Of a stretch of DNA of 64,000 nt, positions 1-64,000 are shown piece by piece. The notes under the pieces are model-generated. The model did not search any database and was not told the DNA's origin. It saw only the letters and a program-made list of their open reading frames with translations. This DNA is from Lentzea guizhouensis (GTDB lineage Bacteria; Actinomycetota; Actinomycetes; Mycobacteriales; Pseudonocardiaceae), in the NCBI RefSeq assembly GCF_001701025.1, contig NZ_CP016793.1:310001-374000 (forward strand), written 5' to 3'. The position numbers were made by a program, and so were the translations under genes. The number at the start of each line of letters is the position of its first letter. Position 1 is the stretch's first letter.

Positions 1-1409
1 CCTTCGAGAACGCCGGCTACACCGCGGACGGCGTCGTCGACGCGCTCGGCCCGCAGGCCCACGCCGCGCTCGGCCGGGGCGAGCCGGAGCCCGCCCGGCG
101 CGCGAGCAAGGACGCCGGGACGCTCGGCACGCTGATCCGCCTGTTCCTGCTCGGCGACGAGGAGCCGGAGCAGGACGTCCGCAAGGCGCTGGACGGCGTC
201 GACATCGACGACCTCGTCCGCAACGAGGTGCTGACGAGCGAGCTGACCGCCGGCCTGGACGTGCGGCCCTACGAGGACAACTGGTGGGTGATCGCCGACC
301 TCGACTCGGACGTGCGCGGCGGTTCCGTGCCCGAGGACCACGTGCTGGGCGTCGGGCACGCCTCGATCAGCCTCGCCCGCGCGACCAGGAAAACCCCGAT
401 CGGCTCGCTGCTCGACCTCGGCACCGGCTGTGGCGTTCAGGCGCTGCACGCGAGCACGCACGCCGAGCGCATCACGGCCACCGATCTGTCCGAGCGCGCG
501 CTACGGCTCGCACAGGGCACGTTCCGCATGAACGGGCTCGACGTGGAGACGCTGCAGGGCGAGTGGTTCGGGCCGGTGCGCAACCGGCGGTTCGACCAGG
601 TCGTGTGCAACCCGCCGTTCGTGGTCGGGCCGCCGCGGGTCGACTACGTGTACCGCGACTCCGGGCTCGGTGGCGACGACGCGTCGGCGCTGGTGATCCG
701 GCAGCTGCCCGCGTTCCTCAACGAGGGCGGCGTGGGGCAGCTGCTCGCCTCCTGGGTGCACCGCAAGGGCGAGGACTGGGAGGAGCGCGTCTCCGGCTGG
801 CTGCCGCGCGGTGGCGTGGACGCGTGGTTCGTGCAGCGCGACATCGCCGAGCCCGCGTTGTACGTCGGGACGTGGCTCAAGGACGCCGGTGTCGACCCGC
901 GCAGTCCCGAGGGGCGGCGCAAGGCGGCCGCGTGGCTCGACTGGTTCGAGGAGAACGAGGTCCAGGGCGTCGGATTCGGGTACGTGACGCTGCGGCGCAC
1001 CGACGAGATGCACTCCCAGGTGGTGTGCGAGGACCTGCGGCACGCCTTCGACGACCCGCTGGGCCCGGAGGCGGCGCGGTGGCTCGACAACGTGGCGTGG
1101 CTGCGCGCGAACCCGGACCTGCTCGGGCGGGCGTTCCGGGTCGCGGACACCGTGCTGCTGGAGGAGGTGTCCGAGCCGAGCGAGGAGGGCTGGCGCAAGG
1201 TCGTCGCCCGGCTGCACCGCACCGACGGGCCCGGCTGGCAGCACGAGGTGGACGAGGCGACAGCCAAGCTGATCGCCGGTTGCACGGGTGCGCTGCCGTT
1301 GGCCGACCTGCTCGCGTTGCTCGAGTTCGCCTATGGAGAAATCGATTCGGAAGCCGCGTTGCCGATCGTTCGTGATCTCATCCGGCACGGAATGTTGATT
1401 CCCGCGTGA
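1..1409 (+). CDS. Class I SAM-dependent methyltransferase, 5' end outside window
   Basis: The frame is open from base 3 to the stop at 1409, so about 468 residues are visible and the start lies upstream. After about 130 residues without a recognisable motif comes a Rossmann methyltransferase core. It has motif [15 protein letters not shown] (near base 410) and the NPPF tetrapeptide in [12 protein letters not shown] (near base 605). NPPF/Y is typical of N-methyltransferases of RNA, protein or amino-group substrates. The C-terminal 200 residues look like an added helical domain. It overlaps the next gene by 4 bp (GTGA), so the two are probably co-translated. The substrate is unknown; the dtd neighbour suggests a translation-related target, which is inference only. 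Confidence 0.8.
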
Positions 1410-1831
1410 AAGCGGTTGTGGCGCGCGTCACAGAGGCGAGTGTGGAAGTCGAAGGGGAGATCGTCGGCGCGATCTCCGAGCCCGGATTGCTGGTCCTGCT
1501 CGGTGTGCACCACGACGACTCGGACGCCCACGCGGCCAAGATGGCGCGCAAGCTGCACGGTCTGCGGATCCTGGACGACGAGCAGTCCTGCGAGTCGACC
1601 GGCGCTCCCCTGCTGGTCGTCAGCCAGTTCACCCTCTACGGGGACACCCGCAAGGGCCGCCGTCCGTCCTGGACGGCGGCCGCGCGGCCGGAGCACGCGG
1701 AACCCTTGGTGAACGCCGTCGTGGCGGAGCTGCGCCAAATGGGCGCGCGGGTCGAAACGGGACGTTTCCGTACCGAGATGAAGGTGCGGAGCGTGAACGA
1801 CGGGCCGTTCACGGTGCTCGTGGAGGTCTGA
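1406..1831 (+). CDS. dtd: D-aminoacyl-tRNA deacylase
   Basis: This 141-residue protein has the normal length for DTD. It hydrolyses D-amino acids (D-Tyr and others, also Gly mis-attached to tRNA-Ala) from tRNA in the cytoplasm. It shows the SQFTLYGD motif (about residue 73) and the C-terminal [11 protein letters not shown], which corresponds to the Gly-cisPro specificity loop; Phe replaces the more usual Val after GP. The GTG start overlaps the stop of the upstream methyltransferase, giving translational coupling. Confidence 0.93.
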
Positions 1832-1909
1832 GGAAAGGGTTCTCAGCCAATCCTCAGATTACTCGCGCAACCGCTGTGACAGCGGTGACGTCTTCAGGTC
1901 AGGAAGTCG

Positions 1910-1935
1910 GGAACGAATTCGGAATCGGGTTCGTT
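1910..1935 (+). promoter_or_regulatory. Candidate ECF-sigma promoter of sigB
   Basis: GGAAC (1910-1914), 18 bp, then GTT (1933-1935) matches the -35/-10 pattern recognised by SigE/SigH-type ECF sigma factors (GGAAC-N17-19-GTT). Transcription would start near 1942, about 130 bp upstream of the preferred sigB start at 2071. Stress-sigma control of sigB is known in mycobacteria; its presence here is inferred from the sequence. Confidence 0.55.
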
Positions 1936-2070
1936 ACCCCGGATGAGAGCCAGCAAGCGATGGGATCCAGAGCGGGCCCGCCGCGAACCGGCACCAGGGC
2001 GCAGCGCCGCGCCGCCGCCTTGACCACAGCGCCCGCGACCGCGTCGCCCGCAGCAGGGGGAGGGAGATCC

Positions 2071-3054
2071 ATGACCGTCACGAGGATCTTCGACCGTGAA
2101 GTCGGAGACAACACCGCCGTCGAAGCCGACCTCGACGCCCAGGGGCCGGCGGCCGATCTCGTTCGAGTCTACCTGAACGGAATCGGCAAGACCGCGCTGC
2201 TGACCGCCGAGGAGGAGGTCGACCTCGCGAAGCGCATCGAGGCGGGCATCTTCGCCCACCACGTCCTGGACACGGCCAAGCGCCTCACGCCGACCCGTCG
2301 CGAAGAGCTGGGGGAGCTCGTCCGCGACGGCCGCCGCGCCAAGGACCACCTGCTCAAGGCCAACCTGCGCCTCGTCGTCTCGCTGGCCAAGCGCTACACC
2401 GGCCGCGGCATGCCGCTGCTGGACCTGATCCAGGAGGGCAACCTGGGTCTGATCCGCGCCGTCGAGAAGTTCGACTACACCAAGGGCTTCAAGTTCTCCA
2501 CGTACGCGACGTGGTGGATCCGCCAGGCCATCACCCGCGGCATGGCCGACCAGGGCCGCACCATCCGCCTCCCCGTCCACCTCGTCGAGCAGGTGAACAA
2601 GCTCGCGCGGATCAAGCGCGACCTGCACCAGTCGCTCGGCCGCGAGGCGACGACCGAGGAGCTCGCCAAGGAGTCCGGCATCTCGGTGGAGAAGGTCGCC
2701 GACCTGCTCGACCACGCCCGTGACCCGGTATCGCTCGACATGCCGGTCGGCACGGAGGAGGACGCGCCCCTCGGTGACTTCATCGAGGACTCGGACGCGA
2801 CCGACGCCGAGAGCGCCGTCATCTCCGGCCTGCTGCAGGACGACCTGCGCCGCGTGCTCGCCACGCTGGAGCCGCGCGAGCAGGCCGTGATCCGGCTGCG
2901 CTACGGCCTCGAGGACGGCCAGCCGCGCACGCTCGACCAGATCGGCAAGCGGTTCGGCCTCTCGCGCGAGCGGGTGCGCCAGATCGAGCGCGAGGTCATG
3001 TCGAAGCTGCGCCAGGGCGAGCGTGCCGCGAAGCTGCGTGCGTACGCGTCCTGA
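2071..3054 (+). CDS. sigB: SigB-type group 1/2 sigma-70 factor
   Basis: This RNA polymerase sigma subunit has regions 1.2 to 4.2: [16 protein letters not shown] (1.2), [27 protein letters not shown] (2.1-2.2, quoted here as NLRLVV...LIQEGN), [11 protein letters not shown] (2.3-2.4), and the region 4 helix-turn-helix [12 protein letters not shown]. At 327 residues it matches mycobacterial SigB (about 323) rather than the longer principal sigma factor. An upstream in-frame start at 1876 exists. ATG 2071 is preferred because it has a strong GGGGGAGGGAG ribosome site, and because the ECF-type promoter at 1910-1935 lies downstream of 1876. It probably directs general stress or stationary-phase transcription. 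Confidence 0.88.
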
Positions 3055-3078
3055 CCTCGCTTGGGCCAGGTGGTGTCA

Positions 3079-3099
3079 CGGTCGGATCTCAGCCGACCG
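3079..3099 (+). terminator. Short hairpin after sigB
   Basis: A perfect 7-bp stem CGGTCGG / CCGACCG with a 7-nt loop starts 25 bp after the sigB stop. No T run follows. It may help terminate sigB together with the stronger hairpin at 3191-3223. Confidence 0.4.
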
Positions 3100-3190
3100 C
3101 GAGTATTGACTTGTCACTCAACTCACGGCACGGTCGGGCGTTACCAGAGCCAAGCGACGCCCGTCGAGAGTCGGAAGTCGCACACGGAGG

Positions 3191-3223
3191 AAGGTCGGGG
3201 CAGCCGGGGGCTGCCCCGGCCTT
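3191..3223 (+). terminator. Strong hairpin between sigB and fumarase
   Basis: AAGGTCGGGGCAGCC (3191-3205) pairs with 3209-3223 around a GGG loop. The stem is 15 bp with one U-G pair. No T run follows, as is common for actinobacterial I-shaped terminators. The 300-bp gap 3055-3354 contains this hairpin, the smaller one at 3079 and presumably the fumarase promoter. I see no credible small gene in it. Confidence 0.6.
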
Positions 3224-3354
3224 CCGCGTTCCCGGGGTCGTCGCCCGGAGTCCGTTGCTCGGGAAGCCGTTGCGAAGAACACGGTGGACGGGACGCAATA
3301 CGTCCCTTTGATGGCGGTACGGTTTTCTGATCCGAACTGCACACCGTTGGAGTT

Positions 3355-5019
<1,665 letters not shown>

Positions 5020-5046
5020 CTCGCACGGGAGCCCGCTCAGTCAGCT

Positions 5047-5090
5047 ACGACGGCTGGGCCAACTGATATATCGGTTGGCCCGGCCGTCGT
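5047..5090 (+). terminator. Fumarase terminator whose loop carries the TGATATATCG motif
   Basis: A 17-bp stem (5047-5063 with 5074-5090, one U-G pair) closes a 10-nt loop TGATATATCG. It lies 27 bp after the fumarase stop, between convergent genes. The loop contains one of the dispersed CTGATATATCGG sites. Confidence 0.7.
5063..5074 (+). repeat. Dispersed 12-mer CTGATATATCGG, exact copy 1
   Basis: This exact copy lies in the loop of the fumarase terminator, 28 bp left of hairpin repeat copy A. A divergent site (CATATATC, 5244-5251) lies in inverse orientation on the other side of the repeat. Confidence 0.75.
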
Positions 5091-5101
5091 GCTTCCAGGT
5101 C

Positions 5102-5169
5102 TTTGCAACGACTCTTTTGCGGTCGTCGTCCAAAGACTCATTGCTAAGCAGCAGGTCAGGGCGGGGTGA
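5102..5169 (-). repeat. Dispersed hairpin repeat, copy A
   Basis: Left arm GCAACGACTCTTT and right arm AAAGACTCATTGC form an imperfect 13-bp stem (two mismatches) around TGCGGTCGTCGTCC. The tail CAGCAGGTCAGGGCGGGGT is shared with copy C. Related copies lie at 18435 and 53468. Read leftward, all three can encode the peptide core LAMSLWTT followed by xxK(D/E)SL. The leftward frame of this copy continues to an ATG at 5246 (starting MDLGLRERTLHV), possibly a gene fragment. Together with the flanking TATATC sites the unit spans about 190 bp (5063-5251) and resembles a MITE. The element is unidentified. Confidence 0.75.
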
Positions 5170-5264
5170 TCGCGGCAGTCGGCTTGCTCGGCGTCGAGCA
5201 CGGCGGCGAGCACGTGCAGGGTGCGTTCCCGCAGCCCAAGATCCATATATCAGTGTTGCACCGG

Positions 5265-5804
5265 TCAGCCGGTTTCCTCGCGGGACTCCAGCACCAGCCT
5301 CCGGTCACCCAGCGGCGCGTCGAGGCGGACGGTCAGCGGGACCTGCCGGACCTCCTGCGTGCAGATCGTGCCCGGCGGTTGCTTGGTGATCGTGACCAGC
5401 GTGACCTGGACGACCTCGGCGGACTGCGCGGTCACCTCGGCCCGCGCCTCCTTGCAGCCGCCGCCGAGACCGAAGACCTCGATGTCACGGCCGTCGTTGA
5501 AGACGTACGCCTCGGTCCGGAAGGTGTCTGACAACGATGTCGAATCAACCTTCTCCTTCGGCACCGGCGTCACGTTCGGCGGGATGACCGGCTTCTCCTC
5601 GGAGATCGAGACCGGTGGCGTCACGGGTGCGGAGGGCGAGCCGGACCCCGGCGCGGACGTGCCGGGCGCGGAGGTCCCGGACGTCCCGGTCGGCGCGACG
5701 GACGAGGAGCCGGATCCCGGCGCGCTCGACGTGCCACCGGACGAGCACCCGGCGAGCACGGCAACGAGAGCAACGGCAGCGACGACGTTTCTCATGCGCA
5801 CCAT
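5265..5804 (-). CDS. Secreted lipoprotein of unknown function (paralog of next gene)
   Basis: The 179-residue predicted lipoprotein has a short signal sequence MRNVVAAVALVAVLAGC with lipobox LAGC, a 60-residue Ser/Gly/Pro/Thr linker, and a C-terminal domain with two cysteines (GGGCKEAR and GTICTQEV). That domain ends in VRLDAPLGDRRLVLESRE. ATG 5804 is chosen because the lipobox then sits about 23 residues in; ATG 5795 is also possible. The terminal domain matches the gene at 5928-6401, so the two are tandem duplicates. Function is unknown; a disulfide-stabilised extracellular domain is likely. Confidence 0.75.
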   Translation of the reverse strand: MVRMRNVVAAVALVAVLAGCSSGGTSSAPGSGSSSVAPTGTSGTSAPGTSAPGSGSPSAPVTPPVSISEEKPVIPPNVTPVPKEKVDSTSLSDTFRTEAYVFNDGRDIEVFGLGGGCKEARAEVTAQSAEVVQVTLVTITKQPPGTICTQEVRQVPLTVRLDAPLGDRRLVLESREETG

Positions 5805-5876
5805 CCTTGCAAACGAACCTGAGCGAACGGACCTGGAAGCGGAACGGACCCGAGCGGAACGGGCCGGAGAGCGGGA

Positions 5877-5913
5877 GGTGCCCGGCCGACGGGGCAGTTG
5901 TCGACCGGGCACC
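5877..5913 (-). terminator. Hairpin between the two lipoprotein genes
   Basis: GGTGCCCGGCCGAC (5877-5890) pairs with GTCGACCGGGCACC (5900-5913), 14 bp with one mismatch and a 9-nt loop. It starts 15 bp after the stop of the upstream lipoprotein. The paralogs may therefore be transcribed separately. Confidence 0.55.
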
Positions 5914-5927
5914 GGGGGGAGGGAGGT

Positions 5928-6401
5928 CTACTTCTGTTCCTGCCGCGACGTCAACACGACCGTGCGCTCACCCAGGGGCTCGTCCAGCTGCACCTTCAGC
6001 GGGGGGAAGCGGATGTCCATCGTGCACATCTCCTTGGTGAGCGGCAGCGTCTCCAGCAGCTCGATCTTCACCACCGACGCCGACTGCTCCAGCACGGACG
6101 CGCTCGCCTTGCCGCACCCGGCCTCCTGGGCCACCACGGTGACGGTCTTGCCGTCGCCCTGCGTCCACGCGGTGCGCGGGTAGTCCGACGCCAGGGCGTT
6201 GGTGTCCAGCTTCGTCACCGGTTTGCCGTCCGGCGGGACTTCTCCGGGGGCGGTGCCCGGCGGCACCTCCGCGGAGGACGAGGTGGCGGTCGGCAAGGTT
6301 GGACCGCCACCTGCTCCAGTGCCGGCGTTCTGCGCACTGCCACAGGCGGTCATCACCAGCAGCAGGACGCCAGTGCTAACTACGGTTCCAATGTGCCTCA
6401 T
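5928..6401 (-). CDS. Secreted lipoprotein of unknown function (paralog of previous gene)
   Basis: This 157-residue protein has a signal sequence and lipobox VMTACGS, a low-complexity linker, and a C-terminal domain with two cysteines (EAGCGKAS, KEMCTMDI). It ends VQLDEPLGERTVVLTSR. The cysteine spacing and the (V)x(L)D-PLG-R ending match the neighbour at 5265-5804. Function is unknown. It lies 53 bp downstream of the last gene of the aldarate operon but shares no evident role with it. Confidence 0.78.
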   Translation of the reverse strand: MRHIGTVVSTGVLLLVMTACGSAQNAGTGAGGGPTLPTATSSSAEVPPGTAPGEVPPDGKPVTKLDTNALASDYPRTAWTQGDGKTVTVVAQEAGCGKASASVLEQSASVVKIELLETLPLTKEMCTMDIRFPPLKVQLDEPLGERTVVLTSRQEQK

Positions 6402-6454
6402 GCACCAAGGACGGAACCCCGCTCACAACGGGTTGCACCGAGTTCGCTTCACAG

Positions 6455-7585
6455 TTACCGGGACACGGCCGCGACCGCCTCGCGCAGCGCCTCCAGCCGG
6501 GCCGCCGACGCGAGGCCACCGTGGTAGAGGTGGAACTCCTCCACGCCCGCGTCCAGGTACGCGAGCCACTCCTTCGCCAACGCCGCCCCGTCGGCCGGCT
6601 TCGGCGGCAGCCCCAGCACGTACGCGGCGATCCGCGTGTCCGGCGCGACCGCCCGCAGCGCCTCGATGCCCGGCACCGCGACCTCAGGCCCCGGCCAGCA
6701 CATCGTCGTCAGCACGTCGACGTCCGCGTCCAGCCCACCGGCGACCGTCGCGAACGGCCCCGTGCCCCAGGGGTCCGCCGTCACGTGCATGCCGATCCGG
6801 ACCGAAGGCGCCGCGGCACGGATCTCACCGACCACCCGCTGCCGCAACGACCGCACCACACCCGTGCGCACGGCGCGCACGTCATCCGCGAGCGCACCCA
6901 GCGCTTCCTCGACGCCGGGTGCACCGCGATCGACCCCGGCCCGGACCGCTTCACGCAGGGCATCCGGGTCGGCGTACCGGGCGGTGCACGCTGAGCAGAA
7001 GCAGATCGACAGCAGCTTCTGCTGCACCGCGTTCCAGTCCGTGCCGTCGGTCTTCTCGTGGTGCCCGCCGTGGAAGAACCCCAGCGGCCCGCAGGCCTCG
7101 AGGATGATCCCGTCCGGCGCACCCAGCTCCAGCACCTCCGACACCAGCACCGACGCGTACTCCACGACGTCGGGCTGCGCGGTGCACAACGCGTACGGGT
7201 ACCGGTCCCCGAACGCGTTCACCACCGTCACGTCCGGGTGCAGGTCACCCAGGCGCGAGTTGTGCGTCAGCACGGTCCAGGCGTACACCGGCAGCCCGGC
7301 GGCGCGCACCGGACCGGCGGCGGCACCGAACGAGTCCGGACCGTCCGTCCAGGACGGTTCCGCCGGCACCAGCCGCCCGTACCTCTCCGCGCGCACCGGG
7401 AGGTAGAACGCCGCGTGCCGGGCATCGACCAGACGGTGCGCGGGGTGCAACGGGGTTGCCGCCCGCACCGTGTGGTACGAGGCGGCCAGGGCGATCGCGT
7501 CGACCCCGAGGTCCTGGTACCGCGCAACGGCGTCGGGGTCACCGATCAGGTCCCACGGGTAGGCGTGGACAACCGACTTCACCAC
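6455..7585 (-). CDS. Unknown TIM-barrel-like protein of the aldarate operon
   Basis: The 376-residue protein is not assigned to a characterised family. Alternating strands and helices with conserved acidic, His and Trp residues (LEACGPLGFFHGGHHEK, SICFCSACTARY, TTMCWPGPEV) suggest a glycoside-hydrolase-like TIM barrel. The CFCSAC cluster could bind metal. The GTG start overlaps the glucarate dehydratase stop by 7 bp, so it is the sixth gene of the uptake and catabolism operon. Processing of an oligo-uronide or lactone substrate is plausible, but that rests on context alone. Confidence 0.7.
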   Translation of the reverse strand: MVKSVVHAYPWDLIGDPDAVARYQDLGVDAIALAASYHTVRAATPLHPAHRLVDARHAAFYLPVRAERYGRLVPAEPSWTDGPDSFGAAAGPVRAAGLPVYAWTVLTHNSRLGDLHPDVTVVNAFGDRYPYALCTAQPDVVEYASVLVSEVLELGAPDGIILEACGPLGFFHGGHHEKTDGTDWNAVQQKLLSICFCSACTARYADPDALREAVRAGVDRGAPGVEEALGALADDVRAVRTGVVRSLRQRVVGEIRAAAPSVRIGMHVTADPWGTGPFATVAGGLDADVDVLTTMCWPGPEVAVPGIEALRAVAPDTRIAAYVLGLPPKPADGAALAKEWLAYLDAGVEEFHLYHGGLASAARLEALREAVAAVSR

Positions 7586-8838
7586 CGGGGACGCTTCCTC
7601 TCGTAGCTCGGGTCGAACTTCTGCATGTAGCCCGTGTCGTCACGAGCCGTGATGCCGCACCGCGCGTAGTTCTCGGCCAGTCGCGCCAGCGCGTCGCGGT
7701 CCAGCGACACCCCGAGGCCGGGACCGGTCGGCACCGGCACCGCACCGTCCACGAAGGACAGCACGCCCGGCTCGACGACCTCGTCCGCCGCGTTCCACGG
7801 GTAGTGGGTGTCGCAGGCGTAGTTCAGGTTCGGCGTCGCCGCGGCCAGGTGCGTCATCGCCGCCAGCGAGATCCCCAGGTGCGAGTTCGAGTGCATCGAC
7901 AGCCCGATGCCGAACGTCTGGCAGATCATGCCCAGCTGCCGCGACCGCTGCAGCCCGCCCCAGTAGTGGTGGTCGGACAGGACGACCTGCACGGCGTCCA
8001 GCTCCACCGACTGCTTGAGGTGCTCGAAGGCGACCACGCACATGTTGGTGGCCAACGGCATCGGCGCCTGCGCGGCCACCTCGGCCATTCCGGGGATCCC
8101 CGCGGTCGGGTCCTCCAGGTACTCCACCACGCCGTCGAGCTCGGCCGCGACCTTCAGCGACGTCGCGGTCGACCAGGCCGCGTTCGGGTCCAGCCGCAGC
8201 GGGTGGTCCGGGAACGCCTCGCGCAGCGCCCGGATCGCCTCGATCTCCTGCTCCGGCGGGAAGACACCGCCCTTGAGCTTGATCGACCCGAACCCGTACT
8301 CCGAGATCATCTTGGCAGCCTGCGCCACGATCCCGGCGGGGTCGACCGCCTCGCCCCACTCGTCCGGCTCGGCACCGGGGTGCCCGTCCCACTTGTAGAA
8401 CAGGTAGGCGGAGTACGGCACGGCCGACCGCACCGCACCGCCCAGCAGGTCGTGGACCGGGCGTCCCAGCGCCTTGCCCTGGATGTCCAGGCAGGCGACC
8501 TCGAACGACGAGAACACCCGGTCGACCGTGCTCTCCGCGGTGATGTTGCCGGTCAGCCCGTGCTTGTCCAGCCCCACCGTGCCGCCGAGAACAGCGGCGA
8601 CCCGCGCGTGCATCTCGTTGAGAGCAAAAACATCAAGCCCGACCAGGGAGTCCACAACGGACCGCGAGCGCTCCAGGTGCCCGAGGTCGCCGTAGGTCTC
8701 CCCCAGCCCGGAGATGCCCTCGTCGGTGCGCACCTCGACGATCGTGCGCAGCGCCCACGGCTCGTGCACGCCGGCCGAGTTCAGCAGCGGCGGGTCCCGG
8801 AACGCGATCGGCGTCAGGACGATCTCGGTGATCTTCAC
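7579..8838 (-). CDS. gudD: Glucarate dehydratase
   Basis: This enolase-superfamily enzyme of 419 residues dehydrates D-glucarate to 5-keto-4-deoxy-D-glucarate. Visible active-site elements are the KxK base motif in SIKLKGGV, metal ligands in LRLDPNAAW (Asp), EYLEDP (Glu) and LATNMC (Asn), and the catalytic His in SMHSNSHLG. The frame stays open far upstream. GTG 8838 is chosen because AAGGGAG precedes it and the protein then starts at the family's usual first strand (KITEIVLTPI). It lies 14 bp after kdgD in the operon. Confidence 0.92.
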   Translation of the reverse strand: MKITEIVLTPIAFRDPPLLNSAGVHEPWALRTIVEVRTDEGISGLGETYGDLGHLERSRSVVDSLVGLDVFALNEMHARVAAVLGGTVGLDKHGLTGNITAESTVDRVFSSFEVACLDIQGKALGRPVHDLLGGAVRSAVPYSAYLFYKWDGHPGAEPDEWGEAVDPAGIVAQAAKMISEYGFGSIKLKGGVFPPEQEIEAIRALREAFPDHPLRLDPNAAWSTATSLKVAAELDGVVEYLEDPTAGIPGMAEVAAQAPMPLATNMCVVAFEHLKQSVELDAVQVVLSDHHYWGGLQRSRQLGMICQTFGIGLSMHSNSHLGISLAAMTHLAAATPNLNYACDTHYPWNAADEVVEPGVLSFVDGAVPVPTGPGLGVSLDRDALARLAENYARCGITARDDTGYMQKFDPSYERKRPRW

Positions 8839-8852
8839 AGCGACCGCTCCCT

Positions 8853-9767
8853 TCAGGCCAGCAGGGCCTTGCCGGCGGCGATGATCTTGTCGAGCGCGGC
8901 CAGGTGCTCGTCGGACGGGTCGACCAGCGGCGGGCGCACCCCGCCGACCTCCAGGCCGTTCGCGCGCACGGCGGCCTTCACCAGTGCGACGGCGTAGCCG
9001 GGGACCTGGTCGCGCAGCTCGACCAGCGGCTTGTAGAACTCGTACAGGAAGCGGTTCACCAGCGCGGTGTCGCCGGCCTGCACGGCGTTGTAGAAGCCGA
9101 TCGAGATCTCCGGCGCGAAGCAGAACACCGCGGACGAGTACAGCTCGACACCGATGGCCCGGTAGGCGAGCTGCGTCATCTCCGCGGTCGGCAGGCCGTT
9201 GAAGAACTGGAACGGCTTGTCGACGCTCGCCCGGACGGAGAGCACGATCCGCTGCATCTGGTCCAGGTCGCCCAGGCCGTCCTTGAAGCCCACGACGTTC
9301 GGGATCGACGCGACCTCGACGGCGGTGTCCGGCGTGAACCGCGCGTTGTTGCGCTGGTACACGATGATCGGCAGCTCCGTGGCCCCGGCGACCTCGGCCA
9401 CGTACCGCACGAGACCGGCGGCCGGGTTCGTCACCAGGTACGGCGGCAGCAGCAGGATGCCGTTGGCGCCGGCGCGTTCCGCCGCCTGGACGAACTGCTT
9501 GGTCGCGACGACCGAGCCACCGGCACCGGCGAACACCGGCACCTTGCCCGCGGTCGCCTCGACCGCGACGGCCACCGCCCGTTCGAACTCCTCCAGCCCC
9601 AACGCGTGGAACTCGCCGGTGCCGCAGGCCGCGAACACCGCGCCCGGCCCGGCGGAGACACCGTGCTTGACGTGCTCCGCGAGCACGTCGTACGCGATGT
9701 TCCCCTCGCCGTCGAACGGGGTCACCGGGAAGAACAGCACACCATCGAGTTGCATAACCAGACTCAT
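8853..9767 (-). CDS. kdgD: 5-dehydro-4-deoxyglucarate dehydratase
   Basis: This DapA/NAL-superfamily lyase of 304 residues converts 5-keto-4-deoxyglucarate to alpha-ketoglutarate semialdehyde, with loss of water and CO2. The Schiff-base lysine is in NVVGFKDGLGD, the partner tyrosine in IIVYQRNN, and the substrate loop in CGTGEFHAL. The start overlaps the permease stop by 4 bp (ATGA). Its product is the substrate of the aldehyde dehydrogenase at 14716-16218. Confidence 0.92.
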   Translation of the reverse strand: MSLVMQLDGVLFFPVTPFDGEGNIAYDVLAEHVKHGVSAGPGAVFAACGTGEFHALGLEEFERAVAVAVEATAGKVPVFAGAGGSVVATKQFVQAAERAGANGILLLPPYLVTNPAAGLVRYVAEVAGATELPIIVYQRNNARFTPDTAVEVASIPNVVGFKDGLGDLDQMQRIVLSVRASVDKPFQFFNGLPTAEMTQLAYRAIGVELYSSAVFCFAPEISIGFYNAVQAGDTALVNRFLYEFYKPLVELRDQVPGYAVALVKAAVRANGLEVGGVRPPLVDPSDEHLAALDKIIAAGKALLA

Positions 9768-10642
9768 CCCTTGATCGCTCCGGTGGTGATCCCACGCAGG
9801 AAGGACTTCTGCAGCGACAGGTACACGACCAGGCTCGGTACCAGCGCCAGCAACGCACCGGCCAGCACGATGCCCGTCCCGACCATGTCGTCGGAGCGGA
9901 GCGCGAGGAGTGCGACCGTGAGCGTGTAATCGGAGGGGTCAGCGGCGACGATCAGGGGAAGCAGGTACTGCTCCCAGATCATGTTGAAGCCGAACACGGC
10001 GATGACGCCGAGCGCCGGCTTGCACAGCGGGAGGATGATCTGCGCGAAGAGGCGCAGCTCCCCCGCACCGTCCACTTTGGCCGCTTCCTCCAGCTCCGCG
10101 GGGATCTCCTTCATGAACTCCGTCATGACGAAGATGGAGAAACCCCACGCCCCCAACGGGAGGATGACGCCCAGCAGGGTGCCCTTCAGACTCACGTGCA
10201 CCAGCGGCAGGTCTCCGATCACCAGCGACAGCGGGATCGCGATGACCTCCTCCGGCAACATCATCGTGGCGAGGATGACCAGCAGCGCGACGGCCTGGCC
10301 GCGGAACTTCTTGCGCGCCAGCGCGTACGCGGCGAACACGCTCACCGAGAGCTGCAGCAGCAGCGCACCACCGGCGATGACCAGGGAGTTCATCAGGTAG
10401 TGCCAGATCTTGTTCTCCGTCGCCACCTGGAAGTTCAGCAGCGACGGGTTCGTCGGGATGATCGACAGCTTGGTCGGGTCGGGGTTGTGCTCGAACGCAC
10501 CCGAGAAGATGACCAGCAGCGGCCCGCAGAAAAGGATTACAGCGAGGGCGCTGAGAACGAACCTGATGCCCTTGGACGTCCACGCGTCCGGACGGGTGGA
10601 CCAGCCGATGGCGCTGTCGAAGCGGCTGGAGTTGATGCTCAT
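9764..10642 (-). CDS. Sugar ABC transporter permease (MalG-like)
   Basis: The 292-residue inner-membrane permease of the CUT1 carbohydrate family has about six membrane segments. The EAA loop contacting the ATPase is visible as EEAAKVDGAGELRLFAQIIL. It starts at ATG 10642, overlapping the upstream permease by 4 bp. With the partner permease and binding protein it should import a hexuronate, aldarate or oligo-uronide. No ATPase gene is present, so a shared MsiK-type ATPase is expected. Confidence 0.9.
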   Translation of the reverse strand: MSINSSRFDSAIGWSTRPDAWTSKGIRFVLSALAVILFCGPLLVIFSGAFEHNPDPTKLSIIPTNPSLLNFQVATENKIWHYLMNSLVIAGGALLLQLSVSVFAAYALARKKFRGQAVALLVILATMMLPEEVIAIPLSLVIGDLPLVHVSLKGTLLGVILPLGAWGFSIFVMTEFMKEIPAELEEAAKVDGAGELRLFAQIILPLCKPALGVIAVFGFNMIWEQYLLPLIVAADPSDYTLTVALLALRSDDMVGTGIVLAGALLALVPSLVVYLSLQKSFLRGITTGAIKG

Positions 10643-11625
10643 CGCGCCTCCCTCCGTCGCCGGTACCACTGCACGGACACCGTCAACACCAGTGTGACAA
10701 GGAACAGCAACACCGAACCAGCGGAGGCGAGACCGGCTTCCGACTGTTCGAACGCGGTGGTGTAGACGCGGGTCATCCAGACGTCGGTCGAGCCGGCCGG
10801 ACCACCGCCGGTCAGCACGTAGACCTCGGTGAACACGCGCAGGCCGCGAATTGCCGCCAGGGTCAGCAGGATCGTGATCACCGGCCGCAACGCGGGCAGC
10901 GTCACGCTCCGGATCCGCTGCCAGGTCGAGGCGCCGTCGATCGCGGCGGCCTCGTACTGCTGGCGGTCGATGCCGGCCAGACCGGCGAGGATCAGCACCA
11001 TGTCGTACGGCGCGTGCTTCCAGATGCCGACGAACATGACCGACACCAGCGAGGTGTCGGTGTCGTGGATGTACTCCCACGGCCCGAGGCCCACCCACGA
11101 GATGAGCTCGTTGAGGAAGCCTTCCGGCGCCGGGTAGAAGAAGAGCCGCCAGATCTCACCGATGACCGCCGTCGCGGCGACCACCGGGAGGAACACCGCG
11201 GACCGCACGAACCACAGCGACTTCGTGTGGCCTTCCAGCAGCAACGCCAGCAGGAAGCCGATGACCATGGCGCCGATCGTCTGACCGCCGGCCAGCACGA
11301 TGGTGTGCCAGCTGGCGGTCAGGAACTTCTCGTCCTGCAGGATCGTCGCGTAGTTCTCGAAGCCGACGTAGATGTCACCGAGGAACGGCCGGACCTCGAA
11401 GAGCGAGAGCCGGATGCCTTCCGCCATCGGGATGAACTTGAAGACCAGGAAGATCAGCGCGGCGGGGAGCAGGAAGAGCCACGGGACCCAGGCCGGTCCC
11501 TTCGAGGTGGCTCCCGTGAGGCGACGCCGGCGGCGCCGCCTCACGGGGTGGGTTTCGACGGCACCGCCGCCACTAGCCGTCGAGCCCACGTCTCGGGTGT
11601 CGCTGACCGGTCGAACTGCGGTCAC
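10639..11625 (-). CDS. Sugar ABC transporter permease (MalF-like)
   Basis: This 328-residue permease has an Arg-rich cytoplasmic N terminus (RRRRRRRLTG) before the first membrane helix (WVPWLFLLPAALIFLVFKF). The EAA loop reads EAAAIDGASTWQRIRSVTLP. GTG 11625 is chosen because it overlaps the binding-protein stop as GTGA, the pattern used at most junctions of this operon. Confidence 0.9.
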   Translation of the reverse strand: MTAVRPVSDTRDVGSTASGGGAVETHPVRRRRRRRLTGATSKGPAWVPWLFLLPAALIFLVFKFIPMAEGIRLSLFEVRPFLGDIYVGFENYATILQDEKFLTASWHTIVLAGGQTIGAMVIGFLLALLLEGHTKSLWFVRSAVFLPVVAATAVIGEIWRLFFYPAPEGFLNELISWVGLGPWEYIHDTDTSLVSVMFVGIWKHAPYDMVLILAGLAGIDRQQYEAAAIDGASTWQRIRSVTLPALRPVITILLTLAAIRGLRVFTEVYVLTGGGPAGSTDVWMTRVYTTAFEQSEAGLASAGSVLLFLVTLVLTVSVQWYRRRREAR

Positions 11626-12938
11626 TGCGACGCCTTCTGGTTGTCGAGCTCCTTCTTCAGCGCCTCCGCGAGCGTCTTCAGCTCGGCCGAGGAGTCGGCG
11701 GGGCACTTGGCGAAGATGGAGTTCAGGGTCTCCGAGGTCTTCTGCCGGAACGGCGCGAAGTTCGGAACGCTGGGGAAGGGCCGCGCCTCGCTGGAGTACA
11801 CGCCCGCCACGGTCGCCCAGCGCGGGTCGTCGTACGTCGCGTTGACGTCGACGTTCTTGTTGACGGGCAGGCGGACCACCGGCTGCGGGTCGCCCTTCAT
11901 GCCGGCTTGCTGCGCCTCGGCCGTGATCAGGTACTCGGCGAGCTTGCGCTGGTCGGCGGTCTTCGCGGAGCCGGCCATCTGGTAGATGTTCTCGCCCTCA
12001 CCGAGCACGGTGGCACCGGCCGGGCCGCGCGGCGAGGCGACGACCTCGTACTTGTCCTTGCCGACCGACTTGTCGAAGCGGCCGATCATGTACGGGCCGG
12101 TCAGGTAGATACCGCTCTTGCCGGACTCGAACAGCGGGTGCGCGTCGTTCGTTCCCAGCGTCAGCGAGCCGGGCTGCATGACCTTGTCCTCGCAGAAGAG
12201 CTTGCGCAGCCGTTCGACCGCCTTGGTCGACTCCGGGGAGTCGATGCCGACGGCGAACTTGCCGTCACCCTCGTCCTCGAGGATGTCGCCGCCGCCCTGC
12301 CAGATGTAGCTGGAGGCCCACCACGCGAGGTAGCCGCGGTCGGTGGTGCCGGGCACGAGCATGCCGTAGGTGTCGTTCTGCCCGTTGCCGTCGGGGTCGT
12401 TGCGGGTGAAGGCCTTCGCGAGGTCGTCGAGCTCCTCCCACGTGGTGGGGATCGGCTTGCCGAGCTTCTCGCGCCAGTCCTTGCGGATCAGCGTGACCAT
12501 CGCCTGGGTGGAGAAGGGGATGGCGTAGAACTTGCCGTCAGCGCCCTTGCCGTTGTTCCACGCGCGGTCGACGACGTCCGCGCCGCCGGCGACGTCCTCC
12601 CGCTTGACCTCGGTCGTCCAGCCCTGCTTGACGAAGTTGCCGAGCGAGCCGGTGTCGGTGACGACGACGTCGGGGAGGTCCTTGGAGGCGGCGCGCTGCT
12701 GCACCTGCTTGTCGAAGTCGTTGAAGATCGGCTTGTAGTCGACCTGCACACCGGTCTTCTCGGTGAACGACTTGAAGATCTTCTCGTAGACCTTCGCGGT
12801 CGCCTCGGTCGAGCGGGTCCACACCTCGAGGGGCTTGTTCGGGTCCTTGTTCGACGCGGCGGGCGTAGAGCTGCCACAACCAGCTAGCAACGCGGCCACG
12901 CTCAGTGTCGCGATCGTTGTGGCTGTTCTACGGCGCAT
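11622..12938 (-). CDS. Sugar ABC transporter substrate-binding lipoprotein
   Basis: The 438-residue extracytoplasmic solute-binding protein of family 1 has a signal peptide and lipobox LLAGCGSS, then PLEVWTRSTEATAKVYEKIF typical of the first lobe. ATG 12938 is chosen because it starts a standard lipoprotein signal sequence and GAAGGG precedes it. It is the first gene of the leftward operon binding protein-permease-permease-kdgD-gudD-unknown, with a sigma-70-like promoter at 12999-13028 and candidate operators in its leader. Confidence 0.92.
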   Translation of the reverse strand: MRRRTATTIATLSVAALLAGCGSSTPAASNKDPNKPLEVWTRSTEATAKVYEKIFKSFTEKTGVQVDYKPIFNDFDKQVQQRAASKDLPDVVVTDTGSLGNFVKQGWTTEVKREDVAGGADVVDRAWNNGKGADGKFYAIPFSTQAMVTLIRKDWREKLGKPIPTTWEELDDLAKAFTRNDPDGNGQNDTYGMLVPGTTDRGYLAWWASSYIWQGGGDILEDEGDGKFAVGIDSPESTKAVERLRKLFCEDKVMQPGSLTLGTNDAHPLFESGKSGIYLTGPYMIGRFDKSVGKDKYEVVASPRGPAGATVLGEGENIYQMAGSAKTADQRKLAEYLITAEAQQAGMKGDPQPVVRLPVNKNVDVNATYDDPRWATVAGVYSSEARPFPSVPNFAPFRQKTSETLNSIFAKCPADSSAELKTLAEALKKELDNQKASQ

Positions 12939-12954
12939 CGATGGGCCCTTCGCT

Positions 12955-12989
12955 TTCACGTATGTGAACCGGGGTCGTACTTGTGAACC
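12955..12989. promoter_or_regulatory. Candidate IclR operators in the importer leader
   Basis: A perfect inverted repeat TTCAC-GTAT-GTGAA (12955-12968) is followed 20 bp on by a second TGTGAAC half site (12983-12989). They lie downstream of the -10 box for the leftward operon, a position suited to repression. The divergent IclR gene begins at 13062. Confidence 0.55.
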
Positions 12990-12998
12990 TGCTGCAGG

Positions 12999-13028
12999 AC
13001 TGTAAGAATCAGCACAGCAACGTGTCAA
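12999..13028 (-). promoter_or_regulatory. Promoter of the aldarate uptake operon
   Basis: Read leftward: -35 TTGACA (13023-13028), 18-bp spacer, -10 TACAGT (12999-13004). The -35 is a perfect consensus and the -10 fits TAnnnT. The start of transcription would be near 12992, placing the TGTGAAC sites in the early transcribed region. Confidence 0.65.
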
Positions 13029-13061
13029 GGGCAAGTTGCTTTCCTGTTTCGAGGAGGCCAG

Positions 13062-13850
13062 GTGGCGTCGCCGATCGACAAGGGCACAGCACGTCCGGGC
13101 GCGGTGAAGTCCGCTGACCGCACGGTTGAGCTGCTCGAAGTGCTCTCCGCGTCGGATCGCAGGCTGACGCTCACCGAGCTGCACCGCGAGCTCAGCTACC
13201 CCAAGTCCAGCCTCTACATGCTGCTGCAGACGCTCGTGGCGCGCGGCTGGGTGGAGGTCGACTCGGACCGGGGCACGTACGGCATCGGCGTTCGCGCGCT
13301 GCTCGTCGGTACGTCGTACCTGGACCACGACCCCGTCGTGCGGGCCGCCATCCGGGTGATGGAGCAGGTGCGGCAGGACATCAACGAGACGGTGCACCTC
13401 GCCCGGTTGGACGGCGCGGACGTCGTCTACCTGGCGAGCCGGGAGTCGGAGCACCACCTGCGGGTGGTCTCGCGCGTCGGCCGCCGGCTGCCCGCGCACT
13501 CCACGTCGCTGGGCAAGGCCGTGCTGTCCACGCGGACGCCGGAGGAGGTCGACCTGATCCTCCCCGACGAGCTGGCGCCGTTGACGCAGAACACCGTGAC
13601 CGACCGGGCGGCGTTGCACGAGCAGCTCGCCGGGTTCCGCAACGTCGGCTACGCCCACGAGCGCGAGGAGAACACGCCCGGCCTGGGCTGTTTCGCCGTC
13701 GCCCTGCCCTACCGCAACCCGGTGCTGGACGCGATGAGCTGCTCGGTGCCGCTGGGCCGACTGGACCCCGAGCACGAGCGGCAGGTCATCTCCGCGCTGC
13801 TGGACGCGGCCAGGACGATCACCGAGCTGCTCCGCCAGTTCGGCCGCTGA
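13062..13850 (+). CDS. IclR-family regulator of the uronate/aldarate genes
   Basis: The 262-residue regulator has an N-terminal winged helix (ADRTVELLEVL, LTLTELHRELSYPKSSLYML) and a C-terminal effector domain (HSTSLGKAVLS, FRNVGYAHEREENTPGLGCFA) typical of IclR. The GTG start is preceded by GAGGAGG. It is divergent from the importer operon and 41 bp upstream of udh. It probably responds to an aldarate or pathway keto-acid; the ligand is unknown. Confidence 0.9.
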   Translation: MASPIDKGTARPGAVKSADRTVELLEVLSASDRRLTLTELHRELSYPKSSLYMLLQTLVARGWVEVDSDRGTYGIGVRALLVGTSYLDHDPVVRAAIRVMEQVRQDINETVHLARLDGADVVYLASRESEHHLRVVSRVGRRLPAHSTSLGKAVLSTRTPEEVDLILPDELAPLTQNTVTDRAALHEQLAGFRNVGYAHEREENTPGLGCFAVALPYRNPVLDAMSCSVPLGRLDPEHERQVISALLDAARTITELLRQFGR

Positions 13851-13891
13851 GGTTCCACGATTCGCATGCACAAGACGGAGGGGTCCTACCC

Positions 13892-14719
13892 GTGACCGCA
13901 CGCATCCTGATCACCGGCGCCGCCGGCGTGGTGGGCACGCTCATGCGTCCACGCCTCGCCGCGGACGGCCGTGTCCTGCGGCTGCTGGACATCGCCGAGC
14001 TGCCCGCCCCGGAGGACGGCGAGAACGTCGAGCTCGTCCAGGCGTCGGTGACCGACATGGCCGCGATGGAGGCGGCGATGCGGGACGTGGACGCCGTGAT
14101 CCACCTCGGCGGGCACAGCCTGGAGGAGTCGTGGGAGAAGATCCTGCGGGTCAACATCGACGGCACGCACACGGTCCTGGAAGCCGCGCGGCGTTCCGGC
14201 GTGCGGCGCGTGGTCCTCGCGAGCTCCAACCACGCGGTGGGCTACGTCGAGCGCGCCGACGGTGAGGCCGGCGACTACCTGTTCCCCCGCCCGGACACCT
14301 ACTACGGCGTGTCGAAGGTGGCGTTGGAGGCGCTGGGGTCGCTGTACGCCGACCGCTACGGTCTGGACGTGATCGCGTTGCGGATCGGTTCGTGCTTCCC
14401 GAAGCCGCGCGACGTGCGGATGCTGTCGACGTGGATGTCGCCGGACGACGGTGCTCGCCTGTTCGAGGCCGCGCTGTCCGTCGCCTCGCCCGGTTTCCGG
14501 ATCGTGTGGGGCGTCTCGAACAACACCCGCGGCTGGTTCTCGCTCGACGAGGCCCGCGCGCTGGGCTACGAACCGCAGGACGACTCCGAGGTGTTCGCCG
14601 CCGAGGTGCTGGCGGAGCACGGCGGTGAGCTCGACCCGTCGTCGTATGCGGGCAAGTACGTGGGCGGGGCCTGGTGCGGCCCCGACTTCGACACGGCAGT
14701 CAAGGAGGCAGGGCGTTGA
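13892..14719 (+). CDS. udh: Uronate dehydrogenase (NAD-dependent)
   Basis: This short-chain/extended epimerase-like oxidoreductase has 275 residues. It shows the NAD motif ITGAAGVVGTLMR, a Ser in VVLASSNHAVGY, and the catalytic YxxxK in TYYGVSKVALEA. Family members of this length oxidise glucuronate or galacturonate to the aldaro-lactone. The adjacent glucarate pathway supports that role over a sugar epimerase. Confidence 0.85.
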   Translation: MTARILITGAAGVVGTLMRPRLAADGRVLRLLDIAELPAPEDGENVELVQASVTDMAAMEAAMRDVDAVIHLGGHSLEESWEKILRVNIDGTHTVLEAARRSGVRRVVLASSNHAVGYVERADGEAGDYLFPRPDTYYGVSKVALEALGSLYADRYGLDVIALRIGSCFPKPRDVRMLSTWMSPDDGARLFEAALSVASPGFRIVWGVSNNTRGWFSLDEARALGYEPQDDSEVFAAEVLAEHGGELDPSSYAGKYVGGAWCGPDFDTAVKEAGR

Positions 14720-16218
14720 GCCACGTCGTTCAGGGATACAACCCGCGCACCGGTGAGCCGTTCGGCGATCCGGTCGCCAAGACCCCCGACAGCGAGGTGG
14801 ACCGGATCGCCTCCGCCGCCGCGGTGGCGTTCACCGCGTGGTCGGCCGTGCCCGCCGCGGACCGCGCGGTGGTGCTGGAGAAGGTCGCGGACGCGCTGGA
14901 CGGCGAGTCGGACCTGCTGGTGTCGACCGCGGACAGCGAGACGGCGCTCGGGGTGCCGCGGCTGACGACCGAGCTCAAGCGCACGACGAACCAGCTGCGG
15001 CTGTTCGCCGAGGTGCTGCGCGAGGGGTCCTACGTCGAGGCCACCTTGGACTCCGCGAACCCGGACATCATCCCGCCGCGGCCGGTGCTGCGGCGCATCT
15101 TGCGTCCACTCGGGACGGTCGCGGTGTTCTCGGCGTCGAACTTCCCGTTCGCGTTCTCGGTGGCCGGTGGTGACACGGCTTCGGCGCTGGCGTCCGGTTG
15201 TTCCGTTGTGGTGAAGGCACATTCGGCGCACCCGTCGACGTCGCGCGAGACCGCGCGCGTGGTGGTGGACGCGTTGCGCGAGGCCGGTGCGCCGGAGGGC
15301 GTGTTCGGGATCGTCTACGGCACCGAGTCCGGTGTCGCGCTGGTGCGGCACCCGGTCGTGCGCGCGGTCGGGTTCACCGGGTCGACCGGTGGCGGGCGGG
15401 CGTTGTTCGACCTGGCGCAGGGACGGCCGGACCCCATCCCGTTCTACGGCGAGCTGGGCAGCGTGAACCCGACGGTGATCCTGCCGGGTGCGGCGACGGC
15501 CGACATCGCGGCCGGGTTCGCGCAGTCGCTGACGATGGGCGTGGGGCAGTTCTGCACCAACCCCGGTCTGGTGTTCGCGCCGGCGGACCTCGTGCCCGCA
15601 CTGGGCGAGGCGGTCGCGGCGACCGCGGGTGGCGCGATGCTCAACGAGCGGATGTGCGACTCCTACACGGCTTCGACGGACGCGCTGGCGGCGTCGGACC
15701 TGGTGACCGTCGTGTCCACGGGGACGAAGCCGGACGAGGCGTGGGCGGTGTCGCCGCGGCTGTTCAGCGTGCCGGTCTCGGTGTTCGAGGAGAACCTGGA
15801 GAAGCTGACCGAGGAGCACTTCGGCCCGGCCGCTCTGGTCGTGACGTACTCGTCGCCGGCCGAGCTGCACTCGGTGCTGGCGAAGCTGCCCGGCACGTTG
15901 ACCGGCACCGTGCACGCGGCCGAGTCGGACCACGCGGAGGCGGCGGAAATCGCGGAGGTCCTGCGGCGCGTGGCCGGCCGGATCATCTTCAACGCCTGGC
16001 CGACGGGTGTCGCGGTGGCGTGGGGCCAGCACCACGGTGGTCCGTGGCCCGCGACGACGAACCCGCTGCACACGTCGGTGGGCGCCACGTCGATCCGCCG
16101 CTGGATCGCGCCGGTGACGTACCAGTCGTGGCCGGACGCGTTGCTGCCGGCGGAGCTGCAGGACGCGAACCCGCTGGGGATCCCGCGCCGGGTGGACGGT
16201 GTGCTCGGCGTGCACTGA
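14716..16218 (+). CDS. Alpha-ketoglutarate semialdehyde dehydrogenase (aldehyde dehydrogenase family)
   Basis: The 500-residue aldehyde dehydrogenase shows the general base Glu in PFYGELGSVNP, the catalytic Cys in MGVGQFCTNPGL, and the cofactor loop GFTGSTGGGRALF. It resembles the NADP-type KGSADH group. TTG 14716 overlaps the udh stop as TTGA, giving MSHVVQGYNPRTG, the family's usual N terminus. It would make 2-oxoglutarate from the KdgD product. A terminator with a T run follows at 16234. Confidence 0.9.
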   Translation: MSHVVQGYNPRTGEPFGDPVAKTPDSEVDRIASAAAVAFTAWSAVPAADRAVVLEKVADALDGESDLLVSTADSETALGVPRLTTELKRTTNQLRLFAEVLREGSYVEATLDSANPDIIPPRPVLRRILRPLGTVAVFSASNFPFAFSVAGGDTASALASGCSVVVKAHSAHPSTSRETARVVVDALREAGAPEGVFGIVYGTESGVALVRHPVVRAVGFTGSTGGGRALFDLAQGRPDPIPFYGELGSVNPTVILPGAATADIAAGFAQSLTMGVGQFCTNPGLVFAPADLVPALGEAVAATAGGAMLNERMCDSYTASTDALAASDLVTVVSTGTKPDEAWAVSPRLFSVPVSVFEENLEKLTEEHFGPAALVVTYSSPAELHSVLAKLPGTLTGTVHAAESDHAEAAEIAEVLRRVAGRIIFNAWPTGVAVAWGQHHGGPWPATTNPLHTSVGATSIRRWIAPVTYQSWPDALLPAELQDANPLGIPRRVDGVLGVH

Positions 16219-16233
16219 GCTGGTTTCCGGTCA

Positions 16234-16264
16234 ACGGGGCTGCCGACGTCGGCGGCCCCGTTTT
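16234..16264 (+). terminator. Rho-independent terminator after the aldehyde dehydrogenase
   Basis: Arms 16234-16247 and 16248-16261 (14 positions with one U-G pair, innermost bases forming the turn) are followed by TTTT at 16261-16264. It lies 15 bp after the stop. It separates the uronate locus from the MerR gene. Confidence 0.8.
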
Positions 16265-16270
16265 CCGTGC

Positions 16271-16302
16271 TTGACCTTGGAGTGCGGTCACAGGTTTAGC
16301 GT
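16271..16302 (+). promoter_or_regulatory. MerR-type promoter with elongated spacer
   Basis: TTGACC (16271-16276) and TTAGCG or TAGCGT (16296-16302) are separated by 19-20 bp, the long spacer typical of MerR-controlled promoters. A dyad ACCT...AGGT (16274-16295) and TGACC...GGTCA lie inside the spacer. The predicted start of transcription falls at about 16309, the A of the merR ATG, so the mRNA may be leaderless and the gene autoregulated. Confidence 0.6.
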
Positions 16303-16308
16303 GGCGGT

Positions 16309-16680
16309 ATGAGAGTCGCCGAGCTCGCACGCCACGTCGGGGTCGCACCGGACACGGTGCGGTACTACGAGCGCGCGGGGCTGCTCGCGCCGCCGCCGCG
16401 GACGTCGTCGGGCTACCGGCAGTACCCGGAGGCGGCGGCCGAGCGGATCCGGTTCATCCGCGACTGCCGGCGCCTCGGGCTGACGTTGCGGGAGATCGCC
16501 TCGCTGCTGGCGGTGCGCGACACCGGCGAGTGCCCGTGCGAACCGGCGTCGGAGCTGCTGCACCGGCATATCGCGGACATCGACGCCGAGATGGCCCGGC
16601 TCGCGCGGCTCAGGTCCGAGCTCGAGGAGATGGTCGAGAGCACCGACTGTCCCCCGTGGTGCCCACCGGAGGGGAGGTGA
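16309..16680 (+). CDS. MerR-family metal-responsive regulator
   Basis: The 123-residue regulator has the MerR winged helix (VAELARHVGVAPDTVRYYER, GYRQY), a dimerisation helix, and cysteines at 53, 75, 77, 114 and 118. The pairs CPC (75-77) and CPPWC (114-118) sit where ZntR/CadR-type sensors bind metal, so a soft or borderline metal (Zn, Cd, Pb, Hg, Cu) is likely. No transporter gene adjoins it. Its stop overlaps the ATG of a six-cysteine micropeptide (TGATG), apparently its only co-transcribed partner. Confidence 0.85.
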   Translation: MRVAELARHVGVAPDTVRYYERAGLLAPPPRTSSGYRQYPEAAAERIRFIRDCRRLGLTLREIASLLAVRDTGECPCEPASELLHRHIADIDAEMARLARLRSELEEMVESTDCPPWCPPEGR

Positions 16681-16724
16681 TGGAAGTGGAGGACGACTGC
16701 TGCACGTGCTGTGAGTGCTGCTGA
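16680..16724 (+). CDS. 14-residue cysteine-rich micropeptide, putative metal chelator
   Basis: ATG 16680 overlaps the merR stop by one base and is preceded by GGGAGG (16671-16676). It encodes MEVEDDCCTCCECC, with cysteines at 7, 8, 10, 11, 13 and 14 and an acidic N terminus. The CC-x-CC-x-CC pattern resembles the clusters of metallothioneins and phytochelatin-like ligands. Translational coupling to a metal-type MerR supports a role as metal buffer or chaperone. No homolog is known to me, so function is inference from composition and context. It could instead be substrate or cofactor for the radical SAM enzyme downstream. Confidence 0.6.
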   Translation: MEVEDDCCTCCECC

Positions 16725-16900
16725 TTGAACTGACGCGTTCTATTAGCGGCTTATGCGTTTCGGCGTGGCGCCCGCCGAATCTTCTGGGAAGATGTCAACA
16801 CCCCAACATCAATCCCTGAATTTATCAATTGAGACAGCTCCACTGCCGACTTGCCGGGGCAAGATGGGTTATGGACCGGCAACGTCCAGGGGAGCGGGAC

Positions 16901-17683
16901 ATGACCGACCTGCGATTCGCATGGCTCGAGATCACCGGCAAATGCCAGTTGAGCTGCACACACTGCTACGCGGAGTCCGGACCGCGCGGGGGCACCGGTG
17001 CGATGACGGCTCGCGATTGGTTCCGCGTCATCTCGCACGTCGCCGAACTCGGTGCGCACCGAGTTCAGTTCATCGGCGGAGAACCCACATTGCACCCCGA
17101 TTTGGCGCGGTTCGTGGACCACTCACTCGCCGCGGGACTCGAAGTCGAGGTGTTCAGCAATCTCGTGCACATCGCGCCCGCCCTGTGGGAGACGTTCACC
17201 CGCCCCGGCGTCCGCCTCGCCACGAGCTACTACTCGGCCCACGACGCCGTCACCCGCCGCCCCGGCAGCCACGCCCGCACCACCGCGAACATCACCAAGG
17301 CCCTCGACCGCGCCATCCCGCTGCGGGTGGGCGTGATCGACGTGGGCTCCGGCTCGTCCGACGCCCTGGTCGAGCTCGACGCCCTCGGCGTGCGCGACGT
17401 CGGCGTCGACACCGTCCGCGCGGTCGGCCGCGGCACTGCTCTGTCGTCTCCCGGCCCTGACCAGCTCTGCGGCCGCTGCGGTCACGGCGCCGTCGCCGTC
17501 TCCACGTCGGGCGACGTGTGGCCGTGCGTCTTCGCTCGCTGGATGGCGCTGGGCAACATATTGGACATGGATCTTGCCGACGTGCTGCTCAACGCGGCTC
17601 CGGTAGCTCCCGTCACCGCCGGCCCGTCGTGCTGGCCCCAGGGCGGCGGCTCCTGCGCCCCTAACGAACCGCCCCGCCCCTGA
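16901..17683 (+). CDS. Radical SAM protein with SPASM-like cysteine region
   Basis: The 260-residue protein has C15-x3-C19-x2-C22 (KCQLSCTHC), which binds the radical SAM iron-sulfur cluster, and the GGEPTLHP motif. The C-terminal [12 protein letters not shown]...WPC cysteines suit a shortened SPASM/twitch auxiliary cluster, and the tail [12 protein letters not shown] adds two more. ATG 16901 with AGGGGAG upstream is preferred. Such enzymes often modify peptides, but no clear precursor lies directly upstream. The 176-bp gap 16725-16900 is AT-richer than its surroundings and probably holds the promoter. The 3' end overlaps the convergent kinase gene by 23 bp. Confidence 0.82.
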
Positions 17684-18224
17684 CCACTCCTCTGCTGGTC
17701 AGAAAGCTCGCAATCGCTTTCGCGCACTCCATCGACTCGGTGTTCGTGGTGTCGACCTCGACGTCATAGGTCATGTCACGGTGCACGAGATAGGCCTGCG
17801 CCTCCGCCATCCCGGACACCCGATCCCCTCGCGCGAGCTCCCGCCCAGCCGCGACGACGGCGTCACACCGCACCCCGACCCACACCACGTCGACCCCGTC
17901 CAGCGCCTTCTCCCACCGCGCCCGCGACTCGACCCCGCCGAGGAACACCTCGTCCACGATCACCCGAGCCCCAGCCCGCGCCATCGCCGCCACCCCGCCG
18001 ATCCACGCGTCCTCGAGCTCGCGGAACTCCCCGCCGACCGTCACCTCACCGTCGTCGGCGAACCCGATCCCCTCGTCCCCGAGCCGCAACCGGGCAGGCA
18101 TCGCGTCGATCAACGTGTCCACCCCGAGCGTCAGCCACGGCTCCGGGAACACCGCCTGCAGACACCGCGCGATCCCGGACTTGCCGGAGCTCGACCCACC
18201 GTTCAGCACGATCACCTGAGCCAC
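17661..18224 (-). CDS. Chloramphenicol phosphotransferase-like P-loop kinase
   Basis: The 187-residue protein has Walker [12 protein letters not shown] at the N terminus, followed by [10 protein letters not shown]. This corresponds to the Asp-containing substrate region of chloramphenicol 3-O-phosphotransferase (CPT, about 178 residues). The start at GTG 18224 places the P-loop about nine residues in, as in CPT; upstream codons look non-coding. It may phosphorylate a small hydroxylated molecule, and drug resistance cannot be assumed. Confidence 0.75.
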
Positions 18225-18434
18225 ACCCGGACCGTACCCACGCCCGCGCTCGCCCACGCCTCTCCCGCTCGCCGGCACCCACACGCCCAGCCTTCGTGCC
18301 CGCAACCCTCGTCTGGCTTCGCGAACTCCCCCGTCCGCGAGCTCCCCCGTCCGCAAGCTTCCGGCCTCTCGCGCCGCTCGCGATCCGTCGCCCACCGTCC
18401 GCGCCCTCATCCGTCCCTCACCGCTACCGCCCCC
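18225..18434. other. Gene-free stretch upstream of the CPT-like kinase
   Basis: This is GC-rich DNA with several near-repeats of CCCGTCCGC (around 18325-18360) and no convincing gene on either strand. With repeat copy B (18435-18490) and the sequence up to 18578 it forms a 354-bp interval without a gene. The kinase promoter should lie here, but I cannot point to clear boxes. Confidence 0.5.
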
Positions 18435-18490
18435 TTTGCAACGAGTCTTTTGCGGACGTCGTCCAAAGACTCATTGCTAAGACGCAGGCC
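18435..18490 (-). repeat. Dispersed hairpin repeat, copy B
   Basis: Arms GCAACGAGTCTTT and AAAGACTCATTGC form a 13-bp stem with one mismatch. It matches copy A and copy C over about 47 bp; its tail CGCAGGCCAG diverges. A CTGATATATCGG site lies 81 bp to its right at the end of the monooxygenase gene. Confidence 0.75.
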
Positions 18491-18570
18491 AGCGAGCTAC
18501 CGGAGACATGCAACGGAACGCTAGACCCTCTAACGGACTGACCGGCAGCACAGACCAGCTCAACCCAAAA

Positions 18571-18582
18571 CCGATATATCAG
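18571..18582 (-). repeat. Dispersed 12-mer CTGATATATCGG, exact copy 2
   Basis: This exact copy on the minus strand overlaps the monooxygenase stop: the TGA of the gene (18581-18579) is the TGA of CTGATATATCGG. Confidence 0.75.
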
Positions 18583-19898
18583 CCAGCGGCTGTCCGCTTC
18601 CGCTCCTCCGCCAGCTCCCGCTGATACCCGAGGAAGTCGACCTCCAACGTGTGCCGCTTCGACGCCACGTACCGCGACCTCAACCCCTGCCGGTAAGCCG
18701 TGATCTCCGCCTTCATCTCCGGCATCGACGGCAGCACCGCCCGCCCGGTCAGCAGGTCCGCGACCCACTCGGCCTGTGCCTCGGCCAGCGGCATGATCGC
18801 CCCCAACGGCTGGATCAGCCCGAGGAAGTACAGCCCCGGATGCTCCGGGTCCACGACCCGCCGGTACAGCGACACCTCGTTGTCCGGCGACGACACCGCC
18901 GGGAACGCCGCAGCCTCCAGGAACGGGAAGTCGACCTTGTACCCCGTGCAGTAGACGATGACGTCGACCTCCTCCCGGCTGCCGTCGGCGAACACGACCC
19001 CGGCCCCGTCGAGCCGCGCCACGTTCGGCTTCACCGTGATGTCACCGTGCCCGAGCCTGGTCAGCAGGTCGTCCGACACCGTCGGGTGCGCGGCGAGAAT
19101 GCCGTGGGCCGGCTCCGGCAGGCCGTACGAGGTGAGCTTGCCGCGCGCGAGGCGCAGCATCGCCCGGACCAACAGCGACTGCAGCCACGACGGCGCGAAC
19201 CGGGCGAGTGGCGAGGTGGTCAGGTGATCGCTCGGCATCCCGAACAGGTACTTCGGCATGATGTGCGCGCCGCGGCGCATCGCCAAATACGTTCGGGAAG
19301 ACACCCGCGACGACTCGACGGCGATGTCGCACGCCGAATTTCCGATGCCGAGCACCAGCACCTTCTTGTTGGCAAAACGCTCCGGCGTCTTGTAGAAGTG
19401 CGCGTGCATCTGTTCGCCGTCGAACGACCCCTCGAATGCGGGTTCCGGCCATCGCGGCGACCAGTGGTGGCCGTTGGCGATGATGACCGAACTGTACGAA
19501 GTCGTCGTCGACTCACCCGTGTCCCGATCACGTGAAGTCACCGCATATCGGCCATCGGAACCGGGCACCACGGACGTCACCTCGGTGCGGAACCGGATCC
19601 GGTCGCGAAAACCGTGGTGCTTGACGAAGTCGTCGAAGTACTCCGCGATCTGGAAGTGCGACGGGTACGTCGGCAGATGCGCCGGCATCGGGAAGGACCG
19701 GAACTCCATCATCTGCCGTGAAGTGTTGATGTGCAGCGAACGGTATGCCGATGACATCCCGTTGTCGTTCAGGTACCGCCAGTTGCCCCCGATCTCGGAA
19801 CCGGCCTCCAGGCAGTCGTACTCAAGCCCCCGCGCACTCAGCACCTGACATGCGGCGATGCCGGAAGAACCGGCCCCGATGACGCACACGCGATCCAT
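18579..19898 (-). CDS. Flavin-containing monooxygenase
   Basis: This 439-residue FAD/NADPH class B monooxygenase has the FAD motif VIGAGSSGIAA at residue 6, the NADPH motif LVLGIGNSACDIA, and the FMO signature region FEGSFDGEQMHAHFYK. The C terminus carries the second nucleotide-associated motif VIVYCTGYKVDFPF. ATG 19898 gives the standard N terminus. It is divergent from an ABC exporter across a perfect inverted repeat (19923-19955). The substrate (N, S or carbonyl oxygenation) is unknown. Confidence 0.88.
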   Translation of the reverse strand: MDRVCVIGAGSSGIAACQVLSARGLEYDCLEAGSEIGGNWRYLNDNGMSSAYRSLHINTSRQMMEFRSFPMPAHLPTYPSHFQIAEYFDDFVKHHGFRDRIRFRTEVTSVVPGSDGRYAVTSRDRDTGESTTTSYSSVIIANGHHWSPRWPEPAFEGSFDGEQMHAHFYKTPERFANKKVLVLGIGNSACDIAVESSRVSSRTYLAMRRGAHIMPKYLFGMPSDHLTTSPLARFAPSWLQSLLVRAMLRLARGKLTSYGLPEPAHGILAAHPTVSDDLLTRLGHGDITVKPNVARLDGAGVVFADGSREEVDVIVYCTGYKVDFPFLEAAAFPAVSSPDNEVSLYRRVVDPEHPGLYFLGLIQPLGAIMPLAEAQAEWVADLLTGRAVLPSMPEMKAEITAYRQGLRSRYVASKRHTLEVDFLGYQRELAEERKRTAAG

Positions 19899-19922
19899 GG
19901 CACGAAGGATTCTCACGTTCTC

Positions 19923-19955
19923 TGCGGCTGTCAATCACCCGATCCAACAGCCGCA
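19923..19955. promoter_or_regulatory. Inverted repeat between monooxygenase and ABC exporter
   Basis: TGCGGCTGT (19923-19931) and ACAGCCGCA (19947-19955) form a perfect 9-bp inverted repeat with a 15-bp spacer. It fills the 69-bp gap between divergent genes and may be a shared operator. No regulator gene is adjacent. Confidence 0.45.
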
Positions 19956-19967
19956 AATGGGACGAAA

Positions 19968-20969
19968 ATGTCAGACCTGAAGGCCATGATGGCCCGCATG
20001 ACAGACGCGATCGTGGCCGAAGGCCTCGTCAAACGCTACGGGTCGGTCGTCGCGCTCGACGGGTTCGACCTCGTGGTGCCCGAAGGCACCATCATGGGAC
20101 TGCTCGGGCCGAACGGAGCCGGCAAGACGACTGCGGTACGCGTGTTCACCACCCTGCTCGACCAGGACGAGGGCACCGCCAGGGTGGCGGGGCTCGACGT
20201 CCGCAAGGACGCCGACGCGTTGCGGCGCAAGATCGGGCTGTCCGGTCAGTACGCCGCCGTCGACGACAACCTGACCGGCTTCGAGAACCTGGACATGGTC
20301 GGCCGGCTCTACCACCTCGGCCGCGCCCGCAGCCGGGAACGGGCGCGCGAGCTGCTCACCCGGTTCGACCTCGAAGACGCCGCCGACCGCCCGGTGAAGG
20401 GGTACTCGGGCGGCATGCGCCGGCGTCTCGACCTCGCGGGCGCGCTGGTCGCCGAGCCGTCGGTGCTGTTCCTCGACGAACCCACGACCGGCCTCGACCC
20501 GAGGTCGCGCCTGGGGATGTGGGACGTGATCGAGGAGCTGGTCGCCGGCGGCACGACGTTGCTGCTCACCACCCAGTACCTGGAGGAGGCCGACCGGCTC
20601 GCCGACCAGATCGCCGTGATCGACCACGGCCGGGTCATCGCCGAAGGCACCGCGGACCAGCTCAAGGACCAGGTCGGCGGCGAACGCCTGGAGCTCTCCG
20701 TCGCGACGAGCGCCGAGCTGAGCAACGCCAGGTCCACGCTCGCGGGCCTCGCCGTCGGCACGATCGAGGCCGACGAACGCCAGCACCACCTCACCGTGCC
20801 GGTCGCGGGCGGGTCGGCGGTGCTGATGGAGGCGATCCGGCTGCTCGACAGCGAGTCGGTGAAGGTGCTCGACATCGGTCTGCGCAGACCGACCCTCGAC
20901 GACGTGTTCCTGGCGCTCACCGGGCACCACGCGGAAGACGCGGCGCAAGACTCGGAGGACGAGAAGTGA
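19968..20969 (+). CDS. DrrA-type ABC transporter ATP-binding protein
   Basis: The 333-residue ATPase has Walker A GPNGAGKTT, the signature YSGGMRRRLDLA, and Walker B VLFLDEPTTGLDPRS. The C-terminal DrrA-specific extension ends in LRRPTLDDVFLALTG. The family exports drugs, lipids or other hydrophobic molecules. Several starts are possible (19968, 19986, 19998); homologs usually begin at TDAIVAEGLVKRYG, which favours 19998. It overlaps its permease as GTGA. Confidence 0.9.
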   Translation: MSDLKAMMARMTDAIVAEGLVKRYGSVVALDGFDLVVPEGTIMGLLGPNGAGKTTAVRVFTTLLDQDEGTARVAGLDVRKDADALRRKIGLSGQYAAVDDNLTGFENLDMVGRLYHLGRARSRERARELLTRFDLEDAADRPVKGYSGGMRRRLDLAGALVAEPSVLFLDEPTTGLDPRSRLGMWDVIEELVAGGTTLLLTTQYLEEADRLADQIAVIDHGRVIAEGTADQLKDQVGGERLELSVATSAELSNARSTLAGLAVGTIEADERQHHLTVPVAGGSAVLMEAIRLLDSESVKVLDIGLRRPTLDDVFLALTGHHAEDAAQDSEDEK

Positions 20970-21766
20970 AGTTGCTGCAGGCGCTGGCTGACGGCTCGGT
21001 GGTCGCCAAGCGCAACCTCATCAAGATCAAACGGGTGCCCGACCTGCTGGTGTTCTCCACGGCGGCGCCGATCATGTTCGTGTTGCTGTTCGCGTACGTC
21101 TTCGGCGGCTCGATCGAGATCCCCGGCATGGACTACCGCGAGTTCCTGATGGCCGGCATCTTCGCCCAGACCGTGCTGTTCGGCGCCACCATCACCGGCA
21201 GCGGCCTGGCCGAGGACATCACCAAGGGCATCATCGACCGGTTCCGCTCGCTGCCGATGGCGCGCTCGGCCGTGCTGGTCGGCCGCACCACCTCCGACCT
21301 GGTGAACAACGCGCTGGTCATCCTCATCATGATGATCACCGGCCTGCTCGTCGGCTGGCGCATCCACTCCTCACCGCTGGAGGCGCTGGCGGCGGTCGGG
21401 TTGCTGCTGCTGTTCGCCTACGCGTTCTCGTGGGCGATGGCGTGGATCGGGCTGCTGGTGCGCAGCCCGGAGGTGTTCAACAACGCGAGCTTCATCTTCA
21501 TCTTCCCGATCACCTACATCGCGAACACGTTCGTGCAGTCGGAGAAGCTGCCGTCGGTCCTGCGCCACATCGCGGAGTGGAACCCGGTGTCGGCCGTGAC
21601 GCTGGCGGCCCGCGAGCTGTTCGGCAACACCTCGCCGCTCGCTCCCCCGCCGGACGTCTGGCCGTTGCAGCACCCGGTCCTCGCCTCGCTCGGCTGGGTC
21701 GTGGTCTTCCTGCTGATCTTCGTGCCGCTGGCCAACTACCAGTACAAGAAGGCGGTCGCGCGCTAG
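20966..21766 (+). CDS. DrrB-type ABC transporter permease
   Basis: The 266-residue ABC-2 permease has six predicted membrane segments, including FSTAAPIMFVLLFAYVFGG and the conserved PITYIANTFV...WNPVSAVT region near the last helices. The GTG start overlaps the ATPase stop. Together they form an exporter, possibly for a product of the divergent monooxygenase, which is inference from position only. Confidence 0.9.
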   Translation: MKLLQALADGSVVAKRNLIKIKRVPDLLVFSTAAPIMFVLLFAYVFGGSIEIPGMDYREFLMAGIFAQTVLFGATITGSGLAEDITKGIIDRFRSLPMARSAVLVGRTTSDLVNNALVILIMMITGLLVGWRIHSSPLEALAAVGLLLLFAYAFSWAMAWIGLLVRSPEVFNNASFIFIFPITYIANTFVQSEKLPSVLRHIAEWNPVSAVTLAARELFGNTSPLAPPPDVWPLQHPVLASLGWVVVFLLIFVPLANYQYKKAVAR

Positions 21767-21824
21767 GTTCCGCCCAGTGGAACGGGGTGTGCCCAGTACC
21801 ACCCGGAGCAATACGTTGTGCCGC

Positions 21825-22511
21825 ATGCGAAAGCTCTTTGTGGCAGTCACGTCGGTACTGGCGTTCTCGGTCTCGACGGGAACGGCGGCGGGCACCCCGC
21901 TGCCGTTCCCGGAGATCTTCGCGACGAACAACACGGCCGTCATCACCGATCCGGACGACCCGCGCCTGCGGGACAGACTGGTCGCCTTCGACCGCGAGGT
22001 CCGCGGCATCGTGCACGCGAACGGCGGCGTCACCACCCGTTCCACCCTGCTCGACGGGGTGTTCTGGTCGAGCGAGCAGAACACGACGACGTTCGAACGC
22101 TCCCGCAAGTTCGACGTCACGCTCGACGAGGAGAGCCTGCGCCACACGGCGGCCACGATCAGCAAGCGGTTCAGCCAGGAGTCGGTGCTGACGTTCCGCT
22201 TCCTGCCGGCGAGCTCGCCGGAGGTCGACGCCGTCCAGGTCGAGGTCCACGGCGTCACGGCCCAGCAGGTGCGCACGGGCCTGCTCAACGACGCGGTGGC
22301 ACGCGAGAAGCTCGGCGGCGGCAGCGTCACGTTGCAGAACAAGGCGATCCTCATCGCGGACGTCAACGACCTGCCGACGGTGCGTGCGTTCGTCACCACC
22401 ATCGGCGGCGACATGAGCAGGGCGAAGGTGCGCAAGGGCACGTGGGAGTTCGTCGGCGCGGCGGAGGCCTCGGCGAAAACTCCTTTGTGGATCAACAAGA
22501 ACGCCGCCTAA
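21825..22511 (+). CDS. Secreted protein of unknown function
   Basis: The 228-residue protein has a classical signal peptide (MRKLFVAVTSVLAFSVSTGT, cleavage after TAAG or nearby). The mature part has no motif I recognise and no cysteines after the signal. The longer frame from 21777 is rejected because it would bury the signal sequence. It precedes rtcB by 10 bp, so the two may share a transcript. Confidence 0.7.
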   Translation: MRKLFVAVTSVLAFSVSTGTAAGTPLPFPEIFATNNTAVITDPDDPRLRDRLVAFDREVRGIVHANGGVTTRSTLLDGVFWSSEQNTTTFERSRKFDVTLDEESLRHTAATISKRFSQESVLTFRFLPASSPEVDAVQVEVHGVTAQQVRTGLLNDAVAREKLGGGSVTLQNKAILIADVNDLPTVRAFVTTIGGDMSRAKVRKGTWEFVGAAEASAKTPLWINKNAA

Positions 22512-22521
22512 CCTCGTACGC

Positions 22522-23700
22522 ATGGCAGCAACCGTCGTCCGCGGCCAGAACGTGGACATCCGCATGTGGACCCGGCCCGACGAGGTCGAAGAGTTCGCCA
22601 TGCGGCAGCTCCAGAACATCTCCGCGCTGCCGTGGGCCGTCAAGCACATCGCCGTGATGCCGGACGTGCACTACGGCAAGGGCGCCACGGTGGGCTCGGT
22701 GATCGCGTTGCGCGACGCCGTGTCCCCGGCGGCCGTCGGCGTGGACATCGGCTGCGGCATGACCGCCGTGCGCACCTCGCTCACAGCGAGCGACCTGCCG
22801 GAGACGTTGCGTGGCCTCAGGTCTCGCATGGAGTCCGTCGTGCCCGTCGGTTTCGGCCAGCACAAGGCGACCGCGTTCACCGAAAGGGACGCGTCCGACT
22901 GGGGTGCGTTCTGGAGGCGGTTCGACGACCTGACGCCTGCCGTGAAGGCGCGTGCCGACAAGGCGATGCACCAGATGGGCACGCTCGGTGGCGGCAACCA
23001 CTTCCTGGAGGTCTGCCTCGACGCCGACCAGTCGGTGTGGGTGATGCTGCACTCCGGGTCGCGCGGGATCGGCAACGAGCTGGCGCAGCACCACATCGCG
23101 GTGGCGCGCACGCTCGCGCACAACGCCGAGCTGCCCGACCCGGACCTGGCGGTGTTCCTCGCCGGCACGCCGGAGATGGCGGCGTACCGGCACGACCTGT
23201 ACTGGGCGCAGGACTACGCGAGGCGCAACCGTTCGGTCATGCTGCGTCTGGTGTGCGACGTGCTGCGCGCGGAGTTCCCGCACATCGCGTTCGAGGAGCC
23301 GATCTCCTGCCACCACAACTACGTGGCGGAGGAGACGCACTTCGGTGAGGACGTGCTGGTGACCCGCAAGGGTGCGATCCGGGCCGGTCGTGGCGAGCTG
23401 GGCATCATCCCCGGTTCGATGGGCACCGGTTCCTACATCGTGCGCGGGCTCGGCAACCCGGACTCGTTCCAGTCGGCCTCGCACGGTGCCGGTCGGAGGA
23501 TGTCGCGCAACAAAGCCCGCAAGACGTTCACCACCGAGGACCTCGAGGCCCAGACGAACGGGGTGGAGTGCCGCAAGGACTCCGGTGTGGTGGACGAGAT
23601 CCCAGGCGCCTACAAGGACATCGACACCGTGATGGCGAACCAGTCCGACCTCGTCGAGGTGGTCGCCAAGCTCAAGCAGGTGGTTTGTATCAAGGGTTGA
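22522..23700 (+). CDS. rtcB: RtcB-type RNA ligase
   Basis: This 392-residue GTP/Mn-dependent ligase joins 2',3'-cyclic phosphate or 3'-phosphate RNA ends to 5'-OH ends. Key elements are the metal-binding cysteine in VGVDIGCGMTAV, the GGGNHFLE motif, LHSGSRG, and the guanylylated histidine in SASHGAGRRMSR. The C-terminal VDEIPGAYKDID is typical. RtcB repairs or heals tRNA and other RNAs after stress cleavage. Confidence 0.93.
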   Translation: MAATVVRGQNVDIRMWTRPDEVEEFAMRQLQNISALPWAVKHIAVMPDVHYGKGATVGSVIALRDAVSPAAVGVDIGCGMTAVRTSLTASDLPETLRGLRSRMESVVPVGFGQHKATAFTERDASDWGAFWRRFDDLTPAVKARADKAMHQMGTLGGGNHFLEVCLDADQSVWVMLHSGSRGIGNELAQHHIAVARTLAHNAELPDPDLAVFLAGTPEMAAYRHDLYWAQDYARRNRSVMLRLVCDVLRAEFPHIAFEEPISCHHNYVAEETHFGEDVLVTRKGAIRAGRGELGIIPGSMGTGSYIVRGLGNPDSFQSASHGAGRRMSRNKARKTFTTEDLEAQTNGVECRKDSGVVDEIPGAYKDIDTVMANQSDLVEVVAKLKQVVCIKG

Positions 23701-23723
23701 ATGTTTCTCCCGGGCACACACGG

Positions 23724-23768
23724 GAAAGCCTCCAGACAGCAGATTTCTTGCCTGTCTTGGAGGTTTTC
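23724..23768 (+). promoter_or_regulatory. Hairpin covering the ribosome site after rtcB
   Basis: Bases 23724-23739 pair with 23752-23768 (about 16 bp, one bulged T and a G-U pair) around the loop CAGATTTCTTGC. The 3' arm contains the GGAGG (23759-23763) of the gene at 23770 and ends one base before its ATG. The stem is followed by or includes TTTT, so it may act as a terminator or attenuator as well as a ribosome-site block. Confidence 0.6.
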
Positions 23769-23769
23769 C

Positions 23770-24348
23770 ATGTCAACGGGCGCCATCATCGGCCTGGTGG
23801 TCGCGGTTCTCGTGGTGCTGGTGGTCCTCGCCTTCGTGCTGAGGCCCGCCATGCAGCGCAAGAAGCTGCGCAACCGCTTCGGCCCCGAGTACGACCGCGC
23901 GGTCGCCGAAAGTGACGACAGAACGGCCGCGGAGAAGGAGCTCGCCGAGCGGGAGCACCGTCACAGCGAGTTCGACCTGAAGCCGCTTTCCGCTACGGCA
24001 CAGGAGAGTTACCGCCGGCACTGGGCGAACGTGCAGGCGAAGTTCGTCGACTCGCCGGACACGGCGATCGCGGACGCCGACCGGCTGGTGACCGACCTGA
24101 TGGCCGAGCGCGGCTACCCCACCGAGGGTTACGAGGCACAGCTGAGCGTGCTGTCGGTCGAGCACGCGCGGACGCTGGAGCACTACCGCAAGGCGCACGA
24201 CATCTCCGAGCGCCAGGAGCTCGGCGAGGCCAGCACCGAGGACCTCCGCACCGCGATGGTGCACTACCGCGAGCTGTTCACCGATCTGCTCGAACACGGT
24301 GCCGCTCCGAACAAGGACGCACACCGGAAGGAGAAGAGCGATGTCTGA
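23770..24348 (+). CDS. Membrane-anchored protein of unknown function (pair with next gene)
   Basis: The 192-residue protein has one N-terminal membrane helix (AIIGLVVAVLVVLVVLAFVL), then a charged cytoplasmic domain. The core YRRHWANVQAKFVDSP...ADADRLV...EDLRTAMVHYRELFTDLL recurs in the next gene. ATG 23770 has GGAGG inside a hairpin. An in-frame ATG at 23701, touching the rtcB stop and preceded by AAGGG, could add 23 residues. It overlaps the next gene by 8 bp. Function is unknown. Confidence 0.8.
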   Translation: MSTGAIIGLVVAVLVVLVVLAFVLRPAMQRKKLRNRFGPEYDRAVAESDDRTAAEKELAEREHRHSEFDLKPLSATAQESYRRHWANVQAKFVDSPDTAIADADRLVTDLMAERGYPTEGYEAQLSVLSVEHARTLEHYRKAHDISERQELGEASTEDLRTAMVHYRELFTDLLEHGAAPNKDAHRKEKSDV

Positions 24349-24949
24349 GGCCACCCACGCACGGGCAGCGCAGGAGCAGAAGGACCAGACGGTGCGCGAG
24401 GAGCGGCGCGAAGAGCGGGCCGCGCACGCGCAGCGCGAGGACATGCAGCGCGAGCACGTGGCGGCGCAGCGCGACGCCGTTCCGCAGCAGGGTCAGCAGG
24501 CCCAGCACCAGCAGGCCCAGGGGCAGCAGACGCAGCAGGTGCAGCGCCCGGACCCGCGTGTGCAGGACTCCCGCGGTGGTCAGGACGCCCGCGTCGGGCA
24601 GGACCCGCGCGCCCAGGAGTCGCAGCGCCACGAGACCCAGCGTTCGGAGGCCCAGCGTTCGGAGGCCCAGCGCGACGAGTCCCGCACCGGTTCCCAGGAC
24701 CTGACGCAGCGGCCGGGGTACCGCCTCGAGGACGAGTGGCAGGCGGTGCAGTTCGAGTTCGTCGACGACCCGCACGCCGCCGTGCGCAAGGCGGACGACC
24801 TCGTGCGGAAGGCGATCGAGGAGCTGACCTCGCGCCACCGCACGCTCTCCGAGCAGTGGAAGGGCGAGGGCAAGCACGAGACCGAAGACCTGCGACTGGC
24901 TCTCCACCGCTATCGGGAACTCTTCAGGTCGCTCGTGGCGACCAAGTAG
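24341..24949 (+). CDS. Gln-rich protein sharing a domain with the previous gene
   Basis: The 202-residue protein has an N-terminal 120-residue segment rich in Gln, Arg, Glu and Asp with imperfect repeats (QRSEAQRSEAQRDE), likely disordered or coiled coil. The C-terminal domain EDEWQAVQFEFVDDP...ADDLV...EDLRLALHRYRELFRSLV is clearly related to the previous protein. It lacks the membrane helix. The 8-bp overlap implies coupled translation and probable interaction. Function is unknown. Confidence 0.8.
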   Translation: MSEATHARAAQEQKDQTVREERREERAAHAQREDMQREHVAAQRDAVPQQGQQAQHQQAQGQQTQQVQRPDPRVQDSRGGQDARVGQDPRAQESQRHETQRSEAQRSEAQRDESRTGSQDLTQRPGYRLEDEWQAVQFEFVDDPHAAVRKADDLVRKAIEELTSRHRTLSEQWKGEGKHETEDLRLALHRYRELFRSLVATK

Positions 24950-24959
24950 TCCAGGAGCC

Positions 24960-24993
24960 CCGGCGCCGCGGCCGTAACAGGTTGCGGCGCCGG
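24960..24993. terminator. Bidirectional hairpin between convergent genes
   Basis: CCGGCGCCGC (24960-24969) and GCGGCGCCGG (24984-24993) form a perfect 10-bp stem with a 14-nt loop. It starts 10 bp after the rightward stop and lies 15 bp from the leftward stop at 25009. Confidence 0.65.
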
Positions 24994-25008
24994 CAGGCAT
25001 GTCCGGAC

Positions 25009-25350
25009 CTAGCTGGGCAGCTCCCGGATCTCCATCTCCAGCACGTCGATCTCGTCGCTGATGGCCTCGTCGAGCATGTCGTCGAGCAGCTTGCGGCACT
25101 CCGCCGAGCCGCAGCGGGCCAGACCCGTCCCGAACCTCGGCACCTGCTCCCACCACACCGCCGGGTTGTTCCAGAACGACCCGGAACCCTGGTCGACACC
25201 CTCCAGGCAACGCAGCCGCTGGTCGGTCTCCGGCAGCGCGCGAACGAACTCGATGAACAACGCGAGTGCGTCAGGATTGCTCACCGGGACCGCGCCATAG
25301 CCGCGCAGACAGTCCTCGAGTTCTGCGAGGAACTCCGCCTTGAAGGACAC
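25009..25350 (-). CDS. Small protein of unknown function
   Basis: The protein is 113 residues from GTG 25350, which has GGAGCGGGGG upstream, or 160 residues from GTG 25491. The shorter form is preferred because the extra segment looks non-coding. It is rich in acidic and aromatic residues, with four cysteines (EDCLRGYG, RLRCLEG, LARCGSAECRKL). It follows the NTPase-receptor gene on the same strand and may belong to that operon. No family is recognised. Confidence 0.55.
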   Translation of the reverse strand: MSFKAEFLAELEDCLRGYGAVPVSNPDALALFIEFVRALPETDQRLRCLEGVDQGSGSFWNNPAVWWEQVPRFGTGLARCGSAECRKLLDDMLDEAISDEIDVLEMEIRELPS

Positions 25351-25503
25351 GGCACACCCCCGCTCCTCCGCACTGTCGCGGACATCTTGATTTCGTACCA
25401 CCAACGGTACCTCCGCGGCCTTTGCGGGAAACGAGTGCGAACGGGCGGTATCTTCCTGCGGCCAAGTGGGTTCGCGGTGACCTTCAGTCACTTCGCCTGG
25501 TGT

Positions 25504-28500
25504 TCACGTGCCCTCGTGCGCGACGTAGCGGGATGTGAGAACTCCGTTGTCCAGCTTGACGATCTGCGCCACGACCAGCTTGTCGACCGGGTCGCACCCG
25601 GAGGTGCCGCTCGCGTCGGCGCGGGCGAACGTCAGCCTCCCGGACGCGCCGTCGAAGTCACGCAAAGTGCGCAGGTACTGGAAAACAGCCTGCCGCGACT
25701 CACCGCGTTCAGCTCCGCGGGCGACGACGCTGACAGCGTCATAGGCGAGAAGAATGTGCCCGTTGGGGCCCGAAAGAAATGCCCGGCGGGCATGCCGGTT
25801 CTGCGCCGTCTCGTAAAGCTGGAAGAACCGTTGCGTCGTCTGGGGAACTTGCGCCATGCCCGTCGTCCACGCGAACGTCGAGAAGTACAACCTGCCGTCG
25901 GCATATTGTTTGACGCCTTCCAGGTCCGCGAAGTTGGTCGTCTCCAGCTGGGTGAGGTCGTCTCCGCCGAACACCACGGCGTCCGGGCAGTTGCTGTTGC
26001 CGTTGAGCTCGGTGAGCAACCCGCCGATCTCCGCGGTGCGCCCGGTGTAGAGGATCAGCGGGTTGCGCGACTTGCCACAGATCTTGCTGGCGACATGGGC
26101 GAGCTCCGTGGCCACCGTCGTGCTCTCGTCGTAGCCGTGCATCTCGGGACCCAGCCGGTTCCGGAGCTGGTGCGCGAGATCGGCGCTGTACTCGTCTCCC
26201 GGGCTGTGCACGAGGTGCAGCGGGCGGCCGCGCAACGCATCGGTGCGTTCGATGATCCGCGCGACGACCTCCGCCTGCCGGTCGTTGGCCGGTGCGATGC
26301 GGAAGAAGTACGGCATTTCGCTGTACAGCGTCGACGACAGCGCCGACCCGACCATCGGAACGCCGACCTGCCGGTCCTTCGACGGCGCCAGCGCCTCCAG
26401 CGCCGCGGCGGTGGACGCGCGGCTCTGCCCGAGACCGGTCACCGCGACGACCGTGCGGTCGCGTTCGGCGTAGCTCTTGATCTGCTCGGCGACCACCTTC
26501 GCGTGCGCGGACTCGCCGCCGAAGTTCGCGAGCACCAGGCGCACCAACGGGTTGCGCGCCACGCCGTCGAGCAGGTTCCACTCGCGCTGGGCGAGGTAGG
26601 CGCCACGCAGCTCGTTCACGCCGGCCGACAGGTCGCGTTTCACGCGTTCCTTGGAGCTGAGCATGGTGGCGACGACGATCGTGACGTTCGGGCGGTCCTT
26701 CGCCTTGGCCACACGGGCGTTCTCGTCCGCGATGAGCTTGGCCAGCTCACCGACCTCGGCGTCGTCGCTGTTCTGCAGGGTCGGGTCACCGTAGGCGAAC
26801 CGGCCGGGCCGCTCACTCATGCCGATGCACTGCACTTCATCCACTTTGGACAGACGAAGGCGGTCACCGGCCAGGTCGGCGACCAGCTCGCTCGGCTCAT
26901 AGATGCCGTAACGCAGGCAATGCGTGCTGTTGTGCAGGTAAAAAGCCGCGCCGTACGCCACGAGCAGCAAGACGACGAGGTAGACCGCCGCACGACGCAC
27001 ACCGTTGCGGCCGGGCCAGCGCCGCGGGTACGGGTAGCTGCCGACGGTGGACTGGCGCGGAAGTGACGCGGGCGGCGAGGCCGGCGTGTTGTGCTCGAGT
27101 GCTCGTTTCGTTGTGCGATAGCCACTCAGGCGTTCCTCGGAGCCGCTGAGGTCTTGGTGCGTGCGCAACACACGGTCGTACATCTCGACAGTCGGGCGCG
27201 CGGTTCGGCTGCGGGACCGCAGCTCCCACGTCGCGATGACGGCGTCTTCGAGCAGACCGGTCTCCCGGCGCACCACGCGATCGACACGGCGGTGCAGGGT
27301 GCGGCGTGCGGTGCCGCCGCGCAGGCGCTGCCACCACAGACGTGACTCCTCATCGCGTGCTTCTTCCCCTTCGCCCGGCGGCATCGGGGCCTCGGCGATG
27401 GCGGCGAGCTCAGCGATCCAGCCGTCACTGCGCTCGTCGACGTGCGGCCGCAGCCGGTGCGCGACGAAGTGCACATCGCCGAGCGCGAGTGCGTGGTAAA
27501 GCGCGTCTTCGCGTTGCCCCAGGCCGTCGAAGCGTTCCTTCAGCAGCCGGTGGACCCTGATGTGGGAGAACTCGTCGTCCGGAGCCTCGCGCAGCCGGCG
27601 CGCGAGAAGGTCGCGCAGCAAGGGGTGCAGCACGAAGTCGTCGCCGTGCCGCGAGACGAAACTGAGCTGTGTCAGCAGAAAGCGCATGTTGTCGCGGTCC
27701 CACTCCCGCGGCAGCAACGCGTTGATGACGTGCCGGTCGAGCACGCGCGGGGCGGCCAGCCTGGCGAAGATCTCGCGCGCCGCCTGGCGTTCCGGCACCT
27801 CCTCCGCGCCCGGGATGCGTTGGAAGAAGCGCAGGAGCAGGTAGTCGCCGACCGTGGCGTCCTGGAACGTCGTGGTCTCGTCGACCGGCAGTCGTTCGTC
27901 GAACACCGCGCGCACCGACGGCAGCACCTGGTCGCGCGCGAACATGTAGTGGACGAGCTGGATCGCGAGCCGCACCGCGAGCGGGTGCCCGTGCGTGACC
28001 TCGTGCAGCTCCTCGACCAGCGCCTCGGACTCCACGGTGCTGTTGCGCGAGCGGTTCCACTCGGCGAGGAACTGCCGCGTCTGCTGCAGCGTGAACGGCT
28101 TGAGGCGTACCGGGAGGAACATCGACTCGGCGGTCTTCTGCTGTTCCGCGCGCTCCCGCCAGGCTGCGTAGTCGGGCTCGACGTCGGGCTCAGGCGGGGC
28201 GGCCTGCTTGGTGGCGATGACGAGCAACGGCACATCGGGTTGGGTCAGCCGGCGTTCCGCGAGCAGGTGCAGGAAGTCGGTGGGGCGGGCGGCGGGCCGC
28301 GGTCGTTTCGGCGGCAGGTAGGAGTCGATGCCGTCGAGCAGGTCGGCGCCGTCGAGCAGCAGCAGGCTGTTCATCCTGCGGTAGCCGCGGAACCGGTACG
28401 CGGCCTGGACGTCGGCCAGGAACGCGGCGACGAGCAGCCGGTCGACCTCCAGCTGCTCGCCGGACCGGTGCAGGCCCCACACGTGCACGAGCGCCGCGTC

Positions 28501-29109
28501 GAACTTGCACCGCTGACCGGTCGTGAGCTCCTGCCCGACGTAGTTCTCGAACCACCGCAGCGCGCTCGCGACCCGTGGCCCGCCGAGCAGCCACCGCAAC
28601 GGCCGCGGTGCGACAACCGCGAGCCCGATCAGCCACAGCAGCAGCGGCCGCAGCACCTTGCCGAGTCCCTGCGCCGGTGGCAGCACGTCGACGACCTCGG
28701 CCGCGTCGGCCACGGCCACGAGCCGGGTCATCTGCTTGGCGGCGAGCTCGCGGGCGCGGTGGTGCTGGTCGTCGGACGGCTCGTCGTGGAAGGCGAGGCG
28801 CGCGAGGTCGTAGCGCGGCAGCCGCATCCGGCCGAAGTCGGCGTGCCGGTAGGAGCGCAGCTGCTCGGCGGCGACGTCGAGGATGTCCTTGCACGTGCGG
28901 GAGCCGGCCTTGTCGAGGTCGACCCGTGCGAGCGGGGCCTCGCGGTAGCGGCGGCGGACGTGGTCGAGCAGCGAGGTCTTGCCACTGCCGCCGGGACCGA
29001 ACGCGACGACCACCGGCAGGGGGTGGTTGCCACGACGTTCTACCAGCGACTCGACCAGCCTGGTGAGGTCGTCTCTGCCGACGAGCCCGATCTCCGGTTC
29101 CAGCGCCAT
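25504..29109 (-). CDS. P-loop NTPase fused through a membrane helix to a periplasmic-binding-like receptor domain
   Basis: In this 1201-residue protein, residues 1-330 form an AAA/STAND-like NTPase with Walker A GPGGSGKT (38-45) and Walker B LLLLDGAD (249-256). Residues about 330-690 are helical and may be a winged-helix and repeat region. One membrane helix lies near 706-726 (AAVYLVVLLLVAYGAAFYL). The C-terminal 470 residues resemble type I periplasmic-binding proteins of the branched-chain amino acid class (VPMVGSALSSTLYSEMPYFF, RIAPANDRQAEVVARII, ILLAYDAVSVVARGA). The arrangement suggests an extracytoplasmic ligand sensor controlling a cytoplasmic NTPase. A hydrophobic stretch near 153-168 may touch the membrane. 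It lies 38 bp downstream of the DasR-like regulator. Confidence 0.85.
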   Translation of the reverse strand: MALEPEIGLVGRDDLTRLVESLVERRGNHPLPVVVAFGPGGSGKTSLLDHVRRRYREAPLARVDLDKAGSRTCKDILDVAAEQLRSYRHADFGRMRLPRYDLARLAFHDEPSDDQHHRARELAAKQMTRLVAVADAAEVVDVLPPAQGLGKVLRPLLLWLIGLAVVAPRPLRWLLGGPRVASALRWFENYVGQELTTGQRCKFDAALVHVWGLHRSGEQLEVDRLLVAAFLADVQAAYRFRGYRRMNSLLLLDGADLLDGIDSYLPPKRPRPAARPTDFLHLLAERRLTQPDVPLLVIATKQAAPPEPDVEPDYAAWRERAEQQKTAESMFLPVRLKPFTLQQTRQFLAEWNRSRNSTVESEALVEELHEVTHGHPLAVRLAIQLVHYMFARDQVLPSVRAVFDERLPVDETTTFQDATVGDYLLLRFFQRIPGAEEVPERQAAREIFARLAAPRVLDRHVINALLPREWDRDNMRFLLTQLSFVSRHGDDFVLHPLLRDLLARRLREAPDDEFSHIRVHRLLKERFDGLGQREDALYHALALGDVHFVAHRLRPHVDERSDGWIAELAAIAEAPMPPGEGEEARDEESRLWWQRLRGGTARRTLHRRVDRVVRRETGLLEDAVIATWELRSRSRTARPTVEMYDRVLRTHQDLSGSEERLSGYRTTKRALEHNTPASPPASLPRQSTVGSYPYPRRWPGRNGVRRAAVYLVVLLLVAYGAAFYLHNSTHCLRYGIYEPSELVADLAGDRLRLSKVDEVQCIGMSERPGRFAYGDPTLQNSDDAEVGELAKLIADENARVAKAKDRPNVTIVVATMLSSKERVKRDLSAGVNELRGAYLAQREWNLLDGVARNPLVRLVLANFGGESAHAKVVAEQIKSYAERDRTVVAVTGLGQSRASTAAALEALAPSKDRQVGVPMVGSALSSTLYSEMPYFFRIAPANDRQAEVVARIIERTDALRGRPLHLVHSPGDEYSADLAHQLRNRLGPEMHGYDESTTVATELAHVASKICGKSRNPLILYTGRTAEIGGLLTELNGNSNCPDAVVFGGDDLTQLETTNFADLEGVKQYADGRLYFSTFAWTTGMAQVPQTTQRFFQLYETAQNRHARRAFLSGPNGHILLAYDAVSVVARGAERGESRQAVFQYLRTLRDFDGASGRLTFARADASGTSGCDPVDKLVVAQIVKLDNGVLTSRYVAHEGT

Positions 29110-29147
29110 GGTCCTCAGACGCTCGCGGAGATGTATTTGTTCCGTTC

Positions 29148-29915
29148 CTAACGGTCTGCGTGCAGCCGTGCGACGAAACTGAATCGATCACCCCGGTAGA
29201 GCGAGCGCGCGCGCTCGATCGGACGACCTTCCACGTCGTAGGAGACCCGGTGCAGCAGCAGCATCGGCAGCGCGGGGTTGGTGCCGATGAGCAAAGCCTC
29301 GCGCGGGGTGGCGAGGACCGTCTCGACGCGTTCCTCGGCCTCGGCGAAGCGCACGCCGAGGCGTTCGGTGAGGCACGCGTAGAGCGAGCCGGCCGGGTCG
29401 AGCTTGTCCACCAGGTCCGGGAAGCGGCGGCTGCTCAGGTAGGTCGACTCGAGGCCGATGCGCTCGTCGTCGGCGAGCAGCACGCGTTCGAGGTGGACGA
29501 CCGGGTCGCCCGGCTCCACCACCAGGTCGCGGGCGAGGCCCTCGTCGGCGCTGATCTCCTCCAGGGTGATCACCGTGCGGGTGGGCTCGACCCCCTGCCT
29601 GCGCATGCCTTCGGTGTAGCTGACCAGTGACAACGGCTGGACGAGCTTGGGTGGCGCGACGAACGTGCCACTGCCCTGGCGGCGGATGAGCTTGCCTTCG
29701 AGCACGAGCTCGCTGACGGCCTGGCGGAGCGTGACGCGCGAGACGGAGAAGCGCTCGGCGAGCTCGCGTTCGGACGGCAGGACCGTGCCTTCGCCAAGGG
29801 TCTCGACGAGGTCGAACAGCTCGGCCTTGACCGCGTAGTAGCGCGGGACTCGGCCGTGTTCTGGAATGCCCGCGCGAACAGGTCGATCAGCGCGGTGCGG
29901 CGGGACGCGGTTCAC
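29148..29915 (-). CDS. DasR-like GntR/HutC-family regulator
   Basis: The 255-residue regulator has an N-terminal GntR winged helix (VLPSERELAERFSVSRVTLRQAV, quoted as SERELAERFSVSRVTLRQAV) and a UTRA effector domain (LSLVSYTEGMRRQGVEPTRT, LESTYLSSRRFPDL). It ends SLYRGDRFSFVARL. The sequence closely follows DasR of Streptomyces, the GlcN6P-responsive regulator of aminosugar use, but no aminosugar genes adjoin it. GTG 29915 is preferred; a palindrome lies just upstream. It sits between a binding lipoprotein gene and the NTPase-receptor gene. Confidence 0.88.
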   Translation of the reverse strand: MNRVPPHRADRPVRAGIPEHGRVPRYYAVKAELFDLVETLGEGTVLPSERELAERFSVSRVTLRQAVSELVLEGKLIRRQGSGTFVAPPKLVQPLSLVSYTEGMRRQGVEPTRTVITLEEISADEGLARDLVVEPGDPVVHLERVLLADDERIGLESTYLSSRRFPDLVDKLDPAGSLYACLTERLGVRFAEAEERVETVLATPREALLIGTNPALPMLLLHRVSYDVEGRPIERARSLYRGDRFSFVARLHADR

Positions 29916-29917
29916 GT

Positions 29918-29938
29918 GGCGTGAGCCTACGTCACGCC
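29918..29938. promoter_or_regulatory. Palindrome before the DasR-like gene
   Basis: GGCGTGA (29918-29924) and TCACGCC (29932-29938) form a perfect 7-bp inverted repeat with a 7-bp spacer, directly before GTG 29915. It could be an autoregulatory operator, or a weak terminator for the upstream binding-protein gene. It does not match the known dre consensus of DasR. Confidence 0.4.
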
Positions 29939-29946
29939 TTGTGTGA

Positions 29947-30780
29947 TCAGGCCGCGAGCTTCGGCGGGTCGGGGATCTTGTAGCCGGAAGATCCGATGTT
30001 GGTCTCCAGCGACTCGCGCCAGGCACCCGAGTCGATCATCTTCTGCAGCGCGGCCTGGACCTTCGCCTTGCTCTCCGGGTCATCACGGCGCAGGCCGACG
30101 CCGTACTCCTCCTTGCTGAACGGCTCGCCGACCACCCGGAGCAGCTCGGGGTTCTGCGCGGCGTATCCCGCCAGCAGGACGTCGTCGGTCGTGACGGCGT
30201 CGACGTTGCCGGCCAGCAGCGCGGTCACGCAGTCGCTGAACTTGGCGTACTCGTTCAGCTGCACGTCCTTGGCGAACTGCTCGCGCACGTAGGCGGCGGA
30301 GGTGGAGCCCTTGGTCGAGCACAGGATCAGGCTGGCGTTGAGCGACTTCGGGCCGGTGATGCGGTTCTCGTTGAAGCGGACCAGCAGGTCCTGACCGGCG
30401 ACGAAGTACGGTCCGACGAAGTCGATGATCTGCTTGCGCTTGTCCGTGATCGAGTAGGTGGAGACGACCATGTCGGCTTCACCGGAGGTCAGCAGCGACT
30501 CCCGGTTGCCCGGCTGCGCTTCCTTCCAGGTGATGTTCTGCTCGCTGACGCCGAGCTCCTTCGCGATGTACTTCGCGACGTCGACGTCGAACCCGCGATA
30601 GGCACCGTCGAGCCTGCGCACCGACAGCCCCGGCTGGTCGAACGACACGGCGATGGTCATGCGGTCGTTGCTGCTGACCTTGCCGGCCATCGTGGACTCG
30701 TCGCCACCCGCGCACGAGCTCAGGAGCAGCACGGCCGCACATGTTGTCGCTACCAGGCGGAGGAGCGCTCTCGGCGTCAT
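29947..30780 (-). CDS. Glutamate/polar amino acid-binding lipoprotein (orphan)
   Basis: The 277-residue family 3 solute-binding protein has a signal peptide with lipobox LLSSCAGG. Core motifs are GFDVDVAKYIAKELG, TSGEADMVVSTYSIT, DFVGPYFVAGQDLLV and VDAVTTDDVLLAGYA. It resembles GluB/GlnH. No permease or ATPase gene is adjacent, so it may act as a sensor, as GlnH does in the GlnH-GlnX-PknG system of mycobacteria, or serve a distant transporter. It is the first gene of the leftward group that includes the NTPase-receptor. Confidence 0.88.
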   Translation of the reverse strand: MTPRALLRLVATTCAAVLLLSSCAGGDESTMAGKVSSNDRMTIAVSFDQPGLSVRRLDGAYRGFDVDVAKYIAKELGVSEQNITWKEAQPGNRESLLTSGEADMVVSTYSITDKRKQIIDFVGPYFVAGQDLLVRFNENRITGPKSLNASLILCSTKGSTSAAYVREQFAKDVQLNEYAKFSDCVTALLAGNVDAVTTDDVLLAGYAAQNPELLRVVGEPFSKEEYGVGLRRDDPESKAKVQAALQKMIDSGAWRESLETNIGSSGYKIPDPPKLAA

Positions 30781-30928
30781 TCTTCCCTCTTACAACTGGG
30801 TTTCACGGGCATGCGCCGACGCATCTGTACGTGCGCGTGCTCGGCGATGTCGGAAACCTAGGCTGCGATTGGGCGCGTGTCCATACCTGAGCGTGAAAGA
30901 GACGTGCGGAATCGTTGCCGTAACCGGG

Positions 30929-33583
30929 TCAGCGCAGGCGCCGCGGACCCGCGTCGTGCAGGGAAGGAGGTGGTCCGAGCACTATCCGCGCACTGCTGAC
31001 GAAAGCCCCTGCGGCAGAAGCAAGAACCGGCTCGAGCTTGAGCGAACGAACCTCCGGGAGGTCTTCCGCGAGTGCCGCCAAACGGAGTACGAGCTCCTGG
31101 AGGGCTTTCAGATCCGCGGGTTCGTCGCCGCGGTATCCGGTGAGCAGAGGCGCTGCTTTCGGCGCCGCAACGAGTTCGGCCGCGTCGGTGTCGGTGAGCG
31201 GCACCGCCCGGTAGGCCCGGTCGCCGAGCAGGTCGCTGACCACGCCCGACAGTCCGAACCAGACCAGCGTGCCGAAGCTCGGGTCGTCCTGCAGCCCGAG
31301 CACGCAGCTCACCCCCTTGGGAGCCATGCGCTGCACGTACACGTCCGGTTTGCCCGACAACGCGGCGAGGTCCTGGTAAGCGGCCTTCACCGATTCCACC
31401 TGAGCGATGTCGAGCCGAACGCCGACGAGATCGGTGCGGTGCCGAAGCCGTTCGCTGGTGGCTTTCATCGCGACCGGATAGCCGAGCTCATCGGCGGCGA
31501 CCGCCGCTTCTTCCGCGCTGTGGGCGATGCGGAACGGCACGACGTCGATGCCGTAGCACTTGAGCAGTTCGACCGCGGTGTGGTCATCGACCGCGCGATC
31601 GGTTCTTTCCATTCTTTTGTCCACAATGGACCGAGCCGCTTCGGTGTCGATGCCGCCGGGCCGGACGAAGTGGCCCTGCGGCGCCGCACGCCACCTCGCA
31701 TAGCGGACCGCGCGCGCCAATGCGAGAACGGCACGTTCCGGACTGGCGTAGCTGGGAATGGAGCCTTTCCCGGGAACCTTCAGCTCCGCGGGAATTCCTT
31801 CGACGGCGAGGAACGTCGAGACGATCGGTTTTGTGCCGTGCGCGGCTTCTTTGAGCGCGCGGGCATACGCGGTGCCGGGGACCGCGATCGGCGGCACGAA
31901 CACCACGACGAGCGCGTCGGTGTCGGACCGTTCGAGTGCCTCGCGCACGGCCTTCGCGAACTCGTCCGGGGTGGCCTGCGCGCCGACGTCGACGGGGTCG
32001 CCCGCGAGGTCGAGGTCCTGGGCGAGCAACGTGTCCGCGGCGAGCAGGCCGATCGCGGTGGAGTTGCCGACGACGGCGACCCGCTTGCCCTTCGGCAGCG
32101 GCTGGTGCGCGAGGAGCAGCGCGGTGTCGAACATCTGGGCCAGCGAGTCGACCCTGATCACGCCCGCCTGCTCGAACAACGCCTGCACGCTGGCCTCGTC
32201 GACCTTGACCCCGGTCGCCGCCAGACCGGGCGTGACGGCGTGCCGGCCGGACTTCACCGCGACGATCGGCTTGGTGCGGCCGAGCCTGCGCGCGAGCCGG
32301 GCGAACTTGCGCGGGTTGCCGAACGACTCCAGGTAGAGCAGCACGACGTCGGTGGCCGGGTCGGTCTCCCAGTACTGCAGCAGGTCGTTGCCGGAGACGT
32401 CCGCCCGGTTGCCCGCCGACACGAACGTCGACAGCCCCAGCCCCCACCCCGCCGCGTTGGCGAGGATGGCCGTGCCGAGCGCGCCGGACTGGCTGAAGAA
32501 CCCCGCGCGCCCCCGTTCCGGCAGCTGGGGCGCGAGGCTCGCGTTCATGCGGACCTTGGGGTCGAGGTTGAGGACACCGAGCGCGTTGGGCCCCACGACA
32601 CGCATGCCGTGCGCCCTGGCCTCAGCTGCAAGCCTCCGCTCAGCCGACAGTCCGTCCGGCCCCGTCTCGCCGTAGCCGGACGACACGACGACAAGCGCCT
32701 TCACGCCCTTGGCCAGGCACGCGTCCATGACCTCGTCGACGCTGGCCGCCGGAACAGCGACAACGGCCAGGTCGACGTCGTCCGGGATGTCGAGCACCGT
32801 CGGGTAGGCCCGCACGCCCCGCACCGCGCGGTGCTCGGCGTTCACGGGGTAGACGGGCCCGTTGAAGTCGGCTTCGAGCAAGTTCTTGAGCACCGCGTGC
32901 CCGATCTTGGTCGGGTCGGTCGACGCGCCGATGACCGCGATGCTGCGCGGGTGCAGCAGGTTGTGCACGCTGCGCGCCTCGGCGGCCTGCTCACGCGCCC
33001 TGGCGACCGCGACGGACTCGTCGGTCGGGTCAATCGCGAACTCCAGGTGCAGCACGCCCTCCTCGAACGCCCTGCTCACCTGGTAACCGGCATCCCGGAA
33101 CACCCGGACCATCTGCCCGTTCTCGGCCAGCACCTCGGCCTCGAACCGCACCAGCCCGACTTCACGACCCGCCGCCGCGAGGTGCTCCAGCAGGATGCTG
33201 CCGAGCCCACGCCCCTGGTGCGCGTCCTCGACGACGAACGCGACCTCCGCCGACTCCCCGTGCCGCTCCCCGCCGCGCAACCGGTCGAACCGCCCGACCG
33301 CGACGATGTCGTCCCCGAGCAACGCGATCAGCGCCACCCGGTCGTGGTGGTCAACGGTGCTGAACCGGTCGAGATCGCGCTGCGGGATCCGCGGGTACGG
33401 CCCGAAGTACCGGAAGTACCGCGTGCGCTCGGACAACCGCCCGTGGAACTCCCTGAGCTCCTCCGCGTCATCCGGCGTGATCGGCCGCAGGTGAACGGTG
33501 CCGCCGTCGCTCAAGACGACGTCCGCCTCCCAGCGCCGCGGGAAGTCGAACGGATCTCTGAGCCCGTTCGTGTCGTCGCCCAC
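30929..33583 (-). CDS. Protein lysine acetyltransferase with ADP-forming acyl-CoA synthetase-like domain
   Basis: The 884-residue protein has an N-terminal GNAT domain (about 20-165; VHLRPITPDDAEEL, acetyl-CoA loop DAHQGRGLGSILLEHL). A CoA-binding fold follows (SIAVIGASTDPTKIGHAVLKN), then ligase-CoA and ATP-grasp regions. In active ADP-forming synthetases the sequence KSGR...SHTG carries the phosphohistidine. Here it reads KSGRHAVTPGLAATGVKV, so that His is absent and the synthetase part is probably only regulatory. GNAT at the N terminus is the reverse of the enterobacterial Pat order. The GTG start lies 7 bp after acuC, pairing writer and eraser of acetylation, probably on acyl-CoA synthetases. 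Confidence 0.88.
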   Translation of the reverse strand: MGDDTNGLRDPFDFPRRWEADVVLSDGGTVHLRPITPDDAEELREFHGRLSERTRYFRYFGPYPRIPQRDLDRFSTVDHHDRVALIALLGDDIVAVGRFDRLRGGERHGESAEVAFVVEDAHQGRGLGSILLEHLAAAGREVGLVRFEAEVLAENGQMVRVFRDAGYQVSRAFEEGVLHLEFAIDPTDESVAVARAREQAAEARSVHNLLHPRSIAVIGASTDPTKIGHAVLKNLLEADFNGPVYPVNAEHRAVRGVRAYPTVLDIPDDVDLAVVAVPAASVDEVMDACLAKGVKALVVVSSGYGETGPDGLSAERRLAAEARAHGMRVVGPNALGVLNLDPKVRMNASLAPQLPERGRAGFFSQSGALGTAILANAAGWGLGLSTFVSAGNRADVSGNDLLQYWETDPATDVVLLYLESFGNPRKFARLARRLGRTKPIVAVKSGRHAVTPGLAATGVKVDEASVQALFEQAGVIRVDSLAQMFDTALLLAHQPLPKGKRVAVVGNSTAIGLLAADTLLAQDLDLAGDPVDVGAQATPDEFAKAVREALERSDTDALVVVFVPPIAVPGTAYARALKEAAHGTKPIVSTFLAVEGIPAELKVPGKGSIPSYASPERAVLALARAVRYARWRAAPQGHFVRPGGIDTEAARSIVDKRMERTDRAVDDHTAVELLKCYGIDVVPFRIAHSAEEAAVAADELGYPVAMKATSERLRHRTDLVGVRLDIAQVESVKAAYQDLAALSGKPDVYVQRMAPKGVSCVLGLQDDPSFGTLVWFGLSGVVSDLLGDRAYRAVPLTDTDAAELVAAPKAAPLLTGYRGDEPADLKALQELVLRLAALAEDLPEVRSLKLEPVLASAAGAFVSSARIVLGPPPSLHDAGPRRLR

Positions 33584-33590
33584 CGTGGTC

Positions 33591-34763
33591 TCAGTCCCTC
33601 GGATCGTCCGGGTCAAGTCCGTGCAACGGGAACACCGCACGGCGAGTCTCACGGATCGCCCGGTCCACCGGCTCCTCCGCATCCCCGCCCCACGGCTGGT
33701 ACCCAGGGTCGCACTCATCAGTCATCGACGCCGGAAGCGGCCAGTCCCGCGCGATGCGTGTCGCGTGCGCCACCCACTCCGCCGGCAACGGCCGGTTCAC
33801 GTCCAGATCGCGGTCCAGCACGGTCGCCAGCAGGTGCGTCCACGACCGCGGCACCACCCTGAGCAGCTCGTACCCGCCACCCCCGAGCGCCAGCCACTTG
33901 AACCCGTGCTCGGTCACCAGCTCCCGGAACGCCTGGTAGATCGCCCGGTGCCCGTCCACGCTCAACGCCAGGTCCGCCAGCGGGTCCTCCTTGTGCGTGT
34001 CCACCCCGCACTGCGTCACCAGCACCTGCGGCCGGAACGCCTTCAGCAACGCCGGCACCGTCGCGTGGAACGCCCGCAACCACGCCCCGTCCTTCGTCCC
34101 GGCGGGCAACGCCACGTTGACCGCCGTCCCCTCGGCCCCCGGACCCCCGACCTCACCGGCCCACCCGGTCCCCGGCCACAGACTCATCGGGTGCTGGTGC
34201 AACGACACCGTCAACACGCGCGGGTCGTCCCAGAACGCCGTCTGCACCCCGTCCCCGTGATGCACGTCGACATCCACGTACGCAACGCGCTCCACCCCGT
34301 TGCGCAACAACCACTCAATGGCCACCGCACAGTCGTTGTAAACGCAGAACCCCGCCGCACTGTCCGGCATCGCGTGGTGCAACCCACCGGCGATGTTGAC
34401 CGCCCGGTCCACCTCACCACCGGCAATGGCCCGCGCCGCCATCAACGACCCGCCCACCACCAACGCCGACGCCTCGTGCATCCGCTCGAACACGGGGTTG
34501 TCCGGCGTCCCCAACCCGTGCCCCACGTCCCACCCGGCCGTGGGAGCCGCCTGCACCGCACTCAGGTACCCCGGCCGGTGCACCAGCTCGATCTCTTCGT
34601 CGGTCGCCGCCTCCGGCGCCCGCAACTCAACCCCGTCCAGCACCCCGAGCGCCGTCGCGAGCCGCACCGTGAGGTCGAGCCGCACGGGGTTCAGCGGATG
34701 GTCGCCACCGAGGTCGTACCCGAGGAAGGACTCGTCCCAGACAACAGCGGCTGGCTTACCCAT
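33591..34763 (-). CDS. acuC: AcuC-type lysine deacetylase
   Basis: This 390-residue zinc-dependent class I histone-deacetylase-family protein shows the active-site His pair in IAGGLHHAMP, the metal ligands in AYVDVDVHHGDGVQ, and LALGGGGYELLR. AcuC removes acetyl groups from acetyl-CoA synthetase in Bacillus. The acetyltransferase gene 7 bp downstream makes this a reversible acetylation module. Confidence 0.92.
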   Translation of the reverse strand: MGKPAAVVWDESFLGYDLGGDHPLNPVRLDLTVRLATALGVLDGVELRAPEAATDEEIELVHRPGYLSAVQAAPTAGWDVGHGLGTPDNPVFERMHEASALVVGGSLMAARAIAGGEVDRAVNIAGGLHHAMPDSAAGFCVYNDCAVAIEWLLRNGVERVAYVDVDVHHGDGVQTAFWDDPRVLTVSLHQHPMSLWPGTGWAGEVGGPGAEGTAVNVALPAGTKDGAWLRAFHATVPALLKAFRPQVLVTQCGVDTHKEDPLADLALSVDGHRAIYQAFRELVTEHGFKWLALGGGGYELLRVVPRSWTHLLATVLDRDLDVNRPLPAEWVAHATRIARDWPLPASMTDECDPGYQPWGGDAEEPVDRAIRETRRAVFPLHGLDPDDPRD

Positions 34764-34914
34764 GCCTGCAACCTAACCCACTCATCGCGCCACCCCGTGA
34801 TCACAACTCGGTCGCCCCACGTGCCCACGCCCGCCCCGACGCCTACAGTCCCTTCGCCGGGCACACCCCACTCCACCCCGGAACCGAACCCACCGAACAG
34901 GGGTCAGAGGCGAC

Positions 34915-35523
34915 ATGCACCTGCGACCAGCAGCCCTCCTCCTCGCACTGAGCCTGACCCTCACCGCCGCCACCGGTTGCGCGGAACAGGTCAAGGGCTC
35001 CGCCGTCGCCGACACCAACGCGGCCCCCGAGCCGGAGGCCCCCGCCTCCACCTCGAAGAGGCCCTCCACCAGCACCGCGCCGAAGTCCCCTTCCCCCACG
35101 GCCACCAACGCCCCCAAACAGGGCGACGTCAAGATCGCCACAAAGAAGAAGACCGCCGGCCTCGAAACCTGCGGCGTCCTGAAGGCCGCCGACATCGAGT
35201 CCGCAACGGGCGGCAAGTCCGCCGCGGACGGCGGCTGCATCCACACCCTCCCCAACCCCTCCGCCGTCATCACCCAGATGGTCACCGTCCCCGAGGTGGT
35301 CGACGGGGAGGGCGAGAAGAAGCAGATCGAGATCGGCGGCAACACCGCCTGGCAGGTCGCCGCCTCAAAGGAGGACTGCCAGGTCACCGTCATGCTGACC
35401 GACGACCCCACCGCCATCACCACCGCCTTCTCGGTGAGCGTCCTGGCCCTCGACGAACTGGACACCTGCGCCGCCGCCCTCAAACTCGCCACCACGGGCT
35501 TCGAACGCATCCCCAACGCCTGA
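34915..35523 (+). CDS. DUF3558-type lipoprotein
   Basis: The 202-residue lipoprotein has signal peptide MHLRPAALLLALSLTLTAAT with lipobox ATGC and a Pro/Ser/Thr/Ala linker. The domain contains C(GVLKAADIESATGG)...GGC, a pattern of actinobacterial DUF3558 proteins, with further cysteines (KEDCQ, LDTCA) likely in disulfides. It is cell-wall or membrane-exposed, of unknown function. The 151-bp gap upstream (34764-34914) separates it from divergent acuC. Confidence 0.82.
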   Translation: MHLRPAALLLALSLTLTAATGCAEQVKGSAVADTNAAPEPEAPASTSKRPSTSTAPKSPSPTATNAPKQGDVKIATKKKTAGLETCGVLKAADIESATGGKSAADGGCIHTLPNPSAVITQMVTVPEVVDGEGEKKQIEIGGNTAWQVAASKEDCQVTVMLTDDPTAITTAFSVSVLALDELDTCAAALKLATTGFERIPNA

Positions 35524-35551
35524 CCCACCACTCACCGCCCTCCTCCACGGC

Positions 35552-36403
35552 TCAGCCGGTCGCCACCTCCCGGTCCAACGCACACCAGTTGGACCACGAC
35601 CCGGCGTACAACGCCGCAGGCCTCTGCGCCGACGTGATCCCCGCCACCTCCAACGCGAGCACCACGGACGACGCGGTCACCCCCGACCCGCAGTACGCCC
35701 CCACGGCCACCTCGCCTCCCGCCGCGTCACCCGGCACCCCGATCGCCGCGAACCGCTCCGCCAACTCGGCCGCACCGAGCCACCGCCCATCAGCCCCGAC
35801 ATGCCCGGCCGACGGCGCGTTGAGCGCCCCGGGAATGTGCCCGGCCCGCGGGTCCACCGGCTCGGTCTCCCCGAGGTACCGCTGCGGCGCCCGCGCATCC
35901 AGCAACACCCCCTCCCGCGCCAGCCCAGCCGCACCATCCGCGTCCAGGACCGGCATCTGCCCGGCCCGCACCACCACGTCCCCCACCTCCGGCGCAGGCA
36001 CCTCGGCACTCACCGGCAACCCCGCCGCCTGCCACGCGGCGAACCCGCCGTCCAGCACCGCCACCTCCCCGAACCCGGCCCACCGCAACAGCCACCACAC
36101 CCGCGCGGCCACCGAACCGTCCGCCGCGTCGTAGGCCACCACCTGGCCGCCCTCACGCACACCCGCACGGCGCAGCACCTCCTGCAGCCGCTCCGGATCC
36201 GGCAGCGGATGCCTGCCCTCCACACCGGGCGGCGCGGACAACTCGGTGTCCAGGTCCACGTACACCGCACCGGGAACGTGGCTGACCTCGTAGTCTTGAC
36301 GTCCGGGTGGTCCGCCGAGCCGCCACCGGACATCCAGCACGACGGCGGCCGGCCGCGCACTCAGCGCGTCGGCGAGGGCTTCAGGAGTGATCAAGGGATG
36401 CAC
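35552..36403 (-). CDS. Two-domain sulfurtransferase (3-mercaptopyruvate type)
   Basis: The 283-residue protein has tandem rhodanese domains. The first is inactive ([19 protein letters not shown] has Asp where Cys would be). The second carries the active loop YCGSGVTAS. The CGSGVT loop marks 3-mercaptopyruvate sulfurtransferases (SseA), whereas CRxGT loops mark thiosulfate enzymes. It transfers sulfane sulfur to thiols or cyanide. It is convergent with the DUF3558 gene and divergent from ideR (77 bp apart). Confidence 0.88.
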
Positions 36404-36480
36404 GACTCACATCCTGCACCGCGCGGACACCTGTGTCCCCCGGCACGACTACCATTGACACCACACGAAGGGGAGCGGGT

Positions 36481-37172
36481 GTGAACGACCTCATCGACAC
36501 CACGGAGATGTATCTCCGCACGATCTACGAGCTCGAAGAAGAGGGCGTGGTACCACTGCGCGCCCGCATCGCCGAGCGCCTCGGCCAAAGTGGACCGACC
36601 GTGAGCCAGACCGTCGGCCGCATGGAACGCGACGGCCTGGTCGTCGTGGCGGAAGACCGTCACCTCGAACTCACCGAACAGGGCCGCAACCTCGCGATCG
36701 CCGTCATGCGCAAGCACCGGCTCGCCGAACGCCTCCTCGTGGACATCATCGGGCTCGAATGGGAGCACGTCCACAGCGAGGCGTGCCGCTGGGAACACGT
36801 GATGAGCGAGGCGGTCGAACGCAAACTCATCAAACTCCTCGGCAACCCCACCACCTCCCCTTACGGCAACCCGATCCCCGGCCTCGACAAACTGGGTGAC
36901 GGCGAACCCGCCCCGCCCGCCGAGGCGGACCTGGTGCGCGTGGACGAGGTGGCCCGCCGCGGCGGCGGGCGCGTCGAGGTGCGCCGCATCGCCGAGCACG
37001 TGCAGCTCGACCCGGACCTGATGGCCGAGCTCAAGGACGCCGGAGTGGTACCCGGCGGCACCGTCCAGGTGGAGTCCATGGGCACCGCCAAGGTCGTCCA
37101 GGTGCGCGGCCCGAACGGCAACGCGGCAGAACTCGACCCGTCGGTGGCCCACGCCGTGCTGGTGCTCGCCCG

Positions 37173-37176
<4 letters not shown>
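36481..37176 (+). CDS. ideR: Iron-dependent DtxR-family repressor
   Basis: The 231-residue repressor has the N-terminal winged helix ([20 protein letters not shown]). Metal ligands are in TTEMYLRTI (Met10), [14 protein letters not shown] (His/Glu) and [15 protein letters not shown] (His, Cys102, Glu105, His106). A C-terminal SH3-like domain is present. Length and ligands match IdeR, the Fe(II) repressor of siderophore and uptake genes. GTG 36481 follows GGGGAGC. It overlaps galK as GTGA. Confidence 0.93.
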
Positions 37177-38351
<1,175 letters not shown>

Positions 38352-38387
38352 CGGAAACCGATCTTGACGAGGAATGCGAGGACTGTG

Positions 38388-39350
38388 GTGAAGCTGCTCG
38401 TGACGGGCGGAGCCGGCTACGTCGGCAGCGTCTGCGCTGCTCGACTGCTCGAGGCTGGGCACGAGGTGGTCGTGCTCGACGACCTCTCCACCGGCCACGA
38501 GGACGCCGTCCCCGCGGGTGCGCGGTTCGTGCGGGGTGACATCGCCGAGGTGATCGGCGACGTCCTCGCGGAAGGCTTCGACGGTGTGCTGCACTTCGCG
38601 GCGAAGTCCCTCGTCGGCGAGTCCATGCAGGATCCCGGCAAGTACTGGACCGGCAACGTCCTCACCGCGGTTCGCCTGCTCGGCGCGATGAAGGAGCATG
38701 GCACGCCGAAGCTCGTCTTCTCCTCGACTGCCGCGACGTACGGCGAGCCGCGGGAGGTGCCGATCCCCGAGACCGCGCCCACGCAGCCCACCAACACTTA
38801 CGGCGCCACCAAGCTGGCCATCGACCACGCCATCACGTCGTACGCCGCCGCGCACGGCCTGGCGGCGACGAGCCTGCGGTACTTCAACGTCGCCGGCGCC
38901 TACGGCAGCATCGGTGAGCGGCACGCGACCGAGACGCACCTGATCCCGCTCGTGCTCCAGGTCGCGCTCGGTCAGCGGGAGCACATCTCGATCTACGGCG
39001 AGGACTGGCCGACCGAGGACGGCACCTGCATCCGCGACTACATCCACGTCACGGACCTCGCCGACGCCCACCTCCTGGCGCTCGAGCACGCGACCGCGGG
39101 CGAGCACCGGATCTACAACCTCGGCAACGGCACGGGTTTCTCCGTGAAGCAGGTCATCGACACCTGCCGCGAGGTCACCGGCCACCCGATCCCCGCCGTC
39201 GTCGCGCCGCGGCGGGCGGGAGACCCGGCCGTCCTCGTCGCGTCCGCCGAGCGGGCTCGCACCGAGCTCGGCTGGAAGCCCGAACGTGCCGACCTCGCCG
39301 GCATCGTCAGCGACGCGTGGGAGTTCACCCGCGCCCGACACGGAGCCTGA
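38388..39350 (+). CDS. galE: UDP-glucose 4-epimerase
   Basis: This 320-residue NAD-dependent epimerase has the cofactor motif [13 protein letters not shown], catalytic Ser/Thr in [12 protein letters not shown], the YGATKLAID YxxxK motif, and [15 protein letters not shown] 38388 is used, with GAGG upstream; GTG 38385 is the alternative. The order ideR-galK-galE recalls dtxR-galE in corynebacteria. Confidence 0.93.
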
Positions 39351-39356
39351 GCCAGG

Positions 39357-41360
39357 ATGACCGACTTCGCCTCTTTCGAGAGCTACAACGCCACACCGCG
39401 GCTCACGTCGCTCGCGCTGTCCCCGGACGGCACGCGACTCGTCACCGTCGTCTCCTCGCTCTCGCCGGACGGCAAGACCTGGCAGGGCTCCCTCTGGGAG
39501 GTCGACCCCACCGGTGAGCGGGACGCCAGCCGCCTCACCTACTCGACCAAGAGCGACTCCGCTCCCGTGTTCGCTCCGGACGGCTCGCTGCTGTTCCTGT
39601 CGAAGCGCCCGGACCCGCTCACGAAGCCGGACGAGGCCAAGGACAAGACGGCGCTGTGGCGGCTGCCGGTCCGCGGTGAGGCCGCCGAGGTCCTGCGGCC
39701 AGGCGGCGGGGTCGGTCAGGTGCGCGTGGCGGGCGAGACGCTGCTGCTCACGTCGTCCGCGCATCGCCTCGCGGAGTTCGGCGGCGAGGACGACGCCAAG
39801 CGCAAGGCCCGCGAGGACGCCGGAGTGACGGCAATCCTGCACGAGTCGTACCCGATCAGGTACTGGGACGCCGATCTCGGCCCGAGCTACCCGCGGCTCT
39901 TCGCCGCGCCGCTGGCCGACCCGACGGCCGAGAGCGTCACGGCCCTCAGCGACGACTCCGAGAGCAGGCTCAGCGACGAGGACATCGCCCTCAGCCTCGA
40001 CGGGAAGTGGGCCGTCCACGGGTACTCCGTCGACGTCAGCGCCGCCTACGGCCGGCGGACCGAGCTGCGGCTCGTGGCCACCGACGGGAGCTCGTCGCGC
40101 GTCATCGCCTCCGAGGAGGGCTTCTCCTTCTTCGACGCCGCGTTCACGCCCGACTCCTCGGCCGTGATCGCGATCCGGTTCCGCGAGTCCACCGCGGACG
40201 CGCCGTACCGCAGCAGCCTGGTCCGCATCGACCTGGCGGACGACTCGGTGACGCCACTGGCGCCGGACTTCCAGGAGGAGCCGGCCCACCCGGTGGTCAG
40301 CCCGGACGGCTCGGCGGTGTTCTTCGTCGCGAGCCACCTCGGGCACCAGCCGGTCTGGCGGCTCGATCTCGCCACGGGTGAGGTCACGAAGCTGACGCTC
40401 TCGGGTTACTACAGCGACGTGGTCGTGAGCCCGGACAGCAAGACGCTGTACGCACTGCGCAACTCGATCGACCACCCGCCACAGCCCGTGCGGTTCGCCG
40501 CCTCCGGCGCCGACCAGGACCCGGTGCGGCTGCCCGCTCCCGGCGCGATGGCCTCGGTGCCCGGCACGCTCACCGAGGTCTCCACCGTCGTGGCCGACGG
40601 CAGGACCGTCCGCGCCTGGCTGGTGCTGCCCGAGGGTGCTTCCGCCGGCTCCCCCGCCCCGTTGCTGCTCTGGGTCCACGGTGGACCCGTCATGAGCTGG
40701 AACGGCTGGACGTGGCGCTGGAACCCGTGGCTGATGGCGGCTCGCGGCTACGCCGTCCTGCTGCCCGACCCCGCGCTCTCCACGGGGTACGGGCCCGACT
40801 TCATCGCGGCCGGCTGGGGTCGCTGGGGTGCCGAGCCCTACACCGATCTCATGGCGATCACCGACGTGACGGTCGAGCGGCCCGACATCGATGCCTCGCG
40901 CACCGCGGCCATGGGTGGCTCCTTCGGCGGCTACATGGCCAACTGGATCGCCACCCAGACCGACCGGTTCCGCGCGATCGTCACTCACGCCTCGCTGTGG
41001 CACCTCGACGCGTTCTCCGGCGCCACCGACGACTCCTACTTCTGGATGCGGGAGATGGGCGACCCCATCACCCGGCCGGAGCGGGTCCTCGCCAACTCGC
41101 CGCACCTGCGCGTCGCCGACATCAAGACGCCGATGCTGGTGATCCACGGGGACAAGGACTACCGGGTCCCCATCGGCGAGGGGCAGCGGCTGTACTTCGA
41201 CCTGGTCCGCCACGGCGTCACCGCGAAGTACCTCTACTTCCCGACGGAAAACCACTGGATCCTCACCCCCGGAAACTCTCGGGTCTGGTACGAGACGGTG
41301 TGGGCGTTCCTGGCCGAGCACGTGCTCGATCAGGGCTGGGAGCGGCCGGAGCTGCTCTGA
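39357..41360 (+). CDS. S9-family serine peptidase (acylaminoacyl-peptidase type)
   Basis: The 667-residue protein has an N-terminal beta-propeller of about 400 residues with SPDG repeats and a C-terminal alpha/beta hydrolase. The Ser nucleophile lies in AMGGSFGGYMANW, Asp in IHGDKDYRVP, and His in PTENHWILTP. No signal peptide is evident, so it probably degrades short or N-acylated peptides in the cytoplasm. It begins 6 bp after galE. Its last 31 bp overlap the convergent DUF4192 gene. Confidence 0.9.
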   Translation: MTDFASFESYNATPRLTSLALSPDGTRLVTVVSSLSPDGKTWQGSLWEVDPTGERDASRLTYSTKSDSAPVFAPDGSLLFLSKRPDPLTKPDEAKDKTALWRLPVRGEAAEVLRPGGGVGQVRVAGETLLLTSSAHRLAEFGGEDDAKRKAREDAGVTAILHESYPIRYWDADLGPSYPRLFAAPLADPTAESVTALSDDSESRLSDEDIALSLDGKWAVHGYSVDVSAAYGRRTELRLVATDGSSSRVIASEEGFSFFDAAFTPDSSAVIAIRFRESTADAPYRSSLVRIDLADDSVTPLAPDFQEEPAHPVVSPDGSAVFFVASHLGHQPVWRLDLATGEVTKLTLSGYYSDVVVSPDSKTLYALRNSIDHPPQPVRFAASGADQDPVRLPAPGAMASVPGTLTEVSTVVADGRTVRAWLVLPEGASAGSPAPLLLWVHGGPVMSWNGWTWRWNPWLMAARGYAVLLPDPALSTGYGPDFIAAGWGRWGAEPYTDLMAITDVTVERPDIDASRTAAMGGSFGGYMANWIATQTDRFRAIVTHASLWHLDAFSGATDDSYFWMREMGDPITRPERVLANSPHLRVADIKTPMLVIHGDKDYRVPIGEGQRLYFDLVRHGVTAKYLYFPTENHWILTPGNSRVWYETVWAFLAEHVLDQGWERPELL

Positions 41361-42373
41361 GCTTCGGTGTCGAGCAGCTTGTCGGCGTTGACGACAGCCT
41401 TGTCGGCCAGTGTCTTGAGCTCTTCTGGCGGTAGCGCGGCGCTCAGTGCGCCGCGCAACAGCCTTGCCAGCGAGTGGCCGAAGCAGGCTTCCTCGGCCAC
41501 GTCGATCGCCACCGACGCCAGCCCGCCGTCGCCGCGGTGGTAGGCGAAGAACGCGAGCAGGCACGCGGGTTCGGCGCGTTCCGGTGACGGGCAGGACCGG
41601 GTGAGCTCGAGCCACAACCGCTCGGCCGCCCTGGCCCTGGTCTGCACCGCGAAGGAGAGGCACGCGTCCCGCACGTCGGGCTGGGCCAGCGCCCTGCTCA
41701 ACGCGACGACCTCCCTGTCGGGCAACGGGCCTTTGCGCTGTTCCGCGGCGTCGACGGCATCGCGCACACGTCGGAACTCGACACCTGGGACAGGCGGCTC
41801 AGCGGTGTTCATGAGCTCGTCGAGCAGCACGGACCGGCGTTCTCGTGCCTCTACGGAGTCCAATGTGACCAGTGCGGCCATCGCCGCGCGTGACTCGAAG
41901 GTCACGTTGCCGTCGCTCGCGCACGCTGCGGCTACAGCGGATGTTTGCGGGTCCGGCAGCGTTCCGTGGCAGTCGAGGTCGAAGTAGCAGAACCAGGGAA
42001 CGTCCTTCTCGCACGCTCGCAACCACACCGCCTCGACGACGTCGATGCCGTGGCCGCCGAGCCGGTTCGCGAGCGCGGTGATCAGCGGTTCGTGCGGCAG
42101 GTCCTCGGGGATGTGTTCCGACGGCGGGCAGATGACCGCCAGGATCACGCCTTCCGCGTCCTGCTCGAGCAGCGGGATCTCCAGCTGCGCCGCCAGAAGC
42201 CCTCTATGTCGGGGGCGGGGCAGGTCGACTCGCATGGTCATCGAGACCGCGCCGTCGCGCAGGACGAGCACGACGAGCGACTCGGTCGGGTGGAAACCCA
42301 TCAGGTGCGGGATCGCGGCGTAGAGGTCGCCGGCGGCGCGGAGGCGGATCGGTTTGGGGAGGGTTGTGGGCAT
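41330..42373 (-). CDS. DUF4192-family protein
   Basis: The 347-residue actinobacterial DUF4192 protein is recognised by LRAAGDLYAAIPHLMGFHPT near the N terminus and ESLVVLVLR directly after. No catalytic motif is known. The role is unknown; members are usually single cytoplasmic proteins. The region 42374-42503 upstream is G-rich with no gene and presumably holds its promoter. Confidence 0.82.
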   Translation of the reverse strand: MPTTLPKPIRLRAAGDLYAAIPHLMGFHPTESLVVLVLRDGAVSMTMRVDLPRPRHRGLLAAQLEIPLLEQDAEGVILAVICPPSEHIPEDLPHEPLITALANRLGGHGIDVVEAVWLRACEKDVPWFCYFDLDCHGTLPDPQTSAVAAACASDGNVTFESRAAMAALVTLDSVEARERRSVLLDELMNTAEPPVPGVEFRRVRDAVDAAEQRKGPLPDREVVALSRALAQPDVRDACLSFAVQTRARAAERLWLELTRSCPSPERAEPACLLAFFAYHRGDGGLASVAIDVAEEACFGHSLARLLRGALSAALPPEELKTLADKAVVNADKLLDTEAQSSSGRSQP

Positions 42374-42503
42374 GGTCCCACTGTGGTGGGTGGGACGGGG
42401 TGAGGGTTCCGTGGTTCGGGGAGCTGTGGGTTACTCGCGGGTTGTGGACAGGTTGGGATCTTGGGGTGCTCGGGAGCGGGGGTTTGTCGGGGGTGGGTGC
42501 TAG

Positions 42504-42539
42504 GGTGCCGCGCTTCGGTGCTGGCCGAAGCGCGGCACC
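42504..42539 (-). terminator. Perfect hairpin after the S15 peptidase gene
   Basis: GGTGCCGCGCTTCGG (42504-42518) and CCGAAGCGCGGCACC (42525-42539) form a perfect 15-bp stem with loop TGCTGG. It starts 7 bp beyond the leftward stop at 42546. Confidence 0.8.
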
Positions 42540-42545
42540 ACCGGA

Positions 42546-44345
42546 TCAGAACGTCTGGAACAGTGCTCGCCAGCCGCCGACGACCGGCAGCTCGACCGAG
42601 GTCCTGGCGAGGTCCAGCGACAGGCCGGCACCCGGCTTCGGGCGCAGCGTGTAGTCGTAGTCGCTGGAGATCAGCACGAACTCGAGCCGGTGCCCCGCCT
42701 GCAGGACGTAGTCGTCCGGCACGATCGGCACGTCGACGTCGTAGAACTTGCCCGGCTTGATCGGCGACGTCCGATCAGGGCGGTCCCGGTTCTGCGGGTC
42801 GGTCGAGCCGCGGGTGATGACGTGCGAGCGGCCGTCAGGGGCGCGGTCGACGAGCAGCGTCGTGACGTTGGCTGCGGGGCGGTCGAAGGCGACGCGCAGG
42901 TGCGCGGTCGACTTGCCGGAGAGCCGCAGCGGCTTCTGCGTCGGCTCCGTCGCGTAGGACAGGCGGTTCGGCGAGGTGGCCAGGTCGATCAACGACTCGG
43001 CCGTCTTCGTCGCGTCGTCGGTCAGCTTCTCCACGCCGTGGCCGGGACGCAGCCCGAGACCGCCCTTGGCCGGTCCGCCCGCGGACAGCCGCAGCCGCAC
43101 GTCGGACGTGCCGGGAGCCGGCCAGTCCTTCTCGTCGACCCACGTCTTGTCCTCGCGCTGGATGGTCGCGCGCGGTTCCTTGTCGATGCCGTTGCGGTGG
43201 CCCCACAGATACTGGGTGAACCACCGGTTGAGCGTGCGGCGCCACTCGACCGAGCGCAGCGTGTCGGCGTCGGTGTGACCGGACTGGTGCAGCCAGATCT
43301 TGTGCGGCGCGCCGACCTTCTTCAACGCCGAGTACCACTGCTCGACGTGCGTCATCTTGACGTTCCAGTCGTTGAGCCCGTGGACGGCGAGGACGGCCGC
43401 GCGGACATTGCGGACGTCGTTGAGGTAGTTGCGCTTGTCCCAGAACCGGCTGTAGTCGCCGGTGATGCGGTCCTGGTCCTTCGCGATTTCGGCGATGATC
43501 GGCTTGCAGATCTCGCGGTTGGCGCGGGTGTAGACGTACTCCGCGAGCACGTCGGCGTCCTCGCCCTGGAACGTGCCGGGTGCGACGACGGCGCCGTCCG
43601 CGCGGTAGTAGTCGTACCAGCTGGAGATCGCGGCGATGGGCACGATGGCCTCGAGGCCGCGGACGCCGGTGGAGGCGACGGCGTTGGGCAGGGTCCCGTT
43701 GTAGGAGACGCCCATCATGCCCGTCTTGCCGGTCGACCAAGTCGCTTTGATCGCCTCGCCCGTGGCGGTGCGCGCGGACGCACGGCCGTTGAGCCAGTCG
43801 ACGACGACACGTGCGCCGATCGTCTCGTTGACGTCACCCGTCGTCGGGCAGCCCGTGGACTTGCCGGTGCCGAGCGATTCGGCGTAGACGACGGCGTAGC
43901 CGCGTGAGATGAAGTAAGCCTCGTAGCGGCCCGAGGTGATCGGGTTGGGTCCGAGGGCGGCGGTGATGCGTTCGTCGGTGGAGGCCTTGAGCAGACGGCC
44001 GTTGCGCTTGTCCGGCACGTACAGCTCGACGTCGACGTTGTGGTTCGCGACGTCGTTGCCGCCCGAGAAGTACGGGCTGACCATGTAGACGACGGGGACC
44101 TTCAGTCCTCGTTCGGTGGCGCGCGGCCGGACGACCTCGGTGTAGACCTCGTCGTCCTTGCCGTCGCGGTCGCTGTCGACCGGTGCGCGGACCCAGAGGC
44201 TCTCCTTCACCACGTCCTTCGGATCGAAGACGGGTTGCGCCTCGCCGTCCTTGAACACCGGCCCTTCGGCAGCGGTGGCCGTTGCGGGCAGGAATGGCAG
44301 AACTAGCACCGCGGTCAGCAGTGCGACTCTTCGTGCGCCCCTCAC
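42546..44345 (-). CDS. Secreted S15-family Xaa-Pro dipeptidyl-peptidase
   Basis: The 599-residue protein has a signal peptide (ARRVALLTAVLVLPFLPATA, cleavage near ATA-AEG). The catalytic Ser lies in MMGVSYNGTLPN, Asp in VHGLNDWNVK, and His in HQSGHTDAD. The C-terminal beta-sandwich is typical of PepX/CocE hydrolases. GTG 44345 is chosen because AGGGGGT precedes it and it opens the signal peptide. It probably releases Xaa-Pro dipeptides from extracellular peptides. It is divergent from add. Confidence 0.88.
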   Translation of the reverse strand: MRGARRVALLTAVLVLPFLPATATAAEGPVFKDGEAQPVFDPKDVVKESLWVRAPVDSDRDGKDDEVYTEVVRPRATERGLKVPVVYMVSPYFSGGNDVANHNVDVELYVPDKRNGRLLKASTDERITAALGPNPITSGRYEAYFISRGYAVVYAESLGTGKSTGCPTTGDVNETIGARVVVDWLNGRASARTATGEAIKATWSTGKTGMMGVSYNGTLPNAVASTGVRGLEAIVPIAAISSWYDYYRADGAVVAPGTFQGEDADVLAEYVYTRANREICKPIIAEIAKDQDRITGDYSRFWDKRNYLNDVRNVRAAVLAVHGLNDWNVKMTHVEQWYSALKKVGAPHKIWLHQSGHTDADTLRSVEWRRTLNRWFTQYLWGHRNGIDKEPRATIQREDKTWVDEKDWPAPGTSDVRLRLSAGGPAKGGLGLRPGHGVEKLTDDATKTAESLIDLATSPNRLSYATEPTQKPLRLSGKSTAHLRVAFDRPAANVTTLLVDRAPDGRSHVITRGSTDPQNRDRPDRTSPIKPGKFYDVDVPIVPDDYVLQAGHRLEFVLISSDYDYTLRPKPGAGLSLDLARTSVELPVVGGWRALFQTF

Positions 44346-44452
44346 GAGGCACCCCCTATGCGAAGCCAGAGACAGGGATTCGCCCTGCACCCTCTACCGT
44401 GACTGCAAGACATGTCACCCGTCGAACGGCTCTTGACCTGAGAGCATGGGAC

Positions 44453-45454
44453 GTGCACATTTCCGACTTCGTCCACGCGCTGCCGAAGGCCGAGCTGCAC
44501 GTCCACCTCGTGGGCGCGGCTTCCGTCGACACCGTCCTCGCGCTCGCCCGCAACCACCCCGGTGGACCGGTCCCGACCGATGAGGCCGAGCTGCGGAAGT
44601 TCTACGAGTTCACGGACTTCCGGCACTTCATCAACGTGTACGGCGTCGTCAACGACCTCGTCACGACCGGCGAGGACATCCGCACGCTGGTCGTCGGGTA
44701 CGCACGTGACGCAGCTCGGATCAACATCCGGTATGCCGAGCTCACGGTGAGTGCGACGAGCCACCTGCGGGCGGGTATCGCGCCTGACGAGCTCGTCGAG
44801 GCTCTGGCGGTGGGGCGGGCGGAAGCGTTGGCGTTGCACGGTGTGACGCTGCAGTGGGTCTTCGACGTGCCCGGCATCTGGGATCGTGACTGGGGCATGA
44901 CGAGTGCGCGGTTCGCGACCGAGTACCGGCCGGAGGGGCTGGTCGGGTTCGGGCTGGGAGGGTTCGAGTCGGACTCGCCGCGGGCCAACTTCCGTGAAGC
45001 GTTCGCGATGGCTCGAGACGCCGGGTTGCACCTGGTGCCTCACGCCGGCGAGACGATGCCGCCGAGCGAGATCTGGGCGGCGTTGCGGGAACTGCGCGCG
45101 GAGCGGATCGGGCACGGTGTCAGCGCGGCGCAGGATCCGGAGCTGCTGCGATACATCGCCGACGAGGGTGTCGCGCTGGAGGTGTGCCCGACGTCGAACA
45201 TCCGCACCGGCGCGGTTGCGTCGCTGGACGAGCACCCGTTGCCGCGGCTGGTGGAGGCCGGGGTGCCGGTGACCGTCAGCACCGACGACCCCGGGATGTT
45301 CCACACCGATCTCGATCGTGAGTACCTGGTGTGTCATGAGCGGTTCGGGTTCGGGCGCGACGAGCTCGCCGAGCTGGCCCGAGCCGGTGTGCGGGCCTCG
45401 TTCGCGCCGGTCGCGTTGAAAGAGCAGCTGTTGAAGGAGATCGACGCCGTATGA
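44453..45454 (+). CDS. add: Adenosine deaminase
   Basis: The 333-residue zinc TIM-barrel deaminase has ELHVHLVGA (metal His pair), PHAGETMPP (His/Glu), ERIGHGVSA (His) and TVSTDDPGMF (Asp pair). It converts adenosine to inosine for purine salvage. GTG 44453 is the likely start because homologs begin just before FVHALPKAELH; longer in-frame starts would overlap the divergent gene. It overlaps cutA as ATGA. Confidence 0.9.
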   Translation: MHISDFVHALPKAELHVHLVGAASVDTVLALARNHPGGPVPTDEAELRKFYEFTDFRHFINVYGVVNDLVTTGEDIRTLVVGYARDAARINIRYAELTVSATSHLRAGIAPDELVEALAVGRAEALALHGVTLQWVFDVPGIWDRDWGMTSARFATEYRPEGLVGFGLGGFESDSPRANFREAFAMARDAGLHLVPHAGETMPPSEIWAALRELRAERIGHGVSAAQDPELLRYIADEGVALEVCPTSNIRTGAVASLDEHPLPRLVEAGVPVTVSTDDPGMFHTDLDREYLVCHERFGFGRDELAELARAGVRASFAPVALKEQLLKEIDAV

Positions 45455-45765
45455 ACGTTGCGAGCGTGGTGACGACGACTGTGGACTCCGCCGATGGTGC
45501 GGAGTCGTTGGCAAGAGGGATCGTTGAGGCACGGTTGGGCGCGTGTGTGCAGATCGTGCCCATTCGCAGTGTCTACCGGTGGGACGGCGAGGTGCGCGTC
45601 GACGACGAGTGGCAGTGCGTCGTGAAGACGTCTGCCACTCGCGTCGACGAGCTGGTCGCACACATCAAGGCACATCACAGCTATGACGTGCCCGAGGTGG
45701 TCGTCACCCCTGTGGTGGGAGGCAACGAGGCTTACTTGGACTGGGTTTCAGAGGAGACCTCGTAG
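45451..45765 (+). CDS. cutA: CutA-family divalent-cation tolerance protein
   Basis: The 104-residue PII-like trimeric protein has LARGIVEARLGACVQIVPI and SVYRWDGEV, both typical of CutA, and ends in VVTPVVGGNEAYLDWV. It was originally linked to copper tolerance in E. coli; its exact role is unsettled. It overlaps add by 4 bp and the convergent helicase by 18 bp. Confidence 0.92.
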   Translation: MNVASVVTTTVDSADGAESLARGIVEARLGACVQIVPIRSVYRWDGEVRVDDEWQCVVKTSATRVDELVAHIKAHHSYDVPEVVVTPVVGGNEAYLDWVSEETS

Positions 45766-47772
45766 GTGACGTGGCAAGGGCTCGGTGTGCAGGATGCCGA
45801 GCCGTTGCGTCGCCCTCGTCAGAGCCACGTAGAGCTCGCTCGGCGTCATCCGGTGGGGCTCGACGACGATGACGGCGTCGAACTCCAGGCCCTTGGACAC
45901 CCTCGGCGGCATCCAGCCGTCGCCGATGACGGCGATCGTGCGGCCGGGCAGGGTGTCGACGTGCGCGGCCAGCTCGTCGCGGACTGCCGCCGATATATCG
46001 GTCACGCGGCGAGCCCACGGCTTGATGCCTGTCCTGCGCACGGACACCGGTGCGGCGGCGTCGGCGTCAACGAGCTTCAGCACCGGTGTGGCGACGGCCA
46101 TGATCTCGCCGGGTGTGCGGTAGTTGACCTCCAGCCTGCGGTAGGTGAAGCGGTCGAACACCGAACCCCAACTGCGCACACCGCCTGCGGCCTGGCGCTG
46201 GGCCAGGTCGCCGACGACGGTCATGGACCTGTTGGGACACCGGCGCAGCAGCACTCGCCAGTCCATCGCGGACAGTTCCTGTGCTTCGTCGACGACGACG
46301 TGGCCGTAGGTCCACGTGCGGTCCTCGGCAGCACGTTCGGCGAGCGGGCGGTTGTCGCGCACCTCCTGCCGGAACGCGAGCGTCTCGGCGTTGACGAAGT
46401 CCGTGACGATGTACTCGTCGTCGTCCGCGCGTTCGTCGATCGAGAGCACGTCCATGACGCCGCGGGCGTAGGCGAGCCTTTCCTCCTCTTCTCGCTGCGC
46501 CGCGCGTTCGGCCGAGCCGTCGGAGCCGAGCAGGTCGGCGAGCTCGTCGAGCAGCGGGATGTCGGACACCGTCCAGGCTGCGGCGTCCTCGCGGTACAGC
46601 TCGGGTGCTCCGATGCGGAAGCAACGGCCCGCGTACAGATCGGCGAGCAGCCGTTCGGGGGTGAGCTGGGGCCACAGCTTGTCGACGGCGTCGCGCAATG
46701 CCGTGCTGTGGCGCAGCTCGTGCCGCACGTCTTCCTCGATCTCCGGCCAGTCGACGCCGATCAGCTTCATCGCCGGTGCGACGAGCTCCTCGGCGAGCGC
46801 GAGGAAGAAGTACTTGCGGGCCGCGTTGTGCGGCAGTTCGTAGTACCGCGTCTTCTCACGCGCGACTGCGGTGACGTGGTCGTCGAGCGGGACGACGACG
46901 TCCTCGAGCTCGATGTCGATGGGTTCGCCGGGGAGCTCCTGCCGGTCGGCGACGGCGACGGCCAGCAGGTCCAAGACCGATACATCGCCTTTCAGCCGTT
47001 GCAGCGGTGGGGTGTCCTCGACGTCGGTGACCACGCCGGGGTAGAGCTCGCCCGGCGTTGCGAAGACGACGTCGGTCTCGCCCAGCGACGGCAGCACGTC
47101 GCTCACGTACTGCAGGAAGCCGGTGTTCGGGCCGACGATCAGCACGCCGTGGCGGGACAGGCGCTCGCGGCGCGTGTACAGCAGGTACGCGACGCGGTGC
47201 AGAGCCACCGCGGTCTTGCCGGTGCCGGGGCCGCCCTCGATCACCAGCACGCCGGGACCGGAGTAGCGGATGATCTCGTCCTGTTCGGCCTGGATGGTCG
47301 AGACGATGTCGCGCATCGTCGTGGTCCGCGGCGCGTTGAGGGCGTCGAGCAGTGCGGTCGTGTCGGTCAGCAGCTCGTCGTCGTGGAAGTCGCGCAGTTC
47401 CCGGTCGCGGACGCGGAAGTGGCGGCGCAGCACCAGGCCCTCCGGGTTGGCAGCGGTCGCGGTGTAGAACGGCCGTGCCGCCGGCGCGCGCCAGTCGAGC
47501 AGCAGTGGTTCGAACTCGTCGTCGAACAAGCCGACTCGTCCGATGTAGGTGCGTTCGCCGTTCTCCGAGTCGATCCGGCCGAAGCACAGTCCTTCCTCCG
47601 CCGCGCGGTACTTGCCGATCTGCCTCGTGAGCACTTCGACGGCGGCTTCGCGGTCCATCCTCTGGGTGAGGGTGTCCCGCAGCGCTGCCGCAAGGTCAGC
47701 GGTTGCTTTGTTCCGTTCTTGGTCGAGCTTTTCATACAGAGAGGTGATCCGCGCCTGTTCGCTCACCAACAC
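45748..47772 (-). CDS. HelD-type UvrD/Rep-like ATPase
   Basis: The protein is about 674 residues. An N-terminal coiled-coil arm (ARITSLYEKLDQERNKATAD) is followed by Walker A IEGGPGTGKTAVALH, Walker B YGHVVVDEAQELSAMDW, GDLAQRQAAGG, VNYRTPGEIM and the C-terminal YVALTRATQRLGIL. HelD proteins displace RNA polymerase from stalled complexes and in actinobacteria can confer rifamycin tolerance. GTG 47772 or GTG 47766 is the probable start (AGGGGGCAAG upstream). I found no match to the rifampicin-associated element upstream. Confidence 0.85.
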   Translation of the reverse strand: MLVSEQARITSLYEKLDQERNKATADLAAALRDTLTQRMDREAAVEVLTRQIGKYRAAEEGLCFGRIDSENGERTYIGRVGLFDDEFEPLLLDWRAPAARPFYTATAANPEGLVLRRHFRVRDRELRDFHDDELLTDTTALLDALNAPRTTTMRDIVSTIQAEQDEIIRYSGPGVLVIEGGPGTGKTAVALHRVAYLLYTRRERLSRHGVLIVGPNTGFLQYVSDVLPSLGETDVVFATPGELYPGVVTDVEDTPPLQRLKGDVSVLDLLAVAVADRQELPGEPIDIELEDVVVPLDDHVTAVAREKTRYYELPHNAARKYFFLALAEELVAPAMKLIGVDWPEIEEDVRHELRHSTALRDAVDKLWPQLTPERLLADLYAGRCFRIGAPELYREDAAAWTVSDIPLLDELADLLGSDGSAERAAQREEEERLAYARGVMDVLSIDERADDDEYIVTDFVNAETLAFRQEVRDNRPLAERAAEDRTWTYGHVVVDEAQELSAMDWRVLLRRCPNRSMTVVGDLAQRQAAGGVRSWGSVFDRFTYRRLEVNYRTPGEIMAVATPVLKLVDADAAAPVSVRRTGIKPWARRVTDISAAVRDELAAHVDTLPGRTIAVIGDGWMPPRVSKGLEFDAVIVVEPHRMTPSELYVALTRATQRLGILHTEPLPRHLRGLL
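45990..46001. repeat. Dispersed 12-mer, one mismatch (CCGATATATCGG)
   Basis: This symmetrical variant lies inside the HelD-type gene. There it encodes Asp-Ile-Ser with the rare ATA codon. Confidence 0.65.
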
Positions 47773-47968
47773 CTTGCCCCCTGTGATACAATAATCCTGT
47801 CTTCCCGGATAATTCATTCCGGAAATCCAAAGCCATTCTTTCTAGCACAGTTCTGGCGCGCGCGACACCCATTGCGGAAACCTCCGATTGCTGCTCGGCT
47901 CTGGTTGAGCTCGGCGCCGGAACCGAAGAGCTCGTAGCGCAGGAGGCCGGAGTGGACGTGGTCGGGGA

Positions 47969-49261
47969 ATGAAGCTGGTCATCCTGGGCGGCGGCGGGTT
48001 CCGCGTGCCGCTGGTATATCGGGCGTTGCTGGCAGACCGGTCGCCCGGTCGCGTCACCGAGGTCGTGCTGCACGACCTCGACGCCTCCCGGCTCGCGGCG
48101 ATCGGTGGCGTTCTCGCCGAGCTCGCCGCTGATATATCGGATGCGCCCTCGGTGACGACCTCGACGGACCTCGACGAGGCGTTGCGTGGCGCTGACTTCG
48201 TGTTCTCGGCGATCCGGGTCGGTGGGCTCGCCGGGCGAGCAGCAGACGAGCGCGTCGCCGCAGGGTGCGGGGTGCTCGGGCAGGAGACCGTCGGTGCCGG
48301 CGGCGTCGCGTACGGGCTGCGTACGGTGCCTGTCGCGATAGACATCGCGCGCCGTATATCAGTGCACGCGCCGGATGCGTGGGTCATCAACTTCACCAAT
48401 CCGGCCGGGATGGTCACCGAGGCGATGTCGGCGCATCTCGGCAACCGGGTCATCGGCATCTGCGACTCCCCTGTCGGCCTTGGGCGCCGGGTCGCGCGTG
48501 CGGTGGGCGTTGAACTCGAAGACGCGTGGCTCGACTACGCCGGGCTCAACCACCTCGGCTGGTTGCGGGGCATTCACGTGCAGGGGCGCGATTTGCTGCC
48601 GGATTTGCTCTCGGATGCAGGACGGCTGGAATCGTTCGAGGAAGGCAAGCTGTTCGGGGCGGAGTGGCTGCGGACGCTGGGCGCGATTCCGAACGAGTAC
48701 TTGCACTATTACTACTTCAACCGTGAGGCGGTCGAGGCAGGCGCGTCGCGCGGGGCGTTTCTGCTGGAGCAGCAAAAGCAGTTTTATGCAGCGCCGTCGT
48801 ATGAGAGTTGGGACCGGACTCGGCTGGAACGCGAGCAGACCTACATGGCGGAAACGCGTGACGAGGAGCGGGACAACGACGATCTCGACGGCGGTGGTTA
48901 TGAGCAGATCGCGTTGGCGTTGATGCACGCGATCGCGTCGGACAAGCGGGCGACGTTGATCCTCAACGTGCCGAACAGGACGACGCTGTCATGCCTGGAC
49001 GCCGACGCCATCGTCGAGGTGCCGAGCCTTGTTGACGCCAACGGCGCGCGGCCTGTCGCGGTCAGCCAGGTGCCGGACGAAGGCGTCGGGCTCGTCACGG
49101 CGCTCAAGGTTGTCGAGCGGGCGACGATCCGGGCTGCGATCAGTGGCGAGCGCGCGCATGCGGTGAAGGCGTTGGCGCTGCATCCGCTGGTCGCCTCGGT
49201 GAACGTGGCCCGCAAGATCGTTGACGCTCATCCGTTCCTCGCCGAGGTGTTCCGTTCGTGA
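47969..49261 (+). CDS. GH4-family 6-phospho-beta-glucosidase-like hydrolase
   Basis: This 430-residue NAD- and Mn-dependent family 4 glycosidase has the N-terminal NAD motif LVILGGGGFRVPLV, substrate/metal motifs NFTNPAG, ICDSPVG (Cys ligand) and YAGLNHLGW (His ligand), and GYEQIALALMHA. Members hydrolyse 6-phospho-beta-glucosides; no PTS is nearby, so the substrate is uncertain. Three TATATC sites lie in its first 400 bp, unlike neighbouring genes in codon choice. Confidence 0.88.
   Translation: MKLVILGGGGFRVPLVYRALLADRSPGRVTEVVLHDLDASRLAAIGGVLAELAADISDAPSVTTSTDLDEALRGADFVFSAIRVGGLAGRAADERVAAGCGVLGQETVGAGGVAYGLRTVPVAIDIARRISVHAPDAWVINFTNPAGMVTEAMSAHLGNRVIGICDSPVGLGRRVARAVGVELEDAWLDYAGLNHLGWLRGIHVQGRDLLPDLLSDAGRLESFEEGKLFGAEWLRTLGAIPNEYLHYYYFNREAVEAGASRGAFLLEQQKQFYAAPSYESWDRTRLEREQTYMAETRDEERDNDDLDGGGYEQIALALMHAIASDKRATLILNVPNRTTLSCLDADAIVEVPSLVDANGARPVAVSQVPDEGVGLVTALKVVERATIRAAISGERAHAVKALALHPLVASVNVARKIVDAHPFLAEVFRS
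48011..48022 (+). repeat. Dispersed 12-mer, one mismatch (CTGGTATATCGG)
   Basis: This variant lies in the GH4 gene and encodes Leu-Val-Tyr-Arg. Confidence 0.6.
48129..48140 (+). repeat. Dispersed 12-mer CTGATATATCGG, exact copy 3
   Basis: This exact copy lies inside the GH4 coding region, read as Asp-Ile-Ser using the codons GAT ATA TCG. A shortened site CCGTATATCAG follows at 48352-48362. Confidence 0.75.
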
Positions 49262-49313
49262 CGACGGAACAAGTAGGTGATGCCGGGTCGTGTGCGCGCT
49301 AGCTTCTGAAAGC

Positions 49314-49799
49314 GTGGACACGGACCTCTTGCGGCAGCTGAACAACGATGTCTGGCATCCGTTCCGGCTTGCTTATCTGAAGCTGGACGCGGCGGCGTTC
49401 CTGGACCTCCACTCGCCGGAGCTGATCCGCGCGGGCGGGCCGGCGAAGCAGGCGTTCGGGTTCGACGAGTACTCCGACCAGATCGAGAAGTGGTTCGCCG
49501 AGCTCGCCGACCGCGGCAGCTCAGTCGACATCTCGTTCCGCTTCGTCGAACGGTTCGCCTCCGCGGAGCTCGCGAGCGAGCGCGGCATCTTCAAGATCGC
49601 GTCGATGCGGGCCAGCGGTGACGAGCGGGTGTTCTACGGGCGCTTCCACACGTATGCGCGGCGGTCGGGTGAGCGGTGGCGCATCTGTGTCGACTACGAC
49701 ACCGACGAGCGGGCGGCGACGTTGGAGGAGGAGTTCCTCGCGGCGGTCGACGTGGACGATGTCGAAGCCTTCGGGACGCTGGGCGCGGCCACTGCTTGA
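49314..49799 (+). CDS. SnoaL/NTF2-like domain protein
   Basis: The 161-residue protein from GTG 49314 (an earlier GTG at 49290 adds eight residues) resembles DUF4440/SnoaL-like cone-fold proteins in length and in the pattern WHPFRLAYLKLDAAAFLDLH...VFYGRFHTYARRSGERWRI. The specific role is unknown. It follows the GH4 gene by 52 bp. Confidence 0.65.
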   Translation: MDTDLLRQLNNDVWHPFRLAYLKLDAAAFLDLHSPELIRAGGPAKQAFGFDEYSDQIEKWFAELADRGSSVDISFRFVERFASAELASERGIFKIASMRASGDERVFYGRFHTYARRSGERWRICVDYDTDERAATLEEEFLAAVDVDDVEAFGTLGAATA

Positions 49800-49904
49800 T
49801 GGCGGGCGGATGAGCCGGCGATGGTGGAGAAGTTGCCGTGTTCACGCCCTGACCACCCCCACCTGGCCACATGCGGTTGGCGTCTTAACTACGCTCGTCG
49901 ACAA

Positions 49905-50390
49905 ATGGACACCACCACTTCTCGCCGCGTGCCGCTCGTGATGGGCATCGCCGTGCTCGTGCTGCTGCTGGACCAGGCCACGAAGTTCTGGGCCGAGAGC
50001 GCGCTGACCGGTCGCGCGCCCATCCCAGTGCTCGGGGAGTTCCTGCAGTTCAGGCTCCTCTACAACCCCGGTGCCGCGTTCTCGATCGGTGCGGGGTCGA
50101 CGTGGGTCTTCACCATCGTCGCCGCCGTCGCCGTCGTGTTCCTGACGCGGTACGGCCTGCAGCCGCAGACGAGGCTGCGGGCGATCGCGCTCGCGTTGAT
50201 GCTGGGCGGCGCGGTGACGCACCTGCTCGACCGGCTGTTCCGGCCGCCGGGTTTCGCGCGCGGGCACGTCGTCGACTTCATCGACTACAACGGCTGGTTC
50301 GTCGGCAACGTCGCGGACATCGCGCTGGTGTGCGGGGCGATCCTGCTCGTGCTGCTCAGCTTCCAGCCGGAGAAGCAGACTGCCGAGTGA
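49905..50390 (+). CDS. lspA: Lipoprotein signal peptidase (signal peptidase II)
   Basis: The 161-residue membrane aspartyl protease has four hydrophobic segments: LVMGIAVLVLLLDQATKFWA, the YNPGAAFSI motif, GGAVTHLLDRL with the first catalytic Asp, and VVDFIDY...GNVADIALV with the second. It removes signal peptides from diacylglyceryl-prolipoproteins. The usual GN in GGAxGNxxDR is replaced by TH. ATG 49905 is preferred to 49821 because the family begins shortly before the first helix. Its 3' end overlaps the convergent endonuclease V gene by 35 bp. Confidence 0.88.
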   Translation: MDTTTSRRVPLVMGIAVLVLLLDQATKFWAESALTGRAPIPVLGEFLQFRLLYNPGAAFSIGAGSTWVFTIVAAVAVVFLTRYGLQPQTRLRAIALALMLGGAVTHLLDRLFRPPGFARGHVVDFIDYNGWFVGNVADIALVCGAILLVLLSFQPEKQTAE

Positions 50391-51039
50391 GCGTGTCGGC
50401 TCGGCGGGTCGTCTCGGGCAGCCGGTAGCGCGGGGCCAGGCGCAGCACCTCCGTGCACGCGCGGTCCAGGTCGATCTTGTGGCCGACCGACACGAACACC
50501 GGCTTGACGCCGTCCTGGGTTCGCAAGGCGCGGCCGACGACCTCGTCGCCATCGGCACCGTCCATGACGACGTCGCTCGTCGAGCCGCGTTTGGTGCCTG
50601 GTGGGTCGAACCTGCCCATCGGGTTCTTGGCGACGCCGATGCTCGGGATGCCCGTGTGCACGCCGAGGTGGCAGGCGAGGCCGAACCGGCGCGGGTGCGC
50701 GATGCCTTGACCGTCCGCGACCAGGAGGTCCGGTGTGACGGTCGCCCGGTCGAGGGCTTGCAGCAGGACCGGCATCTCCCGGAACGCGAAGAGCCCGGCG
50801 ATGTACGGGAAGTCCGTGGTGCCCTCGACGACCACCTCGTCGAGCACTGCCAGCGTCTTTGCATCGAACACCACGCAGACGCCGACAACCGAGTCGTTGC
50901 AAAGGCCGGTGTCGCGGTAGCCGACGTCGAGGCCGGCGACGGTGTCGATGTGCAGGTCAGGGGCGCTGGTGGTGATCACCTGGGTGCGCAGGCGCTCTTG
51001 CAACGCGATGGCGTCGTCAACCGTTCTGGGCCACTCCAC
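50356..51039 (-). CDS. nfi: Endonuclease V
   Basis: This 227-residue deoxyinosine-specific endonuclease cuts the second bond 3' of deaminated bases. Visible are AGLDVGYRD (catalytic Asp), TDFPYIAGLFAFRE with the wedge PYIP-like segment, VADGQGIAHPRRFGLACHLG (Asp/His), and GVAKNPMG. GTG 51039 fits the usual N terminus. It overlaps the upstream DUF3500 gene by 23 bp, suggesting coupling. Confidence 0.88.
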   Translation of the reverse strand: MEWPRTVDDAIALQERLRTQVITTSAPDLHIDTVAGLDVGYRDTGLCNDSVVGVCVVFDAKTLAVLDEVVVEGTTDFPYIAGLFAFREMPVLLQALDRATVTPDLLVADGQGIAHPRRFGLACHLGVHTGIPSIGVAKNPMGRFDPPGTKRGSTSDVVMDGADGDEVVGRALRTQDGVKPVFVSVGHKIDLDRACTEVLRLAPRYRLPETTRRADTLTRQSASPAGS

Positions 51040-51985
51040 GAGCGACAGTGTGCCGTGACGTGTCGTAGTGAGCGGCGAGGAGGTCGGCGCCGAAGTCACC
51101 TGAATGACGTCGCCACACGGTGTGGACATGGTTGGCCTCGTTGGCCGTGTTGTCGTACTCGATGAGCAGCTCGGGGCCCTGGACGCGGTAGTAATGGCCT
51201 TCGCCGCGGCGCAGTGAGCCCTCCCAGGAGAAGTGCAGCCGGTCGGGGTCGAGGGCGGCGAACTCGTCGTCGGCGAGCTCGAACGCGAGCCGGTCGAGGT
51301 AGAGGCGGACGATGTCGACGAGCAGCTCGCCCGCCGGTTTGCCGAGCTGGGCAGGAGTCACGCCGACCGGGTCGGAAGGGGCGATGCGCGGGGCGTTGCC
51401 GGTGCGGATGTCGTGCGGCGCGGTGTCCGACACGACGGCGAGGCGGCGCGCGGTCGGGCCCATGCGGTCGAGCAGTTCGCGGACCAGCTCCTCTTCGAGG
51501 CGCAGCGGCTGGCTGACGACGCGGCCGCGGTAGGTGACGCGGGACGGGTTCGCGCCGAGGAAGAACGGCGTTGCCGAGACGCGGCCGTCGGCGACGACGA
51601 CGTTCACGGACAGGTGGTGCCCTTCGACCCGCCAGCCCCACGGCTCGTCGCCGCCGGGTGTGCCGAAGAGCACCGTCCAGTAGTCGCCGCTGTGCCGATC
51701 CCGGCTTCCGCCCTCGCGGTGGTCGAGCACGTCCTCCAGTGCCATCACGGCCGCGGCCTGCGCGTAGGCGTGGGGGCTGAGCACGGTGGCGAGCATGCCG
51801 TGCACGGCCTTGCGCTGATCACGCCGCAGCTCGCCCAGCACCAGGCCTGGGCGTTCGCCGGGCGTGTAGGCCCAGCGGTGCCTCAGATCGTCGTCCGTGA
51901 CCTCGCGGATTGCGTGTTCGCGCTGGTCACCGGCGAGCAAACTAATATATTGGCGCGTGGCGTCAGCGACGTCGTGCAGCATCAT
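51017..51985 (-). CDS. DUF3500-family protein
   Basis: The 322-residue protein matches the DUF3500 pattern: WGWRVEGHHLSVNVVV, FFLGANPSRV, and the C-terminal YDNTANEANHVHTVWR. The clustered His residues suggest metal binding. No signal peptide is seen. Function is unknown; it overlaps the endonuclease V gene. Confidence 0.82.
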   Translation of the reverse strand: MMLHDVADATRQYISLLAGDQREHAIREVTDDDLRHRWAYTPGERPGLVLGELRRDQRKAVHGMLATVLSPHAYAQAAAVMALEDVLDHREGGSRDRHSGDYWTVLFGTPGGDEPWGWRVEGHHLSVNVVVADGRVSATPFFLGANPSRVTYRGRVVSQPLRLEEELVRELLDRMGPTARRLAVVSDTAPHDIRTGNAPRIAPSDPVGVTPAQLGKPAGELLVDIVRLYLDRLAFELADDEFAALDPDRLHFSWEGSLRRGEGHYYRVQGPELLIEYDNTANEANHVHTVWRRHSGDFGADLLAAHYDTSRHTVARGVAQNG

Positions 51986-52039
51986 TCGAACTTATCGGCC
52001 CTGACGTGGACAAGCAGCAGGTAGCTCGGCGTGGTCACG

Positions 52040-52468
52040 TCATCGGCCGGCCGATGAGTCGATCTTCGGCGTGATCCGGCGGGTCAGCGGCAGCAGCGCG
52101 AGCGGGATCAGCACGACGGCGGCGAGCGTGACGACGTTGCCGATCTGGTCGACCACCGGCATGTGTCCGAGGTGGAACAGGTGGAACGTCATGTGCGGGA
52201 CGGCGAACACCAGGTAGGCGACCAGTGCCGCCTGGGTCAGCGAACGTTCGAGCTTCACGACCGCGAACACCAGCACCACGCACAGCGCGAGGTTGAGCGC
52301 ACCGAAGTCGCGGAGCAGGTGCTCGTTAAACGGCGGGTAGTACGCCACCCACGGGTTCGTCGGCAGCGGGAAGTTGTCGTAGAAGCTCTGCGGCGCCGTC
52401 AGGGGCCAGACGCCGAGGACGGCCTGTATGACGGCGAGGAATGCAAGGCCTGCGCGAAGAGTGCTCAT
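52040..52468 (-). CDS. Four-helix membrane protein of unknown function
   Basis: The 142-residue protein has four predicted membrane segments, including AGLAFLAVIQAVLGVWPLTA, LALCVVLVFAVV, LVAYLVFAVPHMTFHLFHLG and VVTLAAVVLIPLALLPL. The His-rich third helix (HMTFHLFHLGH) is notable. ATG 52468 places the first helix at the N terminus; the longer frame to 52543 would cover the promoter region of the divergent arsR gene. Confidence 0.72.
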   Translation of the reverse strand: MSTLRAGLAFLAVIQAVLGVWPLTAPQSFYDNFPLPTNPWVAYYPPFNEHLLRDFGALNLALCVVLVFAVVKLERSLTQAALVAYLVFAVPHMTFHLFHLGHMPVVDQIGNVVTLAAVVLIPLALLPLTRRITPKIDSSAGR

Positions 52469-52530
52469 GCCGGTACAGACGAGACACGGTCTCGACTTGT
52501 GACACGAACAGGTGCTAAGAACGTTACGTA

Positions 52531-52878
52531 ATGAAGTTGCCACATGATGACGACGCCGTCTGGCGCGCCCTGGCGAACCCGCTGCGGCGCGCGATCCTCG
52601 ACGTCCTGCGCAGCGGCCCGTGCACCACGGGTGAGCTGGTGGAGGCGCTGGAGGCGAGCCGGCACGTCGTCATGCAGCACCTCGGTGTGCTGCGCGAGGC
52701 CGATCTGGTCCTCGTGGAGCCGCGGGGCCGGAAGCGGGTCAACCATCTGAATCCCGTGCCCATCCAGCAGATTCACCAGCGGTGGGTCGCGCAGTACGAG
52801 GAGAACTGGGCAGCGGCGCTGGTCGGCCTGAAGCACGCGGTCGAGAGCGCTGGACAGGAGGATGAGGACGTTGGCTGA
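52531..52878 (+). CDS. ArsR-family winged-helix regulator
   Basis: The 115-residue regulator has AVWRALANPLRRAILDVLRS and the recognition helix TTGELVEALEASRHVVMQHL. It lacks the metal cysteines of ArsR/SmtB sensors. It is coupled to an SRPBCC protein by a 17-bp overlap, a common ArsR-AHSA1 pairing, and lies 62 bp from the divergent membrane-protein gene it may control. Confidence 0.88.
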   Translation: MKLPHDDDAVWRALANPLRRAILDVLRSGPCTTGELVEALEASRHVVMQHLGVLREADLVLVEPRGRKRVNHLNPVPIQQIHQRWVAQYEENWAAALVGLKHAVESAGQEDEDVG

Positions 52879-53419
52879 GCCTGAGACGAACGCCGGGACC
52901 GAGCTCCTGCACAGCATCGTGATCGCCGCGCCCATCGAGCAGGTGTGGGCGGAGATCACGAAGCTCGACGGCAAGCAGCGCGCCATGATGGACGCCGTGC
53001 TCGACTCCGCTCTTGAGCCGGGTGCGCCGTTGTACTACCGCTCGACGGACGGCAAGCGGGTGTTCGTGGTCGGCCGGGTGATCGAGGTCGACCCGCCGCG
53101 GCTGCTCTCCCACACGCAACGGCTCACCATGCGCGACGACCCGTGGACGGTCGTGTCGTGGGAGCTGGAGGAGGTCGCCGGGGGCACGCGCGTCACGTTG
53201 CGGAACTCCGGTTGGCCCGAGGGCGTCCAGCGACTGGACAAGGTCGACACGACCTGGAACGGCATCCTCGCCGCGCTCAAGCAGGTCGTCGAGTCCGGCG
53301 ACGTCGGTACCGGCCTGAAGCTCCAGTACGTGATGATGCGCGCCTTCATGTGGGCGATGCCGGCGGGCACCAAGTCCGAGAACGTCCCCGAGCCGCCCGG
53401 CATCGACCGGTCAGCCTGA
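52862..53419 (+). CDS. SRPBCC/AHSA1-like domain protein
   Basis: This 185-residue START-like fold protein has HSIVIAAPIEQVWAEITKL, WTVVSWELEEVAGGTRVTL, and a C-terminal helix segment NGILAALKQVVESG. The family binds hydrophobic ligands. ATG 52862 is preceded by AGGAGG inside arsR, so it is translationally coupled. The ligand is unknown and may be the signal linked to the ArsR partner. Confidence 0.85.
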   Translation: MRTLAEPETNAGTELLHSIVIAAPIEQVWAEITKLDGKQRAMMDAVLDSALEPGAPLYYRSTDGKRVFVVGRVIEVDPPRLLSHTQRLTMRDDPWTVVSWELEEVAGGTRVTLRNSGWPEGVQRLDKVDTTWNGILAALKQVVESGDVGTGLKLQYVMMRAFMWAMPAGTKSENVPEPPGIDRSA

Positions 53420-53467
53420 CCTGCAGCCGGCCACGCACCCGAGCTCGTCCAAGAACGTGAAAGCTGC

Positions 53468-53536
53468 TTTGGCAATGAGTCTTTTGACGTCGTCGTCCAA
53501 AGACTCATTGCTAAACAGCAGGTGAGGCGGGGTCGA
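53468..53536 (-). repeat. Dispersed hairpin repeat, copy C (perfect stem)
   Basis: GCAATGAGTCTTT (53472-53484) and AAAGACTCATTGC (53499-53511) form a perfect 13-bp stem with a 14-nt loop. The tail CAGCAGGTGAGGCGGGGT matches copy A. It lies between convergent genes and could terminate either. A CTGATATATCGG site follows immediately. Confidence 0.8.
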
Positions 53537-53537
53537 A

Positions 53538-53549
53538 CTGATATATCGG
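53538..53549 (+). repeat. Dispersed 12-mer CTGATATATCGG, exact copy 4
   Basis: This exact copy lies 10 bp from the stop of the metallo-hydrolase gene and directly beside hairpin copy C. Confidence 0.75.
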
Positions 53550-53558
53550 TCGACCGAG

Positions 53559-54488
53559 CTAGGCGTGGCAGGCGATGGGGCCGCCGTGCAGCTCCATCAT
53601 GTCCATCCAGACCCGCGGGAGCTCGAGGCGTTCGGACAGCGGCTTGCCGTCGAGCTCGTGGTAGGCGCGGTGGAGGTTGCCGACGAGGCGTTCGGACTCC
53701 TGCCACGACGAGAAGCGGGACGGGCCTGCCTCGCGGACGACCTCCATCGGGGTCTTGCCCGCGGCGTGCCCGGACGTCGCGAGCGAGGACAGGTAGGTCG
53801 TGTAGGCGACGAGGTCGTCGAGCACGCGGGTGATCTCGGCGCCGCGCAGCAGTGGGCCGTGGCCGGGGACGAGGACGTCGGCGTCGAAGGCGCGGAGGAA
53901 CTCGAGTGCGGAGAGGTAGCCGGTGATGCTGCCCTCGGCGAGGAACGGCTGGCCGCCCGCGAAGACGAGGTCGCCGGTGAAGAGCACGCGTTCGGCCGGC
54001 AGCCACACGACGGTGTCGCCGCGGGTGTGTGCGGGGCCGGGGTGGTGCAGCTCGACGGCGCGCGTGCCGAGGTGCAGGGTCAGGGACGTGGTGTAGGTGA
54101 GCGACGGCGGGCGCACTTCGAGGTGGCCGTAGTCCGGGCCGGTCAGCACCTGGGAGGCGATCAGGCCGGCTGCCACGACCTCTTCGCGGCAAGCGTCGTG
54201 GCCGATGATCGTCGTCGACGGGGGCAGGAGCCAGTTGCCGAACGTGTGGTCGCCGTGGTGGTGGGTGTTGACCACGTAGCTGGGTTCGGCGTCGGAGACC
54301 GTCGCCACCGAGGCGAGCAACGCGCGGTTGCGGGCCTCGGTGGACGTGGTGTCGACGAGCAGCAGCGTGCCGTCGGGGCCGGCGACGACGCCGGTGTTGT
54401 TGATCATCCAGGACCCGTCGGGCTGGATGTAGGCGTGGACCGCCGGTGCCACCTCGACCAGTTCGGGCTTGCCCAGAGTTGGTTTCAC
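53559..54488 (-). CDS. MBL-fold metallo-hydrolase
   Basis: The 309-residue metallo-beta-lactamase-fold enzyme has the zinc motif NTHHHGDHTFGN, further ligands HHPGPAHTRGDTVVW and GHGPLL, and VDTTSTEARNRALL before the motif. The length and C-terminal extension fit the SoxH/quinoprotein-relay-like hydrolases rather than true beta-lactamases. No signal peptide is seen; the substrate is unknown. Confidence 0.85.
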   Translation of the reverse strand: MKPTLGKPELVEVAPAVHAYIQPDGSWMINNTGVVAGPDGTLLLVDTTSTEARNRALLASVATVSDAEPSYVVNTHHHGDHTFGNWLLPPSTTIIGHDACREEVVAAGLIASQVLTGPDYGHLEVRPPSLTYTTSLTLHLGTRAVELHHPGPAHTRGDTVVWLPAERVLFTGDLVFAGGQPFLAEGSITGYLSALEFLRAFDADVLVPGHGPLLRGAEITRVLDDLVAYTTYLSSLATSGHAAGKTPMEVVREAGPSRFSSWQESERLVGNLHRAYHELDGKPLSERLELPRVWMDMMELHGGPIACHA

Positions 54489-54509
54489 CCGGCAGAGGGT
54501 AGTGACCGG

Positions 54510-54938
54510 TCAGCCCTGGGCGATGTAGGCCTGGAGCTGGTCGTGGCTCTGCTCCAGCTGCCCGATCCGGCTCTTCACGACGTCACCGATCGACACGATG
54601 CCGACCAGTTGCCCGTCGGCCAGCACGGGGACGTGGCGGAAGCGCCGTTCGGTCATCACGACGGTCAGACTGTCCACTGTGTCCGACGGCGTGCAGGTGA
54701 ACACCTCGGCGGTCATGATCGACGAGACGGGTGCGGTGAGCAGGTCGGCGCCGGACTCGTGCAGCCGGCGGACGACGTCACGTTCGGACACGATTCCCGC
54801 GACGCCGGACGGGCCGACGACCACGATCGCGCCGACGTTGTGCTCCGCGAGTGATCTGAGCAGTTCGGACACCGGTACGTCCGGGTCGATGGTCGCGACC
54901 GCCGAGCCCTTGGTCCGCAACACGTCAGCGATCCTCAT
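54510..54938 (-). CDS. Tandem CBS-domain protein
   Basis: The 142-residue protein consists of two CBS motifs (ATIDPDVPVSELLRSLAEHN with AGIVSERDVVRRL, and CTPSDTVDSLTVVMTERRFR with GIVSIGDVVKSR). Such proteins bind adenine nucleotides and respond to energy state. It lies 21 bp from the metallo-hydrolase on the same strand. ATG 54938 is the start that gives the usual family N terminus. Confidence 0.88.
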   Translation of the reverse strand: MRIADVLRTKGSAVATIDPDVPVSELLRSLAEHNVGAIVVVGPSGVAGIVSERDVVRRLHESGADLLTAPVSSIMTAEVFTCTPSDTVDSLTVVMTERRFRHVPVLADGQLVGIVSIGDVVKSRIGQLEQSHDQLQAYIAQG

Positions 54939-55026
54939 CAGGCGCCTCCGATCCTGTCGGTCCGGTAGCACCTCAGGCTAGATCGGATCTGGACAGAACG
55001 GGAGATCGTCCCACGAAGGGAGCAGA

Positions 55027-55049
55027 GGGACGCGAGCAACGCGCGTCCC
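55027..55049 (-). terminator. Hairpin after the small basic protein gene
   Basis: GGGACGCG (55027-55034) and CGCGTCCC (55042-55049) form a perfect 8-bp stem with a 7-nt loop, 33 bp beyond the leftward stop at 55082. Confidence 0.5.
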
Positions 55050-55081
55050 CCTGCGGGTTCCGCACCAGGTTCGGGCGTCGG

Positions 55082-55243
55082 CTACACGGATCCGCGGCGA
55101 CGAGCGGCGAACTGGCGCGGTGGGACCACCGGGACCCGCTGCTGCGGCAGCGGGAACTGCGGGTTGTTCTGGTCCAGGTGCTTCTGACCGCGCTTGTGGG
55201 CGCGGCGGGCGGCACGGTTCGAGGGCGGGGTGTCAGCAGGCAT
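55082..55243 (-). CDS. Small basic protein (53 residues)
   Basis: ATG 55243 with GAGGAGG 7 bp upstream opens a 53-residue frame. It begins MPADTPPSNRAARRAHKRG and ends PPRQFAARRRGSV. It is rich in Arg, Lys, Pro and Gln, consistent with a nucleic-acid-associated or disordered protein. Similar short basic proteins with an SNRAARR start are, as I recall, widespread in actinobacteria, but no function is known to me. Confidence 0.6.
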   Translation of the reverse strand: MPADTPPSNRAARRAHKRGQKHLDQNNPQFPLPQQRVPVVPPRQFAARRRGSV

Positions 55244-55422
55244 GCGAAAGCCTCCTCAGTAACGAGGGCGTGCAAAGACACGGCGGAACGACAGCCGTGG
55301 AGAAGGACCCGTGAGGAAGGGTCACCAAGAGCACACGCGGCAGCGTCGGAAGCGCTGCGGGGCTTCTCAGATGATGAGCATGTCCGCAACGATAGCGACG
55401 CCGCCCGGCCTCGCCAACCGAT

Positions 55423-56613
55423 TTATCCGCGCGCCCGTGCCGCGGCCGCACCCGCCCCCAGCATCACGAGGACGATCGTGACGATCGCCCACTTGCGGGA
55501 CTTGGTCAGCGGCGTGGTCTCCGTCTCGAGCGACAGGTCGTGGCGCGGACGCGGCTCCCGTTTGGCCACCCGCACCGGAACCGGCTGCGGCGGCGCGGCC
55601 GTCGGCGGCACCGCGGCGGGTGGTGCGACCGGCACGACCGGAGCAGGCGCCGGCGGCGAAACCCGAGGCGGCGCAACGGGAACAGGTGCGGGAGGCGGTA
55701 CCTCCGGCCTCGGCGCGGGCGGTTCCACGCGCGGTGGCATCGGCGCGGGCAGGCACCCGGCGCCGTCGATCAGCCCGAACGCCTGGCCCGCCGACAGCTC
55801 GACCGCGGCCCCGTCCACGACCCGGTAGACCCGGCTGCGGTCTTTGTACCTGTTGTTGAACGCGTAGACGCCGCCCGCCGCGTCGATCACCACCGCGCCG
55901 TAGGTGGACTTGCCCGGCAGCCCCGGCACCTCGGTCCGGCTCACCACCCGGCCCGACACCGGGTCGAACGTCACGACCTCGCCGGGCCCGTGCCCCGCCG
56001 CCGACACCCCGACGAGCTTCCCGCCGGCACCGGCCGTGAAGTCGTCCAGCGCGAGCGCGGGCCAGTCCAGCGTCACCGACCGCACGATCTTGAGGTAGGA
56101 AGCGCTCGCCGGGTTGATGTCGATCGCGTGCAACCGGGCGTGGTCGCGCACGTAGAACGTGGTGCCGACGACCGTGCCGCCGGACACGTCGTCGGTGCGG
56201 AACCACGGCGCCACAACAGGTCCGAGGTCGTTGACCACTCCCCTGGTGTCGATCAGCACGACGTGCGCGGGGTGCACCCAGTGGCGGTGCCCCTTCGATG
56301 TCAGCCCGACCAGACGGCCCAGCGTCGGTGAGTACCCCAGCGCGTTCACGGAGTAGCCCAGCTGAGCTACGACGTTCACCCCACCGGATGAAATGTCGAG
56401 CCGGGTCAGTGTCGAGAAATCACCGCGGTGAACAGCTCGGACCTGGAACGCGTCGCAGCCCGCCGGTGCGGCTTGGGCTACGGCGCTGGTGAGAGGCGCG
56501 GAAAGCAGCAGCAGCGACGAGACACCGCTCAGGGCGAGCACATTCCGCCGCCACCGGAATGGAGCACCTTGATACGACAACCGGGTATTTCTGCTGTTGC
56601 CGCGCATTCCCAC
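55423..56613 (-). CDS. Surface-anchored DUF6923-like beta-propeller protein
   Basis: The 396-residue protein has an N-terminal signal peptide (VLALSGVSSLLLLSAPLTSA). A domain of about 250 residues with propeller-like repeats follows (NALGYSPTLGRLVGLT, GGVYAFNNRYKDRSRVYRV). A 70-residue Pro/Ala/Val stalk and a C-terminal membrane helix with a basic tail (WAIVTIVLVMLGAGAAAARA) complete it. The order signal-domain-stalk-helix indicates a wall-spanning membrane-anchored protein. Function is unknown. It is divergent from the DUF4239 gene. Confidence 0.8.
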   Translation of the reverse strand: MGMRGNSRNTRLSYQGAPFRWRRNVLALSGVSSLLLLSAPLTSAVAQAAPAGCDAFQVRAVHRGDFSTLTRLDISSGGVNVVAQLGYSVNALGYSPTLGRLVGLTSKGHRHWVHPAHVVLIDTRGVVNDLGPVVAPWFRTDDVSGGTVVGTTFYVRDHARLHAIDINPASASYLKIVRSVTLDWPALALDDFTAGAGGKLVGVSAAGHGPGEVVTFDPVSGRVVSRTEVPGLPGKSTYGAVVIDAAGGVYAFNNRYKDRSRVYRVVDGAAVELSAGQAFGLIDGAGCLPAPMPPRVEPPAPRPEVPPPAPVPVAPPRVSPPAPAPVVPVAPPAAVPPTAAPPQPVPVRVAKREPRPRHDLSLETETTPLTKSRKWAIVTIVLVMLGAGAAAARARG

Positions 56614-56656
56614 CTGACCATTGCTCGTTACTCAGACCGTGCTGTACCGGTCACAG

Positions 56657-56670
56657 TAGACCGTGGTCTA
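56657..56670. promoter_or_regulatory. Perfect palindrome between divergent membrane-protein genes
   Basis: TAGACCGTGGTCTA is a 14-bp inverted repeat (6-bp arms, 2-bp centre) 24 bp before the TTG start at 56695. A related AGACCGTG lies at 56635-56642. It is a likely operator for one or both divergent genes; the cognate regulator is unknown. Confidence 0.5.
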
Positions 56671-56694
56671 ATCCCACACCAGAAAGGAGCCGAA

Positions 56695-57453
56695 TTGAGT
56701 ATTTACGTGTCCGGCCTGCTCTGGGTTCTCGGCGCTGCCGCAGTCTCGTCCGTCATCGTCGTCATCACCCGCCGGTTTGGCTCGGACGAGGTGAGCGAGA
56801 AGAACCTCGGCGCCGGCGGCTCGGTGTTCAGCATCGTCGCCGGGCTGCACGCCGTGCTCGTCGCCTTCATCCTCATCTCGCTGTTCGACGCGGCCAACGG
56901 CGCCGAGGAGCAGGTGCAGAAGGAGGCGAACGCGCTCGTCGCCGTCAACTGGTCGGCCGACTCGCTGCCGGAGCCCGCGAAGTCCAGGGTCGACCAGCTC
57001 ATCCGCGACTACGTGCAGACGGTCGTCGACGACGAGTGGCCGAAGATGCGCGAGGGCGAGGACGTCGACAACAAGGGGTGGAACACCCTCAACCAACTGC
57101 GGGACACCATCGCGACCGCGAGTCCGAACGGCGACTGGCAGGAGGACCGCAAGGCAGAGGCCGCGAACCAGCTGTGGGAGGTCTACCAGGCCCGGCAGGA
57201 GCGGATCGACGCCTCCGGCGGAGGCGTCAACCCCGTCGTGTGGCTCGCGCTGCTCATCGGCACCGGTCTGTCGCTGCTGTTCCCGTACCTGTTCGGCGGT
57301 CCGAACCTGGTGTCACAGCTGCTCATCACGGTGACGCTGAGTTCGACGCTGGTGCTGCTGCTGTTCGCGATATATCAGTTGCAGAACCCGTTCAGCGGCG
57401 GTGTGCACATCCCGCCGGACGCGTTCAGCTCGGCACTCGACCGGCTGAGCTGA
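56695..57453 (+). CDS. DUF4239-family (bestrophin-like) membrane protein
   Basis: The 252-residue protein from TTG 56695 has AAAGGAG directly upstream. It has two N-terminal membrane helices (LLWVLGAAAVSSVIVVIT, IVAGLHAVLVAFILISLF), a charged cytoplasmic or external domain of about 110 residues, and two C-terminal helices. This is the layout of DUF4239 proteins. A channel function has been suggested for relatives; none is shown here. A TATATC motif site lies in its last coding helix. Confidence 0.8.
   Translation: MSIYVSGLLWVLGAAAVSSVIVVITRRFGSDEVSEKNLGAGGSVFSIVAGLHAVLVAFILISLFDAANGAEEQVQKEANALVAVNWSADSLPEPAKSRVDQLIRDYVQTVVDDEWPKMREGEDVDNKGWNTLNQLRDTIATASPNGDWQEDRKAEAANQLWEVYQARQERIDASGGGVNPVVWLALLIGTGLSLLFPYLFGGPNLVSQLLITVTLSSTLVLLLFAIYQLQNPFSGGVHIPPDAFSSALDRLS
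57367..57378 (-). repeat. Dispersed 12-mer, one mismatch (GCGATATATCAG)
   Basis: This copy on the minus strand lies within the DUF4239 gene, read as Ala-Ile-Tyr-Gln with the rare ATA codon. Confidence 0.65.
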
Positions 57454-57465
57454 GCCGGGCGACGA

Positions 57466-58131
57466 CTAACGCGACTCGGCCGTTCCGCCCGCTTCTTCGA
57501 TCTCCACGGACACGACCTCGCCGTCGATCACCGACGGCAGCGGGTGTTCGACATCCGATTGGGTGAAGTAGCGGTTTGCGAATGCGCCGACAGCTCTGGT
57601 AGAAGCGGCGTCGACGCCACCGCCGATGACGCCGCCCAACAACGGAACGCCCTTCGCGACGACCGTGCCGAGCTTTTTCGTACCGTATTTTGTGATGAGT
57701 GCCGACGCGGCTTTCTTCGTGAACTGCTTGATGCCGACCTTTTTGAACAGCTCGGTTCCGGCGTTACCGAGCAGGCACAGCAGGATCGCCGTCTGCACCT
57801 CCTCGCTGTCCACGTCGTGGCCGCGCAGCGCCGCGATCGACGCGATCAGGTGCGTCTGGATCACGTACGCGGCCGCGACGTTGGACGGCAGCGAGATCGG
57901 CAGCGTGATCAGCCCGCCGAGGTTCATGACGAACCCCTGCGCGCCGGCCAGCGCCACGTGCGTGCGGATGAGGTGCTTGACCGCGGCGGCCTCGTCACCC
58001 TTCTTCGCCAGTGCGTCGGACGCGGCTTCCCGAGCGCTCTTGAACGGGCCGAACCCGTCCACACCGGCACGCAGCAGGTAGTCGGCGATGCCCTGCTGGG
58101 TCTTGCTCAGCTCACCCTTGGAGTCGGCCAC
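57466..58131 (-). CDS. EcsC-family protein
   Basis: The 221-residue protein matches EcsC through LPISLPSNVAAAYVIQTHLI, SIAALRGHDVDSEEVQTAIL and GVPLLGGVIGGGVDA. EcsC-like proteins are membrane-associated with unclear function. GTG 58131 is chosen; longer frames run into folD. It is 10 bp downstream of folD on the same strand, probably co-transcribed. Confidence 0.82.
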   Translation of the reverse strand: MADSKGELSKTQQGIADYLLRAGVDGFGPFKSAREAASDALAKKGDEAAAVKHLIRTHVALAGAQGFVMNLGGLITLPISLPSNVAAAYVIQTHLIASIAALRGHDVDSEEVQTAILLCLLGNAGTELFKKVGIKQFTKKAASALITKYGTKKLGTVVAKGVPLLGGVIGGGVDAASTRAVGAFANRYFTQSDVEHPLPSVIDGEVVSVEIEEAGGTAESR

Positions 58132-58141
58132 ATCCCCGAGA

Positions 58142-58978
58142 TTACGCGTCCAGCTGCCGCAGTGACGCGTCAACGGTCTGTTCCAGCAGAACCGCGATGG
58201 TCGTCGGCCCCACTCCACCGGGCACGGGCGTGATGAGGCCGGCGTGGTCCACGGCGGCGTCGAAGTCGACGTCACCGACGTTGCCCTCGTTGTACCCGGC
58301 GTCGACGACGACCGCCCCGGGCTTGATCCAGTCACCCTGCACGAACCTCGGCTTGCCGACCGCGGCGACCACGATGTCGGCGGTGCGCACGACGTCCGCG
58401 AGCCCGACGGTCTTCGAGTGGCAGATGGTGACGGTGGCGTCGCGAGCCAGCAGCAGCATCGCGGCGGGCTTGCCGAGGATGGGGCTGCGGCCGATCACGA
58501 CGGCGTGCTTGCCCGCGATCTCCACGTCGTGGGCGTCCAGCAAGCGCATGATCCCGCCGGGCGTGCACGACAGGAAGTCGTTGTGCCCGAACGACATCCC
58601 GGCGAACGAATGCATCGTCACGCCGTCGACGTCCTTGTGCGGCGCGATCGCCTCGAACGCTGCCCGCTCGTCGATGTGGTGCGGAACGGGGTGCTGCAAC
58701 AGGATCCCGTGCACGGCCGGGTCGTCGGACAGCTCGCGGATCTGCGCGACGAGCTCCTCGGTCGTCGTCCGCTCCGGCAGCGCCACGTGGCGGGACTCGA
58801 TTCCCGCCTTGTGGCACCGGTTCTGCTTCATCCGCACGTAGGTGACCGAGGCCGGGTCCTCACCGACGATCACCGTGGCCAGACAGGGCTTGGCGCCCGT
58901 GCGCCGGGTGTAGTCGGCGGCCTTCTCGGCGGCTCGCTGCACGATCGCCCGCGCGAGCTCGGTACCTGACATCAACAT
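58142..58978 (-). CDS. folD: Bifunctional methylenetetrahydrofolate dehydrogenase/cyclohydrolase
   Basis: The 278-residue protein has the catalytic YVRMKQNRCHKAGI (Tyr and Lys), ILLQHPVPHHIDE, the NADP-binding VVIGRSPILGKPAAMLLL, and the C-terminal PVPGGVGPTTIAVLLEQT. It interconverts 5,10-methylene-, methenyl- and 10-formyl-THF. The active motif PVPHH differs slightly from the usual PLPxH. Confidence 0.93.
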   Translation of the reverse strand: MLMSGTELARAIVQRAAEKAADYTRRTGAKPCLATVIVGEDPASVTYVRMKQNRCHKAGIESRHVALPERTTTEELVAQIRELSDDPAVHGILLQHPVPHHIDERAAFEAIAPHKDVDGVTMHSFAGMSFGHNDFLSCTPGGIMRLLDAHDVEIAGKHAVVIGRSPILGKPAAMLLLARDATVTICHSKTVGLADVVRTADIVVAAVGKPRFVQGDWIKPGAVVVDAGYNEGNVGDVDFDAAVDHAGLITPVPGGVGPTTIAVLLEQTVDASLRQLDA

Positions 58979-59069
58979 GGGCTGCCTCCGCGTGAGTCGG
59001 ATTCGCCCAGGCGCGCGGCAGGTCGTCGGAGGCCGCTCCCCGGTGGTGTCCCACCTTGATGTGCGCCAG

Positions 59070-59257
59070 TCACGACCCTCGGCCGAGTGTAGTCACCGCT
59101 CCGGTGCTGCCGTCGGGGATACCGTACTCGCGGTCCACCAGAGCGCCGTGCGAGTTCGCGCCGCCCATCTCCATCAGGAGCCCGCCCACGGTCAGGAACA
59201 ACGGCCCGCACGGATGAGCTCGCCCAGGTTCGCCGCCTTGCCGCCCACGACGGTAAT
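59070..59257 (-). pseudogene. Decayed PEP-synthase / rifampin-phosphotransferase-like gene
   Basis: Two short frames on the minus strand remain of a much larger enzyme. The first (59257-59192) reads ITVVGGKAANLGELIRAG then a stop, the N-terminal ATP-binding start of PEP synthase or rifampin phosphotransferase. The second (59201-59070, another frame) contains GGANSHGALVDREYGIP, the phosphohistidine swivelling domain found near the end of these proteins. Roughly 700 residues between them are missing. The fragments lie between folD and the alpha/beta hydrolase. Confidence 0.7.
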
Positions 59258-59264
59258 GGATGAG

Positions 59265-60104
59265 TCACCTCCTCGCGGCGAACTCCCTGATCAGCCCGGC
59301 GATCTCGGTCAGGTCCTCCTCCAGCGCGAAGTGGCCGGTGTCGAGCAGGTGCAGCTGCGCGTCGGGCACGTCGCGCAGGTAGGCCCTGGCGCCGGGCTCG
59401 AGGAAGAACGGGTCGCCCTTGCCCCACGTGATCAGCGTCGGCGGCCGGTGTTCGCGCAGGTAGGTCTGCCACTTCGGGTACTGCGCGACGTTGTTGTGGT
59501 AGTCGAGGAAGAGGTCGACCTGGGGCTGCGGGCGCAGGTCGAGGTAGTGCTGGTCGAGCGTCCAGGTGTGCGGCGAGATCGACTCCGGGTCGCGCGCGCC
59601 CTCGACGTAGCCGAACTTCGTGTACTCCAAGGCGAGCAGACTGCGCGCGTACTCCGGGTCGCGGTTGCCGACGAACGCCTTGGCGAGCTCGGAGAGGCCG
59701 TCCTCGTAGGCGTTGCCGTTCTGCACCACCAATCCCTCGACCCACTCGGGGTGCCGGGTCGCGACGCGGAAGCCGACCGGGGCGCCGAAGTCGAAGACGT
59801 ACATGGTGAAACCGGTGAAGTTGAGCTTCTCCAGGAACTTCTCGACCGTGTCGGCCAGGAAGTCGAACGTGTAGTGGCGCTCGCCGGGCACCTCGGTGTG
59901 ACCGGAGCCGGGGTGGTCGGGAGCGACGATGTGGAAGTCGTCCTTGAGCTCCTCGATCAGTCGCGCGTACTGGTGCGACGCGGACGGGAAGCCGTGCAGC
60001 AGCAGGAGCTTCGGCGCGTTCGGGTCGCCGGCCTCCCGGTAGAAGACGTTGATGCCGTCCACGTCGAGGAAGCGGTGCTTGGTCACATGGGTCTTTGTCG
60101 TCAT
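59265..60104 (-). CDS. Alpha/beta hydrolase (haloalkane dehalogenase/epoxide hydrolase-like)
   Basis: The 279-residue protein has LLLHGFPSASHQYARLI (oxyanion region), the nucleophile elbow YVFDFGAPVGFRVA with Asp in the usual haloalkane-dehalogenase/epoxide-hydrolase position, and a C-terminal His in LDTGHFALEED. The substrate is not determined. It is divergent from a CGNR regulator 45 bp away, which probably controls it. Confidence 0.87.
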   Translation of the reverse strand: MTTKTHVTKHRFLDVDGINVFYREAGDPNAPKLLLLHGFPSASHQYARLIEELKDDFHIVAPDHPGSGHTEVPGERHYTFDFLADTVEKFLEKLNFTGFTMYVFDFGAPVGFRVATRHPEWVEGLVVQNGNAYEDGLSELAKAFVGNRDPEYARSLLALEYTKFGYVEGARDPESISPHTWTLDQHYLDLRPQPQVDLFLDYHNNVAQYPKWQTYLREHRPPTLITWGKGDPFFLEPGARAYLRDVPDAQLHLLDTGHFALEEDLTEIAGLIREFAARR

Positions 60105-60115
60105 GACACATTAAT

Positions 60116-60146
60116 CTAACGGGTCATTGCCGTGATGTACAGTTAG
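60116..60146. promoter_or_regulatory. Inverted repeat between hydrolase and CGNR genes
   Basis: CTAAC (60116-60120) and GTTAG (60142-60146) are separated by 21 bp in the 45-bp divergent gap. A -10-like TACAGT (60138-60143) lies 6 bp before the GTG start at 60150, suggesting a leaderless rightward mRNA. Confidence 0.4.
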
Positions 60147-60149
60147 GTC

Positions 60150-60608
60150 GTGCTTGCGATCGATTTCGTCAACACGCTGACGTCCGAGGAGGATCGGCTC
60201 CCGCAGTGGCTTGCCGAACAGGGTCTGCCCTGGTCGGAGGCGGTCGTGGAACTGCGGGCGCAGGTGCGTGAGGCGGTGCTGACGGCGCGGGATGGCGCGG
60301 AACCGGATCTCGTGCCGTTGAACGCGGCGTTGCGCGGTGCTCCGGCGTACGAGGTGCTCTCGTGGTCCGGTGGCGTCGTGGTTTCGCGGGAACGCGCCGG
60401 GGACGAGTCCGCGCGGGCGCTCGCGGTGCTGGCGGGTGCGGCGGCGGACCTGCTGGCGTCACCGGCGGTGCGGAAGGTCAAGACGTGTGAGGGGCCGGGG
60501 TGCGTGCTGCTGTTCGTGCCCGCGCACCCGCGACGCCGGTGGTGTGATCCCGCGACGTGCGGGAACCGGGTGCGGGTGGCGCGGTACTACCAGCGGCACA
60601 AGGACTAG
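60150..60608 (+). CDS. CGNR zinc-finger regulator with ABATE-like N terminus
   Basis: The 152-residue protein has an N-terminal stress-type ligand domain (LAIDFVNTL). The C-terminal CGNR zinc finger is visible as C-x4-C (CEGPGC), CDPATCGNRVRVARYYQRH. Such proteins are small one-component regulators. The start is GTG 60150. It is divergent from the alpha/beta hydrolase. Confidence 0.88.
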   Translation: MLAIDFVNTLTSEEDRLPQWLAEQGLPWSEAVVELRAQVREAVLTARDGAEPDLVPLNAALRGAPAYEVLSWSGGVVVSRERAGDESARALAVLAGAAADLLASPAVRKVKTCEGPGCVLLFVPAHPRRRWCDPATCGNRVRVARYYQRHKD

Positions 60609-61493
60609 CTAACGGGCTGCCCAGTCCGGCAGTGGTTCCCGAGCGGCGACCCACGCCTGCGGTGGCCTGGTCACGATGCCGCCGACGATCGCCGAGGTGG
60701 TGTCGATGTCTCCCCCGGCCCGCACGCACGTCGTGATGGCCGCGCGGTAGTCGTCGAGGTGGTGCGCGGCGACCCAGAGCGTGAACGGCACGGTGTCCTG
60801 GGCGGTGACGCGGGAGCCGTTGCCGAGGACGTACGCTGCCTCCTCGGCGTCGTCGATCTTGCGCGCCCGCTCGATCCCCTTGCGCACGAAGGACTTCTCC
60901 AGGTGGTCGAGCACGCCGCCGAGGAGGTCCTGCGGTGGTGTGCCGGTCAGCCGTGCCTTCGCCGCGATGGCCGACGCGTGGGCCACCGCCAGCCCGCCGA
61001 GAACGCCCTCCGGGTGCTGGTGGGTGACCTCGCTGGCCCGGATCGCCTGTGCGGTCACGGTTTTCGGGTCGTCGGCGAAGTAGGCGCCGAGCGGAGCGAT
61101 CCGCATGGCGGCGCCGTTGCCGCACGAGCCCTGTCCGTTGAACGCGCTGCCGGCCGCCTGTTTCCACGGCGTGCCCTGGCGGATCTTGCGCAGAATGGTG
61201 AACGCCCCGACGCCGTAGCCGCGGTAGGGCTCGCAGCGGTCGGCGAACAACGCCGCGAGCCGGTCCTGGTCGACCTCGCCGTGGTCGCGGAGCTCGGTGA
61301 CGAGGTTGCAGGCCATTTCGGTGTCGTCGGTCCACTCCCAGGGCCCTCGTGGCGGCTCACCGGCCACGAGGTCGGACAGCGAGCGGCCGACCATGAAGAA
61401 CTGTGCGCCCAGCGCGTCGCCGACGGACAGGCCGTCGAGCGAGTCGTATGCGAGGTCCAGGCGCGCACGAGAATGCAGAACGATGCGCATCAC
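60609..61493 (-). CDS. ADP-ribosylglycohydrolase family protein
   Basis: This 294-residue DraG/ARH-type hydrolase has GLSVGDALGAQF, the metal-binding WEWTDDTEMACNL, and the second site RAGGDIDTTSAIVGGI. It removes ADP-ribose from proteins or small molecules. The target is unknown; no ADP-ribosyltransferase is nearby. Confidence 0.88.
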   Translation of the reverse strand: MMRIVLHSRARLDLAYDSLDGLSVGDALGAQFFMVGRSLSDLVAGEPPRGPWEWTDDTEMACNLVTELRDHGEVDQDRLAALFADRCEPYRGYGVGAFTILRKIRQGTPWKQAAGSAFNGQGSCGNGAAMRIAPLGAYFADDPKTVTAQAIRASEVTHQHPEGVLGGLAVAHASAIAAKARLTGTPPQDLLGGVLDHLEKSFVRKGIERARKIDDAEEAAYVLGNGSRVTAQDTVPFTLWVAAHHLDDYRAAITTCVRAGGDIDTTSAIVGGIVTRPPQAWVAAREPLPDWAAR

Positions 61494-61501
61494 CTGCCAT
61501 T

Positions 61502-62053
61502 TTATCGAGATCGGCCGGCCGGTGTGAACAGGAAGCTGTCGCGGAAGTCGCCATCACCCCGTCGCGTCGCCATCAGCCGCAGCTCCGGCATGAAGTGGAA
61601 GAACACCAACGCACCGGAACGGTCCGGGTAGCCGAGCGTCTTCGGGTAGGCCGGGTTCGTGCCGCCGAACCACAGCGGTGGGGCCCCGAACTCCTCGATC
61701 ACCTCGTTCAGCACGCAGTCGCCCTCCCCGAGAACACCGGGAATCCGGCTGTCGGTGTCCAGCGTCAGCCAGCCGTGCCGGTGCGCGAGATCGGCGTACA
61801 CCGAGGCCATGACGTCCTCGCTGCGGTACCCGAGCACCTCGTGCACCGCACCGGTGACCATCGCCGCGTTCGCCGCACCGCGCGACACCAGGGCCTCGAG
61901 CTCGGCCTGCCACCGCTCCGTCCGGCTGTCGGCGAACGCCAACGCGTCGAACAGCGTCAGGATCACCGGCTCACCGCCGTGCATGCCCGGCCGCCGGATA
62001 GCGGCGTTGAGCTGGTCGAACAAGTAGTCGCGCAAGTCGTCGAACGAACGCAT
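61502..62053 (-). CDS. Protein of unknown function
   Basis: The 183-residue protein from ATG 62053 starts MRSFDDLRDYLFDQL. No family is recognised. Aromatic motifs near the C terminus (PPLWFGGTNPAYPKTLGY, ALVFFHFMPELRLM) look like a substrate or protein-binding surface. It ends 8 bp before the ADP-ribosylglycohydrolase start, so the two are probably co-transcribed. Confidence 0.7.
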   Translation of the reverse strand: MRSFDDLRDYLFDQLNAAIRRPGMHGGEPVILTLFDALAFADSRTERWQAELEALVSRGAANAAMVTGAVHEVLGYRSEDVMASVYADLAHRHGWLTLDTDSRIPGVLGEGDCVLNEVIEEFGAPPLWFGGTNPAYPKTLGYPDRSGALVFFHFMPELRLMATRRGDGDFRDSFLFTPAGRSR

Positions 62054-62189
62054 CCATCCCCCTGCGACAACACGGAAAGGGACGGCCGGGAGATGGCCGC
62101 CCCTTTGGCGTTGTTCTATCAGACCGCCCACATGCGAAACGCAAATGGCTCCGCCGCCGACAAGGAGGGGCAACGGACCGGGAGGGCAC

Positions 62190-62702
62190 ATGGACGCCAA
62201 GCACGTGGTCGAGCACTGGGCACCGCTGGAGCAGGTGGCGGTCGACTGGAGCGAGGCGCACGAACGGTGCTGGCGCTGCGGATACCGCGCCCCGCTGCAG
62301 ACCTGCCACATCGTGCCGGAGTCGCTGGGCGGCACCGATGTGGTGTCGAACCTCGTGCTGCTGTGCGGTCGTTGTCGCCGAGAAGCCCCTACACACGCCG
62401 ATCCGCGCTATCTGTGGCGTTGGCTGCGTGCGACGTCGGTGTCCACGCACGACACGTACTGGACCATCCGCGGGTGGGCGGAGTTCGAGGTCATCTTCGG
62501 CCGCAAGCCGTTGGAGTGCTTCAAAGAGGCCGCGGTCGACCACGGGACGTTGAACGCGGAATGCCGTGAGCTGGCGGCCGATGAGTTCGCGAAGACCGTC
62601 GTGCAGTTCGGGGAGGCGAAGCTCAACCCGTCGACGATCGCGTGTGTGATCGCGGAGATCGAGAAGAAGCTGGCGGACCGCCACGGCATCGAGCTGCCGT
62701 GA
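62190..62702 (+). CDS. HNH endonuclease-like protein
   Basis: The 170-residue protein has an HNH/zinc motif: CWRCGY, TCHIVPESLGGTDVVSNLVL, LCGRCRRE. That gives two CxxC zinc knuckles and the His-Asn pair of HNH nucleases. ATG 62190 follows GGAGGG. The C-terminal helical part is not recognised. It may be a nuclease or a related DNA-binding protein; no toxin or restriction partner is seen. Confidence 0.8.
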   Translation: MDAKHVVEHWAPLEQVAVDWSEAHERCWRCGYRAPLQTCHIVPESLGGTDVVSNLVLLCGRCRREAPTHADPRYLWRWLRATSVSTHDTYWTIRGWAEFEVIFGRKPLECFKEAAVDHGTLNAECRELAADEFAKTVVQFGEAKLNPSTIACVIAEIEKKLADRHGIELP

Positions 62703-62717
62703 CGGTCCGCCCACTCA

Positions 62718-64000
62718 TCAGCTGCAGCCGGAGGTGCTGCCGCAGCCCTCGCACAGGTAGCAAGAACCGGCCGGACGCATCTTCGTGCCACACGTCATGC
62801 ACAACGGCGCGTCAGCCGCCTTGCCCAGGTGCAGCTCCAGCAGCTCGGTCGAGCTGCCGACCTGCTTCGGCGCCTCCGAAGCGGGCGCGTCGACCTGGGC
62901 CGGCGCCGCCTCGACGGACCCGCGCAGGCCCTCCAGGTCCACATCGGACGACGGCGCGCCGTACTCGCCCGCGACCTGAGCCGAACGCTCGTCGGCCGTG
63001 AAGATGCCGAGCTGCGCGCGCTTGTCGTACGGCAGGTAGTCGAGCGCCAACCGGCGGAACAGGTAGTCCAGCACGGAGGTCGCGATGCGCACGTCCGGGT
63101 CGTCGGTCATGCCCGCCGGCTCGAAGCGCAGGTTCTGGAACTTCGAGACGTAGAACTCCAGCGGGATGCCGTACTGCAGACCCACCGAGATGGACATCGA
63201 GAACGCGTCCATCACGCCGGCCAGCGTCGAGCCCTGCTTGCCGAGCTTGACGAACACCTCGCCGAGACCGTTGTCCGGGTAGGAGCCGGCGGTCAGGTAG
63301 CCCTCGGCACCGCCGACCGTGAACGACACGGTCTGCGACGGGCGCTTCTTCGGCAGGCGCTTGCGGACCGGGCGGTACTCGACGACGGTCTCCGAGGACT
63401 TCTTCTCCTCGGTGGCCTTCGCGGACTTGCCCGCCGACAGCGGCTGGCCGACCTTGCAGTTGTCGCGGTAGATCGCGAGCGCCTTCAGGCCGAGCTTCCA
63501 GCCCTGGTAGTAGATCTCCTCGACCTCCTCGACGGTCGCCGTCTCCGGCATGTTGACCGTCTTGGAGATCGCGCCGGACAGGAACGGCTGCGTGGCCGCC
63601 ATCATCCGCACGTGGCCCATGGGCGCGATCGAACGCTCGCCCATCGCGCAGTCGAAGACCTCGTAGTGCTCGCGGCGCAGGCCCGGCGCGTCGATGACGT
63701 GGCCGTGCTCGCCGATGAACTCGACGATCGCCTCGATCTGCTCCTCCTGGTAGCCCAGGGACTTCAGCGCGCGCGGGACCGTCTGGTTGACGATCTGCAT
63801 CGAGCCGCCGCCGACGAGCTTCTTGAACTTGACCAGGGCCAGGTCGGGCTCGATGCCGGTGGTGTCGCAGTCCATCATCAGGCCGATGGTGCCGGTGGGG
63901 GCCAGCACGGACGCCTGGGCGTTGCGCCAGCCGTTCTTCGCGCCGATCGCCAGGGCCTGCTGCCACGCCTCGGTCGCGACCTTGTGCACCGACGAGTCGT
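62718..64000 (-). CDS. nrdJ: Vitamin B12-dependent (class II) ribonucleotide reductase, start outside window
   Basis: This is the C-terminal 427 residues of NrdJ. The catalytic-core signature is VLAPTGTIGLMMDCDTTGIE followed by PDLALVKFKKLVGGG. The insert KRLPKKRPSQTVSFTVGGAEG and the C-terminal redox/zinc region CMTCGTKM...CYLCEGCG are as in actinobacterial class II enzymes. It reduces ribonucleotides using adenosylcobalamin. The 5' end and any cobalamin riboswitch lie beyond base 64000. Confidence 0.93.
   Translation of the reverse strand, partial: DSSVHKVATEAWQQALAIGAKNGWRNAQASVLAPTGTIGLMMDCDTTGIEPDLALVKFKKLVGGGSMQIVNQTVPRALKSLGYQEEQIEAIVEFIGEHGHVIDAPGLRREHYEVFDCAMGERSIAPMGHVRMMAATQPFLSGAISKTVNMPETATVEEVEEIYYQGWKLGLKALAIYRDNCKVGQPLSAGKSAKATEEKKSSETVVEYRPVRKRLPKKRPSQTVSFTVGGAEGYLTAGSYPDNGLGEVFVKLGKQGSTLAGVMDAFSMSISVGLQYGIPLEFYVSKFQNLRFEPAGMTDDPDVRIATSVLDYLFRRLALDYLPYDKRAQLGIFTADERSAQVAGEYGAPSSDVDLEGLRGSVEAAPAQVDAPASEAPKQVGSSTELLELHLGKAADAPLCMTCGTKMRPAGSCYLCEGCGSTSGCS

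Follow-up and report, generated by a model that had tools for sequence, protein, structure and literature searches.

The locus described here lies within a 64,000-nucleotide stretch of the Lentzea guizhouensis genome (referred to below as the window), and the host genome is represented by one contig of 10 Mb. A gene on the forward strand (16309..16680; ATG at 16309, stop codon TGA at 16678-16680) encodes a 123-residue regulator assigned to the MerR family by Pfam and predicted-fold matches. It is preceded on the same strand by a MerR-type promoter/operator (16271..16302), recognized from its sequence and its recurrence across loci, and its stop codon is overlapped by a frame for a cysteine micropeptide (16680..16724), MEVEDDCCTCCECC or MEDDCCTCCECC depending on the start, which is defined by sequence and conservation. 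Two adjacent candidate ribosome sites, both GGAGG, are located inside the 3' end of merR (16668-16672 and 16673-16677), and a short G+C hairpin (16760..16778), read by eye and subjected to a fold test, follows the peptide frame on the same strand.

Both Pfam domains of the regulator, MerR_1 (1.1e-19) and MerR-DNA-bind (2.5e-19), score above their gathering thresholds and, together with the predicted fold, identify the N-terminal helix-turn-helix and the dimerisation helix of the MerR family. Among the NCBIfam models listed, the protein falls below the curated cut-offs for every named metal class, the nearest being MerR (106.2 bits; cut-off 150.85) and CadR-PbrR (101.2; cut-off 151.45), and by NCBIfam score it does not qualify as an equivalog of CadR/PbrR, ZntR, CueR or Hg-MerR. 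The predicted monomer (mean pLDDT 88.7) matches CadR most closely in the PDB and then PbrR691, with Tn501 MerR and CueR after them. The protein displays a CPC motif plus a C-P...W-C-P tail, and its cysteines, Cys75, Cys77, Cys114 and Cys118, are invariant in 15 aligned sequences, all chosen from the type that has W-C close to the C-terminus of MerR (W-C type, recognized by regular expression); they are candidate ligands in the MerR effector region. The last of them, at the position of Cys118, is lost in three relatives discussed below (L166, L224 and L227). Named copies in Lentzea alba and L. kentuckyensis are 85-86% identical to the window MerR.

The promoter consists of TTGACC (16271-16276) and a -10 box TAGCGT (16297-16302) separated by a 20-nt spacer, which contains the imperfect dyad TTGGAG...CACAGG, and only 6 nt separate the -10 box from the merR ATG. 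The merR mRNA is therefore probably leaderless, starting 6 nt past the -10 box. An earlier note on this DNA had proposed a promoter with a 19-20 bp spacer, a leaderless transcript and autoregulation of merR, and all three proposals are borne out or supported: the promoter stands directly before merR, and the same geometry, with a dyad, was found by one strict expression in 51 of the 83 peptide-bearing loci described below. The spacer is 20 nt long in every match, and the first in-frame merR start lies 6-8 nt past the -10 box in 49 of the 51 loci; the remaining 32 loci gave no match to that single expression. Within the 10-Mb genome, the operator site is unique at up to 3 mismatches, and a relaxed pattern is unique at up to 2. 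Because the operator occurs only once, no separate target, such as a second site at a pump gene, was found in this genome.

The micropeptide frame can be read from either of two starts. ATG 16680-16682 shares its first base with the merR stop codon (TGATG) and begins a 14-codon frame (MEVEDDCCTCCECC; stop at 16722-16724), and GTG 16686 would give a peptide of 12 residues (MEDDCCTCCECC). Both are provided with a GGAGG at 7-8 nt, one candidate being part of GGGAGG at 16672-16677 and the second lying at 16668-16672. The MerR with metal-type cysteines, the TGATG junction, the 14-codon frame with six cysteines and the GGGAGG reported earlier are all present in the sequence. The other nine Lentzea copies begin with ATG or GTG, 8-9 nt past the initial base of the merR stop codon and likewise 8-9 nt past GGAGG; the equivalent start in the window is GTG 16686, and the peptide may start there rather than at ATG 16680. 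The overlap, which had been considered a defining trait, turned out to be unique to the window among ten close Lentzea copies. The six-cysteine spacing is common to 3 of the 10 (the window, L050 and L053), the other 7 having Ser, Gly or Ala at one of the six positions. Across the Lentzea peptides, five cysteine codons vary between TGC and TGT only, and a further position may hold Ser, Gly or Ala instead of Cys; pN/pS for the final ten codons of the 10 copies is 0.26. A Pfam scan of the enclosing 64-residue frame of the window yielded no match. Downstream of the peptide, the motif GGCG[T/A]GGCGCCCGCC was also recognized by eye in the nine other Lentzea copies, and the hairpin at 16760..16778 is a possible terminator that lacks a U tract. 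The fold of the region 16724-16830 is not exceptionally stable (z = -1.39), and a loose hairpin pattern does not exceed its chance frequency in the window.

By itself, the window proves little, because the bare cysteine pattern (TGY TGY NNN TGY TGY NNN TGY TGY) is not rare: it occurs at 4 sites in the 10-Mb genome, including that of the window. A survey based on this pattern matched 257 of 297 genomes and was dropped as too noisy. In three loci from one genus of the family (L039, L040 and L041), the pattern matches correspond to the cysteine-rich C-terminal tail of a longer protein, and no match to the window MerR was found in these stretches. Since the cysteine pattern alone does no more than chance, MerR homologues were collected instead. 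Searches of the 297 family genomes (E 1e-20) matched 79 and gave 92 places, of which 70 were examined, the other 22 scoring below 95 bits; a class-level survey matched 102 of 394 genomes, from which 29 loci were taken; and the best 80 of 574 confirmed MerR relatives came from a named genome collection. The 179 loci examined represent 160 distinct MerR loci. A peptide was called when an open reading frame of 8-45 codons with at least 4 cysteines started between -32 and +60 nt from the merR stop.

Such a frame was found in 82 of the 83 loci with a W-C-type MerR. At the remaining locus (L197), MerR, located at 1501 in reading orientation, continues without a stop into a peptide of this kind, the two sharing one frame. 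Conversely, 10 of the 11 loci with a W-R or W-K motif (W-R/K) are without the peptide, the eleventh (L181) having a frameshifted MerR, as are 61 of the 66 loci without a readable W-x-P motif. The five positives in the latter group are L052 (Leu-Cys, Lentzea), L160 (W-P-C), L166 (W-L), L177, with an open reading frame of 38 residues, and L184, the frame of which is probably there by chance. As controls, 586 other gene ends from these loci and 8300 first-order shuffles of the same downstream DNA were screened; a cysteine-rich short frame was called at 4 of the former and in 333 of the latter. The earlier note had named homologous merR loci lacking the frame as evidence against its proposal, and had suggested looking in actinobacteria for an overlapping frame with the same cysteine spacing. 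The outcome is largely favourable to the proposal: the frame is kept in the W-C type, although close W-R/K homologues lack it. The cysteine-rich short frame recurs, but neither the overlap nor the exact spacing is kept.

The peptides of 83 loci, 82 of the W-C type plus L052, were compared. They are 11-34 residues long (median 19) and contain 4-10 cysteines (median 6), with a median cysteine fraction of 0.35, which gives them the very small size and cysteine richness of metallothioneins. A Cys-Cys pair is present at the C-terminus of 60 of the 83. The order of abundance is C>D>G>E, and the 1647 residues include 361 acidic and 40 basic ones. Relative to merR, the peptide is encoded in frame 2, 1 or 0 in 63, 12 and 7 of 82 loci, respectively, and the chosen start is offset by -29 to +35 from the merR stop. 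GGAGG or AGGAGG stands 3-11 nt upstream of 74 of 83 starts, and some Shine-Dalgarno-like stretch precedes 82 of 83, in both cases with starts picked to favour a ribosome site and no null. Start, frame, length and cysteine spacing all drift across the family, and the exact spacing emphasized by the earlier note is not general. From the drift in frame, offset and spacing and the constant cysteine richness, we infer an independently translated peptide selected for composition rather than fold.

Outside the W-C clade, a few outlying MerR relatives are followed by longer cysteine-rich small open reading frames (L102:2523-2705, L183:700-894 and L177 near 4450). By eye, those of L102 and L183 have a cysteine-rich head and then a charged coiled-coil-like tail. 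The L102 frame has 12 database matches, one apparently to itself; none contains a Pfam domain, and the sole named match is a hypothetical protein.

A MerR tree was built from 157 rows with few columns, in which many forks are unresolved; L197 was scored with peptide and L184 without, and the trait test omitted L181. Peptide presence requires 5 changes on the tree, whereas shuffled labels require 51.4 on average. The W-C-type clade (support 81/80) comprises 86 loci with the peptide and 2 without, and both exceptions carry W-R, namely L058, beside a Saccharothrix copy, and L156 from Mycobacterium. A correlated-change test had no more than 3 usable pairs; peptide and cysteine change together in 2 of them, and the peptide does not differ in 1 (p = 0.5). 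Taken at the sequence level, the presence of the peptide is linked to the last cysteine of the sensor. The link is strong though not strict, because the peptide is kept in L166 and in L224/L227, all of which have W-L. Bearers of the pair belong to Pseudonocardiales, Micromonosporales, Geodermatophilales, Glycomycetales, Propionibacteriales, Micrococcales, Jiangellales, Streptosporangiales, Allobogoriellales and Egibacterales, and plasmid-borne copies in Rhodococcus (Mycobacteriales) bring the number of orders so far to eleven. The distribution is patchy: the pair is present in 11 of 24 same-genus genomes searched.

The plasmid collection (PLSDB) contained five MerRs close to that of L123, and four of the records were opened. 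Two of them, Streptomyces pFRL4 and a Mycobacterium abscessus plasmid, encode a W-R MerR without peptide, divergent from an annotated P-type ATPase. Both ATPases score best with the general heavy-metal model and the cadmium-family model, exceeding the cut-off of each, and also pass that of the copper subfamily, more narrowly (416.0 and 417.8 versus 397). Read by eye on the other strand, both intergenic regions contain the same 20-nt-spacer operator facing the ATPase. The other two, Rhodococcus plasmids (L224/L227), have identical MerRs with W-L and keep the peptide (MHDCCEDPMCPPELCGCGC); the PLSDB gene table, which is incomplete, lists nothing over it.

Among the surveyed loci, a P1B-ATPase was found in the flanks of 0 of 88 loci with the peptide versus 19 of 72 without it (160 distinct loci, unequal flanks), and, counting named loci only, of 0 of 63 versus 12 of 17. 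The contrast is suggestive only, because the flanks are unequal and many of the peptide-less loci are distant relatives. Among the surveyed W-R/K loci without peptide, a P1B-ATPase is present in 2 of 10 flanks and absent from 8; the gene in L156 (W-R) is divergent and 99% identical to that on the M. abscessus plasmid, and the one in L175 lies 2.3 kb away. Together with the two plasmids, 4 of 12 W-R/K relatives without peptide have a heavy-metal P1B-ATPase nearby. Judging from these comparisons, the peptide seems to stand in for the efflux pump in this sensor family. A paralogous W-R MerR clade within the same family (L067, L083, L084, L085, L086, L088 and L089) is likewise without peptide, and by eye no TTGAC dyad promoter was seen upstream of its genes.

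Neighbouring genes, called with a simple ORF picker, were inspected at 82 loci. A downstream gene was called at 80 of them; the nearest lies on the other strand in 50 cases and on the same one in 30. The opposite-strand gene is shared among 11 Amycolatopsis-group loci and among 10 Glycomyces loci; no downstream family is common to more than 11 of the 82 loci, and those that recur to that extent define single-genus groups. A scan of nearest-neighbour proteins covered 69 of 74, omitting five that were long or repeated; among the families listed (the first 25 of 89 and of 85), Pfam matches from diverse loci were scattered, with a minority of arsenic type. In the window, a radical SAM/SPASM gene (16901-17683) lies 3' of the micropeptide on the same strand, and it exceeds the cut-off of no NCBIfam class among those listed.

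Seeds for ACR3, ArsP, LMW-phosphatase/arsenate-reductase-type proteins, ArsO-like proteins and P1B-ATPases had no match in the window (E 1e-4), in agreement with the earlier statement that neither a transporter nor a reductase is present and that the operon may comprise sensor and peptide only. As far as its gene content tells, the operon seems to hold nothing beyond these two. Elsewhere, 11 of the 63 named peptide loci have arsenic-type genes no more than 4 kb away, versus 0 of 17 named loci without peptide (p = 0.11). The 11 loci (L122, L123, L130, L132, L137, L147, L148, L161, L166, L174 and L181) come from Virgisporangium, Enemella, Geodermatophilus, Modestobacter, Actinomadura, Micrococcus and a Nocardioidaceae MAG, and cluster in Geodermatophilaceae. 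The transporter in L174 is ACR3 by NCBIfam; two further neighbour classes contain the Pfam domains Pyr_redox_3 and LMWPc and are presumably ArsO and an arsenate reductase, respectively. An identification of arsenic as the metal from these neighbours was rejected, the association being non-significant and the cases clustered.

Collectively, these observations make it likely that the autoregulated sensor and a micro-metallothionein constitute a self-contained two-gene metal-buffering unit, with the peptide in place of a pump. The CadR/PbrR/MerR-like sensor would sit on the 20-nt-spacer promoter of its own gene and repress it until a thiophilic ion, bound by the conserved MerR cysteines, switches the promoter on by the mechanism typical of the family. 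The ion would most likely be of the Cd/Zn/Pb/Hg class and less likely As(III) or Cu(I); Cd/Zn/Pb-class ions are favoured because of the relatives with P1B-ATPases, and As(III) is kept in view from the ars neighbours. The predicted transcript carries merR and the tiny frame, the ribosome site of which lies inside the merR end and would allow its translation. The acidic peptide, about one-third cysteine, would bind the metal as a micro-metallothionein, lowering the free ion and resetting the sensor. An exchange of pump for peptide would account for the W-R/K relatives, which are without peptide and, in part, accompanied by a P1B-ATPase. The broader proposition, that micro-metallothioneins of 11-34 residues are the sole output of a MerR-type sensor and substitute for an efflux pump across the eleven actinobacterial orders in which the pair has so far been observed, is one that we advance with moderate confidence.

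Several alternative explanations for the peptide frame were considered. The peptide might act mainly as a partner of MerR, stripping metal from it or delivering metal to it, and tune the switch rather than provide bulk tolerance; its close genetic linkage to the W-C MerR type, translation possibly coupled to that of merR at the junction, the single operator in the genome and the one natural in-frame fusion (L197) would be in keeping with such a role. However, a fixed protein interface would not show the free drift observed in cysteine spacing and length, and the P1B-ATPase beside some peptide-less relatives points to a tolerance output, so that we regard this function as unlikely. The same fusion, in which MerR and peptide share one open frame, could also be taken to mean that the frame is an extension of MerR, reached by frameshift or read-through and forming a cysteine-rich tail of the sensor that is not separately translated. 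The variable relative frame of the two genes and the starts scattered from -29 to +35 around the merR stop, mostly with GGAGG, render this scarcely credible. As for a chance TGC-rich stretch after a regulator gene, four occurrences of the bare pattern in one genome would allow it, but the frame is present at 82 of 83 W-C loci versus 4 of 586 other gene ends and persists despite codon changes and in all three frames; a chance origin, to which we assign a vanishingly small probability, is refuted by conservation.

Two further possibilities involve the genes downstream. The cysteine codons could serve as a cysteine-responsive attenuator, a stalling leader for a gene farther downstream, and cysteine-rich regulatory short frames are known in mycobacteria (PMC9094748, in a passage citing Canestrari 2020). 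Yet the frame is located behind a regulator and not before a gene that it would control, 50 of 80 loci have their nearest downstream gene on the other strand, and no family recurs in more than 11 of 82, making attenuation very improbable. Alternatively, the peptide could be a precursor modified by the product of the SPASM-domain radical SAM gene, which comes next on the same strand in the window and would be its maturase. This linkage is not conserved, the gene being downstream in only 5 of 82 loci, all from Lentzea (L001, L045, L046, L048 and L049), whereas L047, L050, L051 and L053 have the peptide with a different gene downstream; moreover, a peptide of 12-14 residues is too short to include a leader. 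We therefore consider a maturation substrate extremely improbable.

Should the metal-buffering unit be confirmed, a sensor and a chelating peptide would amount to a complete homeostasis unit that is widespread and overlooked. Genes this short tend to escape annotation, and the incomplete plasmid gene tables are indeed blank over the peptide. The family offers natural cysteine-rich peptides of phytochelatin-like size, predicted to be made ribosomally, in which evolution has varied the length and cysteine spacing and each of which is tied to its own sensor. It also provides a comparative system, in which members of one sensor family occur beside a pump or beside a chelator-like peptide. If metal binding is shown, the peptides would, to our knowledge, be among the smallest gene-encoded metallothioneins.

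Several known systems resemble the merR-peptide pair in part. MymT, which is longer than the window-family peptides and under copper repressors, is likewise an actinobacterial metallothionein, as we propose for the latter. It is described in excerpts of PMC7387436 as a mycobacterial copper metallothionein important for copper detoxification. Mycobacteria also have tiny cysteine-rich frames (PMC9094748), but those discussed in the relevant part of that source regulate a gene downstream, whereas the window-family frame has no conserved downstream gene. The cyanobacterial SmtB-SmtA, BxmR-BmtA and AzuR-NmtA pairs feature a sensor beside, or acting on, a cysteine-rich metal-sequestering protein (passages in PMC8790569 and PMC7387436). 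As presented there, pairs of the SmtB-SmtA type rely on an ArsR/SmtB repressor; the window has a MerR-type sensor in one operon with a peptide of a family of 11-34 residues. The cyanobacterial metallothioneins of such pairs are longer than the peptides of this family. Another is CadR-Zrd of Pseudomonas aeruginosa (2025), in which, according to the portion of PMC12301328 concerned, a MerR-family Zn/Cd sensor switches on a small metal-binding protein likened to metallothionein; Zrd, however, has two zinc-ribbon domains and is encoded between two converging genes, whereas the window-family peptide shares an operon with its sensor. The sections of a survey of MerR-type metal regulons that bear on the question (PMC1526738) mention no such peptide, and no description of an actinobacterial merR-micropeptide pair was found in the open-licence literature. 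Sensor-metallothionein pairs with ArsR/SmtB sensors are already known. With the CadR, PbrR and MerR sensors, the window MerR shares the fold (CadR, PbrR691 and Tn501 MerR being matched), the dyad in a 20-nt spacer and the cysteines of the effector region. It differs from them in scoring below the NCBIfam cut-offs of the listed classes, in combining CPC with a C-P...W-C-P tail and in that no output other than its own operon with the micropeptide was found in its genome, in place of pump or mer genes.
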